A stretch of DNA of 64,000 bases, taken from Geodermatophilus bullaregiensis. Lineage in GTDB: Bacteria > Actinomycetota > Actinomycetes > Mycobacteriales > Geodermatophilaceae. The translations under genes and the position numbers were made by a program. How positions within the stretch are numbered: the stretch's first letter is position 1; each line of letters starts with the position of its first letter. The stretch lies in NCBI RefSeq assembly GCF_016907675.1, contig NZ_JAFBCJ010000001.1, forward strand, positions 372,001-436,000, in the 5' to 3' direction. The notes under the pieces are model-generated. The model did not search any database. It saw nothing but the letters and a program-made list of their open reading frames with translations, and was not told where the DNA came from. Shown here piece after piece: positions 1 to 64,000 of this stretch.

Positions 1-1139
1 TTGACCCGTGCGAACCGGTCCATCGCCTCTTGGTTGCCGTGGACGGCGGCGAGCAGGCGCCGGAGCTCAGGCGGCGGCGGTTCCAGAGCCGCGAGATCCA
101 AGGTGAACTCGTACATCGGGAGGACCCGTTCATCCCGTCGGGACTGGTACTCGCCCAGGGCGGCGTCGAACGGACGCCCCGCGGAGAAGGTCTCGTGCAC
201 GGCGGTGGCGCACAGTTCCGCGTCGTGGAAGGCGTCCTGTATGCCCTGCGCCGTGATGAAGTCCTTGTTGTACCCGGCGTCGCCCACCAGGACCCAGCCG
301 GGCCCGTAGGGCTTGCGGAAGAAGTTGGGCACGACGGCGCCGACGAGGCGGGTCTGGCGGGTGGCCGTGCGCAGCCGCTCGGCGAACGGCCGAGCCAGTG
401 CGAGCGTCTGCAGGTAGTTGCCCTCGAGGTCCTTCTTGTTGGCCTCGAACTCGCGGTACGGCCAGCCGGCGATGACCAGCGTCAGGTCGTCGTTCGTGGC
501 CCATGCGGCGAAGGCACGATTCGGGCGGTCGTACGCCTCCCAGCGGCCGTCCATCGGCAGGTCGCTCCAGTAGGCGTAGTACCCGCACAGCAGCGGCGGG
601 TGCTCGTGGTACTGCTCCGGTCGCACGAGGCGGGCCACGAGCGAGTGCAGGCCGTCCGCGCCGACCACCACTCGGGCGCGCTCGTCGACAGTGCGGCGCT
701 CGTTCCTGCCGTGGCCGCGGATGCCGACGACTGCGCCGTTCTCGGTGACCAGTTCGTTGACCGTGAAGCCCTCCCGGACCTCGGCGCCCGACTCGGCTGC
801 CGCATCGACCAGCAGCTCGTCCAGCGCTGTCCGCCGCGGGGCGTACGCGACCGGGAAGTCCGCGTCCCCCGGTGACCCGGAGAGCGTGAAGGGCCCGAAG
901 TCGAACGCGTAGGTGTCGATCGGTGGACATCCCGTGGTGATGACCCGGTCGAGGAGGCCCCAGCGCTGCAGCGCCGCCACGCCCGGGGGATGGATCAGAT
1001 GGGTGGAGACGGTGTCGCTGGGGAAGGTCGAACGGTCGACGAGTAGAACCCTGTATCCGTAGCGGGCCAGCAGCATCGCGGTGGAGGATCCGGCACACCG
1101 GGCTCCGACGACGATGACGTCGTGTTGGTTCTCGTGCAT
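1..1139 (-). CDS. FAD-dependent monooxygenase/oxidoreductase, 3' end cut by window edge
   Basis: Reading leftward from an ATG at 1139, the frame stays open to the window edge (about 379 codons), so the C-terminus is missing. The N-terminus has the FAD-binding Rossmann signature VVGARCAGSSTA followed by VLLVDR, a variant of GxGxxG. Near residue 290 is the second FAD motif, VLVGDAGYNKD, where GD normally binds the ribityl chain. This is the layout of PF01494-type aromatic hydroxylases and related oxidoreductases. The substrate cannot be read from the sequence. It is the first gene in an accessory zone full of IS remnants. The family call is firm; the activity is not. Confidence 0.8.
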   Translation of the reverse strand, partial: MHENQHDVIVVGARCAGSSTAMLLARYGYRVLLVDRSTFPSDTVSTHLIHPPGVAALQRWGLLDRVITTGCPPIDTYAFDFGPFTLSGSPGDADFPVAYAPRRTALDELLVDAAAESGAEVREGFTVNELVTENGAVVGIRGHGRNERRTVDERARVVVGADGLHSLVARLVRPEQYHEHPPLLCGYYAYWSDLPMDGRWEAYDRPNRAFAAWATNDDLTLVIAGWPYREFEANKKDLEGNYLQTLALARPFAERLRTATRQTRLVGAVVPNFFRKPYGPGWVLVGDAGYNKDFITAQGIQDAFHDAELCATAVHETFSAGRPFDAALGEYQSRRDERVLPMYEFTLDLAALEPPPPELRRLLAAVHGNQEAMDRFARV

Positions 1140-1689
1140 GTCGCACCGCCCAGACGGTGGAGCTGAGACCACGAACGTAGCGAAACCCAGTACGTGGAGA
1201 CAGAGCGTGCAGACGTGGTGCCGCATCGCTGCAGGGCCGTCCCGATGTCCCCGGGTTCAGAGAGCACGGTGGGTGCGCGCGTACGCGGGCGTGGAGAGGC
1301 AACGACTCGCCCGACAAGTCACCGCCCATGCTTTCCGCCACCTGCAGTTCTGCGACCGTGAACCAGCGCTGTCGACGTTCGCGCCCTGAGGATGCCCGGC
1401 GAGCCGAGGCGGGTGCAGCCCAGCCGCGTCAGGCATCCGACCAGCGAAGACGCTTGATCCTGGCGTCCTCGTGGGGCTGGCACAGCGCTCACCAGCCCGA
1501 TGACCTGCCGCCGGCCGCCGCGGAGGCGACGCGGACGATCCAGCCGGACAGCCGAGAAGTGCGGGCGGTCAGCCGCTGGTCGGAGGCTGGAGGAGAACTG
1601 GAGGTCGCCCTGACCGACGGCCTCGAGATCCCCGGACCACCGGAGGACCGCTGCAGATCCTCATCGACGAGGAGATCGCCGCGCTGCTC
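1140..1689. other. gene-free stretch upstream of the FAD oxidoreductase
   Basis: About 550 bases with no coding sequence I can support. Several frames are open, as is usual at this base composition, but none carries recognisable motifs. It would contain the promoter of the leftward FAD oxidoreductase and possibly further debris from the neighbouring transposase remnant. Confidence 0.4.
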
Positions 1690-2313
1690 AAGATCTGCGC
1701 GATCCCCGCGGCCGGCCCGCGTGTTCGACCACGCCGTCCTCCTCGGCCGCCGCAATGAGGTGGTGCTGCGGCTGCTGCTCGACACGACGGGGGCGCGCCG
1801 CACGCTCTCGGTGTGGGCGCCGGAGGTGAACAGCCCCAGGAACCGGCGTTCGGCTGAAGGTCAACGGCGCTGTGACCCGGTGGCCATCCGGGTTCAGCTC
1901 GGCGGCGGGTGGAAGGTGCGCGGCATGACCGGACCGAGTACGTCGGCGGCGACGACCGTGGTGTCCGCCGGCGGGTGCGTGTAGGAGTCCACGACCCGCG
2001 TCCTTGCGGGCCGAACCCCGGATCGGGACTGGTGGCCCACGAGCGGGGACGTCGCTGGCGCACGCCTTCGGCCAGCAGGATCCGGCGCACCTGGGACCCG
2101 GCGATGTCGATGCCGGCCGCACGGGCCGCGGCGGTCAGCGCATCGAGGGTCCACACCGCCGCACCTGTGGCGTTGGCGGCGACCAACTCGCCCGGCGCCG
2201 TTACGGATCAGCCGCTCCGGCGGCGGATTGGCCACCGCGGCGATCAGCTGAGAGCACTGATCCTGGGCGGCGGGCGAGTGAGCAGCAGCTTCGGGATGGT
2301 CGATCACCACCAC
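1690..2313 (-). pseudogene. decayed IS630-family transposase fragment
   Basis: Pieces of one transposase can be read leftward only by changing frame at least three times. The first piece, near 2200, has ANPPPERLIRNGAG. The second frame has a winged-helix segment, GSQVRRILLAEGVR, followed by RSWATSPDPGF. The third piece resumes with VDSYTHPPADTTVVAADVLG, which I read as the first-Asp region of the DDE domain. A further shift gives NPDGHRVTAPL. The N-terminal part and the distal catalytic D and E are not recognisable. The order of segments matches actinobacterial IS630 transposases as I remember them; no search was possible. Clearly non-functional. Confidence 0.7.
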
Positions 2314-2563
2314 GGCGCCACCTTCGGTGGTCTCTACTCAACCCCTCGTCGAGGAACGCCGCACCAGGAAGGATGGCGGGCGGCGGAGCCGGGAGGAGGT
2401 CAGGCACGGGCGGCAGCTGGGGGTGCGCGGCCCCGCCCGGCCAACGAGATCTGACCGTCCGTTGCCGGCACGCCGCAGACCGCTCCGCCGCCGCAGCCCC
2501 CGTTGTCGCCGGCCGTCACCGGCGGGAGCATCGCGCCGCGCGGGGGCTGAGTGAGGAGGCGCC

Positions 2564-2884
2564 ATGCCTCGCTACCTGTTCATCGGCAACTACTCACCGC
2601 AGGGCTCGAAGGCGCTCCTGACGGCCGGCGGCACCGCTCGCCGAGCCGCCATCGAGACGATGGTCTCGGAGCTGGGCGGTCGGGTGGAGAGCTTCGACTT
2701 CGCGTTCGGGTCCGACGACGTCTACTCGATCGTCGAGCTGCCCGACACCCGGACGGCGACCGCCGCCGCGCTCACGGTGAACGGCAGTGGCGCCGCCAGC
2801 GTGCGCACCGTCGTCCTCATGACCCCCGAGGAGGTCGACGCGGCGGGCCAGGTGCAGCCGAACTACCAGCCGCCCACCTCCTAG
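2564..2884 (+). CDS. GYD-domain protein
   Basis: A 106-residue protein preceded by a good ribosome-binding site (GAGGAGG, 4 bases before the ATG). It begins MPRYLFIGNYSPQG and continues with ...LGGRVESFDFAFGSDDVYSIVELPD, matching the small GYD family (PF08734), which adopts a ferredoxin-like dimeric alpha/beta-barrel fold. The biochemical role of the family is not established. The gene stands alone, with an IS remnant upstream and a 480-base non-coding stretch downstream. Length is normal for the family (about 95-110 residues). Confidence 0.85.
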   Translation: MPRYLFIGNYSPQGSKALLTAGGTARRAAIETMVSELGGRVESFDFAFGSDDVYSIVELPDTRTATAAALTVNGSGAASVRTVVLMTPEEVDAAGQVQPNYQPPTS

Positions 2885-3365
2885 CGCTCTCCCGGGGTGG
2901 AACTCCTGTTCCTCGCGACCGTCATGGGCGTGGCAACGGGAGAACGACTCCGTGCCGCCCGACAGGGGTGACGGCTCGGCGTCCAGACCTCGTGATCGTC
3001 GGGAGCTGGTCGGCGAAGCCGCGCCGCTCCACCCACTCAGCGGCGAGCGGAGCAGGTCAGCCGCAGCCCGCCGGGGGCCACATTCAGACGGCAGCGCCTG
3101 AGACGCACAGAACGGCACAGGTCGGACTACCAGCGACATTCGGTGCAGGAGGCCGACGTCGTGGGGGCCACCTCCCTCGGCCTGAGGTTCGGCGGCGCAC
3201 ACGGCCCGCCCTTAGCTGATGCGGCGCCTTCTCATGGGCGGCTACCTCCGCCGCGACCTGGGGCTACGCACGCGGGTCTCACGGCGCCTGGAGCGAGTTC
3301 TCAGGAGTAGGTTCTCGTCGCTACCTGGTGATCTCTGAGTCACTGTCGAGCAGAGGACGTCTGAG
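2885..3365. other. gene-free intergenic stretch
   Basis: About 480 bases between the GYD gene and the downstream esterase. Long frames are open on both strands but show no family signature or good start. Only a promoter for the esterase gene is expected here; none was identified with confidence. Confidence 0.4.
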
Positions 3366-4367
3366 ATGACGGCTGTGGAACCCCACCCGCCGATCGATCC
3401 AGAACTCGAGGCCGTGTGGCCGACGCTGGTCGAGGCTGGGCTGACGTGGACGAACGTGACACCGGATCAGATCCCGCACCTGCGGGAACTCTTCCTGGCC
3501 GATCAGCCGACCGACGACTTCCTCCGTCGCGGCGGGACCATCGAAGTCGAGGAGCGCTCCATCCCCGGCCCCGAGGGAGCACCCGAGCTGCCGGCTCTCA
3601 TCCTGAGGCCGGCCGGGCGCACCGGCCCCCTCCCATGCCTCTACTACACGGCCAACGGCGGCAAGATCCTCCGGTCGACCCGGCTGGCGATCACCGACCT
3701 CGAGCTGGACTGGATCGCCGACCTGGGGGTCGTGATGATCAGCGTGGCGCCTCGTGTCGGACCGGAGGATCCGCATCCGGCCCAAGTCGAGGATGCCTAC
3801 GCCGGCCTGGTCTGGACGGCCGAGCACGCTGCCGACCTCGGAATCGAGGCCGACCGCATCTTCATCTTCGGCAAGAGCGGTGGAGGTGGCGTGGCCGCGG
3901 CCACGGCGCTGATGGCCCGCGACCGGAACGGTCCCGCCCTGGCCCACCAGATCCTCATCTACCCGATGATCGATGACCGGGAGACCACGATCTCGAGCAA
4001 GTTCGAGGATGTCCTGTGGGACCGCGCCACCAACCGGACCGGCTGGTCAGCCATTCTCGGCGACACCGTCGGCGGACCAGACGTCAGCCCGTACGCTGCC
4101 CCGGCCCGAGCAACAGACCTCAGCGGACTGCCGCCCACCTATCTGGAGACCGGCTCGTCGGAGGTCTTCCGGGACGAGATCCTCGACTACGGAACGCGGC
4201 TGGCACAGGCTGGCGTGCCGATCGAGCTTCACTCCTGGGCGGGCGGATTCCACGGCTTCGAGCTCTTCGCACCGGACGCCGAGGTCTCCCGTGCAGCCGT
4301 TGCTGCGCGAACGAGCTACCTGCGGCGCGCTGTGCGGCCAGCCAAGACCCCAACCGCTCCGGTGTAG
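3366..4367 (+). CDS. alpha/beta hydrolase fold-3 esterase (HSL/acetyl-hydrolase type) with altered motifs
   Basis: A 333-residue protein of the hormone-sensitive-lipase family (PF07859). The ATG follows AGAGGA. The catalytic triad is plausible as Ser171 in GKSGGG, Asp270 in SEVFRDEILDYG and His296 in GGFHGFE. Two hallmarks deviate. The oxyanion-hole HGGG motif is replaced by TANGGK (residues 95-100), and the nucleophile motif usually read as GDSAGG has Lys170 where Asp is usual. The C-terminal part (Asp and His motifs) is canonical. It probably hydrolyses a small ester in the cytoplasm; no signal peptide is seen. The gene is isolated between IS remnants, consistent with acquired DNA. Confidence 0.85.
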   Translation: MTAVEPHPPIDPELEAVWPTLVEAGLTWTNVTPDQIPHLRELFLADQPTDDFLRRGGTIEVEERSIPGPEGAPELPALILRPAGRTGPLPCLYYTANGGKILRSTRLAITDLELDWIADLGVVMISVAPRVGPEDPHPAQVEDAYAGLVWTAEHAADLGIEADRIFIFGKSGGGGVAAATALMARDRNGPALAHQILIYPMIDDRETTISSKFEDVLWDRATNRTGWSAILGDTVGGPDVSPYAAPARATDLSGLPPTYLETGSSEVFRDEILDYGTRLAQAGVPIELHSWAGGFHGFELFAPDAEVSRAAVAARTSYLRRAVRPAKTPTAPV

Positions 4368-4572
4368 AAGCTGCCTGAGCAACTCCGAGGGGATGAATCG
4401 GCCCTGCTTCGCATCTTGCGACTGACTCGGCCGTCAGAGCTTTCGGTTGGCGACGAAGTTCGTGGGCTGGATGGTTCGTTCCTAGCTGGAGACCAGTCCG
4501 GCGCTCGCGGGCAGGATGGCGTCCAGGTGGTCGCGTCGGCCGAAGTGACGCGTCACAGCGGTGTGCTGGTTG
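4368..4572. other. intergenic stretch between esterase and IS630 remnant
   Basis: About 200 bases downstream of the esterase with no supported gene. It probably includes the outer end of the IS630-type element that follows, but I could not define terminal inverted repeats. Confidence 0.3.
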
Positions 4573-4607
4573 GCTGACGGCTGACGGCTGACGGCTGACG
4601 GCTGACG
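4573..4607. repeat. five perfect tandem copies of a 7-bp unit
   Basis: The unit GCTGACG is repeated five times without mismatch (35 bases), immediately before the IS630-type transposase remnant. It lies outside any supported gene. Such short tandem arrays can change copy number by replication slippage. Confidence 0.95.
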
Positions 4608-4623
4608 GAGTATCCCGCCCGGT

Positions 4624-5616
4624 GTGCGGGCGTACTCGATGGATCTGCGGGAGCGGGTGGTGGCCGCGGTCGATGCGGGGCTGACCCAGTCGCAGGCGGC
4701 GGCGGTGTTCGGGGTGTCGTTGCGGAGCGTGGAGCGGTACCTGGCCCGCCGGCGGGCGACCGGCATTCTGGCGGCGAGCGAGCAGCGGCACGGGCCGGGA
4801 GCCGACGGTGCGCCGCCGGCTGCTGGCCTGGCTGCCCGCTCGGCTGGACGCCGCGGCCGATGCCACGCTGGCCGAGCACGTGGCGGCGTTCCTCGCCGCC
4901 AGCGGTGAGCCGGTGTCGCTGGCGAGCATGTCGCCGGCGATCGCCGGCCTGCCGCCCGAACCCGGCACGGAGCTGACCCCGGGCGGGCGTCGGCGGCGGG
5001 CGGGGCGGCCGCTGAAGCAGAAGGCCCGAGCGCCACCGAGCGCGACGAGGACGCGCGGGCTCGGTGGCGCGAGCAGATGAGCGGGGTGAATCCGGCGCGG
5101 CTGGTGTTCGTCGATGAGTGCGGCCCGCACACCTCGACGACCCGCCGGGGGGCCCGGGCGGCGCGTGGGATGCGGGCCCGCGGGGCGGTGCCGCGCAACC
5201 GCGGGCCGGTGACCACGCTGCTGGCCCGGGTGAGCCTGGCCGGGATGAGTCCGGCGATGACGGTGGAGGGCGGCACCGACACCGCGGTGTTCGCCACCTA
5301 CCTCGAACGCATCCTGCTGCCCGCGCTGCCTGCCGGAACGGTGATCGTGGTGGACAACGTCGGAGCGCACCAGCCGGAGCGAATCCGCGAGCTGGTGTAC
5401 GCCGCCGGGGGTGAGCTGGTGTCCCTGCCGGCCTACTCGCCGGACCTGTCTCCGGTCGAGGAGGCGTTCAGCAGGCTCAAGGCGTTGGTCAAGGCGGCCG
5501 CCGCGCGCACCCGGGCAGCGTTGGACGCCACGATCGCCGCCCTGGCAGCCGTCACCGCCGCCGATGCCGCCGGCTGGTTCTCACACGCCGGCTACCGCAC
5601 CCGACAAGTCACCTGA
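4624..5616 (+). pseudogene. IS630-family transposase, two frameshifts
   Basis: The N-terminal helix-turn-helix region (MDLRERVVAAVDAGLTQSQA, then VFGVSLRSVERYL) is read from about 4624. It shifts frame near 4790-4810 and continues as RRLLAWLPARLDAAADATLA through about 5020. It then shifts back and runs as an intact DDE domain from 5077 to 5616. Three catalytic acids are visible: FVDECGPHT, VVDNVGAHQ and YSPDLSPVEEAF. The two shifts compensate, so the original gene was a single frame of about 330 codons. Programmed frameshifting in IS630 elements usually involves one slippery site, so two shifts suggest inactivation. The catalytic domain itself looks undamaged. Confidence 0.85.
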
Positions 5617-5884
5617 ACACCGCTGTCAGAGCTCGCCAGTTCTTCAGGTGGCTGATGCCGTGCTCAACGCGGATCCCCTGCGCCGCGGGGCCTGGCGTTC
5701 GGCCTGGTGCGCCGCGGCGAGGGCGGGCGGGACCGGCAGCTGGTTCTTCCGCCGGGCCGGCCGCCGGGGTCATGACCGCGCCGGCGGTCTGCGCGCTCAG
5801 GCCCTGAGAGCCGGCGTCGGCGAGCAGGGTGACACAAGCATGAGGGTCAGCAGCTCCACCAGCGGCGTCTGCACCATCGGACAT
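5609..5884 (-). pseudogene. IS5-family transposase C-terminal fragment
   Basis: Read leftward, this 91-codon frame has LLADAGSQGLSAQTAGAVMTP and ends with RVEHGISHLKNWRAL, segments typical of the C-terminal DDE region of IS5-group (DDE_Tnp_4) transposases. The middle, which normally carries the last catalytic Glu context, is replaced by low-complexity Ala/Pro/Gly sequence, and the N-terminal two thirds are missing. It abuts the 3' end of the IS630 remnant head to head, suggesting nested insertions. Not functional. Confidence 0.7.
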
Positions 5885-6156
5885 ACCTGAGCCTCGCCCG
5901 AGTCGCCCCGGCCCAGGCGGAGCGGTGACGTGACGCCGGCACTGGCCCGTCGGCGCGCGCCGCGGTCCTCGGCCATGTGCTCACTGTGCACTGAGCGCCA
6001 GTACGCACGATCGGTTGTGCCGTCCGGGGGGGCTCGGAGGTGCACGCGGGGCTCGTCCCCGGGACGGCGGACTGACGGGCACTCACTCCCAGTGGCTTCA
6101 TGGCACCGCCGGGCACCGGCCGACGGTCCTGCACGATCGCCTGCAAGCGGTGGGAT
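5885..6156. other. intergenic stretch next to IS remnants
   Basis: About 270 bases with no supported gene, between the IS5 fragment and the dodecin gene stop codon. Likely IS debris. Confidence 0.3.
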
Positions 6157-6390
6157 CTACCGCTCCACCACGAAGGCGATCTTGCAGTGCACCTTGTAGA
6201 GGGACAGGTTGCCGTTCTCGTCGACGTCGGCGTTGCTGCCGATCACCTCGACGCCACGGATGCCGCGGACGGTCTGCGCCGCTGCCTGGACGGCGTTGCG
6301 CACGGCGTCGCTGAAGGAGTTCGGCGAACTGCCCACGATCTCGCTGATCCGGACGACAGCTCCGGGGACGTGGTCCTGCTTCTCTGACAT
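6157..6390 (-). CDS. dodecin family flavin-binding protein
   Basis: A 77-residue protein starting at the ATG at 6390, preceded by GGAGGAG. Its sequence (VVRISEIVGSSPNSFSDAV, then GVEVIGSNADVDENGNL and YKVHCKIAFVVE) matches dodecins (PF07311), small proteins that assemble as dodecamers and bind flavin or CoA. They are generally considered storage or protection proteins for flavins. A longer upstream frame exists but has no ribosome-binding site. The gene is monocistronic as far as can be seen. Confidence 0.9.
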   Translation of the reverse strand: MSEKQDHVPGAVVRISEIVGSSPNSFSDAVRNAVQAAAQTVRGIRGVEVIGSNADVDENGNLSLYKVHCKIAFVVER

Positions 6391-6761
6391 GTCTCCTCCT
6401 GAAGCTACCGGCGCTAGTGCGCACCGTAGGTGGAGCGACACTGCTCCGCACCAGGACTTTCGACCCTTCTTGTCGAGCGCCTGCCGCGCCCAGCGGCTGA
6501 CCGGCGTCACCGCGCGGCTCCCGCCCCGAGGGCAGGGCGGTGCGACGGCGAGCGCGGCGACCGCGTGGCCGTCGACTCACAACCGGCGCGGCCACCCTCC
6601 TCGGTGAGTTCGCTCGAGTACGCCATGCCGGGCACGGTGCAGGCGCGGCACCCCAGCGCACTGGCATCTCAGGAGGGACCCAGCCACTCGACACACCGGG
6701 ACGGGCCGGCTATCCCGGGGGTGGCTATGCCGGTTTGGAGCCTGGCCGGCCGCTCGGGCGC
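6391..6761. other. gene-free stretch upstream of dodecin
   Basis: About 370 bases holding the dodecin promoter region and the far side of the downstream terminator. No coding sequence is supported on either strand. Confidence 0.35.
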
Positions 6762-6795
6762 GCGAGGGCCCGGGCGCGAACGCCCGGGCCCTCGC
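6762..6795 (-). terminator. perfect 15-bp hairpin with TTCG loop
   Basis: Arms 6762-6776 and 6781-6795 are exact reverse complements, enclosing a four-base loop that reads TTCG on the minus strand. It lies 14 bases beyond the stop codon of the leftward alpha/beta hydrolase gene. There is no T-tract, as is usual for actinobacterial intrinsic terminators. It is the likely end of the two-gene transcript 8091-6810. Confidence 0.85.
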
Positions 6796-6809
6796 CGGGG
6801 GTTCCCGGG

Positions 6810-7670
6810 TCAGGCCTGCGCTCCGGCGCGAGAGCCGATCCGGTCCAGTGCCTGCAGCAAGTACCGGCGGAAGACCTCGTGGTTCTCGCTCATCGGGAAG
6901 TGGCCGATGTCCTCCATCTCGATGAACTCGCCGTTCTTGATCTGTCCGGCGGTCCGGCGTCCGTCCTCCGGGGTGGTCAGGTAGTCATACGTGCCGGTCA
7001 GCATGACCACCGGACACCGGTCGCCGTCGATCTGGTCGAGCTTGTCCCGCAGGTCGTGGTCGACCGAGTAGAAGTACAGGTCGCCCTTGAACGCCTCGGA
7101 GCCCTGCGAGTAGTAGAACCAGGTCTTCCAACGGTCGGCCTCCGGCGACTGCGGAGCCATCAGGTCCCAGACCCCGCTCGCGCACACCTGCGCCGCGTTG
7201 GCGTGCGGGTGCTGCCACCAGTCGAGGTAGAAGCCCGGCGAGTAGTCGGCGGCCTCGACCGGAATCACGGCACGGAAGCGGTCCGGGTACCGCAGCGCCA
7301 GTTGCAGCGCCACGTTCCCGCCGAAGGAGGAGCCCATGAAGATCGGCTGCTCCAGCTCCAGCTCATCGCACAGCGCGACGATGAACTTCGTGTAGTGCTC
7401 GGCAGTGAGCCGGTACTCCTCCTTCCACCACTCCGTGTTCTCGGGCGGGTCCGACTTGCCGTGCCGGGGCAGGTCGTAGGCGATCACCCGGTGATCGGCG
7501 GTGATCTCCTCGTCCTCCAGCAGCCCCCGCCACTGGTGGTTGTGGCACCCGGCGGTGTGCTGGCACAGCAACGGCTGACCGGTGCCGTTCTCGAGGTAGA
7601 AGACCTTGTACTGGACGTCGTCGACGTCGACGGTCACGTAGTGACCGGTGACCGGCGAGATGCGTGGCAT
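6810..7670 (-). CDS. alpha/beta hydrolase
   Basis: A 286-residue protein starting at the ATG at 7670, directly after GGAGG; a start nine codons upstream has no ribosome-binding site. The nucleophile elbow is GSSFGGN, the acid is in GTYDYLTTPEDG and the histidine in DIGHFPMSE, the standard order of the alpha/beta hydrolase fold. The loop around residues 160-215 (WWQHPHANAAQ...) is a cap domain. Substrate unknown. It is the second gene of a pair with the SCP2-like gene 13 bases upstream and is followed by a strong terminator, so the two are probably co-transcribed and functionally linked. Confidence 0.85.
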   Translation of the reverse strand: MPRISPVTGHYVTVDVDDVQYKVFYLENGTGQPLLCQHTAGCHNHQWRGLLEDEEITADHRVIAYDLPRHGKSDPPENTEWWKEEYRLTAEHYTKFIVALCDELELEQPIFMGSSFGGNVALQLALRYPDRFRAVIPVEAADYSPGFYLDWWQHPHANAAQVCASGVWDLMAPQSPEADRWKTWFYYSQGSEAFKGDLYFYSVDHDLRDKLDQIDGDRCPVVMLTGTYDYLTTPEDGRRTAGQIKNGEFIEMEDIGHFPMSENHEVFRRYLLQALDRIGSRAGAQA

Positions 7671-7683
7671 GAGGGCCTCCAAC

Positions 7684-8091
7684 TCAGACGGGCACACCGA
7701 CGGTGCGCAGGAGTTCGATCTGGCGGGTGATGCAGCGCAGGTTCTGCATCAGGACGAGCACGTCGCCCTCGAGCTTCATGTCCCGGCGGAACGTCGCCGC
7801 CCAGATGCCGTGGAACATCGGCGCGGGGACCTCGGTGCCGAACCCGCGCCACGTCTCGGCGCCGGCACGAATCGCGAACTGGTAGCCGACGTCCAGCGGT
7901 CCGGGGTCGATGGCGAGCTCAGCCACCTTCCCCGACGTCATCCGCACCACGAAGTGGTGATCGGCCATGTCGAGCAGATAGCCACAGGTGAAGTACTTGC
8001 CGTGGGCCTGGATCTCGGGGTCTCGGTCCGTGGCGTCGGTGAACGAGCGAACCCATTCCTCGACGGTCGGTGTCGTCGTTGCAGCGGTCAC
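7684..8091 (-). CDS. small SCP2-like (sterol-carrier-fold) protein
   Basis: A 135-residue cytoplasmic protein. The alternating hydrophobic pattern (HFVVRMTSGKVAELAID...) and a C-terminal helix after KLEGDVLVLMQNLRCI resemble SCP2-type lipid-binding domains, in which a small hydrophobic tunnel binds acyl chains. The match is from pattern only. It heads a two-gene operon with an alpha/beta hydrolase 13 bases downstream, suggesting that it presents a hydrophobic ester or acts as its partner. If the SCP2 reading is wrong, it is a hypothetical protein. Confidence 0.6.
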   Translation of the reverse strand: MTAATTTPTVEEWVRSFTDATDRDPEIQAHGKYFTCGYLLDMADHHFVVRMTSGKVAELAIDPGPLDVGYQFAIRAGAETWRGFGTEVPAPMFHGIWAATFRRDMKLEGDVLVLMQNLRCITRQIELLRTVGVPV

Positions 8092-8550
8092 TGGCGGATC
8101 TCCTGACCTGGCTGGTGGTGGCGCAAGCGGGGTGCGCCGATGACGTCACAACAGGCGCGCGGTCGCATCGACTGCCTGGGTGGAGTACTCCTGCGGGGCC
8201 CGACCGTGGGCCCCCGACGGGATCGGACGCAGCGGTCCTGCCCGGTGGCGCCCTCGACGCCGCAGGGCTCCCCGGCCGGACTGCGTGCACCCTGTCCCGG
8301 AACGGCGGGAGCGCGCTCACCGGCGGTCCCTCCGGGCACGACGGCGGAGCTGGCATCGCGGCCTCGATCCGGCTGGATCCCGGCGACGCTACTCCAGGCT
8401 CCTGGGCCGCGCAGAGTGAGCCGGACGATGCCATGGGATGACCCGGCCGGGTGGGGGTGGCGAGGCGCCGGTGGGCGTGACGCCGCCCGAGCCGTGCTGA
8501 TCAGGTCGTCCGGGGACACCCGTGCCTTCTCGAGCACGGGGTGGGGGCGG
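8092..8550. other. gene-free stretch between SCP2-like gene and regulator gene
   Basis: About 460 bases without a supported gene. It carries the promoter region for the SCP2-like/hydrolase pair and the 3' flank of the regulator gene. A 143-codon rightward frame here has no recognisable motif and no convincing ribosome-binding site. Confidence 0.4.
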
Positions 8551-9384
8551 TCAGGGGGTAGCGACGACTGAGAGCAGCTGCAGCTTCTCGTGGGTCTCGC
8601 TGCCGGGTTCCGCGGTGTAGACCAGTAGCGAGTGGGCCTGCTGCGGGTCTGACAGGGTCTGGCACTGCAGCTCCAGCAGTCCGACCTGCGGGTGGATGAA
8701 CCGCTTGACCGGTCCCGGTCGGAGCCCGACCTCGTGGGTGGCCCAGACCTCACGGAACTCCTCGCTCCGGGTCAGCAGGTCCTCGGCCAGCGCGGCGGCC
8801 CGGGAGCGCGGGCCTCGGCGCGCGATGACCTCCCGCAGCCCCGAGGCCCACGTGCGGGACAGGAACGCGTGGTCGTCGGGGTGGTACAGGTTCCGGGCCG
8901 CGGGGTCGGTGAACCATCGGTAGCCCAGGCTCCGACTCGGGCCGGTGCGCAGCGAGGCGTCCCCGAGCAGGGCGGTGCCCATCCGGGTCTGCCGCAGGGT
9001 CTCCCCCAGCTCGGTCACCACCTCGGCCGGGGTGTCGGCGAGCCGGTCCAGGACGCGCAGGATGCCCGGGCCGACGTGCTGGCTCTCCGCGCCCCGAGCC
9101 GGTGGATGGTGCCCGGCCAGCCGGAACAGGTGGTCGCGCTGGTCCAGCGACAGGTGCAAGCCCTGCGCGATCGCGGCGACCATGCCCTCCGAGGGCTGCG
9201 GGCCGCGCTGTCGCTCCAGGCGGGCGTAGTAGTCCGCGGACATGTGGCTCAGCGACGCGACCTCCTCCCGGCGCAGCCCGCTGGTCCGTCGGCGCTGACC
9301 CCGCGGCAAGCCGACGTCCTCGGGCTGCAGCGACTCTCGGCAGGTACGCAGGAACTCCGCCAGCCCGCTGCGGTCGATGTCCAC
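8551..9384 (-). CDS. XRE-family regulator with MmyB-like ligand-binding domain
   Basis: A 277-residue protein starting at the GTG at 9384, five bases after AAGGAG. Residues about 5-75 form a Cro/C1 helix-turn-helix ([20 protein letters not shown], then [10 protein letters not shown]). Residues about 105-270 match the MmyB-like ligand-binding domain, with [17 protein letters not shown] and a C-terminal [14 protein letters not shown]. Such regulators are commonly found next to short-chain dehydrogenase genes, and here the gene is divergent from an SDR operon across 194 bases that contain two inverted repeats. It probably represses that operon and itself. A longer upstream frame would run through the inferred operator region and is rejected. 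Confidence 0.9.
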
Positions 9385-9440
9385 GCGCTCTCCTTCGTCC
9401 TGCTCCCGGTGTCTCGACCTTCGTACCGGCCGTGGACCCG

Positions 9441-9457
9441 GACAGGCAGGACCTGTC
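9441..9457. promoter_or_regulatory. inverted repeat GACAGG-N5-CCTGTC, candidate operator
   Basis: Perfect 6-bp arms separated by 5 bases, lying in the divergent region between the XRE/MmyB regulator (start 9384) and the SDR gene (start 9579). Position and symmetry suggest the regulator's own binding site. Inference only. Confidence 0.4.
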
Positions 9458-9493
9458 GATCCCCCTCTCCGGCGCCAGGCTCGGCCTGTGCAG

Positions 9494-9514
9494 CCACGGA
9501 TCAACAGGCCGTGG
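9494..9514. promoter_or_regulatory. second inverted repeat CCACGG-N9-CCGTGG
   Basis: Perfect 6-bp arms with a 9-base spacer in the same divergent region, 65 bases before the SDR start. It could be a second operator or a leader hairpin. Confidence 0.3.
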
Positions 9515-9578
9515 ATGCGGCGTCGGAGTGCGCGCAGTGTCGTCGGTGACCCGCTCGACCGCGACCTTGGAGGTCCCC

Positions 9579-10556
9579 GTGGCCCGCACCCCGATCGACA
9601 TCACCCTCCCCGACATGACCGGCAGCCGCGCCGTCGTCACCGGCGCCAGCGACGGCATTGGCCGGCACATCGCCACCCGTCTCGCGGCGGCGGGCGCCGA
9701 GGTCGTGCTGCCCGTCCGCAACCCCGACAAGGGCCGCACCGCCCTCGCCGCGATCGAGGCGGCCGTGCCGGACGCGCAGGTGTCGCTGCGGACGATGGAC
9801 CTGTCCTCGCTGGAGTCCGTCGCCGCCTTGGGCGCCACGCTGCGCGCCGAGGGCGTCCCGGTCGGCATCCTGATCCTCAACGCCGGCGTCATGACCCCAC
9901 CGGAGCGGCAGACCACCGTCGACGGGCACGAGCTGCAGTTCGGCACCAACCACCTCGGGCACGTCGCCCTCGTCGGGCAGCTGCACCCGCTGCTGGTCGC
10001 CGGTCGCGCCCGCGTGGTGTCCCAGGTCAGCGTCGCGGCCAACCAGGGCGCGGTGCACTACGAGGACCTGGACTGGGAGCGGTCCTACGACGGCATGAAG
10101 GCCTACAGCTCCTCCAAGATCGCGTTCGGGCTGTTCGGGCTCGAGCTCGACCGGCGCAGCAAGGCCGCCGGGTGGGGCATCACCAGCAACCTGTCCCACC
10201 CGGGCATCGCACCCACCGCGCTGCTGGCCGCCAGACCCGAGGTCGGCCGGTCCCGGGACACCCTGGGCCGCCGGCTCATCCGGGTCATGTCCGCCCGCGG
10301 GATCTTGGTCGGCACCGTGGAGACCGCGGGCCTGCCCGCGCTGCTGGCCGCCACCGACCCGGCCGCCGACGGCGGCCGGTTCTTCGGCCCCAGCGGCCCC
10401 CGCAACCTCGGGGGCGCACCGGCCGAGCAGCCCCTGTACGGCCGACTGGCCGACCGGGAGCAGGCCGCCCGCATCTGGGACCTGTCCCTGCGGCTGACCG
10501 GCATGACCGGCCTGGGCACCCCGGCCGCCGGACGTGACATCGAGGCCGCGTCGTGA
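9579..10556 (+). CDS. SDR-family NAD(P)-dependent oxidoreductase
   Basis: A 325-residue protein from the GTG at 9579, preceded by GGAGG. It has the short-chain dehydrogenase cofactor motif TGASDGIG (residues 21-28), NAG (101-103) and the active-site YSSSK (Tyr176-Lys180), with a C-terminal extension of the retinol-dehydrogenase/WW-oxidoreductase-like subgroup. It catalyses an NAD(P)-linked alcohol/carbonyl conversion on an unknown substrate. It is the first gene of an SDR-DUF1330-methyltransferase operon joined by GTGA overlaps and divergent from the MmyB-type regulator. An in-frame start far upstream would overlap the regulator and is not used. Confidence 0.9.
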
Positions 10557-10954
10557 TCGACATGACCGACGACGCCCTCGAGGAGTTCCTCGCCGAGGAC
10601 CCCGGCGGCCCCGTCATCATGCTCAACCTGCTCCGGTACGTCCCCGACACCGGACGGGCCGACTACCTGGCCTACATCGCCCACACCCAGACCATCAGCG
10701 GCCGCTACGGCACCGAACCCCTGTGCTGGGGCGACGGCAGGACGCCGTTGGTCGCCGCCGACGAGCAGGTGTGGGACAGCGTGCTGTTGGTCCGCTACCC
10801 CAGCAGGCAGGCCTTCGCCGACATGATGGGCGACCTCGCCCACCTGGCCGGGGCACACTTGCGCACCCGCGCCCTTGTCGCCGCGGTCCTGCAGCCCACC
10901 GACCAGCGTCTAGCTCGCCCCACACCGGCCGGCCCCGGGGAGGGCAACCCGTGA
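10553..10954 (+). CDS. DUF1330-like small protein
   Basis: A 133-residue protein whose GTG start overlaps the SDR stop (GTGA), implying translational coupling. The pattern [14 protein letters not shown]...[13 protein letters not shown]...[16 protein letters not shown] is that of the DUF1330 family, dimeric ferredoxin-like proteins of unknown function with a conserved N-terminal strand and a YPS-A motif. The C-terminal 20 residues are Pro/Gly-rich. Co-expression with an SDR suggests a helper or isomerase-like role; this is inference. Confidence 0.8.
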
Positions 10955-11610
10955 CCGTTCTGTCCTGCCCACCGGCGGTCGCGCTGCTCAGGCGGCTGGT
11001 GCTCCTGGCCCAGGCCGTCTCGGCACCGGCGGTGACCGGGGCCATCGCGCCCAGCGGGCGGGCCCTGACCCGGGCGCTGGGCGCGCCCGTCGCCGAACGG
11101 GCCGGCGCCGACCTGCGCGTCCTGGAGGTCGGCGCCGGCAGCGGCCCGGTCACCCGGGCGTTGCTGGGGCTGCTGACGCCGGGCAGCCAGCTGGACGTGG
11201 TGGAGGCCAACGGTGCGTTCATCCCCGGCCTGACCGACCTGGCTCGCGCAGCCAGCACGCCGACGACCGTCCAGCACGCCCGCATCCAGGACGCGGTCCT
11301 GGACCCCGGTCACGACGTGATCGTCTCGGCGTTGCCGTTCGCCAACTTCGCCCTCGCCGACGTGCAAGCGATCGTCGACCGGTACCGGCAGCACACTGGA
11401 CCCGGTGGGGTCATCACCTGGTTCGGCTACCGCGCCAGCCGCGCCGCCCGAGCCCTCACCGCCGGGCCGGCCGAAGCGGCACGGCACCGCGCCGTCCACG
11501 CGCACCTGGCCGGCTACGGGGGCAGCAGCACCACGGTGTGGGCCAACCTGCCTCCAGCTCGCGCGACCCGGCTGCGCCCCCACGGGACATCGCCTCGCGC
11601 GACGGACTGA
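10951..11610 (+). CDS. class I SAM-dependent methyltransferase (PmtA-like), altered C-terminus
   Basis: A 219-residue protein whose GTG overlaps the preceding stop (GTGA). SAM-binding motif I is LRVLEVGAGSGPVTRALL, followed by the acidic strand LDVVEANGAF and motif IV VIVSALPFANF. The overall layout resembles phospholipid N-methyltransferase-like enzymes. It normally would end shortly after VWANLPPARATRLRP. The last ten residues are encoded by sequence that, in another frame, belongs to a decayed integrase (GLIRSNPAAAV), so the original 3' end seems to have been replaced by a recombination event. Probably still folded. Confidence 0.85.
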   Translation: MTVLSCPPAVALLRRLVLLAQAVSAPAVTGAIAPSGRALTRALGAPVAERAGADLRVLEVGAGSGPVTRALLGLLTPGSQLDVVEANGAFIPGLTDLARAASTPTTVQHARIQDAVLDPGHDVIVSALPFANFALADVQAIVDRYRQHTGPGGVITWFGYRASRAARALTAGPAEAARHRAVHAHLAGYGGSSTTVWANLPPARATRLRPHGTSPRATD

Positions 11611-12277
11611 TCCGCAGCAACCCCGCGGCAGCAGTGAGACGGCCCGGCGTCGACGCAAGGACGCGCCGCACCTGACCGCGGAACAGGCGCATGCGCTCCT
11701 CGAGGCGAGCAGAGGCGACCGGCTGGAGACCTTGTTCCGATTGATGCTCGCCAACGGGCTGCGCCGCGGGGAAGCACTCGCCCTGCACTGGTCCGACGTC
11801 GACCTCAAAGCAGGACTGCTGCGAGTCCGCTGGACCCTCTCCCGGACCTCCCGGGGACTGCAGCTCGACGAACCAAAGACCGACAAGTCCCGCAGGACCG
11901 TGCCCCTCCCCCGCTCAGCCGTCGAGACGCTCCAGGCCTACCGAACCCGGCAACTGGAGGAACAGCGCACGGCCGTCGGAGCCTGCCAGGAGCACGGGCT
12001 GGTTTTCACCACCGAGGTCGGGACACCGCTCGAACCCCGCAACGTCCTACGGCGCTTCGAGGTCCTCGCGGAGCAAGGCGGCCTCCGCGGCGTCACCCCG
12101 CACACCCTTCGGCATTCCGCAGCGAGCTTCCTGCTGGCGGCCGGCACCTACACCAAGGTCGTCCAGGAACACCTGGGCCACTCGTCGTACGCCATCACGG
12201 CGGACATCTACAGCCACGTCGGCCCCGCCCAGCAGCGCGAGGCCGCCGACCGGCTCGACCAAGCGCTCCGCTGGTGA
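11592..12277 (+). pseudogene. tyrosine site-specific integrase, N-terminally truncated and frameshifted
   Basis: The catalytic half of a phage/ICE-type integrase. The segment GLIRSNPAAAV is read in one frame from about 11601. The remainder (LTAEQAHALLEASRGDRLET through DRLDQALRW) is in another frame from about 11650 to 12277. The catalytic residues are visible: Arg in GLRRGEAL, HTLRHS, His in GHSSYA and Tyr in DIYSHV. The N-terminal SAM-like and core-binding domains are missing. It reads toward the 3' end of tRNA-Pro, 103 bases away, the classical position of an island integrase at its attachment site. Not expected to be active. Confidence 0.85.
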
Positions 12278-12328
12278 CCGTTGCTGTCCCCAGGCCGCGT
12301 TGCTGTACGCGTTGCTGTAGTCGTGCAA

Positions 12329-12361
12329 GAGGCGGGCCGGCCCTCACGGCCGACCCGCCTC
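12329..12361. terminator. 14-bp hairpin between integrase remnant and tRNA-Pro
   Basis: Arms 12329-12342 and 12348-12361 pair with one mismatch around a 5-base loop. It lies 18 bases past the 3' end of the leftward tRNA gene and 51 bases past the rightward integrase remnant, so it could terminate either or both. No T-tract. Confidence 0.75.
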
Positions 12362-12379
12362 TGACCTGCGGTTCCACTG

Positions 12380-12453
<74 letters not shown>

Positions 12454-12528
12454 AGCGCCGGGCGGCTCCCACCGCCCGATCGCTGCAGGAGCAGGCTACC
12501 GCACCCGCCTGCCGGCTCCGCCCGGTGG

Positions 12529-13404
12529 TCAACCGCCCGCCGGGACCCGGTCCTCGGCCGCCAGCACCTCGCGGAGCTTCCGGGCCACCGCGTCCACGTC
12601 CGCGGGCTGGCCGTACTCCGAGTCGAGGAAGCTGCCGTGGTCGCCGGGGAACACGACCGGCGTCGTCCCCAGCCGCTCGGCGACCGCCTCGCCCCCGCGG
12701 TGGGCCAGCTCCCCGGCGGACCCTTCTCCGACCGCGATCACGATCCGGCTGGACGCCGCCCGCAGTGCGTCGACGTCGTGCTCGTGGTGGGTGCAGGAGA
12801 CGATGTTCTGCGCGAGCAGCACGTCGTCGCGGGAGCCGTCGTCGTCGGCGGGCAGTCCGAACGCCGCGGGGTCCGGGGTCGGCCCGAGGTCCGCGGGCAC
12901 CGGGCCCCGGTGCATCACGAGCCGGATGAACTCGGCCATGCCGGCCCCGAAGCCCGAGCGCTGGTAGGTCTCGCGCACGCGCCGGGAGGCGGCCAGCGCC
13001 GTCTCCCGGTCGGGCACCAGCGCGGCCGCCGGCGGCTCGTGGGCCACCAGCGTGCGCACCTGCTCCGGGTGCCGTGCCACGAGCACCAGCGCGTTCACCG
13101 CTCCCCCGCTGCTGGCGAAGACGTCGACCGGCCCGGCGCCCAGCGCCGTGATCAGCCGGGACAGGTCGTCGGCGTGCTCCTCCGGCGTCGACTCGGCAGC
13201 ACCGTCGGTGCGGCGGCTGCGGTCGGCGCCGCGCGGGTCGTAGGTGACCACCGTGCGGTCGGGGAAGTGCGCGGCCAGCGAGGCGAAGCCCGAGGCGCCC
13301 ATCGGCGAGCCGACGAGCAGCAGCGGCGGCCCGTCACCCGGCCGGACGTCGTAGGTGACGACGGCGCCCGCCGTCTCCAGGGTGTGCGTCCGCGGTGCGG
13401 TCAT
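12529..13404 (-). CDS. alpha/beta hydrolase
   Basis: A 291-residue protein. After the strand GPPLLLVGSPMGASGF comes VVTYDPRGADRS, and the nucleophile motif FASSGGAVNAL. A cap with the HHEHDVDALRAA segment follows, then VIAVGEGSAGELAHRG and the histidine in VVFPGDHGSFL. This is the typical order of the alpha/beta hydrolase fold (PF00561/PF12697). It appears cytoplasmic. The substrate is not predictable. It lies between tRNA-Pro and the M1 peptidase pseudogene and is the first coding sequence on the core side of the tRNA. Confidence 0.85.
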   Translation of the reverse strand: MTAPRTHTLETAGAVVTYDVRPGDGPPLLLVGSPMGASGFASLAAHFPDRTVVTYDPRGADRSRRTDGAAESTPEEHADDLSRLITALGAGPVDVFASSGGAVNALVLVARHPEQVRTLVAHEPPAAALVPDRETALAASRRVRETYQRSGFGAGMAEFIRLVMHRGPVPADLGPTPDPAAFGLPADDDGSRDDVLLAQNIVSCTHHEHDVDALRAASSRIVIAVGEGSAGELAHRGGEAVAERLGTTPVVFPGDHGSFLDSEYGQPADVDAVARKLREVLAAEDRVPAGG

Positions 13405-13531
13405 CTCGGCCTCCAGGGGGTCGTGGGTCTCACGGGTGCAGACCGGTCCCGCAGCCCGGACTCATCGGGGCCGCCGCGGGCACCGGTGCACGCGCACCGG
13501 TGCCCGCGGACGACCTCGCGACCGGCTCCCG

Positions 13532-15022
13532 TCAGGGAACCGGCACCGCTGCGGGCTCGGGCAGCCCGGCCGGCCGGCCCGGGGTGAACAGCCAGGCGGT
13601 GAACAGGTCGTCGAGCTGCTGGCCGGACACCCCCTCGGCGAGCGCGATGAACTCCTCGGTGGTGCCCGTCTGACCGGCCTGGGAGGCGGCCCACGCACGC
13701 AGGACCCGGAAGAAGGAGTCGTCGCCCACCTGGTTGCGCAGCGCCTGCAGCGTCATCGCGCCGCGTTGGTAGACCGCCGGGTGGAACAGCTGGTCGGCGG
13801 CCGGGCCCGGGTCCCCGATGGTGACCTCCCAGAAGTCCGCCCCCAGGTCCTCCTCGGGCAGCGAGGCGAGGGAGTCGAAGACCTCCTGCGGGGTGCTGAG
13901 GCCCTCGCGCTCCAGCCACAACCACTCGGCGTAGGTGGCGAGGCCCTCGTTGAGCCAGATGTCCCGCCAGGCGTCGAGCCGGACCTAGTCGCCGTACCAC
14001 TGGTGGGCCAGCTCGTGGACGACGACGCTCTCCGCGGTGACCGCGTCGGTGAAGAAGCTCGACGCGTACACCGGCCGGGTCTGCGTCTCCAGGGCGAACC
14101 CCAGGTCGGGCGCGTCGTCGACGATCGCGCCGGCGGCCGTGAACGGGTACGGCCCGAACCAGCCCGAGGCCGCCTCGATGACCTCCGGCTGCCGGGCGAG
14201 CGCCGCGTCGGCCACCGCACCGGCCGACGGTCCCTCCGTCTCCGGGTCGAGGTCGAGGGTGGCGAGGTCGGGGTCGACGGCGTCCCAGAAGGCGATGCCG
14301 CCGGCCTCGTACTCGCGCAGGTCGAACTCGCCGACCGCCAGCGTGACCAGGTAGGTGGCCATGGGCTCCTCGGCCGACCACGACCACGTCGTCCACCCGT
14401 CCGCGGTCCACGAGCCGGACAGCACCCCGTTGGAGACGCCCTCCAGACCCTCGGGGACGGTCACCGAGACGTCGATCGACGCGGCGTCCCTCGGGTGGTC
14501 GTTGGCGGGGAACCAGGTCGCCGCGCCGTGCGGCTGCCCGGCCACCACGGCGCCGTCGTCGGTGTGGAAGAAGCCCGAGCCGCCCAGCTCGTCCGTCAGC
14601 GTCTGGGGCACCCCGTCGTAGACCACCTCGACGGTGAACCGCCGGCCCTCGCGCAGGGGGTGGGCCGGCGTGACGACCAGCTCCTGGCCCTCCCACGTCC
14701 AGGTCGCCGCGCGCCCGCCCACGGTGACCGACCGGACCTCCAGGCCCTGGAAGTCGAGGTCGAAGCGCGACAGGGCCTGGGTCGCCTGCGCCGTGATGGT
14801 CGCCGTGCCGTCGAGGACGTCGGTGGCCGGGTCGTAGCGCAGGTCCAGCCGGTAGTGGCGGACGTCGTAGCCGCCGTTGCCGTCGAGCGGGTAGTACGGG
14901 TCCCCGATGCCCGGCGCCCCCGGTTGCGGGTCGGCCCGCCCTCCGCCCTCCGCCACGGCGGTGCCGGCGCTCATCGCCACCAGCACCCCTGCCGTCGTCA
15001 CCACTACCAGCCTTCGGCGCAT
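13532..15022 (-). pseudogene. secreted M1-family zinc metallopeptidase interrupted by an amber codon
   Basis: One frame of 497 codons encodes a Sec signal peptide (residues 1-24, ...SAGTAVA-EGG) and an N-terminal beta domain. The gluzincin motif HELAHQW is at residues 336-342 and the third zinc ligand in DIWLNEGLATYAEW. Codon 346, right after HQWYGD where the family normally has Ser, is TAG (plus-strand CTA at 13985-13987). Reading resumes in the same frame without any other defect to 13532. The shortened product (345 residues) lacks the WLNEG glutamate and should be inactive. A single C-to-A change from TCG would explain it. It may be a recent nonsense mutation, a sequencing error, or (less likely) readthrough. 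Confidence 0.9.
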
Positions 15023-15074
15023 CGCTGCCCCCGTCCGTGGGTCGGAACCGTTTCAGAACCCGGGCAGTCAAGCG

Positions 15075-15109
15075 GTGCTGTGAGCACGCTGGGAAGTTGC
15101 TGTGAGCAC
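15075..15109. promoter_or_regulatory. tandem 12-bp repeats upstream of the M1 peptidase
   Basis: TGCTGTGAGCAC occurs twice (15076-15087 and 15098-15109), with starts 22 bp apart, about two helical turns. The first copy is a perfect palindrome as GTGCT-GTG-AGCAC. They lie 53-87 bases upstream of the leftward M1 peptidase start, in the promoter region. Spacing and symmetry suggest a dimeric regulator binding side by side. Confidence 0.5.
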
Positions 15110-15179
15110 CGGTCGGGTCGGCGGCCGCCGCTCCCGGCCAGTCGCCGCGGGCGGCTACGCCCGGTCCGGGAGCCGCTCG

Positions 15180-16529
15180 TCAGCCCCGCTTGCGCTCGCT
15201 CCCCCGGCCCTCGCGGACCTTCACCGAGATGTCGAGCGGCGTCCCGCCGAAGCCCCACCGCTCGCGGAGCTTGCGCTCGAGGAACCGCCGGTAGCCGGCC
15301 TCGAGGAAGCCGGTGGAGAAGACGACGAACCGCGGCGGCCGGACGTCCGCCTGCGTCACGTACTTGATCTTCGGCGCGCGCCCGCCGCGGGCCGGCGGCG
15401 GGGTCTCCATGACCAGCTGGCGGACGTAGGCGTTGAGCTCCGCCGTCGGCACCCGGGTCTCCCAGGAGGCCAGCGCGGCCCGCAGGTGGTCGGCGAGCTT
15501 GCCGACGCCGCGGCCGCTGGTCGCCGAGATGTTCACCCGGCTCGCCCACCTCACCCGGGCGAGGTCGCGCTCGATCTCCCGCTCCAGCTGGGCGTGCCGG
15601 TCCTCGTCGATCGCGTCCCACTTGTTGAACGCGATGACCAGCGCGCGGCCGGCCTCGATCACCTGGGTGATCACCCGCTGGTCCTGCTCGCTGATCACCT
15701 CGTCGGCGGCCAGCAGGACGACGGCGACCTCGGCGGCCTGGATCGCGGCCTCGGTGCGCAGGCTGGCGTAGTACTCCGTGCCGCTGGCGGTGTTCACCTT
15801 GCGGCGCAGGCCCGCGGTGTCGACGAACCGCCACTCCTCGCCGCCGAGGGTGATGATCGAGTCGACCGGGTCGACGGTGGTGCCGGCGACGGAGTCGACG
15901 ACGGAGCGCTCTTCCTTGGCCAGCCGGTTGAGCAGGCTCGACTTGCCCACGTTGGGCCGGCCGACCAGCGCCACCCGGCGCGGGCCGACCTCCTCCGGCT
16001 CCCCGCGCGGCGCCTCGGGAAGCGCGTCCAGGACGAGGTCGAGCAGGTCGCCGGAGCCCCGGCCGTGCAGCGCGCTGACCGGCTGCGGCTCCCCCAGGCC
16101 CAGCGACCACAGCTCGGCGGCGTTGGACTCGCTGCGCTCGTCGTCGACCTTGTTGGCGACGACGATCACCGGCCGGTCGCTGCGGCGCAGGATGCGCGCG
16201 GCGGCCAGGTCGGTGTCGGTGGCCCCGACCTGGCTGTCGACGACCAGCACGATGACGTCGGCCGTGCGCATCGCGTACTCGGCCTGCCGGCTGATCGACG
16301 CGCCCAGGCCCTCGGCCTTGGGGTCCCACCCGCCGGTGTCGGTGACGGTGAACCGCCGGCCGTTCCACAGCGCCTCGTAGGAGATGCGGTCGCGGGTGAC
16401 GCCCGGGACGTCCTGCACCACCGCCGCCCGCCGGCCCAGCACCCGGTTGACCAGCGTCGACTTGCCCACGTTGGGCCGCCCGACGACCGCCACCACCGGC
16501 AGCGGACCGCCGGTGCCCTCCTCGCTCAT
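15180..16529 (-). CDS. der: ribosome biogenesis GTPase Der (EngA)
   Basis: A 449-residue protein with two tandem GTPase domains, each with a GRPNVGKS P-loop (residues 17-24 and 190-197), switch motifs ([13 protein letters not shown] and DTAG) and NKxD motifs (NKVD, NKWD). A C-terminal KH-like domain follows ([17 protein letters not shown]...IKYVTQ). Der is needed for 50S subunit maturation. The start ATG overlaps the stop codon of cmk (ATGA), so the two are translationally coupled. Length and domain order are normal. Confidence 0.97.
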
Positions 16530-17221
16530 GCGTCCACCCCTCGCGCCCCGGTCGCCGTGAGCGCCAGCTCGACCACCCGGTCGACGACGCCCTCCCGGTC
16601 CAGGTCGGTGCTGTCCACGATCACCGCGTCCGCGGCCGGCCGCAGCGGGCTGTCCGCGCGGCTGCTGTCGTACTCGTCCCGGCGGCGCAGGTCGGCGGCC
16701 AGCTCGGCCACCTCGTCGGGGGTGGTGAGGCCGAGCTGCGCCGCCCGGCGCTCGGCGCGCGCCTCGGGCGCGGCGGTCAGGTAGACCTTCACGGTCGCGT
16801 CGGGCAGCACCACGGTGCCGATGTCACGGCCCTCGACGACGACGGCGTCGGCCGCGGCCACCAGCGACCGCTGCTGGTCGACCAGCTGCCGGCGCACCGC
16901 GGGTACCGCCGACACCGAGGAGACGTTGCGGGTGACCTCGGCGCCGCGGATGCGCACCGCGACGTCGGTGCCGTCGACCTCCACCCGCTCGGTGTCGGCC
17001 GCCGTCCCCACCTCGATGCGCGCGCCGGCCACCACCCGGGCCACCGCCTCGGCGTCCTCGGGGTCGACCCCGGCGTCGAGCACCGCGACCGTGGCCGCGC
17101 GGTACATGGCGCCGGTGTCGAGGTAGGCCGCGCCGAGGCGGGTCGCCACCGCGCGCGCGACGCTGGACTTGCCCGTCCCCGACGGCCCGTCGAGCGTCAC
17201 CTGACCCACGAAGCCGCTCAC
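16526..17221 (-). CDS. cmk: (d)CMP kinase
   Basis: A 231-residue protein beginning at the GTG at 17221, which overlaps the aroH stop. It has the P-loop GPSGTGKSS, the [10 protein letters not shown] nucleoside-binding segment, the [15 protein letters not shown] motif and the C-terminal [14 protein letters not shown] that contacts CMP. It phosphorylates CMP/dCMP for nucleotide recycling. It sits between aroH and der with 4-base overlaps on both sides, the usual actinobacterial arrangement with der. Confidence 0.96.
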
Positions 17222-17580
17222 TGCGCGATGTCCCGTCGCAGCGCCACGGCACCCCGCAGGTAGACGTGCTGGATCTCCGCCCGCGGCTTCTCGGTCTCCA
17301 CGTGCGCCATCAGCCGCAGGACCCGGGGCAGCGCGTGCGGCACCGAGATCTCGGTCGCGCACATCAGCGGCACGTCGCCCATGCCCAGCTCGCGCGCGGC
17401 GAGCGCCGGGAACTCCGAGACGAGGTCGGGGGTCGCGGTGAACAGGATGCTGATGATGTGGTCGTGGTCGAGGCCGTTGCGCTCGACCACCGTGTTCACC
17501 AGCTCGCGCGTGGCCTCGAGCACCTGGTCGCGGTCGTCGGCGTCCACCTGTGTCGCGCCCCGGATGGCCCGTACGGCCAT
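17218..17580 (-). CDS. aroH: chorismate mutase, AroH type
   Basis: A 120-residue protein of the monofunctional AroH class (trimeric pseudo-alpha/beta-barrel), with VRAIRGATQVDADDRDQ, LDHDHIISILFTATPDL and the C-terminal HVYLRGAVALRRD. The conserved Arg in the N-terminal RGA motif and the YLRGA arginine correspond to the substrate-binding arginines of this family. It converts chorismate to prephenate for Phe/Tyr synthesis. First gene of the aroH-cmk-der operon; an upstream 234-base gap carries its promoter. Confidence 0.95.
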   Translation of the reverse strand: MAVRAIRGATQVDADDRDQVLEATRELVNTVVERNGLDHDHIISILFTATPDLVSEFPALAARELGMGDVPLMCATEISVPHALPRVLRLMAHVETEKPRAEIQHVYLRGAVALRRDIAQ

Positions 17581-17814
17581 GCACCCCTCCTCGGTCGGTC
17601 CCGGCTCCCGGATCGGGGCGCCCGGTCGAGTCTAGGTTCCACCCGCCACCGCCCTCCGCCGCCCGCGACGCCCACCCGGGTGCCCGAGCGCTGCACGGCC
17701 GCCGGCCGGGTCTCCCCTCACTGCTCCTCGCGGACGGAGGACGACGACCGCGCCGCCGGAAATCCAGGAACTTGGGGATAACGGCACGGCGTGGCGGCTC
17801 GGCACCGCCCCGGC

Positions 17815-18725
17815 TCACAGCGGGCGGATGCCCCAGGTGGACGTCGTCGACTCCCCCGGCGCCAGCCGGCGCACCGCCTCGCCGCTGCGGAACGCGTCCG
17901 GCGGGCAGGTCATGGGCTCGACCGCCAGCCCCTGCCGCCGGCGGGACGCCGGCTCGACGACGTCGGCGCTGAACAGCTGCAGGTAGCGGTAGGAGGCGTC
18001 CATCCAGACGGCGGCGCCGTGCCCGTCCGGGCCGGTCAGCCGGACCTCGGCGACGCCGTCGGCGTCGCGCGCCAGGTCGGTGAAGCAGTCGTCGAGCCGC
18101 AGGTCCCCGAGGCGCCGGCCCGCCCGCAGGTCGTACGGCGTCCCCTCGACCGGCTCGGTGCCCACGGGCAGCAGCCGCTCGTCGGGGACGATGCGGGTGG
18201 CCGCCGGCACGGTGAGCTCGTCGCCGTCGAGCAGCCCGCTGGGCGAGGCCAGGTAGGGGTGGTGGCCCTCGCCGTAGGGCAGGTCGGCGTCGCCCTCGTT
18301 GGTGGCCGTCGTGCTCACCCGCAGCCCGCCGGTCGAGAGCTCGTACCCGACCTGCAGCCGCAGGCTGAACGGGTACCCCGGCTGCGGGTGCAGCAGGTGC
18401 TCGAGGACGACGGCGTCGTCGCTGCGGCCGAGCACCCGCCAGGCGGCGTACCGGACCAGCCCGTGCAGCGCCGCGCCCCGCTCCGGCTCGGTCACCGGTG
18501 TGACGTGCCCGGTGCCGTCCCAGGACCACACGCCGTCGCGCAGCCGGTTCGGCCAGGGGGCGAGCACCTGCCCGCGGCAGTCGGCCGCCATCTCGCCGGG
18601 ACCGAAGCCGTCGACCACGTCGCGGCCGCCGGCCCGGTAGGTGCGCAGCCCGCCGCCGACCTCGACGACGACGGCCTCGGCGTCCCCCGCGCGCAGGACG
18701 TGCTGCTCGCCCGTGGGCGGCAGGC

Positions 18726-18729
<4 letters not shown>
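17815..18729 (-). CDS. aldose 1-epimerase family protein
   Basis: A 304-residue protein starting with a GTG at 18729 that overlaps the stop of the ABC ATPase gene (GTGA). The galactose-mutarotase fold is indicated by WPNRLRDGVWSWDG, HGLVRYAAWRVL, the catalytic-histidine segment GEGHHPYLA, and LAVEPMTCPPDAF with its Glu base. It interconverts sugar anomers. Here it closes the xylan operon, where it would speed anomer exchange of released xylose or arabinose before isomerisation. Gene membership in the operon is by overlap; sugar specificity is inferred from context. Confidence 0.9.
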
Positions 18730-19796
<1,067 letters not shown>

Positions 19797-19838
19797 GGAC
19801 TTCTCCTCAGGGGTGTCGGCGGCGGTGCCGGCAGGTGG

Positions 19839-21266
19839 TCAGGTGCCGGACGCCCGGAGGCGGCCGGCGGTGAGGTCGCGGACCTCGGCGTAGCGCTCAC
19901 GGACGGCCGGCGTCGGGTCGGCCTCGTAGGTCTCGGTGCTGGTGGCCGGCCACACCGGCGGGGTGTCACCGCCGGCGAGCACCCACGCGGCCTGCCGGGC
20001 CGCGCCGTCGGCGACGTACTCCCCCGGCGGCGGCACCAGCACGGGGACGCCGAGGACCGCCGGCGCCAGCCGGCGCACGGCCTCCGAGCGGGCGCCGCCG
20101 CCGACCAGGAGGACCCGGCGCACCGGGTTGCCCTGGGCGGCGATCGCCTCCAGCCCGTCGGCCAGCCCGCACAGCAGCCCCTCGACGGCGGCGCGGGCCA
20201 GGTGCGCGGGGTCGCTCGTGGCCAGGGTCAGCCCGTGCACCGCGCCGGTCGACGTCGGCCGGTCCGGGGTGCGCTCGCCCTCCAGGTAGGGCACCAGCAC
20301 CAGGCCGCCGGCCCCGGCCGGCGCGGTGAGCGCCAGCCGGGACAGGTCCGCGTGGTCGACCCCGAGCAGCCGCGCGGTCGCGTCGAGGACGCGTGCGGCG
20401 TTGAGGGTGACGACCAGCGGCAGGAAGTTGCCGGTGGCGTCGGCGAACCCGGCGACGGTGCCCGACGGGTCGGCACTCGGTGTGGTGGAGACGGTGGACA
20501 CCACCCCGGAGGTGCCGATGGACAGGACGACGTCGCCGGGCTCGGCGTTGATGCCCAGCGCGGCCGCGGCGTTGTCGCCGGTGCCGGGCCCGAGCACGGC
20601 GCCGCCGTCGGCGGCCACCCCGGCCTGCTCCGCGGGGCCGAGCACGCGGGGCAGGACCGGGGTGCGGCCGAAGGCCCGCTCGAGCAGGTCGGGCCGGTAG
20701 GCCTCCTCCGCCGGCGACCAGTAGCCGGTGCCGCTGGCGTCGCCGCGGTCGGTGACCAGGGCGTCGAGGCCGGGACTCCCGGCCAGCACCCAGGTCAGCC
20801 AGTCGTGCGGGAGGCAGACCGCCGCCGTCCGCTCCGCGTTGGCCGGCTCGTGCTCGGCCAGCCAGCGCAGCTTGGTGACGGTGAACGACGCGACCGGCAC
20901 CAGCCCGACCGCCTCGGCCCACGCCCGCCGGCCGGCCCCGCCCTCGCCGAGCTCGGCGGTCAGGTCCGTCGCCGCCTGCGCGGAACGGGTGTCGTTCCAC
21001 AGCAGCGCGTCGCGCACGACGCGGCCGTCCTCGTCGAGGCAGACCATCCCGTGCTGCTGCCCGCCGACGGCGACCGCGGCGACGTCGGCGAGGCCACCGG
21101 CCTCCTCGACCGCCGTCCGCAGCGCCGCCTCCCAGGCGGCCGGGTCGACCTCGGTGCCGTCGGGGTGCGGCGCCCGGCCCTCGCGGACCAGGGCGCCGGT
21201 CTCGGCGTCCCGCACCACGACCTTGCACGACTGGGTCGACGAGTCGACCCCGGCCACCAGCGTCAT
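19839..21266 (-). CDS. xylB: xylulokinase
   Basis: A 475-residue FGGY-family kinase. The N-terminal domain begins [17 protein letters not shown] (phosphate-1 motif) and contains [13 protein letters not shown] and LLWNDTRS, residues typical of xylulokinases. The C-terminal domain has SIGTSGVVS and the ATP-binding [15 protein letters not shown]. It phosphorylates D-xylulose to xylulose 5-phosphate for the pentose phosphate pathway. The start codon is one base after the xylA stop, so both are in the same transcript. Confidence 0.95.
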
Positions 21267-21267
21267 G

Positions 21268-22458
21268 TCAGCGCGCGCCGAGCAGGTGCTCGAGCACCAG
21301 CTGGTCGACGCGCACGACGCCGGCGCCGCGCCGGGCGACGGTCTCGGCGTCGAAGTCCTCGAACGCCGAGCGGTCGGCCAGCAGGTCCTCGAAGGTCTCG
21401 CCCTCGGCCAGGGTCGGCTGGCGGAGCTCGGGCACCCGCGCGGCGGCCAGCGCCTCCTGCACCTCGGGGTCGGCGCGGAAGGCCGCGGCCCGCTCCTTGA
21501 GCAGCAGGTAGGTGCGCATGTTCGCCGCCGCTGAGCGCCACACGCCGTCCATGTCCTCGGTGCGCAGCGGCTTGTAGTCGAAGTGGCGGGGGCCGTCGTA
21601 GGCCGGGCCGCCCTGCGGGCCGCCGTTCTCCAGCAGGTCGACGGTGCTGAAGGCCTGCAGCAGGTCGCCGTGGCCGAACACCAGGTCCTGGTCGAACTTG
21701 GGCCCGTGCTGGCCGTTGAGGTCGATGTGGAACAGCTTGCCCAGCCAGATCGCCTCGGCGATGCCGTGGGTGAAGTTGAGGTTCGACATCTGCTCGTGGC
21801 CGACCTCGGGGTTGATACCGACGAGGTGCGCGTGCTCGAGCTTGGAGATGAAGGCGATGGCGTGCCCGACGGTGGGCAGGAAGATGTCGCCGCGGGGCTC
21901 GTTGGGCTTGGGCTCGAGCGCGAAGCGCAGGCCGTAGCCGCGGGCCTCGGAGTAGGCGGCCAGGGTGTCGATCGCCTCGGCGTAGCGGTCCAGGGCGGCG
22001 ATGAGGTCCTTGGCGGTGTCGACCTCGGTGCCCTCGCGGCCGCCCCACAGCACGTAGGTCTGCGCGCCGAGCTCCGCGGCGAGGTCCATGTTGCGCATGA
22101 CCTTGCGCATCGCGTACCGGCGGACCTCGCGGTCGTTGGCGGTGAGCCCGCCCTCCTTGAACACCGGGTGGGTGAACAGGTTGGTGGTCACCATCGGCAC
22201 GACCAGGCCGGTCTCGTCCAGCGCGGTGCGGAAGCGCTTGATGTGCTCGTCCCGCGCGGGGGTGTCGCTGCCGAAGGGGATCACGTCGTCGTCGTGGAAG
22301 GTGACGCCGTAGGCGCCCATCTCGGCCAGCCGGTGCACCGACTCGACGACGTCGACGGCCGAGCGGCTCGCCTCGCCGAACGGGTCGCGGCCCGGCCAGC
22401 CGACCGTCCAGAGACCAAAGGTGAACTTGTCCTCGCGGGTGGGCTGAGGTGTCGACAC
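21268..22458 (-). CDS. xylA: xylose isomerase
   Basis: A 396-residue protein starting at the GTG at 22458, six bases after GAGAGGA. Class I (actinobacterial) xylose isomerase features are present: [22 protein letters not shown] with the catalytic His, [11 protein letters not shown], the metal ligands in [10 protein letters not shown] and [10 protein letters not shown], and FHIDLNGQ. It interconverts D-xylose and D-xylulose in the cytoplasm. It sits directly upstream of xylB and 50 bases downstream of the GH51 gene. Confidence 0.97.
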
Positions 22459-22508
22459 GGGGGTTCCTCTCGTGGGTGGTGTGGTGCGGGTGGAGCGGGA
22501 GCCTGGGG

Positions 22509-24011
22509 TCAGTGGAGGGAGACGGCCGTCCAGGAGACCGGGGGCAGGCCGACCCGGAGCCTGCCCCCGATCAAAGCCGCTCGGGTGGTCGGCCGCAGCC
22601 GGACCCGGTCCGGCCGGTCGGTCGTGTTCGCCGCGTGCGGGTCCGGGTCGGAGAGTGTCAGTGCCTCCTCGATGGTGCTCATCCCGAGCGCTGCGACGTC
22701 GACGGTGACCTCCGCCTCCTCCGTCTGCGAGCGGTTCACGAGGAACAGCGCGGCCGCGCCGGCGTCGACCGTGGCCGCGGCGTCGACGACGGGCACCTCG
22801 CCGTGCTCGGCGGTGTCGTAGCCGGGGCAGTCGACGCCCACGTGGAGGGCGACGCCGCGCGCCAGGCGGGCGGTGGTCGCGAACGGGAAGAACGTCGACC
22901 TGCGCCACGCCGGTCCCTGCGGCTCGGCCGCGATCGGGGCGATCACGTTGACGAGCTGGGCCATCGAGGCGCTCGTCACCCGGTCCGCGTGGCGGATCAG
23001 CGACATCAGGAGGTTCCCCACGACGACGCCGTCCGCCACGGTGTAGGGCTCCTCGCTGATGGGTGGCGCGAGGGGCCAGTCGTCGATGCGCTTCGCGAGG
23101 CCCGCCGGTACCCGGGACACGTACCAGACGTTCCACTCGTCGAAGGAGACGTCGATCGTCTTCGGGCTCCTGCGCACGGCCTTCACGTGGTCGGCGGTGG
23201 CGACGACCGTCTCGATGGAGCGGTCCATGTCCGTCGCGGAGGCGAGGAAGGAGCCGAGGTCGCCGTCCTTCTCCTCGTAGTAGGCGTGGCAGGAGATGAA
23301 GTCGACGTCGTCGTAGGCGTGGGTGAGGACGGCCCGCTCCCACTCACCGAAGGTCGGCATGGCCGCGCCCGACGAGCCGCAGGCGACGAGCTCGAGGTCC
23401 GGATCGAGCCGGCGCATGGCCTTCGCGGTCCGGGCGGCGAGCTTCCCGTAGTCCTCGGCGGACAGCTGCCCGAGCTGCCACGGGCCGTCCATCTCGTTGC
23501 CGAGGCACCACATCCGCACGTCGAACGGCTGCGGCCGTCCGTTGCGGATCCGCTGGTCCGCGAGCGTCGTGCCGGAGGGCACGTTCGCGTACTCGAGCAG
23601 GTCGAGCGCTTCCGGCGTGCCGCGGGTGCCGAGGTTCACCGCCAGCATGAGCTCGGCGCCGACCTTCTCCAGCCACGAGGCGAACTCGTGCAGCCCGACC
23701 TCGTTGGTCTCCGTGCTGTGCCAGGCGAGGTCGAGCCGGACGGGGCGGTCCTCGCGCGGCCCGACGCCGTCCTCCCACCGGAAGCCGGAGACGAAGTTCC
23801 CGCCGGGGTACCGGACCGTCGTCACCCCCAGCTCCCTGACGAGGTCGATGACGTCCCGGCGGAAGCCGTCCTCGTCCGCCGCGGGATGCCCCGGCTCGTA
23901 GATGCCGCCGTACACGCCGCGTCCCATGTGCTCGACGAAGGCGCCGAAGAGCCGGCGGGACACCGGACCCACCGGTCGTGCCGGGTCGACGGTGAGGGAA
24001 GCGTGCAGCAT
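22509..24011 (-). CDS. alpha-L-arabinofuranosidase, GH51
   Basis: A 500-residue enzyme without signal peptide. GH51 landmarks: [19 protein letters not shown] at the N-terminus, [19 protein letters not shown], the acid/base Glu173 in CLGNEMDG, and the nucleophile Glu292 in [11 protein letters not shown]-terminal beta-sandwich ends at the stop. It removes arabinofuranosyl side groups from arabinoxylo-oligosaccharides. The ATG shares one base with the stop of the acetylxylan esterase gene (TGATG). The absence of a secretion signal implies action on imported oligosaccharides. Confidence 0.95.
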
Positions 24012-25045
24012 CAGACCTCCTGCACCGGCGGTCCGGACCGCTCGGCGGACGCGGTCGGGAGGGCAGGAGGCGCCCCGAGCCGGCTGCGGAGCCAGGCCAG
24101 CTGCGCGCGCTGCTGGTGCGCCTCCCCGCCCTCGTGGTCGTTGAACGGGTAGACCTCGATCTCCTTGGGTCCGCCGTACGCGTGGTACGCCGCGAAGACG
24201 GTCGACGGCGGGCAGGTCTCGTCCATGAGGGCGACGGAGAACAGCGCCGGCGCGGACGACCGGCGGCCGAGGACCGCGCCGTCGAAGTAGGCGAGCGTCC
24301 GGAAGACGCGGTCCACGCGGTCGCGGTGCGCCTTGAGGTACCGCACGACCTCGGCGTACGGGTCGCCGCCGGCGATGCGCGTGGCCCGGGGGAAGTCGCA
24401 CAGGAACGGCACGTCGGGCAGGACCGCCCGCACCCCGGGGGCGAGCGCCGAGACGGCCAGCGCGATGCCGCCGCCCTGGCTGACGCCGGTCACCGCGACC
24501 CGGTCGCCGTCGACCTCCGGGTGGCCGCGCAGCACCTCGAGGGCTCTCGTGGCGTCGGTGTAGACCCGCCGGTAGTAGTACTCCTGCGGGGACAGCACGC
24601 CGCGGGTCAGGAACCCCGGCTGGGCGGCTGCGGAGCCCACCGGGTCGCCGGTGTCCCCCACGGTCCAGCCGCTGCCCTGCCCGCGGGTGTCGACGACGAG
24701 GTGCGCGAAGCCCGCCGACGCCCAGAGGACGTGCTCGTGGGGCAGGCCCCGTCCGCCGTTGTAGCCCTGGTACTGGACGACCCCGGGCAGCGGGCCCTCG
24801 CCCCGCAGTGCGCGGGCAGGCAGGTGCAGCCAGGCCCGCACCGGGGAGCCGCCGAAGCCGGCGAAGGACACGTCCTGGGTCTCGACGGTCACCAGGCCGG
24901 TGTCGACCGGTGCGCACGACACGTCCAGCGGCCGCTCGGCCGCCTCGGCCAGGGTCGCCGCCCAGAAGTCCCAGAGGTCGTCCGGGGCCGGGAGCTCCGG
25001 GCGGTAGCGCCGGAGCTCCTCCAGCGGGAGGTCGGTCTGCGGCAT
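24011..25045 (-). CDS. acetylxylan esterase, CE7 family
   Basis: A 344-residue alpha/beta hydrolase of the CE7 (acetylxylan esterase/cephalosporin-C deacetylase) family. Diagnostic segments are PGVVQYQGYNGGRG, VVDTRGQGSGW (RGQ motif), nucleophile GVSQGGG, the acid in LMDETCPPST and the histidine in FNDHEGG. It removes acetyl groups from short xylo-oligosaccharides. CE7 enzymes are typically cytoplasmic hexamers, which fits the missing signal peptide. It is coupled by TGATG overlaps to the GH3 gene before it and the GH51 gene after it. Confidence 0.95.
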   Translation of the reverse strand: MPQTDLPLEELRRYRPELPAPDDLWDFWAATLAEAAERPLDVSCAPVDTGLVTVETQDVSFAGFGGSPVRAWLHLPARALRGEGPLPGVVQYQGYNGGRGLPHEHVLWASAGFAHLVVDTRGQGSGWTVGDTGDPVGSAAAQPGFLTRGVLSPQEYYYRRVYTDATRALEVLRGHPEVDGDRVAVTGVSQGGGIALAVSALAPGVRAVLPDVPFLCDFPRATRIAGGDPYAEVVRYLKAHRDRVDRVFRTLAYFDGAVLGRRSSAPALFSVALMDETCPPSTVFAAYHAYGGPKEIEVYPFNDHEGGEAHQQRAQLAWLRSRLGAPPALPTASAERSGPPVQEV

Positions 25046-27399
25046 CAGGCGGGGGCCCCCGGCTCGACGACGGTCCCGGAGTGCAGCACCCGCTCGAACC
25101 CGACCGTGCGGCGGCTGCCCGTGAGGGTGGACCGCAGCACCTCCCGCACGTCGGCGCTGGAGGCACCCACCCGCAGCTCCACCTCACCCGGCTCGACGAC
25201 CCGCCTGCCGTCGCGCCCGGGGAAGGACGTGAGGTCGGCGTGCAGGGTGAACCGCACGGTGGCGGCGGACCCCGCCGCGAGGTCGACCCGCCGGGCGGCG
25301 ACGAGCGCCTGCACCGGCCGGACCACCTCGGCCGCGACGTCGTGCAGGTAGACCTGCACGACCTCGGTGACCTCGCGGTCGGTGTCGTTGCGGAGCTCGA
25401 CCTCCAGCTCGGTGGTCCCGTCGGTGCCCCACTCGGGTCCGCTGACCGACCGGACGCCCGCCCAGGTCGCCGAGCCGTACCCCAGCCCGTGACCGAACGG
25501 GAACAGCGGGGTCGGGTCCACCACGCTGACGTCGCTGCGCCGGCCCAGGGTCGCCGCGAGGTAGGTCCCGGGCTGGCTGCTGTCCGCGCGGGGGAAGCTC
25601 ACCGGCAGCCGGCCCGACGGGCTCACCCGCCCGCTGAGGACGTCGGCGATCGCGGGACCGCCCTCCTCCCCGGGGAAGAAGCCGCACACCACCGCGGCGA
25701 GCCGGTCGACCTGCCGGGAGAGCTCGTACGGGCGGCCGGCGAGCAGCACGAGCACGACCGGGGTGCCCGTCGCGAGCAGGGCCTCGAGCAGCTCCTCCTG
25801 GCGGCCGGGGAGCCGGAGGTCCACGGCGTCGCAGCCCTCCCCCGAGGTGCCGTTGCCGAACAGGCCCGCCATGTCGCCGAGGACGGCGACGCACACGTCG
25901 GCGTCGGCCGCGGCTCGCGCGGCGGCCGCGATCCCCTCGTCGTCGCCGCCCAGCACCGGGCAGCCCTCCGCGACGACGACGTCGAACGCCTCCGGGGCTC
26001 CCCTGAGCGCGTCGGCGAGCGTCGGGATGTCGACGCCCACGGGCACGTCCGGGTGGTGCACGCCGACGTGCATCGGGAACGAGTAGCAGCCGAGCATCGC
26101 CTGGGCGGTGTCGGCGCGGGGACCGACCACCGCCAGGCGCAGCCCGGGCCGCAGCGGCAGCGTCCCGTCGTTGGCGAGCAGCACGACCGAGCGGCGGGCG
26201 AGCTCCCCGGCGACGGCGCGGGACTCCTCGGAGTCCAGGCTCACCGCGCCGTCGAGGACCGCCGGCGGGTCCGGCGACCAGTCCGGGTCGAGCAGGCCGA
26301 GCTCGCACTTCTGCAGCAGGACCCGGCGCAGCGCCCGGTCCACCAGGCCCTCGTCCACGGCTCCGTCGCGCACCGCCTCGACCAGCGGCCGGCCGTAGCA
26401 GTTCACGGTCGGCAGCTCCACGTCGATCCCCGCCTGCAGGGCACGCGCGGCCGCCTCCGCCGGCGAGGCCGCCACGCCGTGCAGGGTCTGGAGGAAGGCG
26501 ATCGAGAAGTAGTCGGCGACGACGGTGCCGGTGAACCCGTAGGTCTCCCGCAGCAGGGACGTGAGCAGCGCCGGGTCCGCCGCGGCGGGCACGCCGTCGA
26601 CGTCGGTGTAGGAGTTCATCACCGACCGGGCGCCTGCCCGCAGGGCCATCTCGAACGGCGGGAGGAACACGTCGGCGATCTCCCGGGGGCCGGCGGAGAC
26701 CGGCGCGAGGTTGCGCCCCGCCCGGGAGCCGGAGTAGCCGACGAAGTGCTTGAGGGTCGCCACGACGCCGCTGGACTCCAGGCCGCGGACGTAGGCGCTG
26801 CCGATCGTGCCCACGAGGTGCGGGTCCTCGCCCATGGTCTCCTCGACCCGTCCCCAGCGCAGGTCGCGGGCGACGTCGAGGACCGGGGCGAGCCCCTGGT
26901 GGACGCCGAGCCGGCGCATGCCCTCCCCGATGAGCGCGCCCATCCGCTCCACCAGGTCCGGGTCGAAGCTGGCCGCCCAGCACAGGGGCGAGGGGAAGAC
27001 GGTCGCCGTCCACGCCGCGAGACCCGTGAGGCACTCCTCGTGCACCAGCGCGGGGATCCCGAAGCGGCCCGCGGCCACGATCTGCCGCTGGCTCTCCGCC
27101 AGGCCCTTGGCTCCCACGAACGGGTCGACGGGCGCGGTCCCGAACGGCCGGGTCAGCTGCCCCAGCCCGCGGCGGATCAGCTCGTCCCAGTCCACCGGCG
27201 CCGCGGCCATGTCGTGCTGGTGCGGGGCCACCTCGCCCTCGGTCTCGTCGATGCCCACCCACACGCCGTACAGCTGGGCGATCTTCTCCTCCAGCGTCAT
27301 GCGGGAGACGAGGTCTGCGACCCGGTCCTCCGCGGGGACGGCGGGGTCCCGCCACGGCGCCTGTCCGGTGTCCCTGCCGGTCTCGTCGTTGGTGCTCAT
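25045..27399 (-). CDS. GH3 beta-glycosidase, probably beta-xylosidase
   Basis: A 784-residue cytoplasmic enzyme. The GH3 N-terminal barrel contains GLAPVLDVARDLRWGRVEE, the KHFVGYSGS substrate-binding segment and the probable nucleophile Asp in VVADYFSI. Then come the C-terminal alpha/beta sandwich and a fibronectin-III-like tail (residues about 670-784). The start at 27399 is chosen over one seven codons upstream because it follows CGAGGG. Position among xylanase, esterase and arabinofuranosidase genes suggests exo-beta-xylosidase or mixed xylosidase/glucosidase activity; the sequence alone does not distinguish these. Confidence 0.9.
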   Translation of the reverse strand: MSTNDETGRDTGQAPWRDPAVPAEDRVADLVSRMTLEEKIAQLYGVWVGIDETEGEVAPHQHDMAAAPVDWDELIRRGLGQLTRPFGTAPVDPFVGAKGLAESQRQIVAAGRFGIPALVHEECLTGLAAWTATVFPSPLCWAASFDPDLVERMGALIGEGMRRLGVHQGLAPVLDVARDLRWGRVEETMGEDPHLVGTIGSAYVRGLESSGVVATLKHFVGYSGSRAGRNLAPVSAGPREIADVFLPPFEMALRAGARSVMNSYTDVDGVPAAADPALLTSLLRETYGFTGTVVADYFSIAFLQTLHGVAASPAEAAARALQAGIDVELPTVNCYGRPLVEAVRDGAVDEGLVDRALRRVLLQKCELGLLDPDWSPDPPAVLDGAVSLDSEESRAVAGELARRSVVLLANDGTLPLRPGLRLAVVGPRADTAQAMLGCYSFPMHVGVHHPDVPVGVDIPTLADALRGAPEAFDVVVAEGCPVLGGDDEGIAAAARAAADADVCVAVLGDMAGLFGNGTSGEGCDAVDLRLPGRQEELLEALLATGTPVVLVLLAGRPYELSRQVDRLAAVVCGFFPGEEGGPAIADVLSGRVSPSGRLPVSFPRADSSQPGTYLAATLGRRSDVSVVDPTPLFPFGHGLGYGSATWAGVRSVSGPEWGTDGTTELEVELRNDTDREVTEVVQVYLHDVAAEVVRPVQALVAARRVDLAAGSAATVRFTLHADLTSFPGRDGRRVVEPGEVELRVGASSADVREVLRSTLTGSRRTVGFERVLHSGTVVEPGAPA

Positions 27400-27480
27400 G
27401 CCCTCGGGAGTCCGTCCCATCTCGTCGTCGCGATCGCGGTGGCCGGCGTCGCCGGCGGTGCTGGGGAGTCGGTGCAGCGG

Positions 27481-28752
27481 TCAGGCCAGGGTGACCTCCG
27501 GCAGCGGCTGGTCGCGCCGCAGCGCCCAGGACCCGGAGCCGTCCCCCGCCGACACCAGGTAGTCGCCGGCCCATCCGCGCACCGACACCCGGCCCTCGCC
27601 GTCGGTCCGCAGCCGGGTCGGCGCGAGCCACCACTCCCCCTTGACCAGGCCCCGGAGGGCGTCGTAGGCCGGCTTGGGACTGCCGTCGGCGCGCACCAGG
27701 CCCGAGGGGGCGCCGAGCCAGGCCCCCCGGTCGGTGATGCCCCAGTACGTCACGGCCTGCACCGCGAGGTGCGACAGCAGCGTCCGGTAGTGGCGGACGA
27801 CGTCGTCGGCCTGCCGCTCCTCGCCCTCGGGCGTCGAGGGCCACTCGTCGACCCGGTGGTCGTTGAGGTCCACGATCTCCGGCGGCATCAGGTCCCCGGA
27901 CACCAGGGTCGTCTCGGTCCAGTGCAGCGGGAGGCCGTAGCGGGCGAACCGCTCCAGGACCTCCACCGTCCGCTCCTCGCCCCAGTAACCCTGGTGCATG
28001 TGGCTCTGCAGACCGATCGCGTCGACCTGCACCCCGGCCTCGAGGACGCCCTCGACGAGGCACTCGTAGGCCGTCGACAGGTTGAAGTCGTTCAGGACCA
28101 GCGTGGTCGCGGGGTTCGCCGCGCGCGCCTCCTCGAAGGCCAGGCGGACGGTCGGGATGCGACCGATGTGGCGGCACAGCCGGGTGATCGCGTTCTGCTC
28201 GTCCTCGTTGGCGAAGACCGGCATGATCACGACCTCGTTGATCGCGTCCCAGGTGTCGACCAGCCCCGCGAAGGACGCGACCTCCCGCCGGACCCGCGCC
28301 CGCACGATCTCCTCGACGTCGGCGTCGGGGTGCTCCCGCAGCCAGTCCGGGGCCAGCGTGTGCCAGACCAGCGGGTGACCCTTGACGGACACGCCCCGGT
28401 CGCGGAACCACGCTGCCGCGGCCTGCAGGCGGCGGGTGTCGGGCCGCCCCTGCACCGGCTCGAAGCCGGCCCAGTAGAACGGGAGGGTGGCGGTGTTGAA
28501 CAGGTCGAGCCAGAGGTCCTCGAGCCGTTCGGCCGCCGCCGGGTCGGCTCCGCCGAAGACGTTCTCGCGGGACCCGTCCCGCTCCCCGTTGGCCAGCCCC
28601 ACGAAGTCGAAGCCGGTGTTGCCGAAGGAGAAGTCGTGCCGCACCTGCTGGACCAGCACGTCCCTGTCGGCGCAGGGCGAGCCGTCGGCGAAGCGCACGG
28701 TCAGCGTGCCGTCGATGCACCGGCCGGCGTCGGTGGATGTGGAGCAGGTCAC
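27481..28752 (-). CDS. endo-1,4-beta-xylanase, GH10, intracellular type
   Basis: A 423-residue GH10 enzyme starting at the GTG at 28752. The (beta/alpha)8 barrel shows GHPLVWHTLAPDW, the acid/base Glu173 in WDAINEVV, the substrate-binding LQSHMHQG and the nucleophile Glu280 in LHWTETTLV, with WGITDRGAWLG near the end. A longer frame to 28821 would translate through the LacI-type operator and lacks a ribosome-binding site, so I reject it. There is little Shine-Dalgarno signal at 28752, so a very short leader is possible. There is no signal peptide. It heads the eight-gene leftward operon. Confidence 0.93.
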   Translation of the reverse strand: MTCSTSTDAGRCIDGTLTVRFADGSPCADRDVLVQQVRHDFSFGNTGFDFVGLANGERDGSRENVFGGADPAAAERLEDLWLDLFNTATLPFYWAGFEPVQGRPDTRRLQAAAAWFRDRGVSVKGHPLVWHTLAPDWLREHPDADVEEIVRARVRREVASFAGLVDTWDAINEVVIMPVFANEDEQNAITRLCRHIGRIPTVRLAFEEARAANPATTLVLNDFNLSTAYECLVEGVLEAGVQVDAIGLQSHMHQGYWGEERTVEVLERFARYGLPLHWTETTLVSGDLMPPEIVDLNDHRVDEWPSTPEGEERQADDVVRHYRTLLSHLAVQAVTYWGITDRGAWLGAPSGLVRADGSPKPAYDALRGLVKGEWWLAPTRLRTDGEGRVSVRGWAGDYLVSAGDGSGSWALRRDQPLPEVTLA

Positions 28753-28757
28753 CCCGA

Positions 28758-28777
28758 AATCGTTATCGACAACGATT
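28758..28777. promoter_or_regulatory. LacI-type operator between the divergent xylan operons
   Basis: A 20-bp palindrome with arms AATCGTT and AACGATT around ATCGAC; 18 of 20 positions are symmetric and the centre is TCGA. This is the shape of LacI/GalR-family operators. It overlaps a consensus -35 hexamer TTGACA (28776-28781) pointing toward the binding-protein gene and sits 6 bases before the GH10 start codon. One repressor bound here could block both operons. The likely partner is the LacI-family protein encoded at 32165. Confidence 0.8.
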
Positions 28778-28857
28778 GACAGCGCAAGCCCTTGCTGCCA
28801 CCTTCTTCGAATGTGTTCCACGCCACGGCGGCGTGCGGAAGGACGAAGGGGTCAGAC

Positions 28858-30153
28858 ATGCGGCGTTCGGGGCGAGCAGCTCTCTCGGTGCTGTGCAGCA
28901 GTGCGGTGCTGCTGACGGCCACTGCCTGCGGCGGTGGTGGTGACAGCAGCGCCTCGGGAGGCGACGACGACACGATCACCTGGTGGCACAACTCGAACAA
29001 CGAGCCCGGCCGGGGTTACTACGAGCAGGTGGCCGCGGACTTCGAGGCCGCGAACCCCGGCGTCGAGGTCGAGGTCGTCGCCATGGCGCACGAGGACATG
29101 GTGGACAAGCTGGAGGCCGCCTTCCAGAGCGGCGACGTGCCGGACGTCTACATGGAGCGCGGCGGCGGTGAGCTCGCCGACCACGTGGAGGCCGGCCTGG
29201 TCCGCGACCTGTCCGAGGACGCGTCGGAGGAGATCGACGAGATCGGCGGCTCCGCGGCCGGCTGGCAGGTCGAGGGCCAGACCTACGCGCTGCCGTTCTC
29301 CGTCGGCGTCGTCGGCTTCTGGTACAACACCGAGCTCTTCCAGCAGGCGGGCATCACGACACCACCGGCCACGATGGAGGAGCTGACCTCCGCGATCGAG
29401 GCCCTGAAGGGCGCCGGCATCACGCCGATCTCGCTCGGCGCGGGCGACAAGTGGCCTGCCGCCCACTACTGGTACTACGCAGCGGTGCGCGCGTGCTCCG
29501 AGGACGTGCTGACCGACGCGGTCACCAGCCTCGACTTCTCCGACCCGTGCTTCGTCCAGGCGGGCGAGGAGGTCCAGGCGCTGATCGACACCGAACCCTT
29601 CAACCCCGGCTTCCTGACGACGCCGGCGCAGGAGGGTGCCACGTCGGCCTCCGGCCTGCTCGCGACCGGGCAGGTCGCGATGGAGCTGACCGGCCACTGG
29701 GAGCCCGGCGTCATGCAGGGCCTCACCGAGGACGGCCAGGGCCTGGGCGACAGGACCGGCTGGTTCCCGTTCCCGGCGGTCGAGGGCGGCGAGGGTGACC
29801 CCCAGGCCCAGCTCGGTGGTGGCGACGCGTGGGCCGTCGCGCAGGAGGCTCCGGACGCGGCGGTCGACCTCGTGAAGTACCTGCTCTCCGACGAGGTGCA
29901 GCAGGGCTTCGCCGGGAACGACATGGGTCTCCCGACGATCCCGGCCGCCGCTGGCTCCGTCTCCGACCCGGCGCTCGCCCAGCTGCTCGAGGTCCGTGAC
30001 GCGGCGCCGTACGTCCAGCTGTACTTCGACACCGCGTTCGGGGCGTCCGTCGGTGGTGCGATGAACGACGCGATCGCGCTGCAGTTCGCGGGCGAGGCGA
30101 CGCCGCAGGACATCGTGGACCAGACCCAGCAGGCCGCCGACCAGGAGCAGTGA
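28858..30153 (+). CDS. extracellular sugar-binding lipoprotein of ABC transporter (family 1)
   Basis: A 431-residue protein starting at the ATG at 28858 after GAAGGGG. It has an N-terminal lipoprotein signal (MRRSGRAALSVLCSSAVLL, then TATAC-GGGG, Cys as the lipidated residue) followed by a low-complexity linker. The mature part (ITWWHNSNNEPGRGYYEQVA..., GFWYNTELFQQAGI, WYYAAV) is a family-1 solute-binding protein of CUT1 importers. It captures an oligosaccharide at the cell surface, inferred to be xylo- or arabinoxylo-oligosaccharide. First gene of the rightward transporter operon. Confidence 0.93.
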   Translation: MRRSGRAALSVLCSSAVLLTATACGGGGDSSASGGDDDTITWWHNSNNEPGRGYYEQVAADFEAANPGVEVEVVAMAHEDMVDKLEAAFQSGDVPDVYMERGGGELADHVEAGLVRDLSEDASEEIDEIGGSAAGWQVEGQTYALPFSVGVVGFWYNTELFQQAGITTPPATMEELTSAIEALKGAGITPISLGAGDKWPAAHYWYYAAVRACSEDVLTDAVTSLDFSDPCFVQAGEEVQALIDTEPFNPGFLTTPAQEGATSASGLLATGQVAMELTGHWEPGVMQGLTEDGQGLGDRTGWFPFPAVEGGEGDPQAQLGGGDAWAVAQEAPDAAVDLVKYLLSDEVQQGFAGNDMGLPTIPAAAGSVSDPALAQLLEVRDAAPYVQLYFDTAFGASVGGAMNDAIALQFAGEATPQDIVDQTQQAADQEQ

Positions 30154-30160
30154 TCCGACG

Positions 30161-31159
30161 ATGACCTCCCAGGGCGCCGTGACGGCGGCAGACCCGGGGG
30201 CAGCGGTCACCCGGCGCGCGGACGCGCGCCGGGTGACCGGCCGTTCCGGTCGTGGGACCGGCCGCCCCGGTCGTGACAGGGGCCGCAAGCGCCTGGAGAT
30301 CCTCTTCTTCGTGGCGCCGGCCCTGGCGCTGATGGCGATCTTCGTCGTCTACCCGGTCTTCTCCGCAGCCAGGATGTCGTTCTACCGCTGGAAGGGCTTC
30401 GGCCCGATGGTGGACTTCGTCGGGCTCCAGAACTACGTCCGCGTGCTGGCCGACGACGTCTTCACCGACGCGGTCGTGCACAACTTCGTCATCGTCTTCG
30501 CGTCGATCCTCGTGCAGCTGCCGCTGGGTCTGGCGCTGGCGCTGCTGCTCAACCGCCGCATCAGGGGGCGAGGCCTGCTGCGGACGATCATCTTCGTCCC
30601 GTACGTGCTGGCCGAGGTGATCGCCGGCGTCGTGTGGTTCCAGCTGCTGCAGCCCCGGTCCGGCCTCCTCGAGACCATGCTGACGTCGGTGGGGTTCCCG
30701 GTCCCCGAGCAGGGCTTCCTCGGCACCCCCGACCTGGCCCTGGCCACGGTCTTCGTCGTGCTCACGTGGAAGTACCTCGGCCTGGCCGTGCTCCTCTTCC
30801 TGGCCGGGCTGCAGGGGGTCCCCGACGAGCTCCACGAAGCCGCGCAGCTCGACGGCGCCTCGTGGTGGCAGGCCCAGCGCCGCATCGCGATCCCGCTGCT
30901 CGCGCCCACGATCAGGACCTGGTGCTTCCTGTCCATGATCGGTTCCCTGCAGCTGTTCGACATGGTCTGGATCCTCACCGGTGGGGGTCCCGCGAACGCG
31001 ACGACGACGATGGCGACCTACCTGGTCAGCCAGGGCACGCAGCGGAGCAACTTCGGGATCGCCGGAGCCGCGTCGGTCGTGCTGTTCCTGATCGGCTTCG
31101 CGCTGGCCGTCGCGTACCAGTTCCTGGTGCTGCGCCGCGACACGGAGGCGGACACGTGA
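30161..31159 (+). CDS. sugar ABC transporter permease (MalF-like)
   Basis: A 332-residue inner-membrane protein beginning 7 bases after the binding-protein stop. An Arg/Gly-rich cytoplasmic N-terminus of about 45 residues precedes six predicted membrane segments (first at ILFFVAPALALMAIFVVYPV). The EAA loop, EAAQLDGASWWQAQRRIAIP, is the ATPase docking motif. The segment IGSLQLFDMVWILTGGGP is characteristic of the MalF/UgpA branch. It forms the channel together with the next gene product. Confidence 0.95.
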   Translation: MTSQGAVTAADPGAAVTRRADARRVTGRSGRGTGRPGRDRGRKRLEILFFVAPALALMAIFVVYPVFSAARMSFYRWKGFGPMVDFVGLQNYVRVLADDVFTDAVVHNFVIVFASILVQLPLGLALALLLNRRIRGRGLLRTIIFVPYVLAEVIAGVVWFQLLQPRSGLLETMLTSVGFPVPEQGFLGTPDLALATVFVVLTWKYLGLAVLLFLAGLQGVPDELHEAAQLDGASWWQAQRRIAIPLLAPTIRTWCFLSMIGSLQLFDMVWILTGGGPANATTTMATYLVSQGTQRSNFGIAGAASVVLFLIGFALAVAYQFLVLRRDTEADT

Positions 31160-31193
31160 CCCCGGTGGACGAGACACGCGAGAGGAGGGCCCG

Positions 31194-32033
31194 GTGATGG
31201 CCCGACGGGCGATGACGTACGGGCGGGGTGGCCCGCTGGTCTACCTGGTGGCGCTCGCGGTCGTCGCGCTCACGCTGGGGCCGGTGCTCTACGGCGCGCT
31301 CGGCGGCTTCCGCAGCAACGAGCAGCTGGCGCGCGACCCCGCCGCGCTCCCCGACCCGTGGCTGCTGCGGAACTACGAGGGCGTCCTCGGCAACCCGGAC
31401 TTCTGGCAGTACGCGCTGAACTCGACGGCCATCGCCCTCATCACCACGGCGGTGGCGGTGCTCGCGGGCGTGATGGCCGCCTACCCCCTGGCGCGCTACC
31501 AGTTCAGGTTCCGGGAACCGCTGTTCCTGGTGTTCGTCCTGGGGCTGCTCTTCCCGGCGGCCGTGGCGATCGTCCCGCTGTTCATCCTCGTGACGCGCGA
31601 CCTGCAGCTCGGCAACACCTGGTGGGGGGTCGCACTGCCACAGGCGGCGTTCGCGCTGCCGACGACGGTCGTGATCCTGCGGCCCTTCCTGATGGCGCTG
31701 CCCAAGGAGGTCGAGGAGGCGGCCATGATCGACGGCGCCTCCCGGATCGGCATCTTCTGGCGGATCGCGCTGCCCCTGTCGATGCCCGGGCTGGTCACGG
31801 TCGGCGTCCTCGCCTTCGTCGCGTCCTGGAACGCCTACCTCCTCCCGCTGCTCCTGCTCCAGGGCGAGATGCGCACCCTGCCGCTGGGCGTGGCGGACTT
31901 CTCGACCGAGCACTCGGCCGACACCGCGGGGGTGCTGGCGTTCACGACCATCGCGATGATCCCGGCGCTGGTGCTGTTCCTGGCCATGCAGCGGCGCATC
32001 GTGGGCGGGCTCCAGGGGGCGGTCAAGGGCTGA
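31194..32033 (+). CDS. sugar ABC transporter permease (MalG-like)
   Basis: A 279-residue membrane protein of the MalG/UgpE branch. A strong AGGAGG lies upstream; both a GTG (31194) and the adjacent ATG (31197) are usable. The EAA loop is EVEEAAMIDGASRIGIFWRI, and six hydrophobic segments are visible, the last followed by LFLAMQRRIVGGLQGAVKG, a conserved C-terminal signature of this branch. Partner of the upstream permease; the gap between them is 34 bases. Confidence 0.95.
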   Translation: MMARRAMTYGRGGPLVYLVALAVVALTLGPVLYGALGGFRSNEQLARDPAALPDPWLLRNYEGVLGNPDFWQYALNSTAIALITTAVAVLAGVMAAYPLARYQFRFREPLFLVFVLGLLFPAAVAIVPLFILVTRDLQLGNTWWGVALPQAAFALPTTVVILRPFLMALPKEVEEAAMIDGASRIGIFWRIALPLSMPGLVTVGVLAFVASWNAYLLPLLLLQGEMRTLPLGVADFSTEHSADTAGVLAFTTIAMIPALVLFLAMQRRIVGGLQGAVKG

Positions 32034-32050
32034 GCCGGGCTCCCGCGCCC

Positions 32051-32071
32051 GGAGCCGTGCGGACCGGCTCC
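32051..32071 (+). terminator. small hairpin after the transporter genes
   Basis: Arms GGAGCCG (32051-32057) and CGGCTCC (32065-32071) enclose a 7-base loop, 18 bases after the second permease stop. It may be a weak or partial terminator separating transporter expression from lacI expression, 94 bases further on. Confidence 0.35.
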
Positions 32072-32164
32072 AGCCCGGGCCCTCCGTCGCCGATGTCCTG
32101 GACAGCGCCGCCCCCTCCCCTGGCACTCTGACCACCGAGGGCCCGACCGAGAAGAGGTTGACCC

Positions 32165-33271
32165 ATGGAACTGGACGCCCCGAGAGACGACGCCGTCGTC
32201 CCCGGCCTGCTCGTGGGTCCGGGCGACGGGACCCCCGACGGGCAGCCTCCCGTGCCGTCCCTCCGTGGCCGGGTGACGATGCAGCAGGTGGCCGCGGAGG
32301 CCGGCGTCTCGATCTCCACCGTGTCGAAGGTCATCAACGGGCGGTACGGCGTGTCCGCCGAGACCGTCGGCCACGTCACCCAGGTCATCGACCGGCTCGG
32401 CTACGAGGCGAGCCTCGTCGCGCGCAGCCTGCGCAACCGTCGCACCAACGTCATCGGCGTCCTCGTCATGGACTTCGAGCCCTTCAGCACCGAGGTCCTC
32501 AAGGGGGTGGCCGACGCCGTCCACGGCTCCGGCTACGAACTGATCGCCTACTCCGCCGGCGGGCACGTCGAGGCGCACGTGGGGTGGGAGCGCCGCTCGC
32601 TGACCCGGTTGATGGCGACCCTCGTCGACGGTGCCGTGCTCGTCACGCCGACCGTGACGGACGTGCAGGCCGACGGACCGGTGGTGGCGGTCGATCCGCA
32701 CACCGGTCCGTCGCGGCTGCCCTCGGTGACCGCGGACAACCTCCAGGGCGCCCGGGTCGGCGTGGAGCACCTGCTCGCGTCCGGGCACACCCGGATCGGC
32801 ATGATCACCGGACGGTCGGACCTGCTGTCCGCGCAGCAGCGCGAGCAGGGCTACCGCGATGCGCTGGTGGCGGCGGGACTGCCCGTGGACGAGACGCTGG
32901 TGCGGTCCGGCGGCTTCGATCCGGAGATGGCACGCGAGGCGGCGCGCGAGCTGCTCTCGCACCCCGAGCCGCCGACCGCGGTCTTCGCGGCCAACGACCT
33001 CTCGGCGCTGGCGACCCTGGAGGTCGCGACCGAGCTCGGCCTCGACGTGCCGCGGCAGCTCTCGGTCGTGGGCTTCGACAACATCCCGGAGTCCGCGCTC
33101 GCCGAGCCCCCGCTGACCACGGTGCAGCAGCCGATCCGGCGGATGGGCAAGGAGGCCGCGGAGATGCTCCTGGCCCTCATCTCCGACGGAGAGGTCCCCG
33201 ATCAGCACCGCACGCTGACGACCTCCTTCGTCCTGCGGGCGTCCACCGCCCCGCCGGGGCAGGCGTCCTGA
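32165..33271 (+). CDS. LacI-family transcriptional regulator of the xylan locus
   Basis: A 368-residue repressor. An atypical 35-residue N-terminal extension precedes the helix-turn-helix VTMQQVAAEAGVSISTVSKV and the hinge helix region LVARSLRNRRTNVIGVLV. The periplasmic-binding-like effector domain follows, with GHTRIGMITGR and the dimer-interface motif AVFAANDLSALA...VVGFDNIPES. It is the natural candidate to bind the palindrome at 28758-28777 and to sense a xylo-oligosaccharide or xylose. The ATG follows AAGAGG. It ends 18 bases from the convergent rluB stop. Confidence 0.93.
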   Translation: MELDAPRDDAVVPGLLVGPGDGTPDGQPPVPSLRGRVTMQQVAAEAGVSISTVSKVINGRYGVSAETVGHVTQVIDRLGYEASLVARSLRNRRTNVIGVLVMDFEPFSTEVLKGVADAVHGSGYELIAYSAGGHVEAHVGWERRSLTRLMATLVDGAVLVTPTVTDVQADGPVVAVDPHTGPSRLPSVTADNLQGARVGVEHLLASGHTRIGMITGRSDLLSAQQREQGYRDALVAAGLPVDETLVRSGGFDPEMAREAARELLSHPEPPTAVFAANDLSALATLEVATELGLDVPRQLSVVGFDNIPESALAEPPLTTVQQPIRRMGKEAAEMLLALISDGEVPDQHRTLTTSFVLRASTAPPGQAS

Positions 33272-33289
33272 CCGAGCCGGGGTCCTCCT

Positions 33290-34138
33290 TCAGAGGCCGA
33301 CGAGCTCCTCGAGCGCCCCGACCTCCTGCCGGGTCAGCCGGCGGATCGAGCCGCTGCGCATCCGCTGCAGCTGCACGGGGCCGACGGCGGTGCGGGTCAG
33401 CCGCGACACCGGCAGGCCGACGGCGGCCAGCAGCCGGCGCACGATGTGCTTGCGGCCCTCGTGCAGCACGACCTCGACCACCGACTGCCCCGCGTGGGTG
33501 TCGACGACCTTGAAGGAGTCGACCTTGACCGGGCCGTCCTCGAGCTCGATGCCCGCGCGCAGCCGGCGGTGCACCTCGCGGGACACCGAGCCCGACACCT
33601 GCGCCAGGTAGGTCTTCTTGACCCCGTAGGAGGGGTGGGCCAGCCGGTGGGCCAGCTCGCCGTCGTTGGTGACCAGCAGCAGGCCCTCGGTGTCCTGGTC
33701 GAGCCGGCCGACGTGCACCAGCCCGGGCGCGAGGTCGCCGACCATGTCGCCGATCGTGGGCCGGTCGCGGTCGTCGCTCATCGCGGTGAGCACGCCGGGG
33801 GGCTTGTTGATCGCGTAGGTGACGCGGTCGTCGCGCAGCTCGATCCGCCGCCCGTCGACGGCGATCTTGTCGGTGGCCGGGTCGACCCGCATGCCCTGGA
33901 CCGCCACGGTCCTGCCGTTCACGCTGATCCGGCCGCGGTCGATCATCTCCTCGCAGACGCGGCGGGAGCCGACGCCGGCGCGGGCGAGCACCTTCTGCAG
34001 CCGCTCCCCCTCACGCTCCGCGGGCGTGGCGGCGGTCCCGCGGTCGGCGGGGTGGGCCGGGGCGAGGTCCATGTCCTCCGACCAGCCCTCACCGCCTGGG
34101 GTGCCGGGGAGCTCGTCGGGGTGCGGTGCGGTGGTCAT
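33290..34138 (-). CDS. rluB: 23S rRNA pseudouridine synthase RluB-like
   Basis: A 282-residue protein of the RsuA/RluB/E/F family. After a low-complexity N-terminus comes the S4 RNA-binding domain (RLQKVLARAGVGSRRVCEEM...GRISVNG) at residues about 45-95. The catalytic Asp is in HVGRLDQDTEGLLLVTNDG, and the C-terminal part contains HEGRKHIVRRLL. It isomerises a uridine in ribosomal RNA. The start is ATG at 34138; an in-frame GTG at 34237 overlapping the scpB stop is possible but would add only Gly/Pro-rich sequence. Last gene of the scpA-scpB-rluB series. Confidence 0.93.
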   Translation of the reverse strand: MTTAPHPDELPGTPGGEGWSEDMDLAPAHPADRGTAATPAEREGERLQKVLARAGVGSRRVCEEMIDRGRISVNGRTVAVQGMRVDPATDKIAVDGRRIELRDDRVTYAINKPPGVLTAMSDDRDRPTIGDMVGDLAPGLVHVGRLDQDTEGLLLVTNDGELAHRLAHPSYGVKKTYLAQVSGSVSREVHRRLRAGIELEDGPVKVDSFKVVDTHAGQSVVEVVLHEGRKHIVRRLLAAVGLPVSRLTRTAVGPVQLQRMRSGSIRRLTRQEVGALEELVGL

Positions 34139-34233
34139 CGCGTCCAGTCTCCCACCCCGCCGGCCCGGGACGGACGGCGCTGCGACGCCGGGACCAGCGG
34201 TGTCCCCGGCCCGCCGTCCCGCCCCGGTCGCGC

Positions 34234-35085
34234 TCACCCCTCCGGGAAGGACTCGGCGGCGACGCCGGCCGCGTCGGGCAGCAGCGGCGCCAGCGGCGGC
34301 AGCTCGTCGAGGCCGGTCAGGCCGAGCCGCTCGAGGAACAGCGGCGTCGTGCCGTACAGCCCGCCGCCGCTGTCGGGGTCGGTGCCCACCTCGGCCACCA
34401 GCCCGCGGGCGAGCAGGGTGCGCATGACGCCGTCGACGCCGACCCCGCGGATCGCCGACACCCGCGCGCGGGTCACCGGCTGGCGGTAGGCGATGACGGC
34501 GAGGGTCTCCAGCGCGGCCTGGGTGAGGCGGGTGCGCTGGCCGTCGGCGAGGTGCCGCTCGACGACGGGGGCGAACTCCTCGCGGGTGTAGAGCCGCCAC
34601 CCGTCCCCGACCCGGCGCAGCGTGATGCCGGCGCGGCGGGCGTCGTAGTCGGCGGCGAGGCCGGTCAGCGCCGCGCGCACCCGGCCGGGCGGGCAGCGCA
34701 GGGCGTCGGCCAGCGTGACCTCGTCGACCGGGCCGTCGGCGACGAACAGCAGCGCCTCCAGCCCGCCGCGCAGCTCGGCCGGGTCTGGCTCGGGCTCCGG
34801 CGGGGCCGGCAGCTCGAACAGCGCCTCCGGCTCGGGCTCCGGCCGCGGCCCGGCCGCGGCGGCCGGCGGCTCGGGCTCCTCCGGCAGCGGCGCCGGCCCG
34901 GCGTCCGGCGGGGGCGGCCGTTCGGCCACGCGGGCGGCGAGCTCCGCGGCGACGGCGTCCCAGACCGTCGGGTCGGCGTCGGGACGCCCCACCGTCTCCT
35001 CGCGGGTGGCCGCCAGCTCGGCGGCCAGCGTCTCCCACGAGATCGGGGCCCGCTCGTCGTCCGGGGAGGTCTCCGGGCCGGTCAC
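34234..35085 (-). CDS. scpB: SMC-Scp complex subunit ScpB
   Basis: A 283-residue protein with two parts. Residues 1-100 are acidic, Pro/Glu-rich and probably disordered. Residues about 103-270 form the ScpB winged-helix pair (LRGGLEALLFVADGPVDEVTLADAL; TQAALETLAVIAYRQPVTRARV; IRGVGVDGVMRTLLARGLV). It partners ScpA and SMC in chromosome compaction. The GTG start overlaps the scpA stop (GTGA). The long N-terminal tail is unusual relative to Firmicute ScpB but common in actinobacteria. Confidence 0.95.
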   Translation of the reverse strand: MTGPETSPDDERAPISWETLAAELAATREETVGRPDADPTVWDAVAAELAARVAERPPPPDAGPAPLPEEPEPPAAAAGPRPEPEPEALFELPAPPEPEPDPAELRGGLEALLFVADGPVDEVTLADALRCPPGRVRAALTGLAADYDARRAGITLRRVGDGWRLYTREEFAPVVERHLADGQRTRLTQAALETLAVIAYRQPVTRARVSAIRGVGVDGVMRTLLARGLVAEVGTDPDSGGGLYGTTPLFLERLGLTGLDELPPLAPLLPDAAGVAAESFPEG

Positions 35086-35924
35086 GACGCCTCCCGGTCG
35101 TCGTCCCCGAGTCCGGCGACGGCGGGGACGGCGGAGGGGCCGGTCCAGCGCACGTGCAGCTCCCCGAGCGGCGTCAGCTGCGTGAAGACGACGCGCTGCT
35201 GCCGGTAGAGCTCGAGCAGCGCGAGGAAACGGGCGACGACCTCCATCGTCGTCGCGCAGTCGCCGGTCAGCGCGCGGAAGGTCAGCGTGCCGGCTCCGAC
35301 CAGGGCGCCGCGGACGGCGAGCAGCTGCTCGGCCACGCTCACCGGCGGGGCGTGCAGGTGCGCGACGCCGACCGTCGGCGGCTCCTTGGGTGCCAGCGCC
35401 TTCGCGGCCACGGCGGCGAAGCGCTCGGGCGTCACACCGAGCAGCACCTCGGGCAGCAGCTCGGCGAAGCGCGGCTCGAGCGGGACCTCGCGGGCGTGGC
35501 GGCGGACGGCGCCGGCCTCGCGCTCACGCAGGAAGGCCGCGGCCTGCTTGTAGGCGCGGTACTGCAGCAGCCGGGCGAAGAGCAGGTCGCGGGCCTCGAG
35601 CAGCTCGAGGTCGTCCTCGTCCTCGATCTCGGCGGCCGGCAGCAGCCGGGCGGCCTTGAGGTCGAGCAGGGTGGAGGCGACGACGAGGAACTCGCTGGCC
35701 TGGTCGAGGTCGAGCTCGTCGCCCATCGCCCGCAGGTGGGCGATGAACTCGTCGGTGACCACCGACAGGGCGATCTCGGTGACGTCGAGCTGGTGCCGGC
35801 CGATCAGCTGCAGCAGCAGGTCGAACGGGCCCTCGAAGTTGGTGAGGTGGACGGTGAACCGGCTCGGCGGCGCGTCGTCGGCGACACGCTCCGCCGTTGC
35901 CACCGCCCGTCCCTCACCGCTCAC
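35082..35924 (-). CDS. scpA: segregation and condensation protein A
   Basis: A 280-residue kleisin. The SMC-neck-binding N-terminus reads FTVHLTNFEGPFDLLLQLI, followed by LDVTEIALSVVTDEFIAHL and the hydrophobic helix FLVVASTLLDLKAARLLP; the C-terminal winged helix ends near the stop. I place the start at GTG 35924, eight bases after a TAGCCT -10 hexamer (leaderless geometry). An internal GTG at 35903 with GAGGGA upstream is an alternative. First gene of scpA-scpB-rluB. Confidence 0.94.
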   Translation of the reverse strand: MSGEGRAVATAERVADDAPPSRFTVHLTNFEGPFDLLLQLIGRHQLDVTEIALSVVTDEFIAHLRAMGDELDLDQASEFLVVASTLLDLKAARLLPAAEIEDEDDLELLEARDLLFARLLQYRAYKQAAAFLREREAGAVRRHAREVPLEPRFAELLPEVLLGVTPERFAAVAAKALAPKEPPTVGVAHLHAPPVSVAEQLLAVRGALVGAGTLTFRALTGDCATTMEVVARFLALLELYRQQRVVFTQLTPLGELHVRWTGPSAVPAVAGLGDDDREAS

Positions 35925-35985
35925 GGACCGCAAGGCTACGGCCGGCCCCCGACAGATCCCGCCATCCACGCGCGAGAGGCGCGCC

Positions 35986-36492
35986 TCAGCCGCGCAGCCG
36001 GCGGACGAGCACCGAGGTGTCACCGTGGTCGGCCAGGTCGGCCAGCAGCACCGCGATCGCCTCGCGCACGATCCGGCCGCGGTCGGCGGCCACGCCGTGC
36101 TCGGCGCGCAGCGACAGCCGCGCGCTCTCCAGCGCCAGCAGCTCCTCCGCGGAGATGTAGACGGTGATCTTCTCGTCGTGCCGGGTGCGGGCGCCGCCGG
36201 GCGGGCGGGCGGCCTTGCCGCGCGTGCGGGCCCCGGGCGCGGACGGCGGCGGCGCGGCGGGAGCGCGGTAGGCGGCCAGCGGGTCGCCCTGCGCGCCGCC
36301 GGGGACCAGGGTCAGGCCGGTCGGGGCGGGCTCCTCGGCCGTCGGCTCGGCGGCGCGCCGGGCCGAGCCCCGCAGCGCGGAGGAGGTGGTGGCCGAGGCC
36401 AGGTTCGGCAGCTCGGTGACCTCCGCCGCCGGCGGGGTGTCGGTGCGCCGGAACAGCTCCGCCGCACCCGGGAGCACGGGACGGCGGGTCAC
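35986..36492 (-). CDS. hypothetical protein with ribbon-helix-helix-like C-terminus
   Basis: A 168-residue protein starting at the GTG at 36492 after a strong GAGGAGG. Residues 1-105 are low-complexity, Pro/Ala/Arg-rich. Residues about 106-168 (HDEKITVYISAEELLALESA, then GRIVREAIAVLLADLAD) have a strand followed by two helices, as in ribbon-helix-helix DNA-binding proteins. It lies directly downstream of an orphan ParA gene and upstream of scpA, so a role as a DNA-binding partner of that ParA is plausible but unproven. No known family name assigned. Confidence 0.65.
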   Translation of the reverse strand: MTRRPVLPGAAELFRRTDTPPAAEVTELPNLASATTSSALRGSARRAAEPTAEEPAPTGLTLVPGGAQGDPLAAYRAPAAPPPSAPGARTRGKAARPPGGARTRHDEKITVYISAEELLALESARLSLRAEHGVAADRGRIVREAIAVLLADLADHGDTSVLVRRLRG

Positions 36493-36569
36493 GCGACCTC
36501 CTCGCCGGCGCTCGTCGGACGCGCTCCGCGACGTCCGGTTCCCATCGGTGACCTCGCGAGCTCGGTCAC
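36489..36569 (-). CDS. 26-codon ORF bridging parA and the RHH-like gene
   Basis: GTG at 36569 overlaps the parA stop (GTGA). The frame has 26 codons and its TGA overlaps the GTG of the downstream gene, again as GTGA. A perfect AAGGAGG lies 10 bases before the start, inside the parA 3' end. The peptide (VTELARSPMGTGRRGARPTS...) has no recognisable domain. It may serve only to couple translation across the gap, may be a real microprotein, or may be chance. The downstream gene's own ribosome-binding site is within its last codons. Confidence 0.35.
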   Translation of the reverse strand: MTELARSPMGTGRRGARPTSAGEEVA

Positions 36570-37486
36570 AGTGCGATGACCTCCTTGGCCAGGTCGCGGT
36601 AGGCGGCCGCGCCCGAGGAGGTCGGCGCCCAGGTGGTGATGGGCTGGCCGGCGACGGTGGTCTCCGGGAAGCGCACGGTGCGGTGGATGACCGTCTGGAA
36701 CACGGTGTCGCCGAAGGCCTCGACCACCCGGCTGAACACCTCGCGGCAGTGCACGGTCCGCGAGTCGTACATCGTGGCGAGGATGCCGGAGATCTCCAGC
36801 TCGGGGTTGAGCCGCTCCTTGACCTTGTCGATCGTGTCGACCAGCAGCGCCACCCCGCGCAGCGAGAAGAACTCGCACTCCAGCGGGATCATCACGCCGT
36901 GCGCGGCGGTGAGCGCGTTGACCGTCAGCAGGCCCAGCGAGGGCTGGCAGTCGATGAGGACGTAGTCGTACTCGTCGCGCACGGAGTCCAGCGCGCGCAG
37001 CAGGGTCTGCTCGCGGGCGACCTCGCTGACCAGCTGCACCTCGGCGGCGGACAGGTCGATGTTGCTGGGCACCAGGTCCAGGCCGGGCACGTCGGTGCCC
37101 ACGCGGACGTCGGCCAGCGTGGTGTGCCGCTCCATGAGGGCGTTGTAGACGGTGCGCTCGAGCTGCTGGGCCGGCACGCCGAGGCCCACCGACAGCGCGC
37201 CCTGCGGGTCGAGGTCGACCAGCAGCACGCGGCGGCCGTACTCGACCAGCGCGGCGCCCAGGTTGATCGTCGACGTCGTCTTGCCGACGCCGCCCTTCTG
37301 GTTGCACATCGCGATGACCTGCGCGGGGCCGTGCCGCTCGAGGGGCGGCGGCTCCGGGAGCCGGCGCTGCCGCGCGCGGGCCGGGTCCAGCCGCGATGCG
37401 GCGGCACCCATCTCCGTGCCCGTCACGCTGCCGCTCTCGGCCGGGAGCGCGAGGGCCTGACCGGCCGCGTCTCCTCGGATCGCCAT
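36566..37486 (-). CDS. parA: ParA/Soj-family ATPase
   Basis: A 306-residue protein. Deviant Walker A KGGVGKTTSTINLG at residues about 63-76, A' motif LLVDLDPQGALS, and Walker B YVLIDCQPSLGLLTVNAL define the ParA/MinD superfamily. The N-terminal 55 residues are extra and Arg-rich near RARQRRLPEP. No ParB gene is nearby, so this is an orphan ParA-like protein that forms a conserved block with scpAB in actinobacteria. The ATG follows GGAAGGG. It may position chromosomal or other cargo with the small RHH-like protein encoded next. Confidence 0.9.
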   Translation of the reverse strand: MAIRGDAAGQALALPAESGSVTGTEMGAAASRLDPARARQRRLPEPPPLERHGPAQVIAMCNQKGGVGKTTSTINLGAALVEYGRRVLLVDLDPQGALSVGLGVPAQQLERTVYNALMERHTTLADVRVGTDVPGLDLVPSNIDLSAAEVQLVSEVAREQTLLRALDSVRDEYDYVLIDCQPSLGLLTVNALTAAHGVMIPLECEFFSLRGVALLVDTIDKVKERLNPELEISGILATMYDSRTVHCREVFSRVVEAFGDTVFQTVIHRTVRFPETTVAGQPITTWAPTSSGAAAYRDLAKEVIAL

Positions 37487-37685
37487 GAGTCGCCCTTCCT
37501 CCGCTGCCCTGCCGGCGGTGCCGGCCGCGGGCAGCCGTCCTGTCCGCTGGGGTCGTCACAGACGGTAGGGAGGTCGCCGCGCAGGTCGCGGGAGGACACG
37601 CCGAGTCTGGCGAGTGTTGCCGTTGCCCCGACCGGACATCCGGATGCCGTGGGCGAGAAGTGCCAGCCGCGGCAGCCCGCCGTCG

Positions 37686-38678
37686 TCAGCTGAGGGCCCG
37701 CGGGTGGCTGCTGGCGTAGACCTCCCGCAGCTTGTCGACGGTGACCAGCGTGTAGACCTGCGTCGTGGTCACCGAGGCGTGGCCGAGCAGCTCCTGCACC
37801 ACACGGACGTCGGCGCCGCCGTCGAGCAGGTGGGTGGCGAAGGAGTGCCGCAGCGTGTGCGGCGAGACGTGGTCGGCGGTGAGGCCCGCCGCTCCCCCGG
37901 CCCGCTCGGCCGCCGTCCGCAGGATCGCCCAGGCGCTCTGCCGCGACAGCGGACCGCCGCGGGCGTTGAGGAACAGCCGGCCGCCGCGGACGCCGCCCCT
38001 CCCCGCCGCGGCCAGCGCGGGCCGCGCGCGGACCAGGTACTCCTCGACCGCGCGCAGGGCGTAGCTGCCGACCGGCACGATCCGCTCCTTGCCGCCCTTG
38101 CCGGCCAGCCGCACCACCGCCTGGCCGCGGTCGAGGTCGTCGACGGCCAGTCCCACGGCCTCGGAGATGCGCGCGCCGGTGCCGTAGAGGACCTCCAGCA
38201 GCGCCCGGTCGCGCAGCCCGCGCGGGCCCTCGAGCGAGCCGGCGGCCTCGATCAGCGCGACCACCGCCTCGACCGGGATCGCCTTGGGCAGCCGGCGGGC
38301 CGGTGAGGGCGGGCGGACCTCGGCGGCGACGTCACCGGGCACCAGCCCGTCGAGCAGCGCGAAGCGGTGCAGCCCGCGGACGGCGACCACCGCGCGCGCC
38401 GCCGAGGTCGGCGACAGCGGCGGGTGCTCGTCGTCGCCGGCCCGCAGCGCGGCGAGGAAGCCGGAGACGTCGCTCTCGGCCACCTCCCCGAGCCCCCGCA
38501 CCCCGCCGTCGGCGAGGAACCGCGCGTACCGGCGCAGGTCGCGGCGGTAGGAGGAGATGGTGTTGGCGGCCAGGCCGCGCTCGACGGCGAGGTGGTCGAG
38601 GTAGCCGGTGACCACCCGCTCCACGTCCGGCCCGGCCGGCGCCGCCGCGGAGCGCGGAGCTCCCGTCGCTGTCGTCAG
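37686..38678 (-). CDS. xerD: site-specific tyrosine recombinase XerD
   Basis: A 330-residue recombinase with N-terminal SAM-like domain ([19 protein letters not shown], then [15 protein letters not shown]). The catalytic domain has Arg in [12 protein letters not shown], Lys in [24 protein letters not shown], His in [10 protein letters not shown] and the Tyr of QVYTLV. It resolves chromosome dimers at dif. The start is unusual: CTG at 38678, seven bases after GGAGGAGG and overlapping the ald stop (CTGA). A GTG at 38696 is the alternative but would overlap that Shine-Dalgarno. Full length for XerD once this extension is considered. Confidence 0.93.
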
Positions 38679-39790
38679 GACAGGACCTCCTCCCACGGCA
38701 CGGCGCTCATCCCGTGCGCCTCGGCGACCTCCGCCAGCACGACCTGCCCCGCGACGACGTTGACCCCGTGCGCCAGCGCGGGGTCGGCGGTGACCGCCGG
38801 CCGCGTCCCCCGGTCGGCCAGGGCCATGACGTAGGGCAGCGTCACGTTGGTCAGGGCGTGCGTCGAGGTGTTCGGGACGGCACCGGGCATGTTCGCCACG
38901 CAGTAGAACACCGACTCGTGCACGCGGAAGGTCGGCTCGTCGTGTGTCGTGGGCCGGCTGTCCTCGAAGCAGCCGCCCTGGTCGACGGCGATGTCGACGA
39001 GCACCGACCCGGGCTTCATCCGCTTCACCAGGTCGTTGCCCACCAGCGTGGGTGCCTTCGCGCCCGGCACCAGCACCGCGCCGATGACCAGGTCGGCGTC
39101 GAGCACCGCGCGCTCGACCTCGTAGGAGTTGGACGCGACGGTCTGCAGGTGGCCCTGGTAGATCCGGTCGGCGGCGCGCAGCTTGTCCACGTCTCGGTCG
39201 AGGACGACGACCTCGGCCTGCATGCCCAGGGCGATGGCGGCGGCGTTCATGCCCGACACCCCGGCGCCGAGGACGACGACCTTCGCCGCGTAGACGCCCG
39301 ACACCCCGCCGAGCAGCACCCCGCGGCCGCCGTGCGCGCGCTCCAGGCTGTGCGCGCCGACCTGCGGCGCCATCCGCCCGGCGACCTCGCTCATCGGCGC
39401 CAGCAGCGGCAGGGCGCCGTTCGCCGTCTGCACGGTCTCGTAGGCGATCGCCGTGGTGCCCGAGGCGAGCAGCGCCTCGGTGCAGGCCCGCGAGGCGGCC
39501 AGGTGCAGGTAGGTGAACAGCGTCTGCCCGGCGCGCAGCCGCCCGTACTCCTCCTCGACCGGCTCCTTGACCTTGAGCAGCAGGTCGGCGTCGGCCCACA
39601 CGTCGTCGGCGTCGGCGACGATCCGCGCGCCGGCGGCGGCGAAGTCGGCGTCCGGGATGGACGAGCCCTCCCCCGCGCCCTGCTCGACGAGCACCGTGTG
39701 CCCCGCCCGGGTCAGCTCCGTGACCCCGGCCGGGGTCAGCGCCACCCGGTACTCCCTGTTCTTGACCTCTCGGGGCACCCCGACCTGCAT
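38675..39790 (-). CDS. ald: alanine dehydrogenase
   Basis: A 371-residue NAD-dependent enzyme, exactly the usual length. The N-terminus, [20 protein letters not shown], is the family signature. [14 protein letters not shown] carries substrate-binding residues, YLHLAA the active-site His, and [20 protein letters not shown] the NAD-binding Rossmann fold. It interconverts L-alanine and pyruvate plus ammonia. The ATG at 39790 follows ACAGGAG. The stop overlaps the xerD start. Its upstream region is shared with the divergent gene at 39977. Confidence 0.96.
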
Positions 39791-39976
39791 CGACCCGCTC
39801 CTGTCCCCTCGGCCGGACCGAGGTCGTCGGTCCGCGCCCGCTGTGGGTTCGTGTCCTGGGCCACCCGGTGGGGCGACCCGGCCGGAGCCTAGCCAGCACC
39901 CGGGCTGCCGCACCCCGGCACAGCGCCGACGATGGCGCAGGTCCGCGTTCCCTCATCCGTCCGGAGGACACCCGCG

Positions 39977-40642
39977 ATGCGCCTCTACGCCTCCCGCCCC
40001 GACCGCCGGCTGGTCCAGCTCCTGGCCGACGCCGGGCTGCTCGCGTGGGCGGTGCTGTGGGTGCTGGTCGCGCGGGTGGTGCACGGCGCGGTGCTGGTGC
40101 TGGCCGGACCCGGCCGCGCGGTGGAGGACCTCGGGAGCTCGGTGGCCGACAGCATGGGCTCGGCGGCCTCGGCGGCCGAGGACGTGCCCGTGGTCGGCGA
40201 CGAGCTGTCCGCGCCGTTCGAGGCGCTGGGCGAGGCCGGGAGCTCGGTGAGCGGTGCCGGGCAGTCCGCGCAGGACGCCGTCGCCACGCTGGCCGTCGTG
40301 CTGGCCGTCGTCCTCGTCGTCCTGCCGGTCGGCTGGCTGCTGGCGCGCTGGCTGCCGTGGCGGCTGCGCTGGGTGCGCGAGGCGTCCGTGGTGTCCCGGA
40401 TGAGCGGCCGGCCGGCGGACCTGGAGCTGCTGGCCGCGCGCGCGGTCGCCACCGCACCCCTGCCGCGGCTGGCCGCGCTGCCGCCCGGGACGGGCGCGGC
40501 CTGGCGGGCCGGCGACCCCGCGGCGGTGCGGGCACTGGCCGCGCTGGAGGCGGGCCGGCTCGGCCTGCGGCTGCCCGCGCCCGACGCCGCCGGGGCCGGT
40601 GCCCGGGGGTCGGGTGCGACGGCGCCGCCGATCTCGGGTTGA
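39977..40642 (+). CDS. hypothetical two-TM membrane protein
   Basis: A 221-residue protein from the ATG at 39977 after GGAGGACA. Hydrophobic segments at residues about 15-44 and 99-125 flank an Ala/Ser/Gly-rich loop ([16 protein letters not shown]). The C-terminal 95 residues are soluble, Arg/Ala-rich and begin [15 protein letters not shown]. No family recognised beyond a general actinobacterial membrane protein. It is divergent from ald. Confidence 0.8.
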
Positions 40643-40690
40643 CCCGGCCGCCCCCGGTGCCGATGTCCTCCACCGATGCGGGAGGTGGGC

Positions 40691-41395
40691 GTGGGACGGA
40701 CGGGACGCGACGCGGCACGGCGTCGCCGGGGCACGCGCGCGCGCCGCGGGGCGCGGGCCGGCGGGGTCGCCGGGCGGCTGCTGGTGGGGACGGCGGTCGG
40801 CCTGGTGGCGCTGTCGGCGCCGGCCACGGAGATCGCCGCGCAGGTGAGCGCCTCGTGGGCGCCGTTCCGCAACGCCGGCACCGCCGACGGGCCCGAGCCG
40901 GCCCCGGTGGTCGGGTCGCCGGAGGTCTGGACCGGCGTGCCCGACCCGGTGGTCGACACCCCGGTGCTCGCCGTCCCGGCGCCGCGCCGGCTGCAGGTGG
41001 AGCTGCCCACCCCGCTGGTGCCGCGCGGGGAGCCGCTGGAGACCACGCCGCCGCCGGCCGTCTGCGGCGGCTACGGCAACCCGCGGCAGATCCCGCCGGG
41101 CGTGGCGCCGGGCGCGGGCTCGGCGACGGTGAGCTGGCAGGCCGACGGGCACGAGGAGGTGCAGGGCTACCGGGTGACGGCGGTCAGCCAGCAGCTGGTG
41201 GCCGGTGAGCAGTCCCCGCCGCCGCAGGCCACCGCCGCCCAGCGCGCCGACTGCGGCGAGGTGAGGCTGACGCTGGCCGGGCTGACGTCCGGCGCGCCCT
41301 ACGTCTTCTGGCTCGAGGAGCTCGTGCTCGACGCCGCCACCGGCGTCGCCGGGTACGTGCAGGTGGGCTGGTCCTCCCCCGTCGTCATCGGGTGA
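40691..41395 (+). CDS. hypothetical exported protein with a C-terminal Fn3-like fold
   Basis: A 234-residue protein; GTG 40691 is preferred over ATG 40676 because of GGAGGT upstream. A strongly basic N-terminus ([16 protein letters not shown]) is followed by a hydrophobic stretch ([16 protein letters not shown]), a signal peptide or anchor. A Pro-rich linker follows, then a beta-rich C-terminal domain ([20 protein letters not shown]... [15 protein letters not shown]) resembling a fibronectin type III module. Two cysteines near 125 and 185 may pair outside the cell. Function unknown. Confidence 0.7.
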
Positions 41396-41413
41396 GGCCG
41401 GCCGGGGGCCTCA
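41393..41413. terminator. hairpin whose arms contain the stop codons of both convergent genes
   Basis: TGAGGCC (41393-41399) pairs with GGCCTCA (41407-41413) around a 7-base loop. The left arm begins with the stop codon of the rightward exported-protein gene and the right arm ends with the complement of the leftward NUDIX stop codon. It can serve both directions. Confidence 0.6.
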
Positions 41414-42010
41414 GGTGGCGTCGACGGGGCGCAGCCGCGTGCCCGACGCGCGGTGCTGGGCGGCGGCGAGCAGGCCGACGACGGCGGCGGAGTTGCGGAT
41501 CGCGCCGTCGAACACCCGCTGCACCGCCTCGGCCAGCGGCACCGTCTCCACCGTCATGTCGAGCTCCTCGTGCTCGACGGTGAAGCCCTCGGGCCGGTCG
41601 ACGTCGGACAGCCCCTCGGCCAGGTAGACCAGCACCTGCTCGTCGCAGAAGCCCGGCGTGCTGTAGGTGGTGGTGAGCAGCGACCAGCGCTCCGCGGCCA
41701 TGCGCACCTCCTCGGCCAGCTCGCGCTGCGCGGTGAGCAGCGGCGCCTCGCCGTCGGCGTCGCGCAGGCCGGCGGGCAGCTCCCAGAGGTACCCGCCGAC
41801 CGGGTGCCGGTACTGCCGCAGCAGGACGACGTCGCCGTCGTCGGTCAGGGCGACGACGGCGACCGCGCCCGGGTGGCGGACCACCTCGCGGACGCTGTCG
41901 CCGCCCCCGGGCATGGCCACGGTGTCGCGGACCAGGGTGATGACCCGGCCCTCGTAGACGGTCTCGGTGCCCAGCACCCGGTAGTCGCCGTCGGCGGCCG
42001 GCTCGCTCAT
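41411..42010 (-). CDS. NUDIX hydrolase, ADP-ribose pyrophosphatase type
   Basis: A 199-residue protein with the NUDIX box spanning GLRDADGEAPLLTAQRELAE plus EV (G-x5-E-x7-REL-x-EE), preceded by VVLLRQYRHPVGGYLWELPA, the signature of ADP-ribose/ADP-sugar pyrophosphatases. The C-terminal EELDMTVETVPL segment is also typical. It hydrolyses ADP-ribose or similar nucleoside diphosphates. It starts two bases after the pyrG stop, so the two are in one operon, as in many actinobacteria. Confidence 0.93.
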   Translation of the reverse strand: MSEPAADGDYRVLGTETVYEGRVITLVRDTVAMPGGGDSVREVVRHPGAVAVVALTDDGDVVLLRQYRHPVGGYLWELPAGLRDADGEAPLLTAQRELAEEVRMAAERWSLLTTTYSTPGFCDEQVLVYLAEGLSDVDRPEGFTVEHEELDMTVETVPLAEAVQRVFDGAIRNSAAVVGLLAAAQHRASGTRLRPVDAT

Positions 42011-42012
42011 CG

Positions 42013-46105
<4,093 letters not shown>

Positions 46106-46112
46106 CGCGCCC

Positions 46113-47249
46113 TCACCCCGCGTCGCCTCCCGGTGGCCCGAGCAGCTCTCGGTAGACGGCGACCAGCTGCCGCGCGGTGGCCGCCTCGTCGGGCCACCCG
46201 GCGGCCCGCTCCCGCCCGGCGGCGGCCAGCGCGGTCGCGCGGGAGGGGTCGGCGAGCAGCGCGCCCACCGCCTCCGCCAGCGCCGCGGCGTCCCCGGGCG
46301 GCACCAGCTCGGCTGCGTCGCCGAGCAGCTCGGGCAGGCCACCGGCGCGGCTGGCCACCAGCGGCGTCCCGGCCCGCAGCGCCTCCTGCGCGGTCAGCGA
46401 GCGCGCCTCCCACCGCGAGGGCAGGACGGCGAGGTCGGCGGCGGCGAGCAGGTCGGCGACGTCGGTGCGGCGGCCGAGCAGGGTCACCGGCAGCCGCCCG
46501 GCGTCGACGCGGGCGGCCAGCTCGGCCTGCAGCGGCCCGTCCCCGGCGACGGCGACCAGCGGCGGGCGCGGCGCGGCGGCCCAGGTCGCCGCGGCGTCGA
46601 GGAGGACGTCGTAGCCCTTCTGCGGGTGCAGCCGGCCGACGGCGAGCACCAGCGGGCGCCCGTCGGTCAGGCCCAGCTCGGCGCGGACGTCGTCCCGGGT
46701 GCGCGTCGCGGGCGGCAGCGCCGGCGCGGCCACCGGGGCCACCCGCACGTCCCGGGCGCCGAGCCGGCGGGCGTTGCCGGCGAGGTCACCGGAGGCGGCC
46801 AGGACGACGTCGGCGGCGCGCACGGTGGCCCGCTCGGCCCGCGCGAGCACCCGCCGCAGCGGGCCGGAGCGGTCGGGCAGGGCGTTGTGCAGGGTGACGA
46901 CGAGGGGGCGGCGCCCGCCCCGGAGGCGCACCGCGGCCGCGGCCACCAGCCCGGCGCGCAGCCCGTGGGCGTGCACCAGGTCGGCGCCGGCCAGCGCCCG
47001 GCGCAGCGCCACCCCGGCGCGGACGTCGGCGACCGGGTCGAGACCGGCGGAGATCTCCACCGGCGAGAACGCGGCGGCCGACGAGAAGCCGAACAGCGCG
47101 TCGGTGGCGGCCGGCCCGCAGACGGTGACCGTCGCCCCCGCACCGGCCAGCGCCGGCAGCAACGAGCGCAGGTGGGTGCCGACGCCACCGGTGCTGGTGG
47201 CCAGCACCTCGGCGACCCGGCGGCCGGCCAGCGGGGCCTGCTCAGCCAC
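46113..47249 (-). CDS. GT4-family glycosyltransferase
   Basis: A 378-residue cytoplasmic GT-B glycosyltransferase. The N-terminal acceptor domain has STGGVGTHLRSLLPAL and LVHAHGLRAGLVAA. The donor domain has LAVGRLHPQKGYDVLLDA, VTLLGRRTDVADLLAAADLA and the E-x7-E motif region SRWEARSLTAQEALRAG. It transfers a sugar from a nucleotide donor to an unknown, probably lipid-linked, acceptor. The GTG overlaps murJ by 8 bases, and the downstream membrane protein starts 7 bases after its stop. Confidence 0.92.
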   Translation of the reverse strand: MAEQAPLAGRRVAEVLATSTGGVGTHLRSLLPALAGAGATVTVCGPAATDALFGFSSAAAFSPVEISAGLDPVADVRAGVALRRALAGADLVHAHGLRAGLVAAAAVRLRGGRRPLVVTLHNALPDRSGPLRRVLARAERATVRAADVVLAASGDLAGNARRLGARDVRVAPVAAPALPPATRTRDDVRAELGLTDGRPLVLAVGRLHPQKGYDVLLDAAATWAAAPRPPLVAVAGDGPLQAELAARVDAGRLPVTLLGRRTDVADLLAAADLAVLPSRWEARSLTAQEALRAGTPLVASRAGGLPELLGDAAELVPPGDAAALAEAVGALLADPSRATALAAAGRERAAGWPDEAATARQLVAVYRELLGPPGGDAG

Positions 47250-48906
47250 CGTCCACCTCCGTCCGGCCGGGCGTGCGCAGGGCGCGCACCGCCGCGGTCA
47301 GCGGCCGGCGCGCCGTCCCCATCATGACCGCCGCGGCCACGACGGTCACGGCCGCCGCGGCGAGCAGCCCGCTGCCCACCGTCGCGGGAAGCGACCCGGT
47401 GGGCACCGGGTCGGCGTCCAGCGCCCGGGCCACGAGCAGGCCGGCGGCGGCGCCGAGGACCGCGGCGAGCAGCGCCGGCAGCCCGCAGCGGGCCAGCCCG
47501 GCCAGCCCCGCGGACCCCGTCACCCGCGCGGTCACGGCCAGCAGCGCGAGGCCGGCGACGGTCACGCCGAGGCTGTGCCCGGCGGCCAGGGCCGGCGCCC
47601 GGTCGGCCGCCGGCAGCGCCGCCGCGAGCACGACGTCGGCGGCGACGGCCAGCAGCCAGCCGCCGAGCACGCACGCCGTCGGGGCCTTCCACAGCCCGCG
47701 GGCGTACAGGGCCCGGGTGAGGACGGCGACCAGCCCGTAGCCGGCCAGCCCGGGCGCGAAGGCGAGGATGGTGTCGCGCAGCGCGGCGACGTCGTCGGCG
47801 CTGCCGGTGACCAGGAAGACGCGCGCCATGGGCCCGGCGACGGCCACGAGCACGGCCGCCGCCGCGAGCGTGGCGACGACCACCAGCACGGTCACCGGCG
47901 CCAGGGCCCGCCGGTAGCCCGCCTCGTCGCCGGTGTCGGCCCGCTCGGCCAGCAGCGGGTAGGCCGAGGTGGCCAGCGGCACGGCGACGGCGGCCCACGG
48001 CACCAGGAACAGCGTGAGCCCGGCGGTGTAGACGACCTGGGTGCCGTCGGGGGCGCCGTCGTTGGCCAGCCGGATGGCGACCGCGGCCACCAGCTGCTGG
48101 CCGGCCAGCGTGAGCACCCCCGCGACGGCCAGCCGGCGCACCCGCGGCGCGGCACCGACCGGGAAGCGCAGCGACGGCCGCAGGCCCAGCCGCAGCCGGC
48201 GCACCGGCAGCACCAGCGAGCACGCCAGCGCCGCCACGCCGAGCGTCGTCCCCACCCCCAGCACCAGCTCGGCCGGCGCCGAGAGCCGCTGCACCGAGCC
48301 GGCGCCACCGAGGACCGCGAACAGCGCGTAGGACGCGGCGACCACGACGCTGGACACCAGCGGCGCGATCGCCGGCCCGGCGAAGCGGCGGTGGGCCTGC
48401 AGGACGCCGGTGAGCACGACACCGATGCCGTAGAGGACGACCTGCGGGGCGAACACGAGCAGGAAGCGGGCGGCCAGCGCGACCTCGGCGTCGGTGCCAC
48501 CGCCCAGCAGCAGCCGGGCGATCGGCCCGGCGAGGACGGCGACCAGCGCGGCCAGCGGGACCAGCAGCAGCAGCGTCCAGCCCAGCAGCGCCGAGGCGGT
48601 GCGGCGGACCTGCTCGCGGTCGCCGGTGGCGATGCCCCCGGCCAGCATCGGCACCACCAGCGAGGCCAGCGCCCCGCCGGCGACCACCTCGAAGACGATG
48701 TTCGGGACGGTGTTGGCGGCGGTGTAGGTGTCGCCGGTGCTGCCGGCGCCGACGGCGTTGGTGAACACCAGCGTGCGGCCGAAGCCGGCCAGCCGGGCCA
48801 GCACGGTGAGGACGGCGATCAGCGCCGCGGCGCCGGCCACGCCCTGGGCGATCTGGCGGCGGCGTCCCGGCGCGGTCCCGGTGGCCGCCGGCCCTCCCGG
48901 GCTCAT
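47242..48906 (-). CDS. murJ: MurJ-like lipid II flippase (MATE-like)
   Basis: A 554-residue polytopic membrane protein with about 14 hydrophobic segments. Start at the ATG at 48906, overlapping the upstream stop (ATGA). Conserved MurJ/MviN features include GFGRTLVFTNAVGAGSTGD near the N-terminus, PNIVFEVVAGGALASLVVPM, and internal Arg residues. It would flip a lipid-linked precursor across the membrane. It is encoded between a PNPT transferase and a GT4 glycosyltransferase rather than in the dcw cluster, so it may handle a different lipid-linked glycan; that is inference. Confidence 0.88.
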   Translation of the reverse strand: MSPGGPAATGTAPGRRRQIAQGVAGAAALIAVLTVLARLAGFGRTLVFTNAVGAGSTGDTYTAANTVPNIVFEVVAGGALASLVVPMLAGGIATGDREQVRRTASALLGWTLLLLVPLAALVAVLAGPIARLLLGGGTDAEVALAARFLLVFAPQVVLYGIGVVLTGVLQAHRRFAGPAIAPLVSSVVVAASYALFAVLGGAGSVQRLSAPAELVLGVGTTLGVAALACSLVLPVRRLRLGLRPSLRFPVGAAPRVRRLAVAGVLTLAGQQLVAAVAIRLANDGAPDGTQVVYTAGLTLFLVPWAAVAVPLATSAYPLLAERADTGDEAGYRRALAPVTVLVVVATLAAAAVLVAVAGPMARVFLVTGSADDVAALRDTILAFAPGLAGYGLVAVLTRALYARGLWKAPTACVLGGWLLAVAADVVLAAALPAADRAPALAAGHSLGVTVAGLALLAVTARVTGSAGLAGLARCGLPALLAAVLGAAAGLLVARALDADPVPTGSLPATVGSGLLAAAAVTVVAAAVMMGTARRPLTAAVRALRTPGRTEVDGG

Positions 48907-49790
48907 GCCGGACGGCGGCCGAGCCGGTCGAGCTCGCGCAGGCCGGGCGTGGCCTCGATGACCGCCGTGAAGCTCACCCGCTCGCTGGCGAGGGTGAGCG
49001 CGGTGACCGCGGCCAGCAGGGCCGCCCGCGCCGGTCGCCCGGGGACCGCGGCCAGCCGCAGCCCCAGGACCGCGCCGAGGGCGTTGGCGCCGGCGTCGCC
49101 GAGCATCACCCGCTCGCCGAGGTCGGCCGGCAGCACCGCCAGCGCCGCGCCCAGCGGCCCGGCGACCAGGTCGCCGGCCGGGCCGCCCAGGGTGGCCGCC
49201 GCGGCCAGCGCGCCTGCCTTGGCCGCCCGTCCCGGGCGCAGGTCGAGCAGGTTGACCAGGTTGGCCGTGCCGGCGACCAGCCCGGTGGTCAGGACGGCGT
49301 CGACGCTGGTGAGGCGGTGCAACGGCCCCGCTGCAGGGTCCCGGGCCGAGCGGAGCGAGGCACGGGGGGCAGCGGGGTCCTCCACGAGGAGCGCGGCCAC
49401 CGCGGCCGCGGCGCCGATCCCGGCGACCTTGACCGCCCCGGCCGACACCCGCCCGGCACGCAGCGCGCGCAGGTGCCCGGCCAGCCCCTTGTCCCGCGCC
49501 TGCTCGGGCCGGGCGCCGGCGAGGTCGTCGTAGCCGCCGACCAGCCCGGACACCGCCCCGGCCACGACGGCGGCACCGCGGGTGCCCGCCGGCGCGCCGA
49601 GGGCGGCGCCGGCGGTCGCGGCGGCGGCCAGCGCGGGGCCGCCGAGCAGGGTGACCGGCCGGCCGGCGTAGTTGGTGCGCCGCCACGGGGCGCCGGCGGG
49701 GCGGGCGTCGAGCGCCGCCGCCGCGGCCAGGCCGGCGCGGGCGGCCGCCGCCCCGGCCAGGGCCAGCAGCGCGCGGCGTCCGGGGGTCAC
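48903..49790 (-). CDS. MraY/WecA-like phospho-sugar transferase (PNPT family)
   Basis: A 295-residue Ala-rich membrane protein. The family features are present though degenerate: TNYAGRPVTLLGG (cytoplasmic loop after TM1), GGYDDLAG (acidic pair in loop), NLVNLLDLRPGRA (NxxNxxD motif) and MLGDAGANALG (GDxGxNxLG). It would transfer a sugar-1-phosphate to undecaprenyl phosphate. A short segment after GAAAAVAALLVEDPAAP (about residues 142-155) is Arg/Ser-rich and looks inserted. It has 4-base overlaps with murJ downstream and the SteB-like gene upstream. Confidence 0.8.
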   Translation of the reverse strand: MTPGRRALLALAGAAAARAGLAAAAALDARPAGAPWRRTNYAGRPVTLLGGPALAAAATAGAALGAPAGTRGAAVVAGAVSGLVGGYDDLAGARPEQARDKGLAGHLRALRAGRVSAGAVKVAGIGAAAAVAALLVEDPAAPRASLRSARDPAAGPLHRLTSVDAVLTTGLVAGTANLVNLLDLRPGRAAKAGALAAAATLGGPAGDLVAGPLGAALAVLPADLGERVMLGDAGANALGAVLGLRLAAVPGRPARAALLAAVTALTLASERVSFTAVIEATPGLRELDRLGRRPA

Positions 49791-50740
49791 GGGACGGCGG
49801 CGGGCACCGGCGGCACCGGCTGGGTGTCCTCGCCGGTGCCGTACTTGCCCGAGGTGCCCTCGCCCTCGCGGCCCAGCGCCAGCACGGTGCTGATCTGGCC
49901 GGCGGGGCTGGTCACGTTGTCGACGGTGGAGACCGCCGCGGAGACCTGGGGGTCGGCACGGACGACGCCGACCAGGCCGGTCTCCCCTGCGGACTCGCCG
50001 TCCCCGGCGACGACGGCGCCCGAGCCCGCGGCGTCCAGCGCGGTGACCAGGTCGACGAGGGAGTCGGTCCGGTCGGCGGCCTCCTCGGCGTCCGGGGCGC
50101 CGGCGGTGAGCACGACGGCGACGTCGGCCGGCGTCACCGCGTCGGAGTCCTGCGAGAGGACCTCCAGCGCGGAGAGCCCGGCGAAGACGGTGGAGACGGC
50201 GGCGGTGTCGGGCGCCGGCGCCGCGGGGTCGGCCGGGATCATCAGCACCTGGGCGAGCAGCGCGCCGACGAGCTGGCCGGTGTCGTCGGTCTCCGGCAGC
50301 TGCACGCCGGTCGGGCGGCCCGGGCCGGTGACGTAGCTCTGCAGGCCCGGCTCGCTGGCCGGGTCGCTGTACTCGGGCTGCACGGTGATCTGCCCGCTGA
50401 CCGTGCCGCCGGCCTCGGTCACCAGCGCGGTGACCTCCTCGACGGTGTCGGTGGTGACGTCCTCGGAGGCCAGCACGAGCAGCACGCTGCGGTCGGTGAG
50501 GGTGCCCTGGACGAGGGCCGGGGCGACGGCGGACTCGAAGGCGTTGCTCGTGTCGGCCTGGGCCTGCAGGTCCTGCGTCTGGGTCTCCAGGGCCCGCTTG
50601 TCCTCCTGCAGCGAGGTCACCTGACCCTGCAGGTTGTCCAGCAGCGGGCCGGACAGCTGGGTCGCGCCGATGACCAGGCCGAGGGCGATGGCGAGGAAGA
50701 CCGCGATCAGCGAGACCAGGTGGTAGCGGAAGTCGATCAC
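49787..50740 (-). CDS. MctB/SteB-like coiled-coil membrane protein
   Basis: A 317-residue protein starting at the GTG at 50740 that overlaps the steA stop (GTGA). A single N-terminal transmembrane helix (HLVSLIAVFLAIALGLVIGA) is followed by a heptad-rich coiled coil (QGQVTSLQEDKRALETQTQD, then LQAQADT) and a compact extracytoplasmic domain. This matches the PF11382 family, annotated either as copper transport outer-membrane-like MctB or as SteB, the partner of SteA in corynebacterial division. Adjacency to steA favours SteB. The C-terminus is Pro/Gly-rich. Confidence 0.88.
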   Translation of the reverse strand: MIDFRYHLVSLIAVFLAIALGLVIGATQLSGPLLDNLQGQVTSLQEDKRALETQTQDLQAQADTSNAFESAVAPALVQGTLTDRSVLLVLASEDVTTDTVEEVTALVTEAGGTVSGQITVQPEYSDPASEPGLQSYVTGPGRPTGVQLPETDDTGQLVGALLAQVLMIPADPAAPAPDTAAVSTVFAGLSALEVLSQDSDAVTPADVAVVLTAGAPDAEEAADRTDSLVDLVTALDAAGSGAVVAGDGESAGETGLVGVVRADPQVSAAVSTVDNVTSPAGQISTVLALGREGEGTSGKYGTGEDTQPVPPVPAAVP

Positions 50741-51924
50741 GAGAAGAGGTTCTCCAGCCAGAACACGAAGCTGTCCCATTGGTCGACCAGCAGGTCGAGG
50801 TAGATGCGCCCGGCGGTGGTCACGGCCACGGCGGCCATGATCGCCAGCAGCGCGGCGAGGACCAGCACGACCAGCGCGACGCCGGAGATGCGGCTGCGGT
50901 AGAGCCGGCTCACGCCCTTGGCGTCGACCAGCTTGCCGCCCAGCCGCAGCCGGGTGAGGAACGTCGAGGCCATGCCGCCGCGGCCCTTGTCGAGGAACTC
51001 CACCAGCGTGGCGTGCGTGCCGACGGCGACGATGAGCTTGGCGCCCTTCTCGTCGGCCAGCAGCATCGCGATGTCCTCGCTGGTGGCCGCGGCGGGGAAG
51101 GTGATGGCGTCCACGCCGAGGTCCTGGACCCGCTTGAGCCCGGGCGCGCGGCCGTCGGCGTAGGCGTGCACGACGACCTCGGCACCGCTCTTGAGGACGT
51201 GGTCGCTGACCGAGTCCATGTCGCCGATGATCATGTCGGGCGAGTAGCCGGCCTCGACCAGCGCGTCCGCCCCGCCGTCGACGCCGACGAGCACGGGCCG
51301 GTAGTCGCGGATGTAGGACCGCAGCGCCTGCAGGTCCTCCTTGTAGTCGTAGCCGCGGACGACGACCAGCACGTGCCGGCCCTCGATCGGCGTGGCGACG
51401 TCGGGCACGCCCACGCCGTCGAGCAGCAGCGCGCGCTCGCGCTTCATGTACTCCATCGTGTTGGTGGCGAAGGCCTCCAACTGCGTGGACAGGCCGGCCT
51501 TGGCCTCGGTCATCGCGGCGGCGACGGAGTCCGGCGTCTGCTCGGTGCCCTCGGCGACGACCTGACCGTCGGCGGTGAACAGCCGGTTGCCCTCGACGCG
51601 GACCTGCGCGCCCTCCTTGAGGGCGCCGAACACGTCCTTGCCGACGCCGTCGACCAGCGGGATGCCCGCGGTGGTGAGGATCTCCGGACCGAGGTTGGGA
51701 TAGCGGCCGGAGATGCTCGGCGCGACGTTGACCACGGCGCCGACGCCGGCGGAGACCAGCGAGTCGGCGCTGACCCGGTCGATGTCGACGTGGTCGATGA
51801 CGGCGATGTCGCCGGGCCGCAGGCGCTTGGTGAGGTTCTTGGTGCGACGGTCCAGCCGGACGGTGCCGCTCACACCCGGTTCGGTCTCCTGGGCCCGGCT
51901 CCGTCGCAGGGTGCCGATGCGCAT
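50737..51924 (-). CDS. steA: cytokinetic ring protein SteA
   Basis: A 395-residue protein with a thiamin-pyrophosphokinase-like fold (VVVRGYDYKEDLQALRSYI; LVGVDGGADALVEAGYSPDM; IIGDMDSVSD). A C-terminal transmembrane segment (ISGVALVVLVLAALLAIMAA) and a short tail ending FWLENLFS follow. In Corynebacterium, SteA is recruited to the septum and acts with SteB in peptidoglycan splitting or assembly. It is the first gene of a leftward envelope operon; the upstream region is shared with a divergent TetR gene. Confidence 0.92.
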   Translation of the reverse strand: MRIGTLRRSRAQETEPGVSGTVRLDRRTKNLTKRLRPGDIAVIDHVDIDRVSADSLVSAGVGAVVNVAPSISGRYPNLGPEILTTAGIPLVDGVGKDVFGALKEGAQVRVEGNRLFTADGQVVAEGTEQTPDSVAAAMTEAKAGLSTQLEAFATNTMEYMKRERALLLDGVGVPDVATPIEGRHVLVVVRGYDYKEDLQALRSYIRDYRPVLVGVDGGADALVEAGYSPDMIIGDMDSVSDHVLKSGAEVVVHAYADGRAPGLKRVQDLGVDAITFPAAATSEDIAMLLADEKGAKLIVAVGTHATLVEFLDKGRGGMASTFLTRLRLGGKLVDAKGVSRLYRSRISGVALVVLVLAALLAIMAAVAVTTAGRIYLDLLVDQWDSFVFWLENLFS

Positions 51925-51995
51925 TGACGCATGCTCCCACGGGGCCCTCGGAGACCTGCCGTCCGACGCGCATCGGCGACGACCCGGTCACGGAG

Positions 51996-52008
51996 GGTGT
52001 CCGACACC
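51996..52008. promoter_or_regulatory. 13-bp perfect palindrome between steA and a TetR gene
   Basis: GGTGTC-C-GACACC lies in the 164-base divergent region, 72 bases upstream of steA and 81 bases upstream of the TetR start. It is a candidate TetR-family operator. Not tested against any known site. Confidence 0.4.
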
Positions 52009-52088
52009 ACGGACAGGGCGACACGCCCGGCGCTCCTGCACCACCTGCCGCGCCGGAGCTCCCAGCTCCGCTGGCTAGCGTCGCCGCC

Positions 52089-52979
52089 GTGACACGTGGG
52101 GCTCCAGCTGCCAGCGTCCCGGCGACCCCGCCCGGGGCCGCGGACGACGCGCGGACGCCCCTGCCCCCGCCGGTCATGCGCGCGGTGCCCGGCGGCGCCG
52201 CTCCGGCACCGGCCCTCCCGCCGCCGGCCGCCGCGCCGCCTGCCGCCGCGCCTCCTGTCGCTGCGCCCGTCGACCCGGCCCCCGAGCCGCCCGCCGTCGA
52301 CCCGGCCCCCGAGCCGGTCGCCGGTGAGCGCGCCCCCGGCCGGCGCCGGGGCGCCGGGGTGCGCGAGCAGCGCCGGCTGGAGACCCGCGACCGGATCGTC
52401 GAGGCGGCCGCGCAGCTGTTCGCCGAGCGCGGCTTCGACGCGGTCAGCGTCGTCGAGATCGCCCAGCGCGCCGGCGTCGTGGAGAAGACGGTGTTCAACC
52501 ACTTCCCGGTCAAGGAGGGGCTGGTCCTGTCCACCGACCCGCCGATGCGCGCCGCCCTGCTGGGCGCCGTCGCGTCACGGCCGGCCGGTGAGTCGGTGGC
52601 CGCGGCCGCGGGGACCTTCCTGGTCTCGGCGATGACGCAACTGGGGGTCCCGGAGGCCGCCGAGGGCGTGGCGGCGATGGCCCGGGTGGTGCGGGGCTCG
52701 CGGACGCTGCAGGTCCGCGAGCGGGAGATCCTCGGCGAGCTGACCACCGCGCTGGCCGCGCAGATCCGCGAGGAGACCGGCGCGCCGGCCGGGGCGGTGG
52801 AGCCCGAGCTGACCGCCTCGGCGGTCACCGCCCTCTACGGCCGGCTGCTGGAGCTCGCCCGCGACCGGGTGCTGGCCGGCGTCACCGGACCGGACCTCGC
52901 CGGCGAGCTGCGCGCGGCGGGGCGGCGCGGCCTGTCGCTGCTGCAGTTCGGGCTCGCCGGGTACGCCAAGCGGCGCTGA
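52089..52979 (+). CDS. TetR/AcrR-family regulator with long Pro-rich N-terminus
   Basis: A 296-residue protein. The first ~85 residues are almost only Pro, Ala and Gly (PAPEPPAVDPAPEPVAGE). The TetR helix-turn-helix follows at about residues 100-150 (RRLETRDRIVEAAAQLFAER; VSVVEIAQRAGVVEKTVFNH), then the effector-binding helical domain. The start is uncertain: GTG 52089 has a TAGCGT -10 hexamer 7 bases before it, fitting a leaderless transcript, but ATG 52176 is possible. It is divergent from steA, which it may regulate. Confidence 0.88.
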   Translation: MTRGAPAASVPATPPGAADDARTPLPPPVMRAVPGGAAPAPALPPPAAAPPAAAPPVAAPVDPAPEPPAVDPAPEPVAGERAPGRRRGAGVREQRRLETRDRIVEAAAQLFAERGFDAVSVVEIAQRAGVVEKTVFNHFPVKEGLVLSTDPPMRAALLGAVASRPAGESVAAAAGTFLVSAMTQLGVPEAAEGVAAMARVVRGSRTLQVREREILGELTTALAAQIREETGAPAGAVEPELTASAVTALYGRLLELARDRVLAGVTGPDLAGELRAAGRRGLSLLQFGLAGYAKRR

Positions 52980-53062
52980 CCCCGTCGGACTCGCGGACGA
53001 CACCGCGGGTCCACCCGTCCGGCTGCCCCGCGGGCGGCCCGGCTCCGGCTGTCTCCGGCTCC

Positions 53063-53670
53063 GTGACCACCCCGAAGCGGACGGCGGTCCTCACCTGCGC
53101 AGCCGCCGTCGTGGCGTCGAGGTGGCCGCGGCATCGCTGACCGACCGCCACGGCGGGATCGCGTTCTCCGGGTCCGTGCGGGTCACCCGCTCCGCCGTCA
53201 CCGTGGGGCCGCCGCCGCTGCCGGGGGTCCGTGGCCGCCGACTGCGCCCTCCCCGACGACGGCTCGGTGCGGACGCTCGCGCTGGAGGTCGGCTTCGCCG
53301 ACACCTCGGGCCGGGGGATGTCCGGGCTGGCCCTGGACGTCACGCTGACCGCGGCCGACGGCGGCCCGCCCCGCCCGGGCACCGCCGTCCTCGCCGGGTC
53401 CTCGGTGCCCGGCACCCGCTGGTGCCAGGGGACGGCCACGCCCACCACGGAGGGCATCGGGACGGGCCCCGGGACCGGCTCTGCGGCCACCGTGGTCGTG
53501 TACGTCGTCGCCCGGGACGCGGCGCCGACGAGTGACCTGGTGGTGCGGCTGGACCGGCTCCGCAACGAGGCCGGCTCGAACGCCACGGTCCCGTGGGACG
53601 AGGTCACCGTGGCGTCGGGCGCCTGCGCCGACGACGCGTCGGCGCTCTGCCTGCCCTCGGCTGACGCGGG
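53063..53670 (+). pseudogene. broken gene for a small exported protein
   Basis: GTG 53063 opens a signal-peptide-like start (TTPKRTAVLTCAAAVV) that hits TGA at about 53138. In the next frame HGGIAFSGSVRVTRSAVTVG continues. From about 53231 the original frame resumes with CALPDDGSVRTLALEVGFAD, then VRLDRLRNEAGSNATV and paired cysteines (SGACADDASALCLPS). The pieces read as one secreted beta-rich protein split by two compensating shifts. No good stop of its own is evident before the antisense methyltransferase gene. No family recognised. Confidence 0.45.
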
Positions 53671-53673
53671 GGC

Positions 53674-54390
53674 TCAGACCTCCAGCTGCAGTGCGTGCAG
53701 CAGCTGGTCGGCGCGGTCGCCGGGGATCGCGGGGTCCCGCGTGAGCAGCGCGACGGCGACCATGTACTCGTCGTCACCGGCCCAGCCGCGGCCCTCGGCG
53801 ACGAGCCGCCGGACGTGCTCGCGCACCTTGGGCTCGCTGCTGTAGGGGCCGTAGTCCAGCCCCATCGCGAGGAAGTTGACCACCCGGTAGCCGAGGTCGG
53901 CCGCCGTCGTCAGCGTGGTGACCGGGTCGGCGTAGCTGGCGACGGCGGTGATCACGTTGTCGTAGCCGGCCTTGAGCAGCTGCAGCGTCAGGTCGTTGCC
54001 GCGCACCCCGCCCCACAGCTCGGGCATGAGGATGTCGCGGTCGGGCGCCGGGATGTAGGGCGGGTTGGCGATCGCCGTGCTCACCGGCTCGCCGCCCACC
54101 GCGTCGGCCTGGTCGAAGAAGTCGCCGAGCTCGACGGTGTAGCGGTCGGACACGCCGCGCTCGGCGATGTTGGCCCGGGCGCTCTCGACGGAGTCGGCGC
54201 TGATGTCGTAGCTGTGCACGCGCAGGCCCGGCAAGCCCGCGACGACGTCGGCGATGGCCGAGGCGTCACCGGTGCCCAGCTCGACGACCGGAGCGGACTG
54301 CCACCCCAGCTGCTCGCGGTACTGCTGCAGCAGCATGCAGACGGAGAAGCCGTAGTGCGCCGACTCGTCGGCGGAGTCGAAGCAGCTCAT
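53674..54390 (-). CDS. class I SAM-dependent methyltransferase with NPPY motif
   Basis: A 238-residue protein from the ATG at 54390. Motif I is VVELGTGDASAIADVV, motif II LRVHSYDISADSVESA, and motif IV is IANPPYIPAP; NPPY is typical of enzymes that methylate planar nitrogen in Gln/Asn side chains or bases (PrmC/HemK-like, DNA methyltransferases). It is shorter than PrmC and lacks its N-terminal helical domain. Substrate unknown. It stands alone upstream of recN's 3' end. Confidence 0.85.
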   Translation of the reverse strand: MSCFDSADESAHYGFSVCMLLQQYREQLGWQSAPVVELGTGDASAIADVVAGLPGLRVHSYDISADSVESARANIAERGVSDRYTVELGDFFDQADAVGGEPVSTAIANPPYIPAPDRDILMPELWGGVRGNDLTLQLLKAGYDNVITAVASYADPVTTLTTAADLGYRVVNFLAMGLDYGPYSSEPKVREHVRRLVAEGRGWAGDDEYMVAVALLTRDPAIPGDRADQLLHALQLEV

Positions 54391-54544
54391 CGCACGCCCC
54401 CGGCACGGCGGGCCCGGGCGACCGGGCGGGACGGGTTCGGGGTCGGCTTCAGCGCACGCACGACGGCGACCTACCCGTCCCGGGTGATCCACACTCCTGC
54501 GTTCCACCACCCGGTCGTGTGCCACGCTTCGGCCGCTGCGCCGC

Positions 54545-56455
54545 TCAGTCCACCCGCGCCGCGGCGGCGACGGCGATCAGCTCCCGCGCGTGCGCCTGGC
54601 CGGTGTCGCTGTCGGCCAGGCCGGAGAGCATGCGGGCCAGCTCGCGGATCCGGTCCTCGCCGTCGACGGCGCGGATGTCGGTGGCGGTGACCCCGGCGGC
54701 GGTGTCCGGGGACTTGTCGACGACGAGGTGGGTGTCGGCGAAGGCCGCGACCTGCGCGAGGTGGGTGACGACGACGACCTGGTGCTCGCGCGCCAGCCGG
54801 GCCAGCCGCCGGCCGATCTCACCGGCCGCCTGGCCGCCGACGCCGGCGTCGACCTCGTCGAACACCATCACCGGCACCGGGTCGGCGCCGGCGAACACGA
54901 CCTCGATGGCCAGCATGACCCGCGAGAGCTCACCACCGGAGGCGCCGCGGTGCACCGGCCGCGGCGGGGCTCCGGGGTGCGCGGCCATGAGCAGCGCGAC
55001 CTCGTCGACGCCGTCGGGGCCGGGCTCGCCGGGGTGGCTGTCGATCGAGAAGGACACCCGGGCGCTCTTCATCGCCAGGCCGGCCAGTTCCCGGCCCACC
55101 TCCGCGGCGAACCCGTCGGCGGCGGCGCGGCGCCCGGCCGACACCCGGGCCCCGAGGTCGTCGACCTCGGCGCGGGCGGTGTCGCGGGCGGCCTCGAGCG
55201 CCTCGAGCGCCTCGTCGGAGACGTCGAGCTCCCCGAGCTTGCGCCGGGCGTCGTCGGCCCAGGCCAGCACGCCGGCCAGCCCCTCCCCCGGGTCGGCGTA
55301 CTTGCGCACCAGCGCGGTGATCGCCGCCCGCCGGTCGAGCACCTCGGCCAGCCGCGCGGGGTCGGCGTCGAGGTCGGCGACGTACCCGGCCAGCTGCACC
55401 GACACGTCCGAGACCACGGCGACGGCGTCGGCGAGGTCGCGGGCCAGCAGCACCAGCGCGGGGTCGTCGGTGTGCGCGAGCGCCCGCTCGGCGCCGGCCA
55501 GGGCCGCGGTGGCGTCCTGCGGCAGCCCCTCGGCGCCGAGGTCGCCGGTGACGTCGCCGACCAGGGCCATCCGTGCCTCGTCGACGGCGGCGCGCAGCGC
55601 GTCGGCGTCGCCGAGCCGCCTGGCCTGGGCGTCGAGCGCCTCGTCCTCGCCGGGCTCTGGCGCGAGGCCCTCGATCTCCTCCAGGCCGTGCCGCAGCACC
55701 TCGGCGGCCTGCGCCAGCTCGCGGGCCTGGCCGCGGCGGCGGTCGAGGTCGGCGGCCAGCTCCCGCCAGCGGGCGTAGGCGGCGCGGTAGGTCTCGAGCA
55801 GCTGCAGGTGGGCGGCGCCGGCGTAGCGGTCGAGGGCGTGGCGCTGCTCGGCCGGGCGGGACAGCCGCAGCTGGTCGCTCTGCCCGTGCACCGCCAGCAG
55901 TCCCTCGGCCAGCTCGGACACCACACCGACGGGCACGCTGCGCCCGCCGAGGTGCGCCCGCGACCGGCCCTCGGCGCTGACCGTGCGGGCGAGGATGAGG
56001 CTGCCGTCGTCGTCGGGCTCGGCGCCGGCGTCGGCGGCCCGCGCCCACACCGGGGAGTCCGGCGGCAGCTCCAGGCGGCCCTCCACCCCAGCCCGGCCGG
56101 TGGCGCGCACCCGCCCGGGGTCGGCGCGGCCGCCGAAGAGCAGCGTCAGCCCGGTGACCACCATCGTCTTGCCGGCGCCGGTCTCGCCGGTGACCACGGT
56201 CAGGCCGCGGCCGAGCTCGAGGGTCACGTCGTCGATGGCGCCGAGCCCGCGGATGCGCAGCTCGGTGAGCCGGCCCCGGCCGTCGTCGGACGCGCGCCGG
56301 GCCGGCGCGCCGCCGTCCACGGCGACGTCGGCCGGTGCGGGAGCCGGGATCCCCCCGGCCGGGGCGGTCCGGGTCTCCTCGGCCGGGGCGATGCCGGCGC
56401 GGCCGCTGCGGCCGCTGCGGCCGCTGCGCTCACGCGTCGGGGTCCGCGGCGCCAC
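54545..56455 (-). CDS. recN: DNA repair protein RecN
   Basis: A 636-residue SMC-like ATPase. After a ~60-residue disordered, Arg/Pro-rich N-terminal extension comes LRIRGLGAIDDVTLELGRGL and Walker A GETGAGKT, then the HGQSDQLRLSRPAEQR segment typical of RecN. A coiled coil follows, and the C-terminal lobe has the signature GASGGELSRVMLAIE, Walker B VMVFDEVDAGVGG and VTHLAQVAA. It acts early in double-strand break repair. The GTG at 56455 follows GGAGGAGG and overlaps the nadK 3' end by 26 bases. The N-terminal extension is not in canonical RecN. Confidence 0.95.
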   Translation of the reverse strand: MAPRTPTRERSGRSGRSGRAGIAPAEETRTAPAGGIPAPAPADVAVDGGAPARRASDDGRGRLTELRIRGLGAIDDVTLELGRGLTVVTGETGAGKTMVVTGLTLLFGGRADPGRVRATGRAGVEGRLELPPDSPVWARAADAGAEPDDDGSLILARTVSAEGRSRAHLGGRSVPVGVVSELAEGLLAVHGQSDQLRLSRPAEQRHALDRYAGAAHLQLLETYRAAYARWRELAADLDRRRGQARELAQAAEVLRHGLEEIEGLAPEPGEDEALDAQARRLGDADALRAAVDEARMALVGDVTGDLGAEGLPQDATAALAGAERALAHTDDPALVLLARDLADAVAVVSDVSVQLAGYVADLDADPARLAEVLDRRAAITALVRKYADPGEGLAGVLAWADDARRKLGELDVSDEALEALEAARDTARAEVDDLGARVSAGRRAAADGFAAEVGRELAGLAMKSARVSFSIDSHPGEPGPDGVDEVALLMAAHPGAPPRPVHRGASGGELSRVMLAIEVVFAGADPVPVMVFDEVDAGVGGQAAGEIGRRLARLAREHQVVVVTHLAQVAAFADTHLVVDKSPDTAAGVTATDIRAVDGEDRIRELARMLSGLADSDTGQAHARELIAVAAAARVD

Positions 56456-57488
56456 CGCGCACCTCCTCCCGGGTCGGTGCTGCCGCGGCGTCCGCGCCGG
56501 GCAGCGAGACGACGTCGCGCATCAGCACGTTGCGGGAGGGCCGCAGCTCGTGGCCCGGGTCGTGCCGCCGGGCGTCGCGGAACCCGCGCACGGGCAGGCC
56601 GAACTTGGCCACCAGCCGGTCGCCGAAGGCGCCCGGGTGCACCCGGGCGATGCGCACCGGCCGGGCGGCGCGGCGCACGTCGACGCGGCCGCCGTCGGGC
56701 ACGTCGAGGGCGCGCCGGCCGTCGGCGGAGACCCGGGCGCGGTTGCCGTCGGGCGGGATGGCCACCGAGAGCACCGAGTCCGGCGAGGTGACCAGCGGCC
56801 GGCCGAACAGGGCGTGGGCGTTGGACGGGACCAGCAGCAGCGCCTCGACGTCGGGCCACACCACCGGGCCGCCCGCGGAGAACGCGTAGGCGGTCGAGCC
56901 GGTGGGGGTGGCGAAGAGCAGTCCGTCGCAGCCGAAGCTGGTCAGCGGCCGGCCGTCGACGGCGATGACGACGTCGAGGACGCGCGACCGCTCGGCCTTC
57001 TCCACCGAGACCTCGTTGAGCGCCCAGGTGCCGCCGACGACGCCGCCGGCCGCGTCGAGGACGTCGACCTCGATGGCCAGGCGCTTCTCCACCGAGTACT
57101 CGCAGCCCTCGATGGCCGTCAGCGTCTCCTCGACCGCCTCGGGCTCGGTCTCGGCGAGGAAGCCGACGCGGCCGAGGTTGACCCCCATGAGCGCGGCGTG
57201 GCTGTAGCGGGCTAGCTCGGCGGCGCGCAGGAAGGTGCCGTCACCGCCGAAGACCATGACGATCTCGGCTCCGCGGGCGGCCTCGGCGTCGGTGGGGACG
57301 ACCTCGGCCCCCTCGATCCGCAGCTCGGCGGCCTCGTCGGCGAGCACCCGCACGGTGATGCCGGCGCGCGCGAGCCGCGCGGCGGAGCTGCGGGCGAGCT
57401 CGACGATGTCCTGCCGCCCGGTGTGCACCGCCAGCAGCACGTGCCGCCCGCCGCCGGGACGCCACTCGGACTGGCCGGCCTCGCTCAT
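56430..57488 (-). CDS. nadK: NAD kinase
   Basis: A 352-residue protein with the NAD-kinase signatures FGGDGTFLRAAELA and the NE-x-S motif LNEVSVEKAERS, and FATPTGSTAYAFSAGGPVVW. It phosphorylates NAD to NADP. The ATG at 57488 follows GAGGAGG and overlaps the stop of the 31-codon ORF (ATGA). The C-terminal ~40 residues extend beyond the usual end and overlap the start of recN. Part of the tlyA-nadK-recN series, conserved in actinobacteria. Confidence 0.96.
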   Translation of the reverse strand: MSEAGQSEWRPGGGRHVLLAVHTGRQDIVELARSSAARLARAGITVRVLADEAAELRIEGAEVVPTDAEAARGAEIVMVFGGDGTFLRAAELARYSHAALMGVNLGRVGFLAETEPEAVEETLTAIEGCEYSVEKRLAIEVDVLDAAGGVVGGTWALNEVSVEKAERSRVLDVVIAVDGRPLTSFGCDGLLFATPTGSTAYAFSAGGPVVWPDVEALLLVPSNAHALFGRPLVTSPDSVLSVAIPPDGNRARVSADGRRALDVPDGGRVDVRRAARPVRIARVHPGAFGDRLVAKFGLPVRGFRDARRHDPGHELRPSRNVLMRDVVSLPGADAAAAPTREEVRGGAADPDA

Positions 57489-57580
57489 CGGTCCTCCTCG
57501 CTGTGCGTCGTGGGACGCCGTCGGTCCCCAGCGTGCTCCTGCCACGCCACCGGCGTCGTGGTGGGGCGGGTGGCGTTCAC
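57485..57580 (-). CDS. 31-codon ORF bridging tlyA and nadK
   Basis: GTG 57580 overlaps the tlyA stop (GTGA) with GAGGGA five bases upstream. The frame has 31 codons, and its TGA overlaps the nadK ATG (ATGA). The peptide (VNATRPTTTPVAWQEHAGDR...) is hydrophilic with no recognisable domain. Being joined at both ends by stop-start overlaps suggests translational coupling across an otherwise 88-base gap; whether the peptide matters is unknown. Confidence 0.4.
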   Translation of the reverse strand: MNATRPTTTPVAWQEHAGDRRRPTTHSEEDR

Positions 57581-58374
57581 CGCGGTCCCTCCTCGACGGC
57601 GCGCAGCACGTCGTCCTCCCGGGGCCGGCCGGCGTCGCGCCGCAGCCACAGGAAGAACTCGACGTTGCCGGCCGGGCCGGGCAGCGGGCTGGCGACGACG
57701 CCGGCGGTCCCCCAGCCCAGGTCGGCGGCGGCCGTGGCCACCTCCAGGACGGCGGCCGCGCGGGCGGCCGGGTCGCGGACGACGCCGCCGGCCCCCAGCC
57801 GCTCCCGGCCGACCTCGAACTGCGGCTTGACCATGGGCAGCAGGTCGGCGCCGTCGGTGGCACACGCGGTGAGCGCGGGCAGGACCAGCCGCAGGGAGAT
57901 GAAGGAGAGGTCGGCGACGACCAGGTCGGCGGGGCCGTGGATCTGCTCGGGCGTCAGCGTCCGGACGTTGGTGCGCTCGTGCACCCGCACCCGCTCGTCG
58001 GTGCGCAGCGACCAGGCCAGCTCGCCGTAGCCGACGTCGACGGCGACGACCTCGCACGCCCCGCGGGTGAGCAGCACCTCGGTGAAGCCGCCGGTGGAGG
58101 CGCCGGCGTCCAGCGCGCGGCGGCCCTCGACCGGCACCGGGAACGCCTGCAGGGCACCGAGCAGCTTGTGCGCGCCGCGGGAGACCCAGCGGTGCTCGTC
58201 GGGATCGGTGCGGACGACCACCGGCGTGCCGGCGTCCACGCCGGTCGCCGGCTTGGTGGCCGCCCGGCCCGACACGGCCACGCGGCCCTCGGCGATCAGC
58301 TCGACGGCGTGCTCCCGGGAGCGTGCCAGGCCGCGGCGCACGAGCTCGGCGTCCAGCCGGCTGCGACGGGCCAT
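57577..58374 (-). CDS. tlyA: TlyA family rRNA 2'-O-methyltransferase / hemolysin A-like
   Basis: A 265-residue protein. An N-terminal S4 RNA-binding domain (RLDAELVRRGLARSREHAVE...EGRVAVSG) precedes an FtsJ-like methyltransferase domain with motif I ALDAGASTGGFTEVLL and VVADLSFISLRLVLPAL. In mycobacteria TlyA methylates 16S and 23S rRNA and confers capreomycin susceptibility. The ATG shares a base with the upstream small gene stop (TGATG). Confidence 0.94.
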   Translation of the reverse strand: MARRSRLDAELVRRGLARSREHAVELIAEGRVAVSGRAATKPATGVDAGTPVVVRTDPDEHRWVSRGAHKLLGALQAFPVPVEGRRALDAGASTGGFTEVLLTRGACEVVAVDVGYGELAWSLRTDERVRVHERTNVRTLTPEQIHGPADLVVADLSFISLRLVLPALTACATDGADLLPMVKPQFEVGRERLGAGGVVRDPAARAAAVLEVATAAADLGWGTAGVVASPLPGPAGNVEFFLWLRRDAGRPREDDVLRAVEEGPR

Positions 58375-58691
58375 CAGAGCTGGTCGATCGTGGCGAGCTC
58401 GCGCTGCAGGCGGTCGTGCTCGGCCTCGAAGACGGCGACGTGCTCGGCGACCGGACGCCCGGCGAGCCCGGCGTACGGGCCGCTCGCGCCCTCGCTCCCG
58501 GCACCGGGGCTCCCGGCACCGTCGCGGCCGGCGGCCGGCGCCCCACCCGCAGCGCCCTCGGGGTCCACGCGCCCGGGCCGCCCGGTACCGGTCGCCGCGG
58601 AGCCGGCCGCTGCCGCACCGGTCGCCGGCCGACCGGCGGGACCGGGCCGCGGCGGGCCGGGGACCGGACGCGGTCGGCTCGGCTCGGTCAT
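58374..58691 (-). CDS. small hypothetical protein upstream of tlyA
   Basis: A 105-residue protein. The first ~75 residues are Pro/Gly/Ala-rich and disordered; the last ~25 (VAEHVAVFEAEHDRLQRELA) form an amphipathic helix. A protein with this C-terminal helix is commonly found before tlyA in actinobacteria. Its stop shares a base with the tlyA ATG. The function is unknown; the helix could mediate dimerisation. Confidence 0.65.
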   Translation of the reverse strand: MTEPSRPRPVPGPPRPGPAGRPATGAAAAGSAATGTGRPGRVDPEGAAGGAPAAGRDGAGSPGAGSEGASGPYAGLAGRPVAEHVAVFEAEHDRLQRELATIDQL

Positions 58692-59011
58692 GGCGCGCAC
58701 CTCTCGGACGGGGAGCGGGACGGGGACGGGACGGGGGGTCGCCAGGCGGGCGGCACCGGCACGGCGGAGAGGCAGAGGACTGCGATCCCTCCGGCCCGCG
58801 AGGGTACCGGCCGGGGACGACACCGACAGGGGCTCGAACGGGATCGACGGCCTCCCGCGGGCCGCCCGGCGCGGACGCGGCCGGGCGCCCGTCCCACCTG
58901 CCTCCCGGCCGCCTGGCCGACCCCGAGGAGGGCTGCTGGCCCTGGGGCCGCGTGCGCGGGCAGGCCGGGCTGCGCGACGTGCTGCGGCTGCGCTCGCCGC
59001 GCCGCCGGGCG
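58692..59011. other. intergenic stretch between small gene and HAD gene
   Basis: 320 bases. Nothing coding is supported. A rightward frame with a CWPWG segment near 58935 briefly suggests an HNH-type fragment, but no active-site motif follows. It probably carries the promoter for the leftward tlyA-nadK-recN operon. Confidence 0.4.
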
Positions 59012-60133
59012 TCACGGCTCGGCCAGCCCCCAGCCGGCGAGCGCGGTCCGGGCCTCCTCGTCACGGGCCCGCACCTGCGCCGGCGCACCCCCGGGCGCCC
59101 GCGTCCAGGACGCCAGGCACAGGGCGCGCAGCCCGTCGAGCCCGTCGCCGTCCCCTGGCGCACCGCCTCCGGACACGCCGTCGCCGACCACGCTCAGCTC
59201 CAGTGGGCCGGTGCCGTCGGCGGTCGCCAGCCAGCGGCCGCACCGCCAGCCCGCGCCGTCGGGGACGACCGGCGGGTGCGGCACGAGCAGCCCGGCCGCG
59301 TCCGCCGCGAGCAGGTCGGGCCGGTGCAGGGGGCCGGCGGCGAGCAGCGTGGCCGGGTCGCAGACACCGCTGAGCACCAGCAGGCTCGCCGCCCCCGCAC
59401 GGTGACTGCCCTCGATGTCGGTGTCCAGCCGGTCACCGACGACCACCGGCCGCTCGGCGCCGGTCCGCCGGACGCACTCGGCGTGCATCGCCGGGTCCGG
59501 CTTCCCGGTGATCAGCGGCGGGCGGCCGGTGACGTCCCGGACCACGCCGACCATCGCGCCGTTGCCCGGCAGCGGCCCGCGGGGCGAGGGGATCGTGGCG
59601 TCGGCGTTGGTGGCCACGTGCCGGGCGCCGTTGCGGACGGCGACGACGGCCTCGGCCAGCTGCGCCCAGCCCACCTCCCGGCCGTAGCCCTGCACGACCG
59701 CGGCTGGCGCGTCCTCGGCGCGGGCGACGACGGTCAGTCCCGCCGCGCGCAGTGCCGTGGCCACGCCCGGGCCACCCACCGGCAGCACGCGCGCACCCTC
59801 ACCGAGCATCCCGGCCACCACCGACGCCGCCGCCTGGGAGCTGGTGATGACCTCGTCGGGCCGGGCGGGGACGCCGAGGTCGGTGAGGTGGTGCGCGACC
59901 TCCTCCGGCGGGCGGGCGGCGTTGTTGGTGACGAAGCCCAGGCGCATGCCCGCCCCCCGGGCCGCCGCCAGCGCCTCCGGGACGCCCGGCACCGCGTCGG
60001 GACCGACGTAGACGACGCCGTCGAGGTCGAGCAGCGCGACGTCGTGGACCTCGGTGGGCGGACGGTCGCAGCCGGCCGCGAGGCGTGGACGGTGCGCCCC
60101 GCTCACGGCCCCGGAGACCGGGCCGGGGCTCAC
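59012..60133 (-). CDS. HAD-superfamily IIA hydrolase (NagD/PNPPase-like)
   Basis: A 373-residue phosphatase. Motif I is ALLDLDGVVYVG, motif II is FVTNNAAR, the C2a cap contains NADATIPSPRG, motif III is ITGKPDPAMH and motif IV is VVVGDRLDTDIEGSHRAG, typical of NagD-type sugar/nucleotide phosphatases. About 85 residues beyond the core (from about 290) are extra, as seen in actinobacterial members. The GTG overlaps the TPR gene stop (GTGA). Substrate not predictable. Confidence 0.93.
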   Translation of the reverse strand: MSPGPVSGAVSGAHRPRLAAGCDRPPTEVHDVALLDLDGVVYVGPDAVPGVPEALAAARGAGMRLGFVTNNAARPPEEVAHHLTDLGVPARPDEVITSSQAAASVVAGMLGEGARVLPVGGPGVATALRAAGLTVVARAEDAPAAVVQGYGREVGWAQLAEAVVAVRNGARHVATNADATIPSPRGPLPGNGAMVGVVRDVTGRPPLITGKPDPAMHAECVRRTGAERPVVVGDRLDTDIEGSHRAGAASLLVLSGVCDPATLLAAGPLHRPDLLAADAAGLLVPHPPVVPDGAGWRCGRWLATADGTGPLELSVVGDGVSGGGAPGDGDGLDGLRALCLASWTRAPGGAPAQVRARDEEARTALAGWGLAEP

Positions 60134-60561
60134 GCCGGCCCCGGTCCGGCGGCGCGCCGGGCCCGGACCCCGCGGAGGGCGCGCGCGTAGTGCCCGAGGT
60201 CGGGACGCATCGCCACCGCCAGCGCCAGGTGCTCGGCCGCCAGGTCCAGCTGCCCGGCGCGGCTGGCGGCCATGCCGAGGCCGAACTGGGCGTAGTCGTC
60301 GGTGGGGTTGACCGCGGTCAGCTCGGTGAAGCTGTCGATGGCCTCGCGGTAGCGCCCGGTGTCGTACTGGGCGCGGGCCAGGGCCTCGAGCACGCTGCGG
60401 GAGCCCGGCTCGGCCTCCGCCGCGCGTGCGAGCAGGGTCGCCGCGGCCGCCGGGTCACCACTGGCCAGCAGGTCCAGGCCCCGCCGGTACCACTCGTACA
60501 CCCCGCCCCCGGGAGCACCCTCGTCCGTGGTGCCTCCCGGCGGGGTCCCTGCTGTCGACAC
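60130..60561 (-). CDS. TPR protein upstream of the HAD hydrolase
   Basis: A 143-residue protein starting at the GTG at 60561 after GGGAGGA. Three TPR-like helix pairs are visible: YEWYRRGLDLLASGDPAAAA; VLEALARAQYDTGRYREAID; YAQFGLGMAASRAGQLDLAA. It is a protein-interaction scaffold, coupled to the HAD phosphatase gene by a GTGA overlap. The pair is conserved in actinobacteria near tlyA. Its partner is unknown. Confidence 0.88.
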   Translation of the reverse strand: MSTAGTPPGGTTDEGAPGGGVYEWYRRGLDLLASGDPAAAATLLARAAEAEPGSRSVLEALARAQYDTGRYREAIDSFTELTAVNPTDDYAQFGLGMAASRAGQLDLAAEHLALAVAMRPDLGHYARALRGVRARRAAGPGPA

Positions 60562-60660
60562 CGCTGTCCTCCCGCTCCTCCGACCGCCGTGCGCGGCCGG
60601 CACGCCGGGCGGCCCGGGCGCCCGGGCCGGTCGGGGCGGCAGACCGCGACGGACGGCTCC

Positions 60661-60666
60661 TACGAT
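60661..60666 (+). promoter_or_regulatory. -10 hexamer TACGAT before a leaderless-looking start
   Basis: TACGAT ends 6 bases before the GTG at 60673, the geometry of leaderless actinobacterial transcripts. No Shine-Dalgarno sequence precedes that GTG. No clear -35 was seen. Confidence 0.55.
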
Positions 60667-60672
60667 CCCGTC

Positions 60673-62004
60673 GTGCACGCGACGTCGGCGGGACCCCCGC
60701 CCCCCGCAGCGACGGGACTGGACGTCCGGCCCTTCCGCGCCCTGACCTACACGCACTGCGACCCCGGGCACCTGGCCCGGGTGAGCTCGCCAGCCTACGA
60801 CCTGGTGACCCCGGACGGTCGTGACCGCCTGGCCGCCGCCGACCCGCACAACATCGTCCGCCTCATCCTGCCGGGCGGCACGTCCGGTGCCGGCACCGCC
60901 GGGGCACCCGACGGCGACGGCACCCTGGTGCGGAACGGCGACGGACAGGCCGTCCACGCGGCACGCACCCTGCGCGAGTGGGTGGACGGCGGAGTCCTCG
61001 TCCGCGACGAGCTGTCCGCGTTCTGGCTGTACGAGATGCAGCCGGCCGGGGGGCCGGTCACGGTCGGCTGGCTGGGCGCGGTCTCGGTCGCCGGCGGCGG
61101 GCGGGCGGTGCTGCCGCACGAGGACACCTTCCCGGCGGCCGTCGAGGGCCGGCGGGCGCTGCTGGCGGCCACGGCCACCGACCTGGAGCCGATCGTCCTG
61201 GCGCACGACCCGGAGGCGGAGGTCGCCGAGCTGACCCGCGAGGCCCTGGGTGGCGTGCCCGCGATGGAGGTCGCCGATCCCGACGGTGTCCGCCACCGGC
61301 TGTGGCGGGTGACCGACGGCGGCGTGCTGCGGCGGCTGACCGGCGCACTCGGACGCACGGGCGCGGTCATCGCCGACGGCCACCACCGCTTCGCCGCTGC
61401 CCAGGCGCTGCACCGGACCCACCCCGACGGCGACTGCCGCGTGCTGGCGCTGCTCACCCCCATGGGCACCGGGGGGTTGCGGGTCGAGGCGATCCACCGG
61501 GTGGTGCCGGACCTGTCGCTCGGGGAGGCCGCGGCGGCGGCCGCACGGGGGTTCACGATCACGGAGCTGTCCCCGCCCGGCGGGCCGGGTGCCCCCGCCG
61601 CGGCCGTCGACGCCCTGCTGGACGCCTCCGGCGAGGGGGCCTACCTGCTCACCGACGGCCGGCGGCTGCTGCGGCTGAGCGACCCCTCGCCCGGCGTGCG
61701 CGCCACGGTCCCCGCCGAGGCGCCCGCCGCCTGGCGCCGGCTGGACGTCGTCCTGGCCACCACCGGACTGGTCACCGGGCTCTGGGGACGGCCGGACGAC
61801 CCGGCGTCCCTGCTGGTCGCCCACGACGTGTCCGAGGCGCTCCGTCTCGCGGGCGAGCGCTCGGGCGTCGCCCTGCTGCTGCGACCGCCGTCCCCCGCCG
61901 ACGTCGCCGCGGTGGCCCGGGCCGGTGCCCGCATGCCGCGCAAGTCGACGCTGTTCGTGCCCAAGCCGCGCACCGGCCTGGTGCTGCGCCCGCACGCCGG
62001 CTGA
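60673..62004 (+). CDS. DUF1015 domain-containing protein
   Basis: A 443-residue cytoplasmic protein. It shows the DUF1015 hallmarks: DVRPFRALTY near the N-terminus, VSSPAYDLVTPDGRDRLA, PHNIVRLILP, FWLYEMQ and the VIADGHHRFAAAQAL motif near the middle. The molecular function is not established. The GTG start is supported by an adjacent -10 hexamer rather than a ribosome-binding site. It is transcribed divergently from the TPR/HAD pair and converges on ssb. Confidence 0.9.
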   Translation: MHATSAGPPPPAATGLDVRPFRALTYTHCDPGHLARVSSPAYDLVTPDGRDRLAAADPHNIVRLILPGGTSGAGTAGAPDGDGTLVRNGDGQAVHAARTLREWVDGGVLVRDELSAFWLYEMQPAGGPVTVGWLGAVSVAGGGRAVLPHEDTFPAAVEGRRALLAATATDLEPIVLAHDPEAEVAELTREALGGVPAMEVADPDGVRHRLWRVTDGGVLRRLTGALGRTGAVIADGHHRFAAAQALHRTHPDGDCRVLALLTPMGTGGLRVEAIHRVVPDLSLGEAAAAAARGFTITELSPPGGPGAPAAAVDALLDASGEGAYLLTDGRRLLRLSDPSPGVRATVPAEAPAAWRRLDVVLATTGLVTGLWGRPDDPASLLVAHDVSEALRLAGERSGVALLLRPPSPADVAAVARAGARMPRKSTLFVPKPRTGLVLRPHAG

Positions 62005-62023
62005 CGACCGGCCGTCCTCAGCC
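61999..62023 (+). terminator. hairpin overlapping the DUF1015 stop codon
   Basis: GGCTGA (61999-62004) pairs with TCAGCC (62018-62023), with an inner GAC/GTC and one mismatch. The left arm contains the stop codon. It lies between convergent genes, 17 bases before the ssb stop. Confidence 0.5.
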
Positions 62024-62040
62024 ATGGGCCGGGCCGCCGT

Positions 62041-62400
62041 TCACGCGGTCCGGGCGGAGCCGCCCGCCGAGCTCCTCGGCACCTTGCGGCCACGCCGGCA
62101 GTTGACCTCGCACACCGAGGCCGTCCCGTTCGGGGTGCGCCAGAACCGGCGCTGCAGCGCACCCTCCACCTCGACCACGTCGCCGGCCTCCCAGGCCGCG
62201 ACGCGCCGCTGCAGCGCCCGGTCGTAGGTGACGCACGTCAGCACGTCCACCGACGAACCGCGCGCCCGGGGCTCGGGCCGGCGCACCACCAGCCGGAAGG
62301 TCACCAGCTCGTCCCCGCTGGGCAGGGTCCTGTGCTCCGCCGGGGCCGACACCCGCCCGCGGAGCACCACGTCGTTCCGGTCGATCACTGCCACGCTCAT
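62041..62400 (-). CDS. short single-stranded DNA-binding protein
   Basis: A 119-residue OB-fold protein from the ATG at 62400: DRNDVVLRGRVSAPAEHRTL, FRLVVRRPEPR, VDVLTCVTYDRALQRRVAAW, GDVVEVEGALQRRFWRTPNG. It is shorter than the main SSB and ends in a basic stretch (GRKVPRSSAGGSARTA) with no acidic tip, so it is probably a secondary SSB paralogue of the type used outside the replisome. An upstream extended frame lacks a ribosome-binding site. Confidence 0.85.
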   Translation of the reverse strand: MSVAVIDRNDVVLRGRVSAPAEHRTLPSGDELVTFRLVVRRPEPRARGSSVDVLTCVTYDRALQRRVAAWEAGDVVEVEGALQRRFWRTPNGTASVCEVNCRRGRKVPRSSAGGSARTA

Positions 62401-62499
62401 GACGGCAGCCTGACCGGGCGCCGCGCCGTCCGGAGCCCGTCGGACCCGGTTGTGGACCCGGACCACCGGTGTGGACGGCGCGGCCGCTCCCGTCAGCGG

Positions 62500-64000
62500 T
62501 CAGTGCCCGGAGGTGTCGTCCGGCTCGACCTCGCCGAGCAGCTCGGCGACCTCCCGCTCGACGTCGGCGTCGATGTCCGGGTCGCCGGCCTCGGCGACGT
62601 CGTCGGTCGGTCCGACCCCGGTCCGGGAGGCGACGGGCGTCTCGCCGGTTGCGCGCGAGGACCCCTCGGCGTCCGTGGTGTCCGTGGTGTCCGCAGCGGG
62701 GACCGGGAGGTCCTCCTCGCCGAACGCGACGTCCTCGTCGTCCTCGGGTGAGGCAGCGGCGACCGCGTCGCGCCACGTCCCGGCCACCGGGTCGTCGGTG
62801 GCGGTCAGCAGGTCGGCGTAGGCCGCCGCGAGGCGTCGCGCGCTCTCGTCGGTGAGGTCCACGCCGGTCGGGGTCGGCCGACCGCCCAGCGCGCCCTCGA
62901 GCAGCAGGCGCGCCGCGGGGACCTCACCGAGGTCCTGCCGGGCCCCGGCCTCGACCAGCTGCAGCTCGACCGTCTCCCCGGCGTCGGGTGCCTCGGCGAG
63001 GGCCTCCCGCACCAGGCGAAGCGCCACCTCGGGACGGCCCAGTGCCCGCTCGCAGTCGGCCAGGACCGCCCGGTAACCGGCATCACCGCTCATCCGGCGG
63101 TACGCGCGCAGTTCCCGGGAAGCCTCGGCGTAGTCGCCGGCGTGGTAGGCCGCGACGCCGACCGCCTCGCGCACGACGGCGATCCGGGAGGCACGGTCCC
63201 GGGCCGCGCGGGCGTGGGCCAGCGCCTGCTCGGGGTCCTCGTCGACCAGGGCGCCCGCGGCGACGAGGTGGCGGGCCACCCGCTCGGCGTTCCGGGCGTC
63301 CAGGCCGCGCAGTGCCGAGCGCACGGACGGGTCGAGCTCCCGCGGGTCGGCCCAGTCGGGCAGGTCGGGTCTGGGCGCCACCGGCGGCGTCGGGTCGGTC
63401 CGCGCTCCCCGGTCAGCCGTGGGACGGCGTTCCCGCCAGTCCCCGCCGCCGGCGTGGTCCGGGCGCCCACCGCCGCTGCGCTGCGGACGGGCGCCGCCTC
63501 CCTCGGGCCGCCGGTCCCGACCGTCGGGACGCTGCCCTCCGCTGCGGGCCGGACGGTCCCCCTGCGGACGACGGTCGCGCCACTCGCCCCGGGCAGCACC
63601 CTGCGGGGCGTCCTGAGGCCGCGGTCGCCGGTCCTGCCACGTCCCCTCGCCGCGCGGCGCCCTCTCGTCCCGAGAGACGGTGGACCGCCCCGCGGCGGGA
63701 CGGTCGGCGCCCGGTCGCCGGTCGCGCGACTCCGTACCTCGATCCCCCGACGGTCGTCGGTCGCGCCAGTCGCCCGACGGGCGCTCGCCGCCGGGCCGCC
63801 GGTCGCGCCAGCCACCACCCGACCCGCCGGACGGCCGCCGGTCGGTCCGCTCACCGTCAGGCCGTCCCCCGGCGGCCCCGCGGTACTGCCGGTCCCCGGC
63901 TCCTCGCTGGCCGGTGGGCCGGCGTTCGCGCCAGTCGCCGCCTGGGTGGTCCCCGCCGGGACGGCGGTCCCCGCCACCCCTCTCCCCGTACGCGGGACGC
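62500..64000 (-). CDS. TPR protein with an RDRRP-repeat N-terminus, 5' end cut by window edge
   Basis: The frame is open from the right edge (about 500 codons visible). The first ~190 visible residues consist of short repeats built on W-R-D/E-R-R-P: at least six Trp copies (DWRERRPT, GWRDRRPG, DWRDRRPS, EWRDRRPQ and similar) and several bare DRRP. They are embedded in Gly/Arg/Asp-rich, disordered sequence. A helical TPR-like domain follows (about residues 200-420; RVARHLVAAGALVDEDPEQA, ALADCERALGRPEVALR). The acidic C-terminus is rich in Glu/Asp. Such RGG-like tails are often RNA-binding. The start codon is outside the window. Confidence 0.8.
   Translation of the reverse strand, partial: RPAYGERGGGDRRPGGDHPGGDWRERRPTGQRGAGDRQYRGAAGGRPDGERTDRRPSGGSGGGWRDRRPGGERPSGDWRDRRPSGDRGTESRDRRPGADRPAAGRSTVSRDERAPRGEGTWQDRRPRPQDAPQGAARGEWRDRRPQGDRPARSGGQRPDGRDRRPEGGGARPQRSGGGRPDHAGGGDWRERRPTADRGARTDPTPPVAPRPDLPDWADPRELDPSVRSALRGLDARNAERVARHLVAAGALVDEDPEQALAHARAARDRASRIAVVREAVGVAAYHAGDYAEASRELRAYRRMSGDAGYRAVLADCERALGRPEVALRLVREALAEAPDAGETVELQLVEAGARQDLGEVPAARLLLEGALGGRPTPTGVDLTDESARRLAAAYADLLTATDDPVAGTWRDAVAAASPEDDEDVAFGEEDLPVPAADTTDTTDAEGSSRATGETPVASRTGVGPTDDVAEAGDPDIDADVEREVAELLGEVEPDDTSGH

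Follow-up and report, generated by a model that had tools for sequence, protein, structure and literature searches.

The window, by which we mean the whole stretch of 64,000 nucleotides of Geodermatophilus bullaregiensis DNA that was analysed, carries on its minus strand a gene for an M1-family metallopeptidase that is interrupted by an in-frame TAG and flanked by the genes for a der/engA GTPase and an alpha/beta hydrolase. The features of this region are as follows, with the positions of the two motifs taken from an alignment:

12529..13404, minus strand: alpha/beta hydrolase, downstream neighbour of the M1 gene
13532..15022, minus strand: M1-family metallopeptidase gene, broken at codon 346; 497 codons including the terminal TGA, from translation
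13532..13921, minus strand: longest downstream restart frame, from a TTG at codon 368, beginning after Glu359
13943..13957, minus strand: WLNEG, codons 356-360, 3' of the TAG
13985..13987, minus strand: in-frame TAG, codon 346, Ser in 12/12 other genus copies
14003..14017, minus strand: HELAH, codons 336-340
15180..16529, minus strand: der/engA GTPase, upstream neighbour of the M1 gene, also a neighbour in the orthologous locus L034

A phage-type integrase (11405-12277, plus strand) lies beside a tRNA-Pro(GGG) (12379-12453, minus strand), and the two together likely mark an integrated element's border, a short way downstream of the M1 gene.

Translation of the M1 frame from its ATG to its TGA reveals two stops, namely the TAG at codon 346 and the TGA at codon 497. 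When read with an X at 346, the frame matches both Pfam profiles of the family above the cut-off, Peptidase_M1_N (PF17900; residues 56-225, E 9e-14) and Peptidase_M1 (PF01433; residues 326-477, E 1.3e-24). Its best-scoring solved relative is PDB 6a8z (residues 25-495, phmmer E 7.9e-52), which, along with 6iff and others, we take to be the M1 zinc metalloprotease of Deinococcus radiodurans. Going by the roles of these motifs in the M1 family, HELAH furnishes the first two zinc ligands and the catalytic glutamate, and Glu359 within WLNEG is the third ligand; the HEXXH-X18-E spacing of the two motifs places this third ligand past the TAG. Both halves of the HEXXH-X18-E signature are present in the frame but, under the standard code, they are parted by the TAG and do not fall on one polypeptide. 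A downstream restart that would rescue the active site was considered and rejected: no common start codon occurs between the TAG and Glu359, the first being the TTG at codon 368, and the restart frame beginning there cannot supply the third ligand because its start already follows Glu359. These results bear out the earlier note, which had described an M1 metallopeptidase otherwise intact over 497 codons, with a single TAG at codon 346 between HELAH and WLNEG (verified at 13987..13985) and a truncated product deprived of its third zinc ligand. On visual inspection, the N-terminus resembles a secretion signal. Residues 309-313 (14084-14098, minus strand) read FALET, and LALET in 6a8z, at the exopeptidase motif where M1 aminopeptidases usually carry GAMEN; the motif therefore appears to be altered in this M1 subfamily.

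The comparison within the genus covered 26 genomes, that of the window (G000) included. A full-length orthologue of the M1 gene is found in 9 of these, again counting the window's, with identities of 63-100%, so the frame can be taken as a real gene; by the same distribution, the gene is accessory in the genus. A second M1 group, recovered by search and tree, comprises four more copies at 46-49% identity; in two cases the same genome has a copy of the first group as well. In G. amargosae (L034), the M1 gene is preceded upstream by der and a cmk-like gene, matching the order in the window, and the comparison with this copy is therefore one with a true orthologue; no der or cmk-like neighbours were seen within the flanks of the records L035, L036, L038 and L041. 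The nearest copy, which is 82% identical and occupies the corresponding place beside der, has TCG at the column of codon 346, a single C-to-A change away from TAG.

The same column is Ser in all 12 other aligned genus copies (TCG in 6, TCC in 2 and AGC in 4), in agreement with the earlier note's statement that the position is normally Ser (TCG), and Ser also appears there in the tblastn alignment of a thirteenth, 5'-truncated copy (L015). This last (genome G001, 1450-2115) is a second-group relative whose tblastn match is limited to query residues 241-484; it is seemingly devoid of its 5' half, with a stretch of N farther upstream. A wider set of 80 homologues, which shares at least two records with the genus comparison, was kept among 570 found, and has Ser at the column in 63, Asp in 10 and Leu in 7. 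Neither Cys nor a stop occurs at this column in the genus copies (0/12) or the wider homologues (0/80), and among the copies compared a TAG at codon 346 was seen in one species only. The possibility of a TAG common to relatives was rejected, the TAG in L012 being the own end of that gene, and the stops within the matches of eight wider loci fall at query positions 479-489, at the C-terminal end and not at codon 346.

Given that this genus decodes UAG as selenocysteine, readthrough at the M1 TAG needed a serious test. A tRNA-Sec was found in all 26 genomes, and the 26 sequences inspected, one taken per genome, have the anticodon CTA (CUA) without exception; in the window genome it lies at genome 4168979-4169070 and is followed by selA and selB. 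Formate dehydrogenase (FDH) with an in-frame TAG is likewise present in 26/26 genomes (C1:2962110 in the window genome; L244/L281), and UGSC-like proteins with an in-frame TAG occur in many of them. In the UGSC protein of the window genome, the TAG falls exactly at the U of the UGSC motif (genome position 5112411; L183 12411; L242, C1:5112138-5112662) and is thus a UAG-encoded selenocysteine site. Such decoding has already been published for the family Geodermatophilaceae: the passages of PMC5330540 bearing on it report a tRNA-Sec with CUA in three genomes of the family and an AhpC UAG-selenoprotein in Blastococcus saxobsidens, and credit the FDH and UGSC selenoproteins of the family to Mukai et al. 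2016 (as cited in PMC5330540). Among the open-licence papers listed for selenocysteine in Geodermatophilus or Geodermatophilaceae, and for M1 aminopeptidase selenoproteins, no title or abstract opening describes an M1 selenoprotein. One genome of the genus (G019) has, in addition to its CUA tRNA-Sec, a second tRNA-Sec with the anticodon TCA on a short contig (C17; L184 1173-1263), with a transposase-like gene seen nearby by eye; this points either to contamination or to a species with two Sec codons.

For the sequence downstream of the TAG, a count of stem geometry was adopted because free energy failed to separate the groups in this GC-rich genome. Free energy was rejected as a SECIS test, as 77% of 600 sampled TCG sites had a qualifying hairpin whose stability equalled or exceeded that of the weakest among the 48 positives, and shuffle z-scores were weak throughout (M1 -1.25, M1 sister -0.13, FDH -0.39, UGSC -1.48). 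The count considers loops of 3-7 bases that start 16-23 bases after the codon and have G in their first two positions, and gives the length of the longest stem, free of interruptions, that closes such a loop; having been set after the FDH and UGSC folds were seen, it gauges likeness to those sites and not SECIS function generally. The stems have 6-8 pairs at the 28 FDH sites, 6 or 8 at the 20 UGSC sites and 3 at the M1 TAG, and the loop opens with GTC, GTG or GTT at +20 in 47 of the 48 FDH and UGSC sites. Among ordinary TCG controls (1,959 codons from coding-like frames of a sample of ~504 kb of the window genome), a stem of 3 or more pairs is found at 70% and one of 6 or more at 9.5%; stems of 6-8 pairs can arise by chance too, since they are reached by some Ser-coded M1 copies (6 in L005, L014 and L031, and 8 in L012).

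Were the CUA tRNA-Sec and SelB to read the M1 TAG, the product would be a full-length peptidase with Sec at 346. The CUA tRNA-Sec is present throughout the genus and selA and selB in the window genome, FDH and UGSC proteins carry an in-frame TAG, and the portion of the M1 gene 3' of the TAG has not decayed; however, the SECIS-like stem is absent, with 3 uninterrupted pairs as opposed to 6-8 in 48/48 FDH and UGSC sites. Furthermore, Sec normally trades places with Cys among homologues, whereas the column at hand holds Ser, Asp or Leu and in no case Cys across 80/80 wider homologues, and Ser in 12/12 genus copies, with TAG in no other copy examined. As the solved relative 6a8z has a Gln at the equivalent residue, no chemistry appears to depend on residue 346 and there would be no catalytic need for Sec. 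We regard Sec insertion at this site as very improbable, and attach as little weight to the idea that M1 was newly captured as a UAG selenoprotein, its Ser codon, one base from UAG, having passed to Sec next to the zinc site through decoding that is weak or needs no SECIS. Amber readthrough of another kind, through near-cognate decoding or a suppressor tRNA that escaped detection, could also yield a useful full-length enzyme and would suit the apparent constraint 3' of the TAG, but the release factor 1 gene prfA is present and TAG is an ordinary terminator in the window genome: the coding-like open frames of the ~504 kb sample (350, some maybe spurious) end with TAG in 54 cases, TGA in 295 and TAA in 1. 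With TAG closing ~15% of these frames, broad suppression would extend many proteins, and no other unexplained TAG was seen within the genes of the sample. A pyrrolysine or other suppressor tRNA was rejected because no CTA anticodon occurs among 65 gene calls, some repeated by overlapping loci, from an ARAGORN run on loci covering all 47 RF00005 tRNA places; a single anomalous call in L133, whose anticodon is unclear, does not coincide with any RF00005 place. Readthrough of this kind, too, is most improbable.

The state of the gene on either side of the TAG bears on the age of the stop and on whether it might be an artefact. The M1 frame has no further premature stop and no frameshift, either 5' or 3' of the TAG. 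Selection was judged by counts of private codon changes, which lean on an assumed outgroup because the order of G000, G002 and G006 is poorly supported in the tree: 3' of the TAG the ratio of replacement to silent changes is 5:7 in G000 and 7:11 in G002, with ~2.2-2.9:1 expected without selection, and 5' of it 23:24 in G000 versus 5:26 in G002 (Fisher p 0.004). The upstream replacement excess in G000 may reflect mild relaxation or a longer G000 branch. These counts suggest that the M1 gene was under constraint until recently, perhaps with some loosening, and the undecayed 3' part fits a very young mutation, and fits just as well an error of sequencing or continued readthrough of the gene. In the event of a base-call or assembly error, the chromosome would have TCG and the gene would be intact and working; the remaining frame is indeed intact and evolving as if under constraint, and one base separates the TAG from the sister's codon. 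On the other side, the assembly is a single contig of 5,200,084 bases with completeness 100 and contamination 0.32, and the loss of a sense codon to a stop is also what a real mutation in an accessory gene would produce. A scan of ~504 kb of the window genome looked for in-frame stops lying between two coding-like stretches, with a minimum of 60 open codons upstream of the stop and 40 downstream. The scan, which is blind to frameshifts and missense errors, returned 7 such stops; by eye, these were three natural gene ends followed by a coding-like frame, two frames that were not gene-like, the UGSC TAG and the M1 TAG. The last is the sole match in the ~504 kb that seemed, by eye, to interrupt a gene without explanation, and stop-making substitution errors are therefore rare at most. 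We consider such an error at codon 346 unlikely, though it merits being kept in view.

In light of these observations we propose, with a probability of about 0.8, that a recent amber nonsense mutation inactivated the gene for a putatively secreted M1 metallopeptidase and left it a pseudogene. A single C-to-A change would have converted TCG, which encodes Ser, to TAG, at which release factor 1 would end translation; the resulting 345-residue fragment would keep HELAH and lose Glu359, and should neither hold zinc properly nor cut peptides. Three elements of this reading are inferred: a genuine mutation in the organism itself, efficient termination at the TAG and an inactive fragment. Since the gene is accessory in the genus, its loss would be tolerable. 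Thus, the M1 TAG most likely represents ordinary recent gene loss, without marks of selenocysteine use. An in-frame TAG in the Geodermatophilaceae can be either a Sec codon or a true stop, and here the two are separable by the downstream stem together with the homologue column. The M1 case by itself amounts to one broken accessory gene, and is useful as a warning about such sites and as an example on which to test them; if the TAG were translated after all, it would illustrate a route by which a Ser codon comes to be used for Sec.

Among known systems, the window's M1 frame resembles the Deinococcus radiodurans M1 protease 6a8z, which has HELAHQWFGD and WLSEG, but the latter is intact and carries a Gln at the column where the window gene has its TAG. 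With the UAG selenoproteins of the Geodermatophilaceae (FDH, UGSC and AhpC), the M1 gene shares an in-frame TAG in a genome that has a CUA tRNA-Sec, selA and selB; unlike them, its TAG is without a SECIS-like stem, falls at a column that is never Cys and was seen in a single species. A parallel is also found in nonsense-mutated bacterial pseudogenes, which, like the M1 gene, have one in-frame stop where relatives conserve a sense codon, are accessory and show no further decay as yet. A premature stop at a position where the orthologues have a sense codon is what marks a nonsense pseudogene, and this is what is seen here; nothing essential sets the M1 gene apart from others of this kind, its host merely happening to decode UAG as Sec elsewhere.
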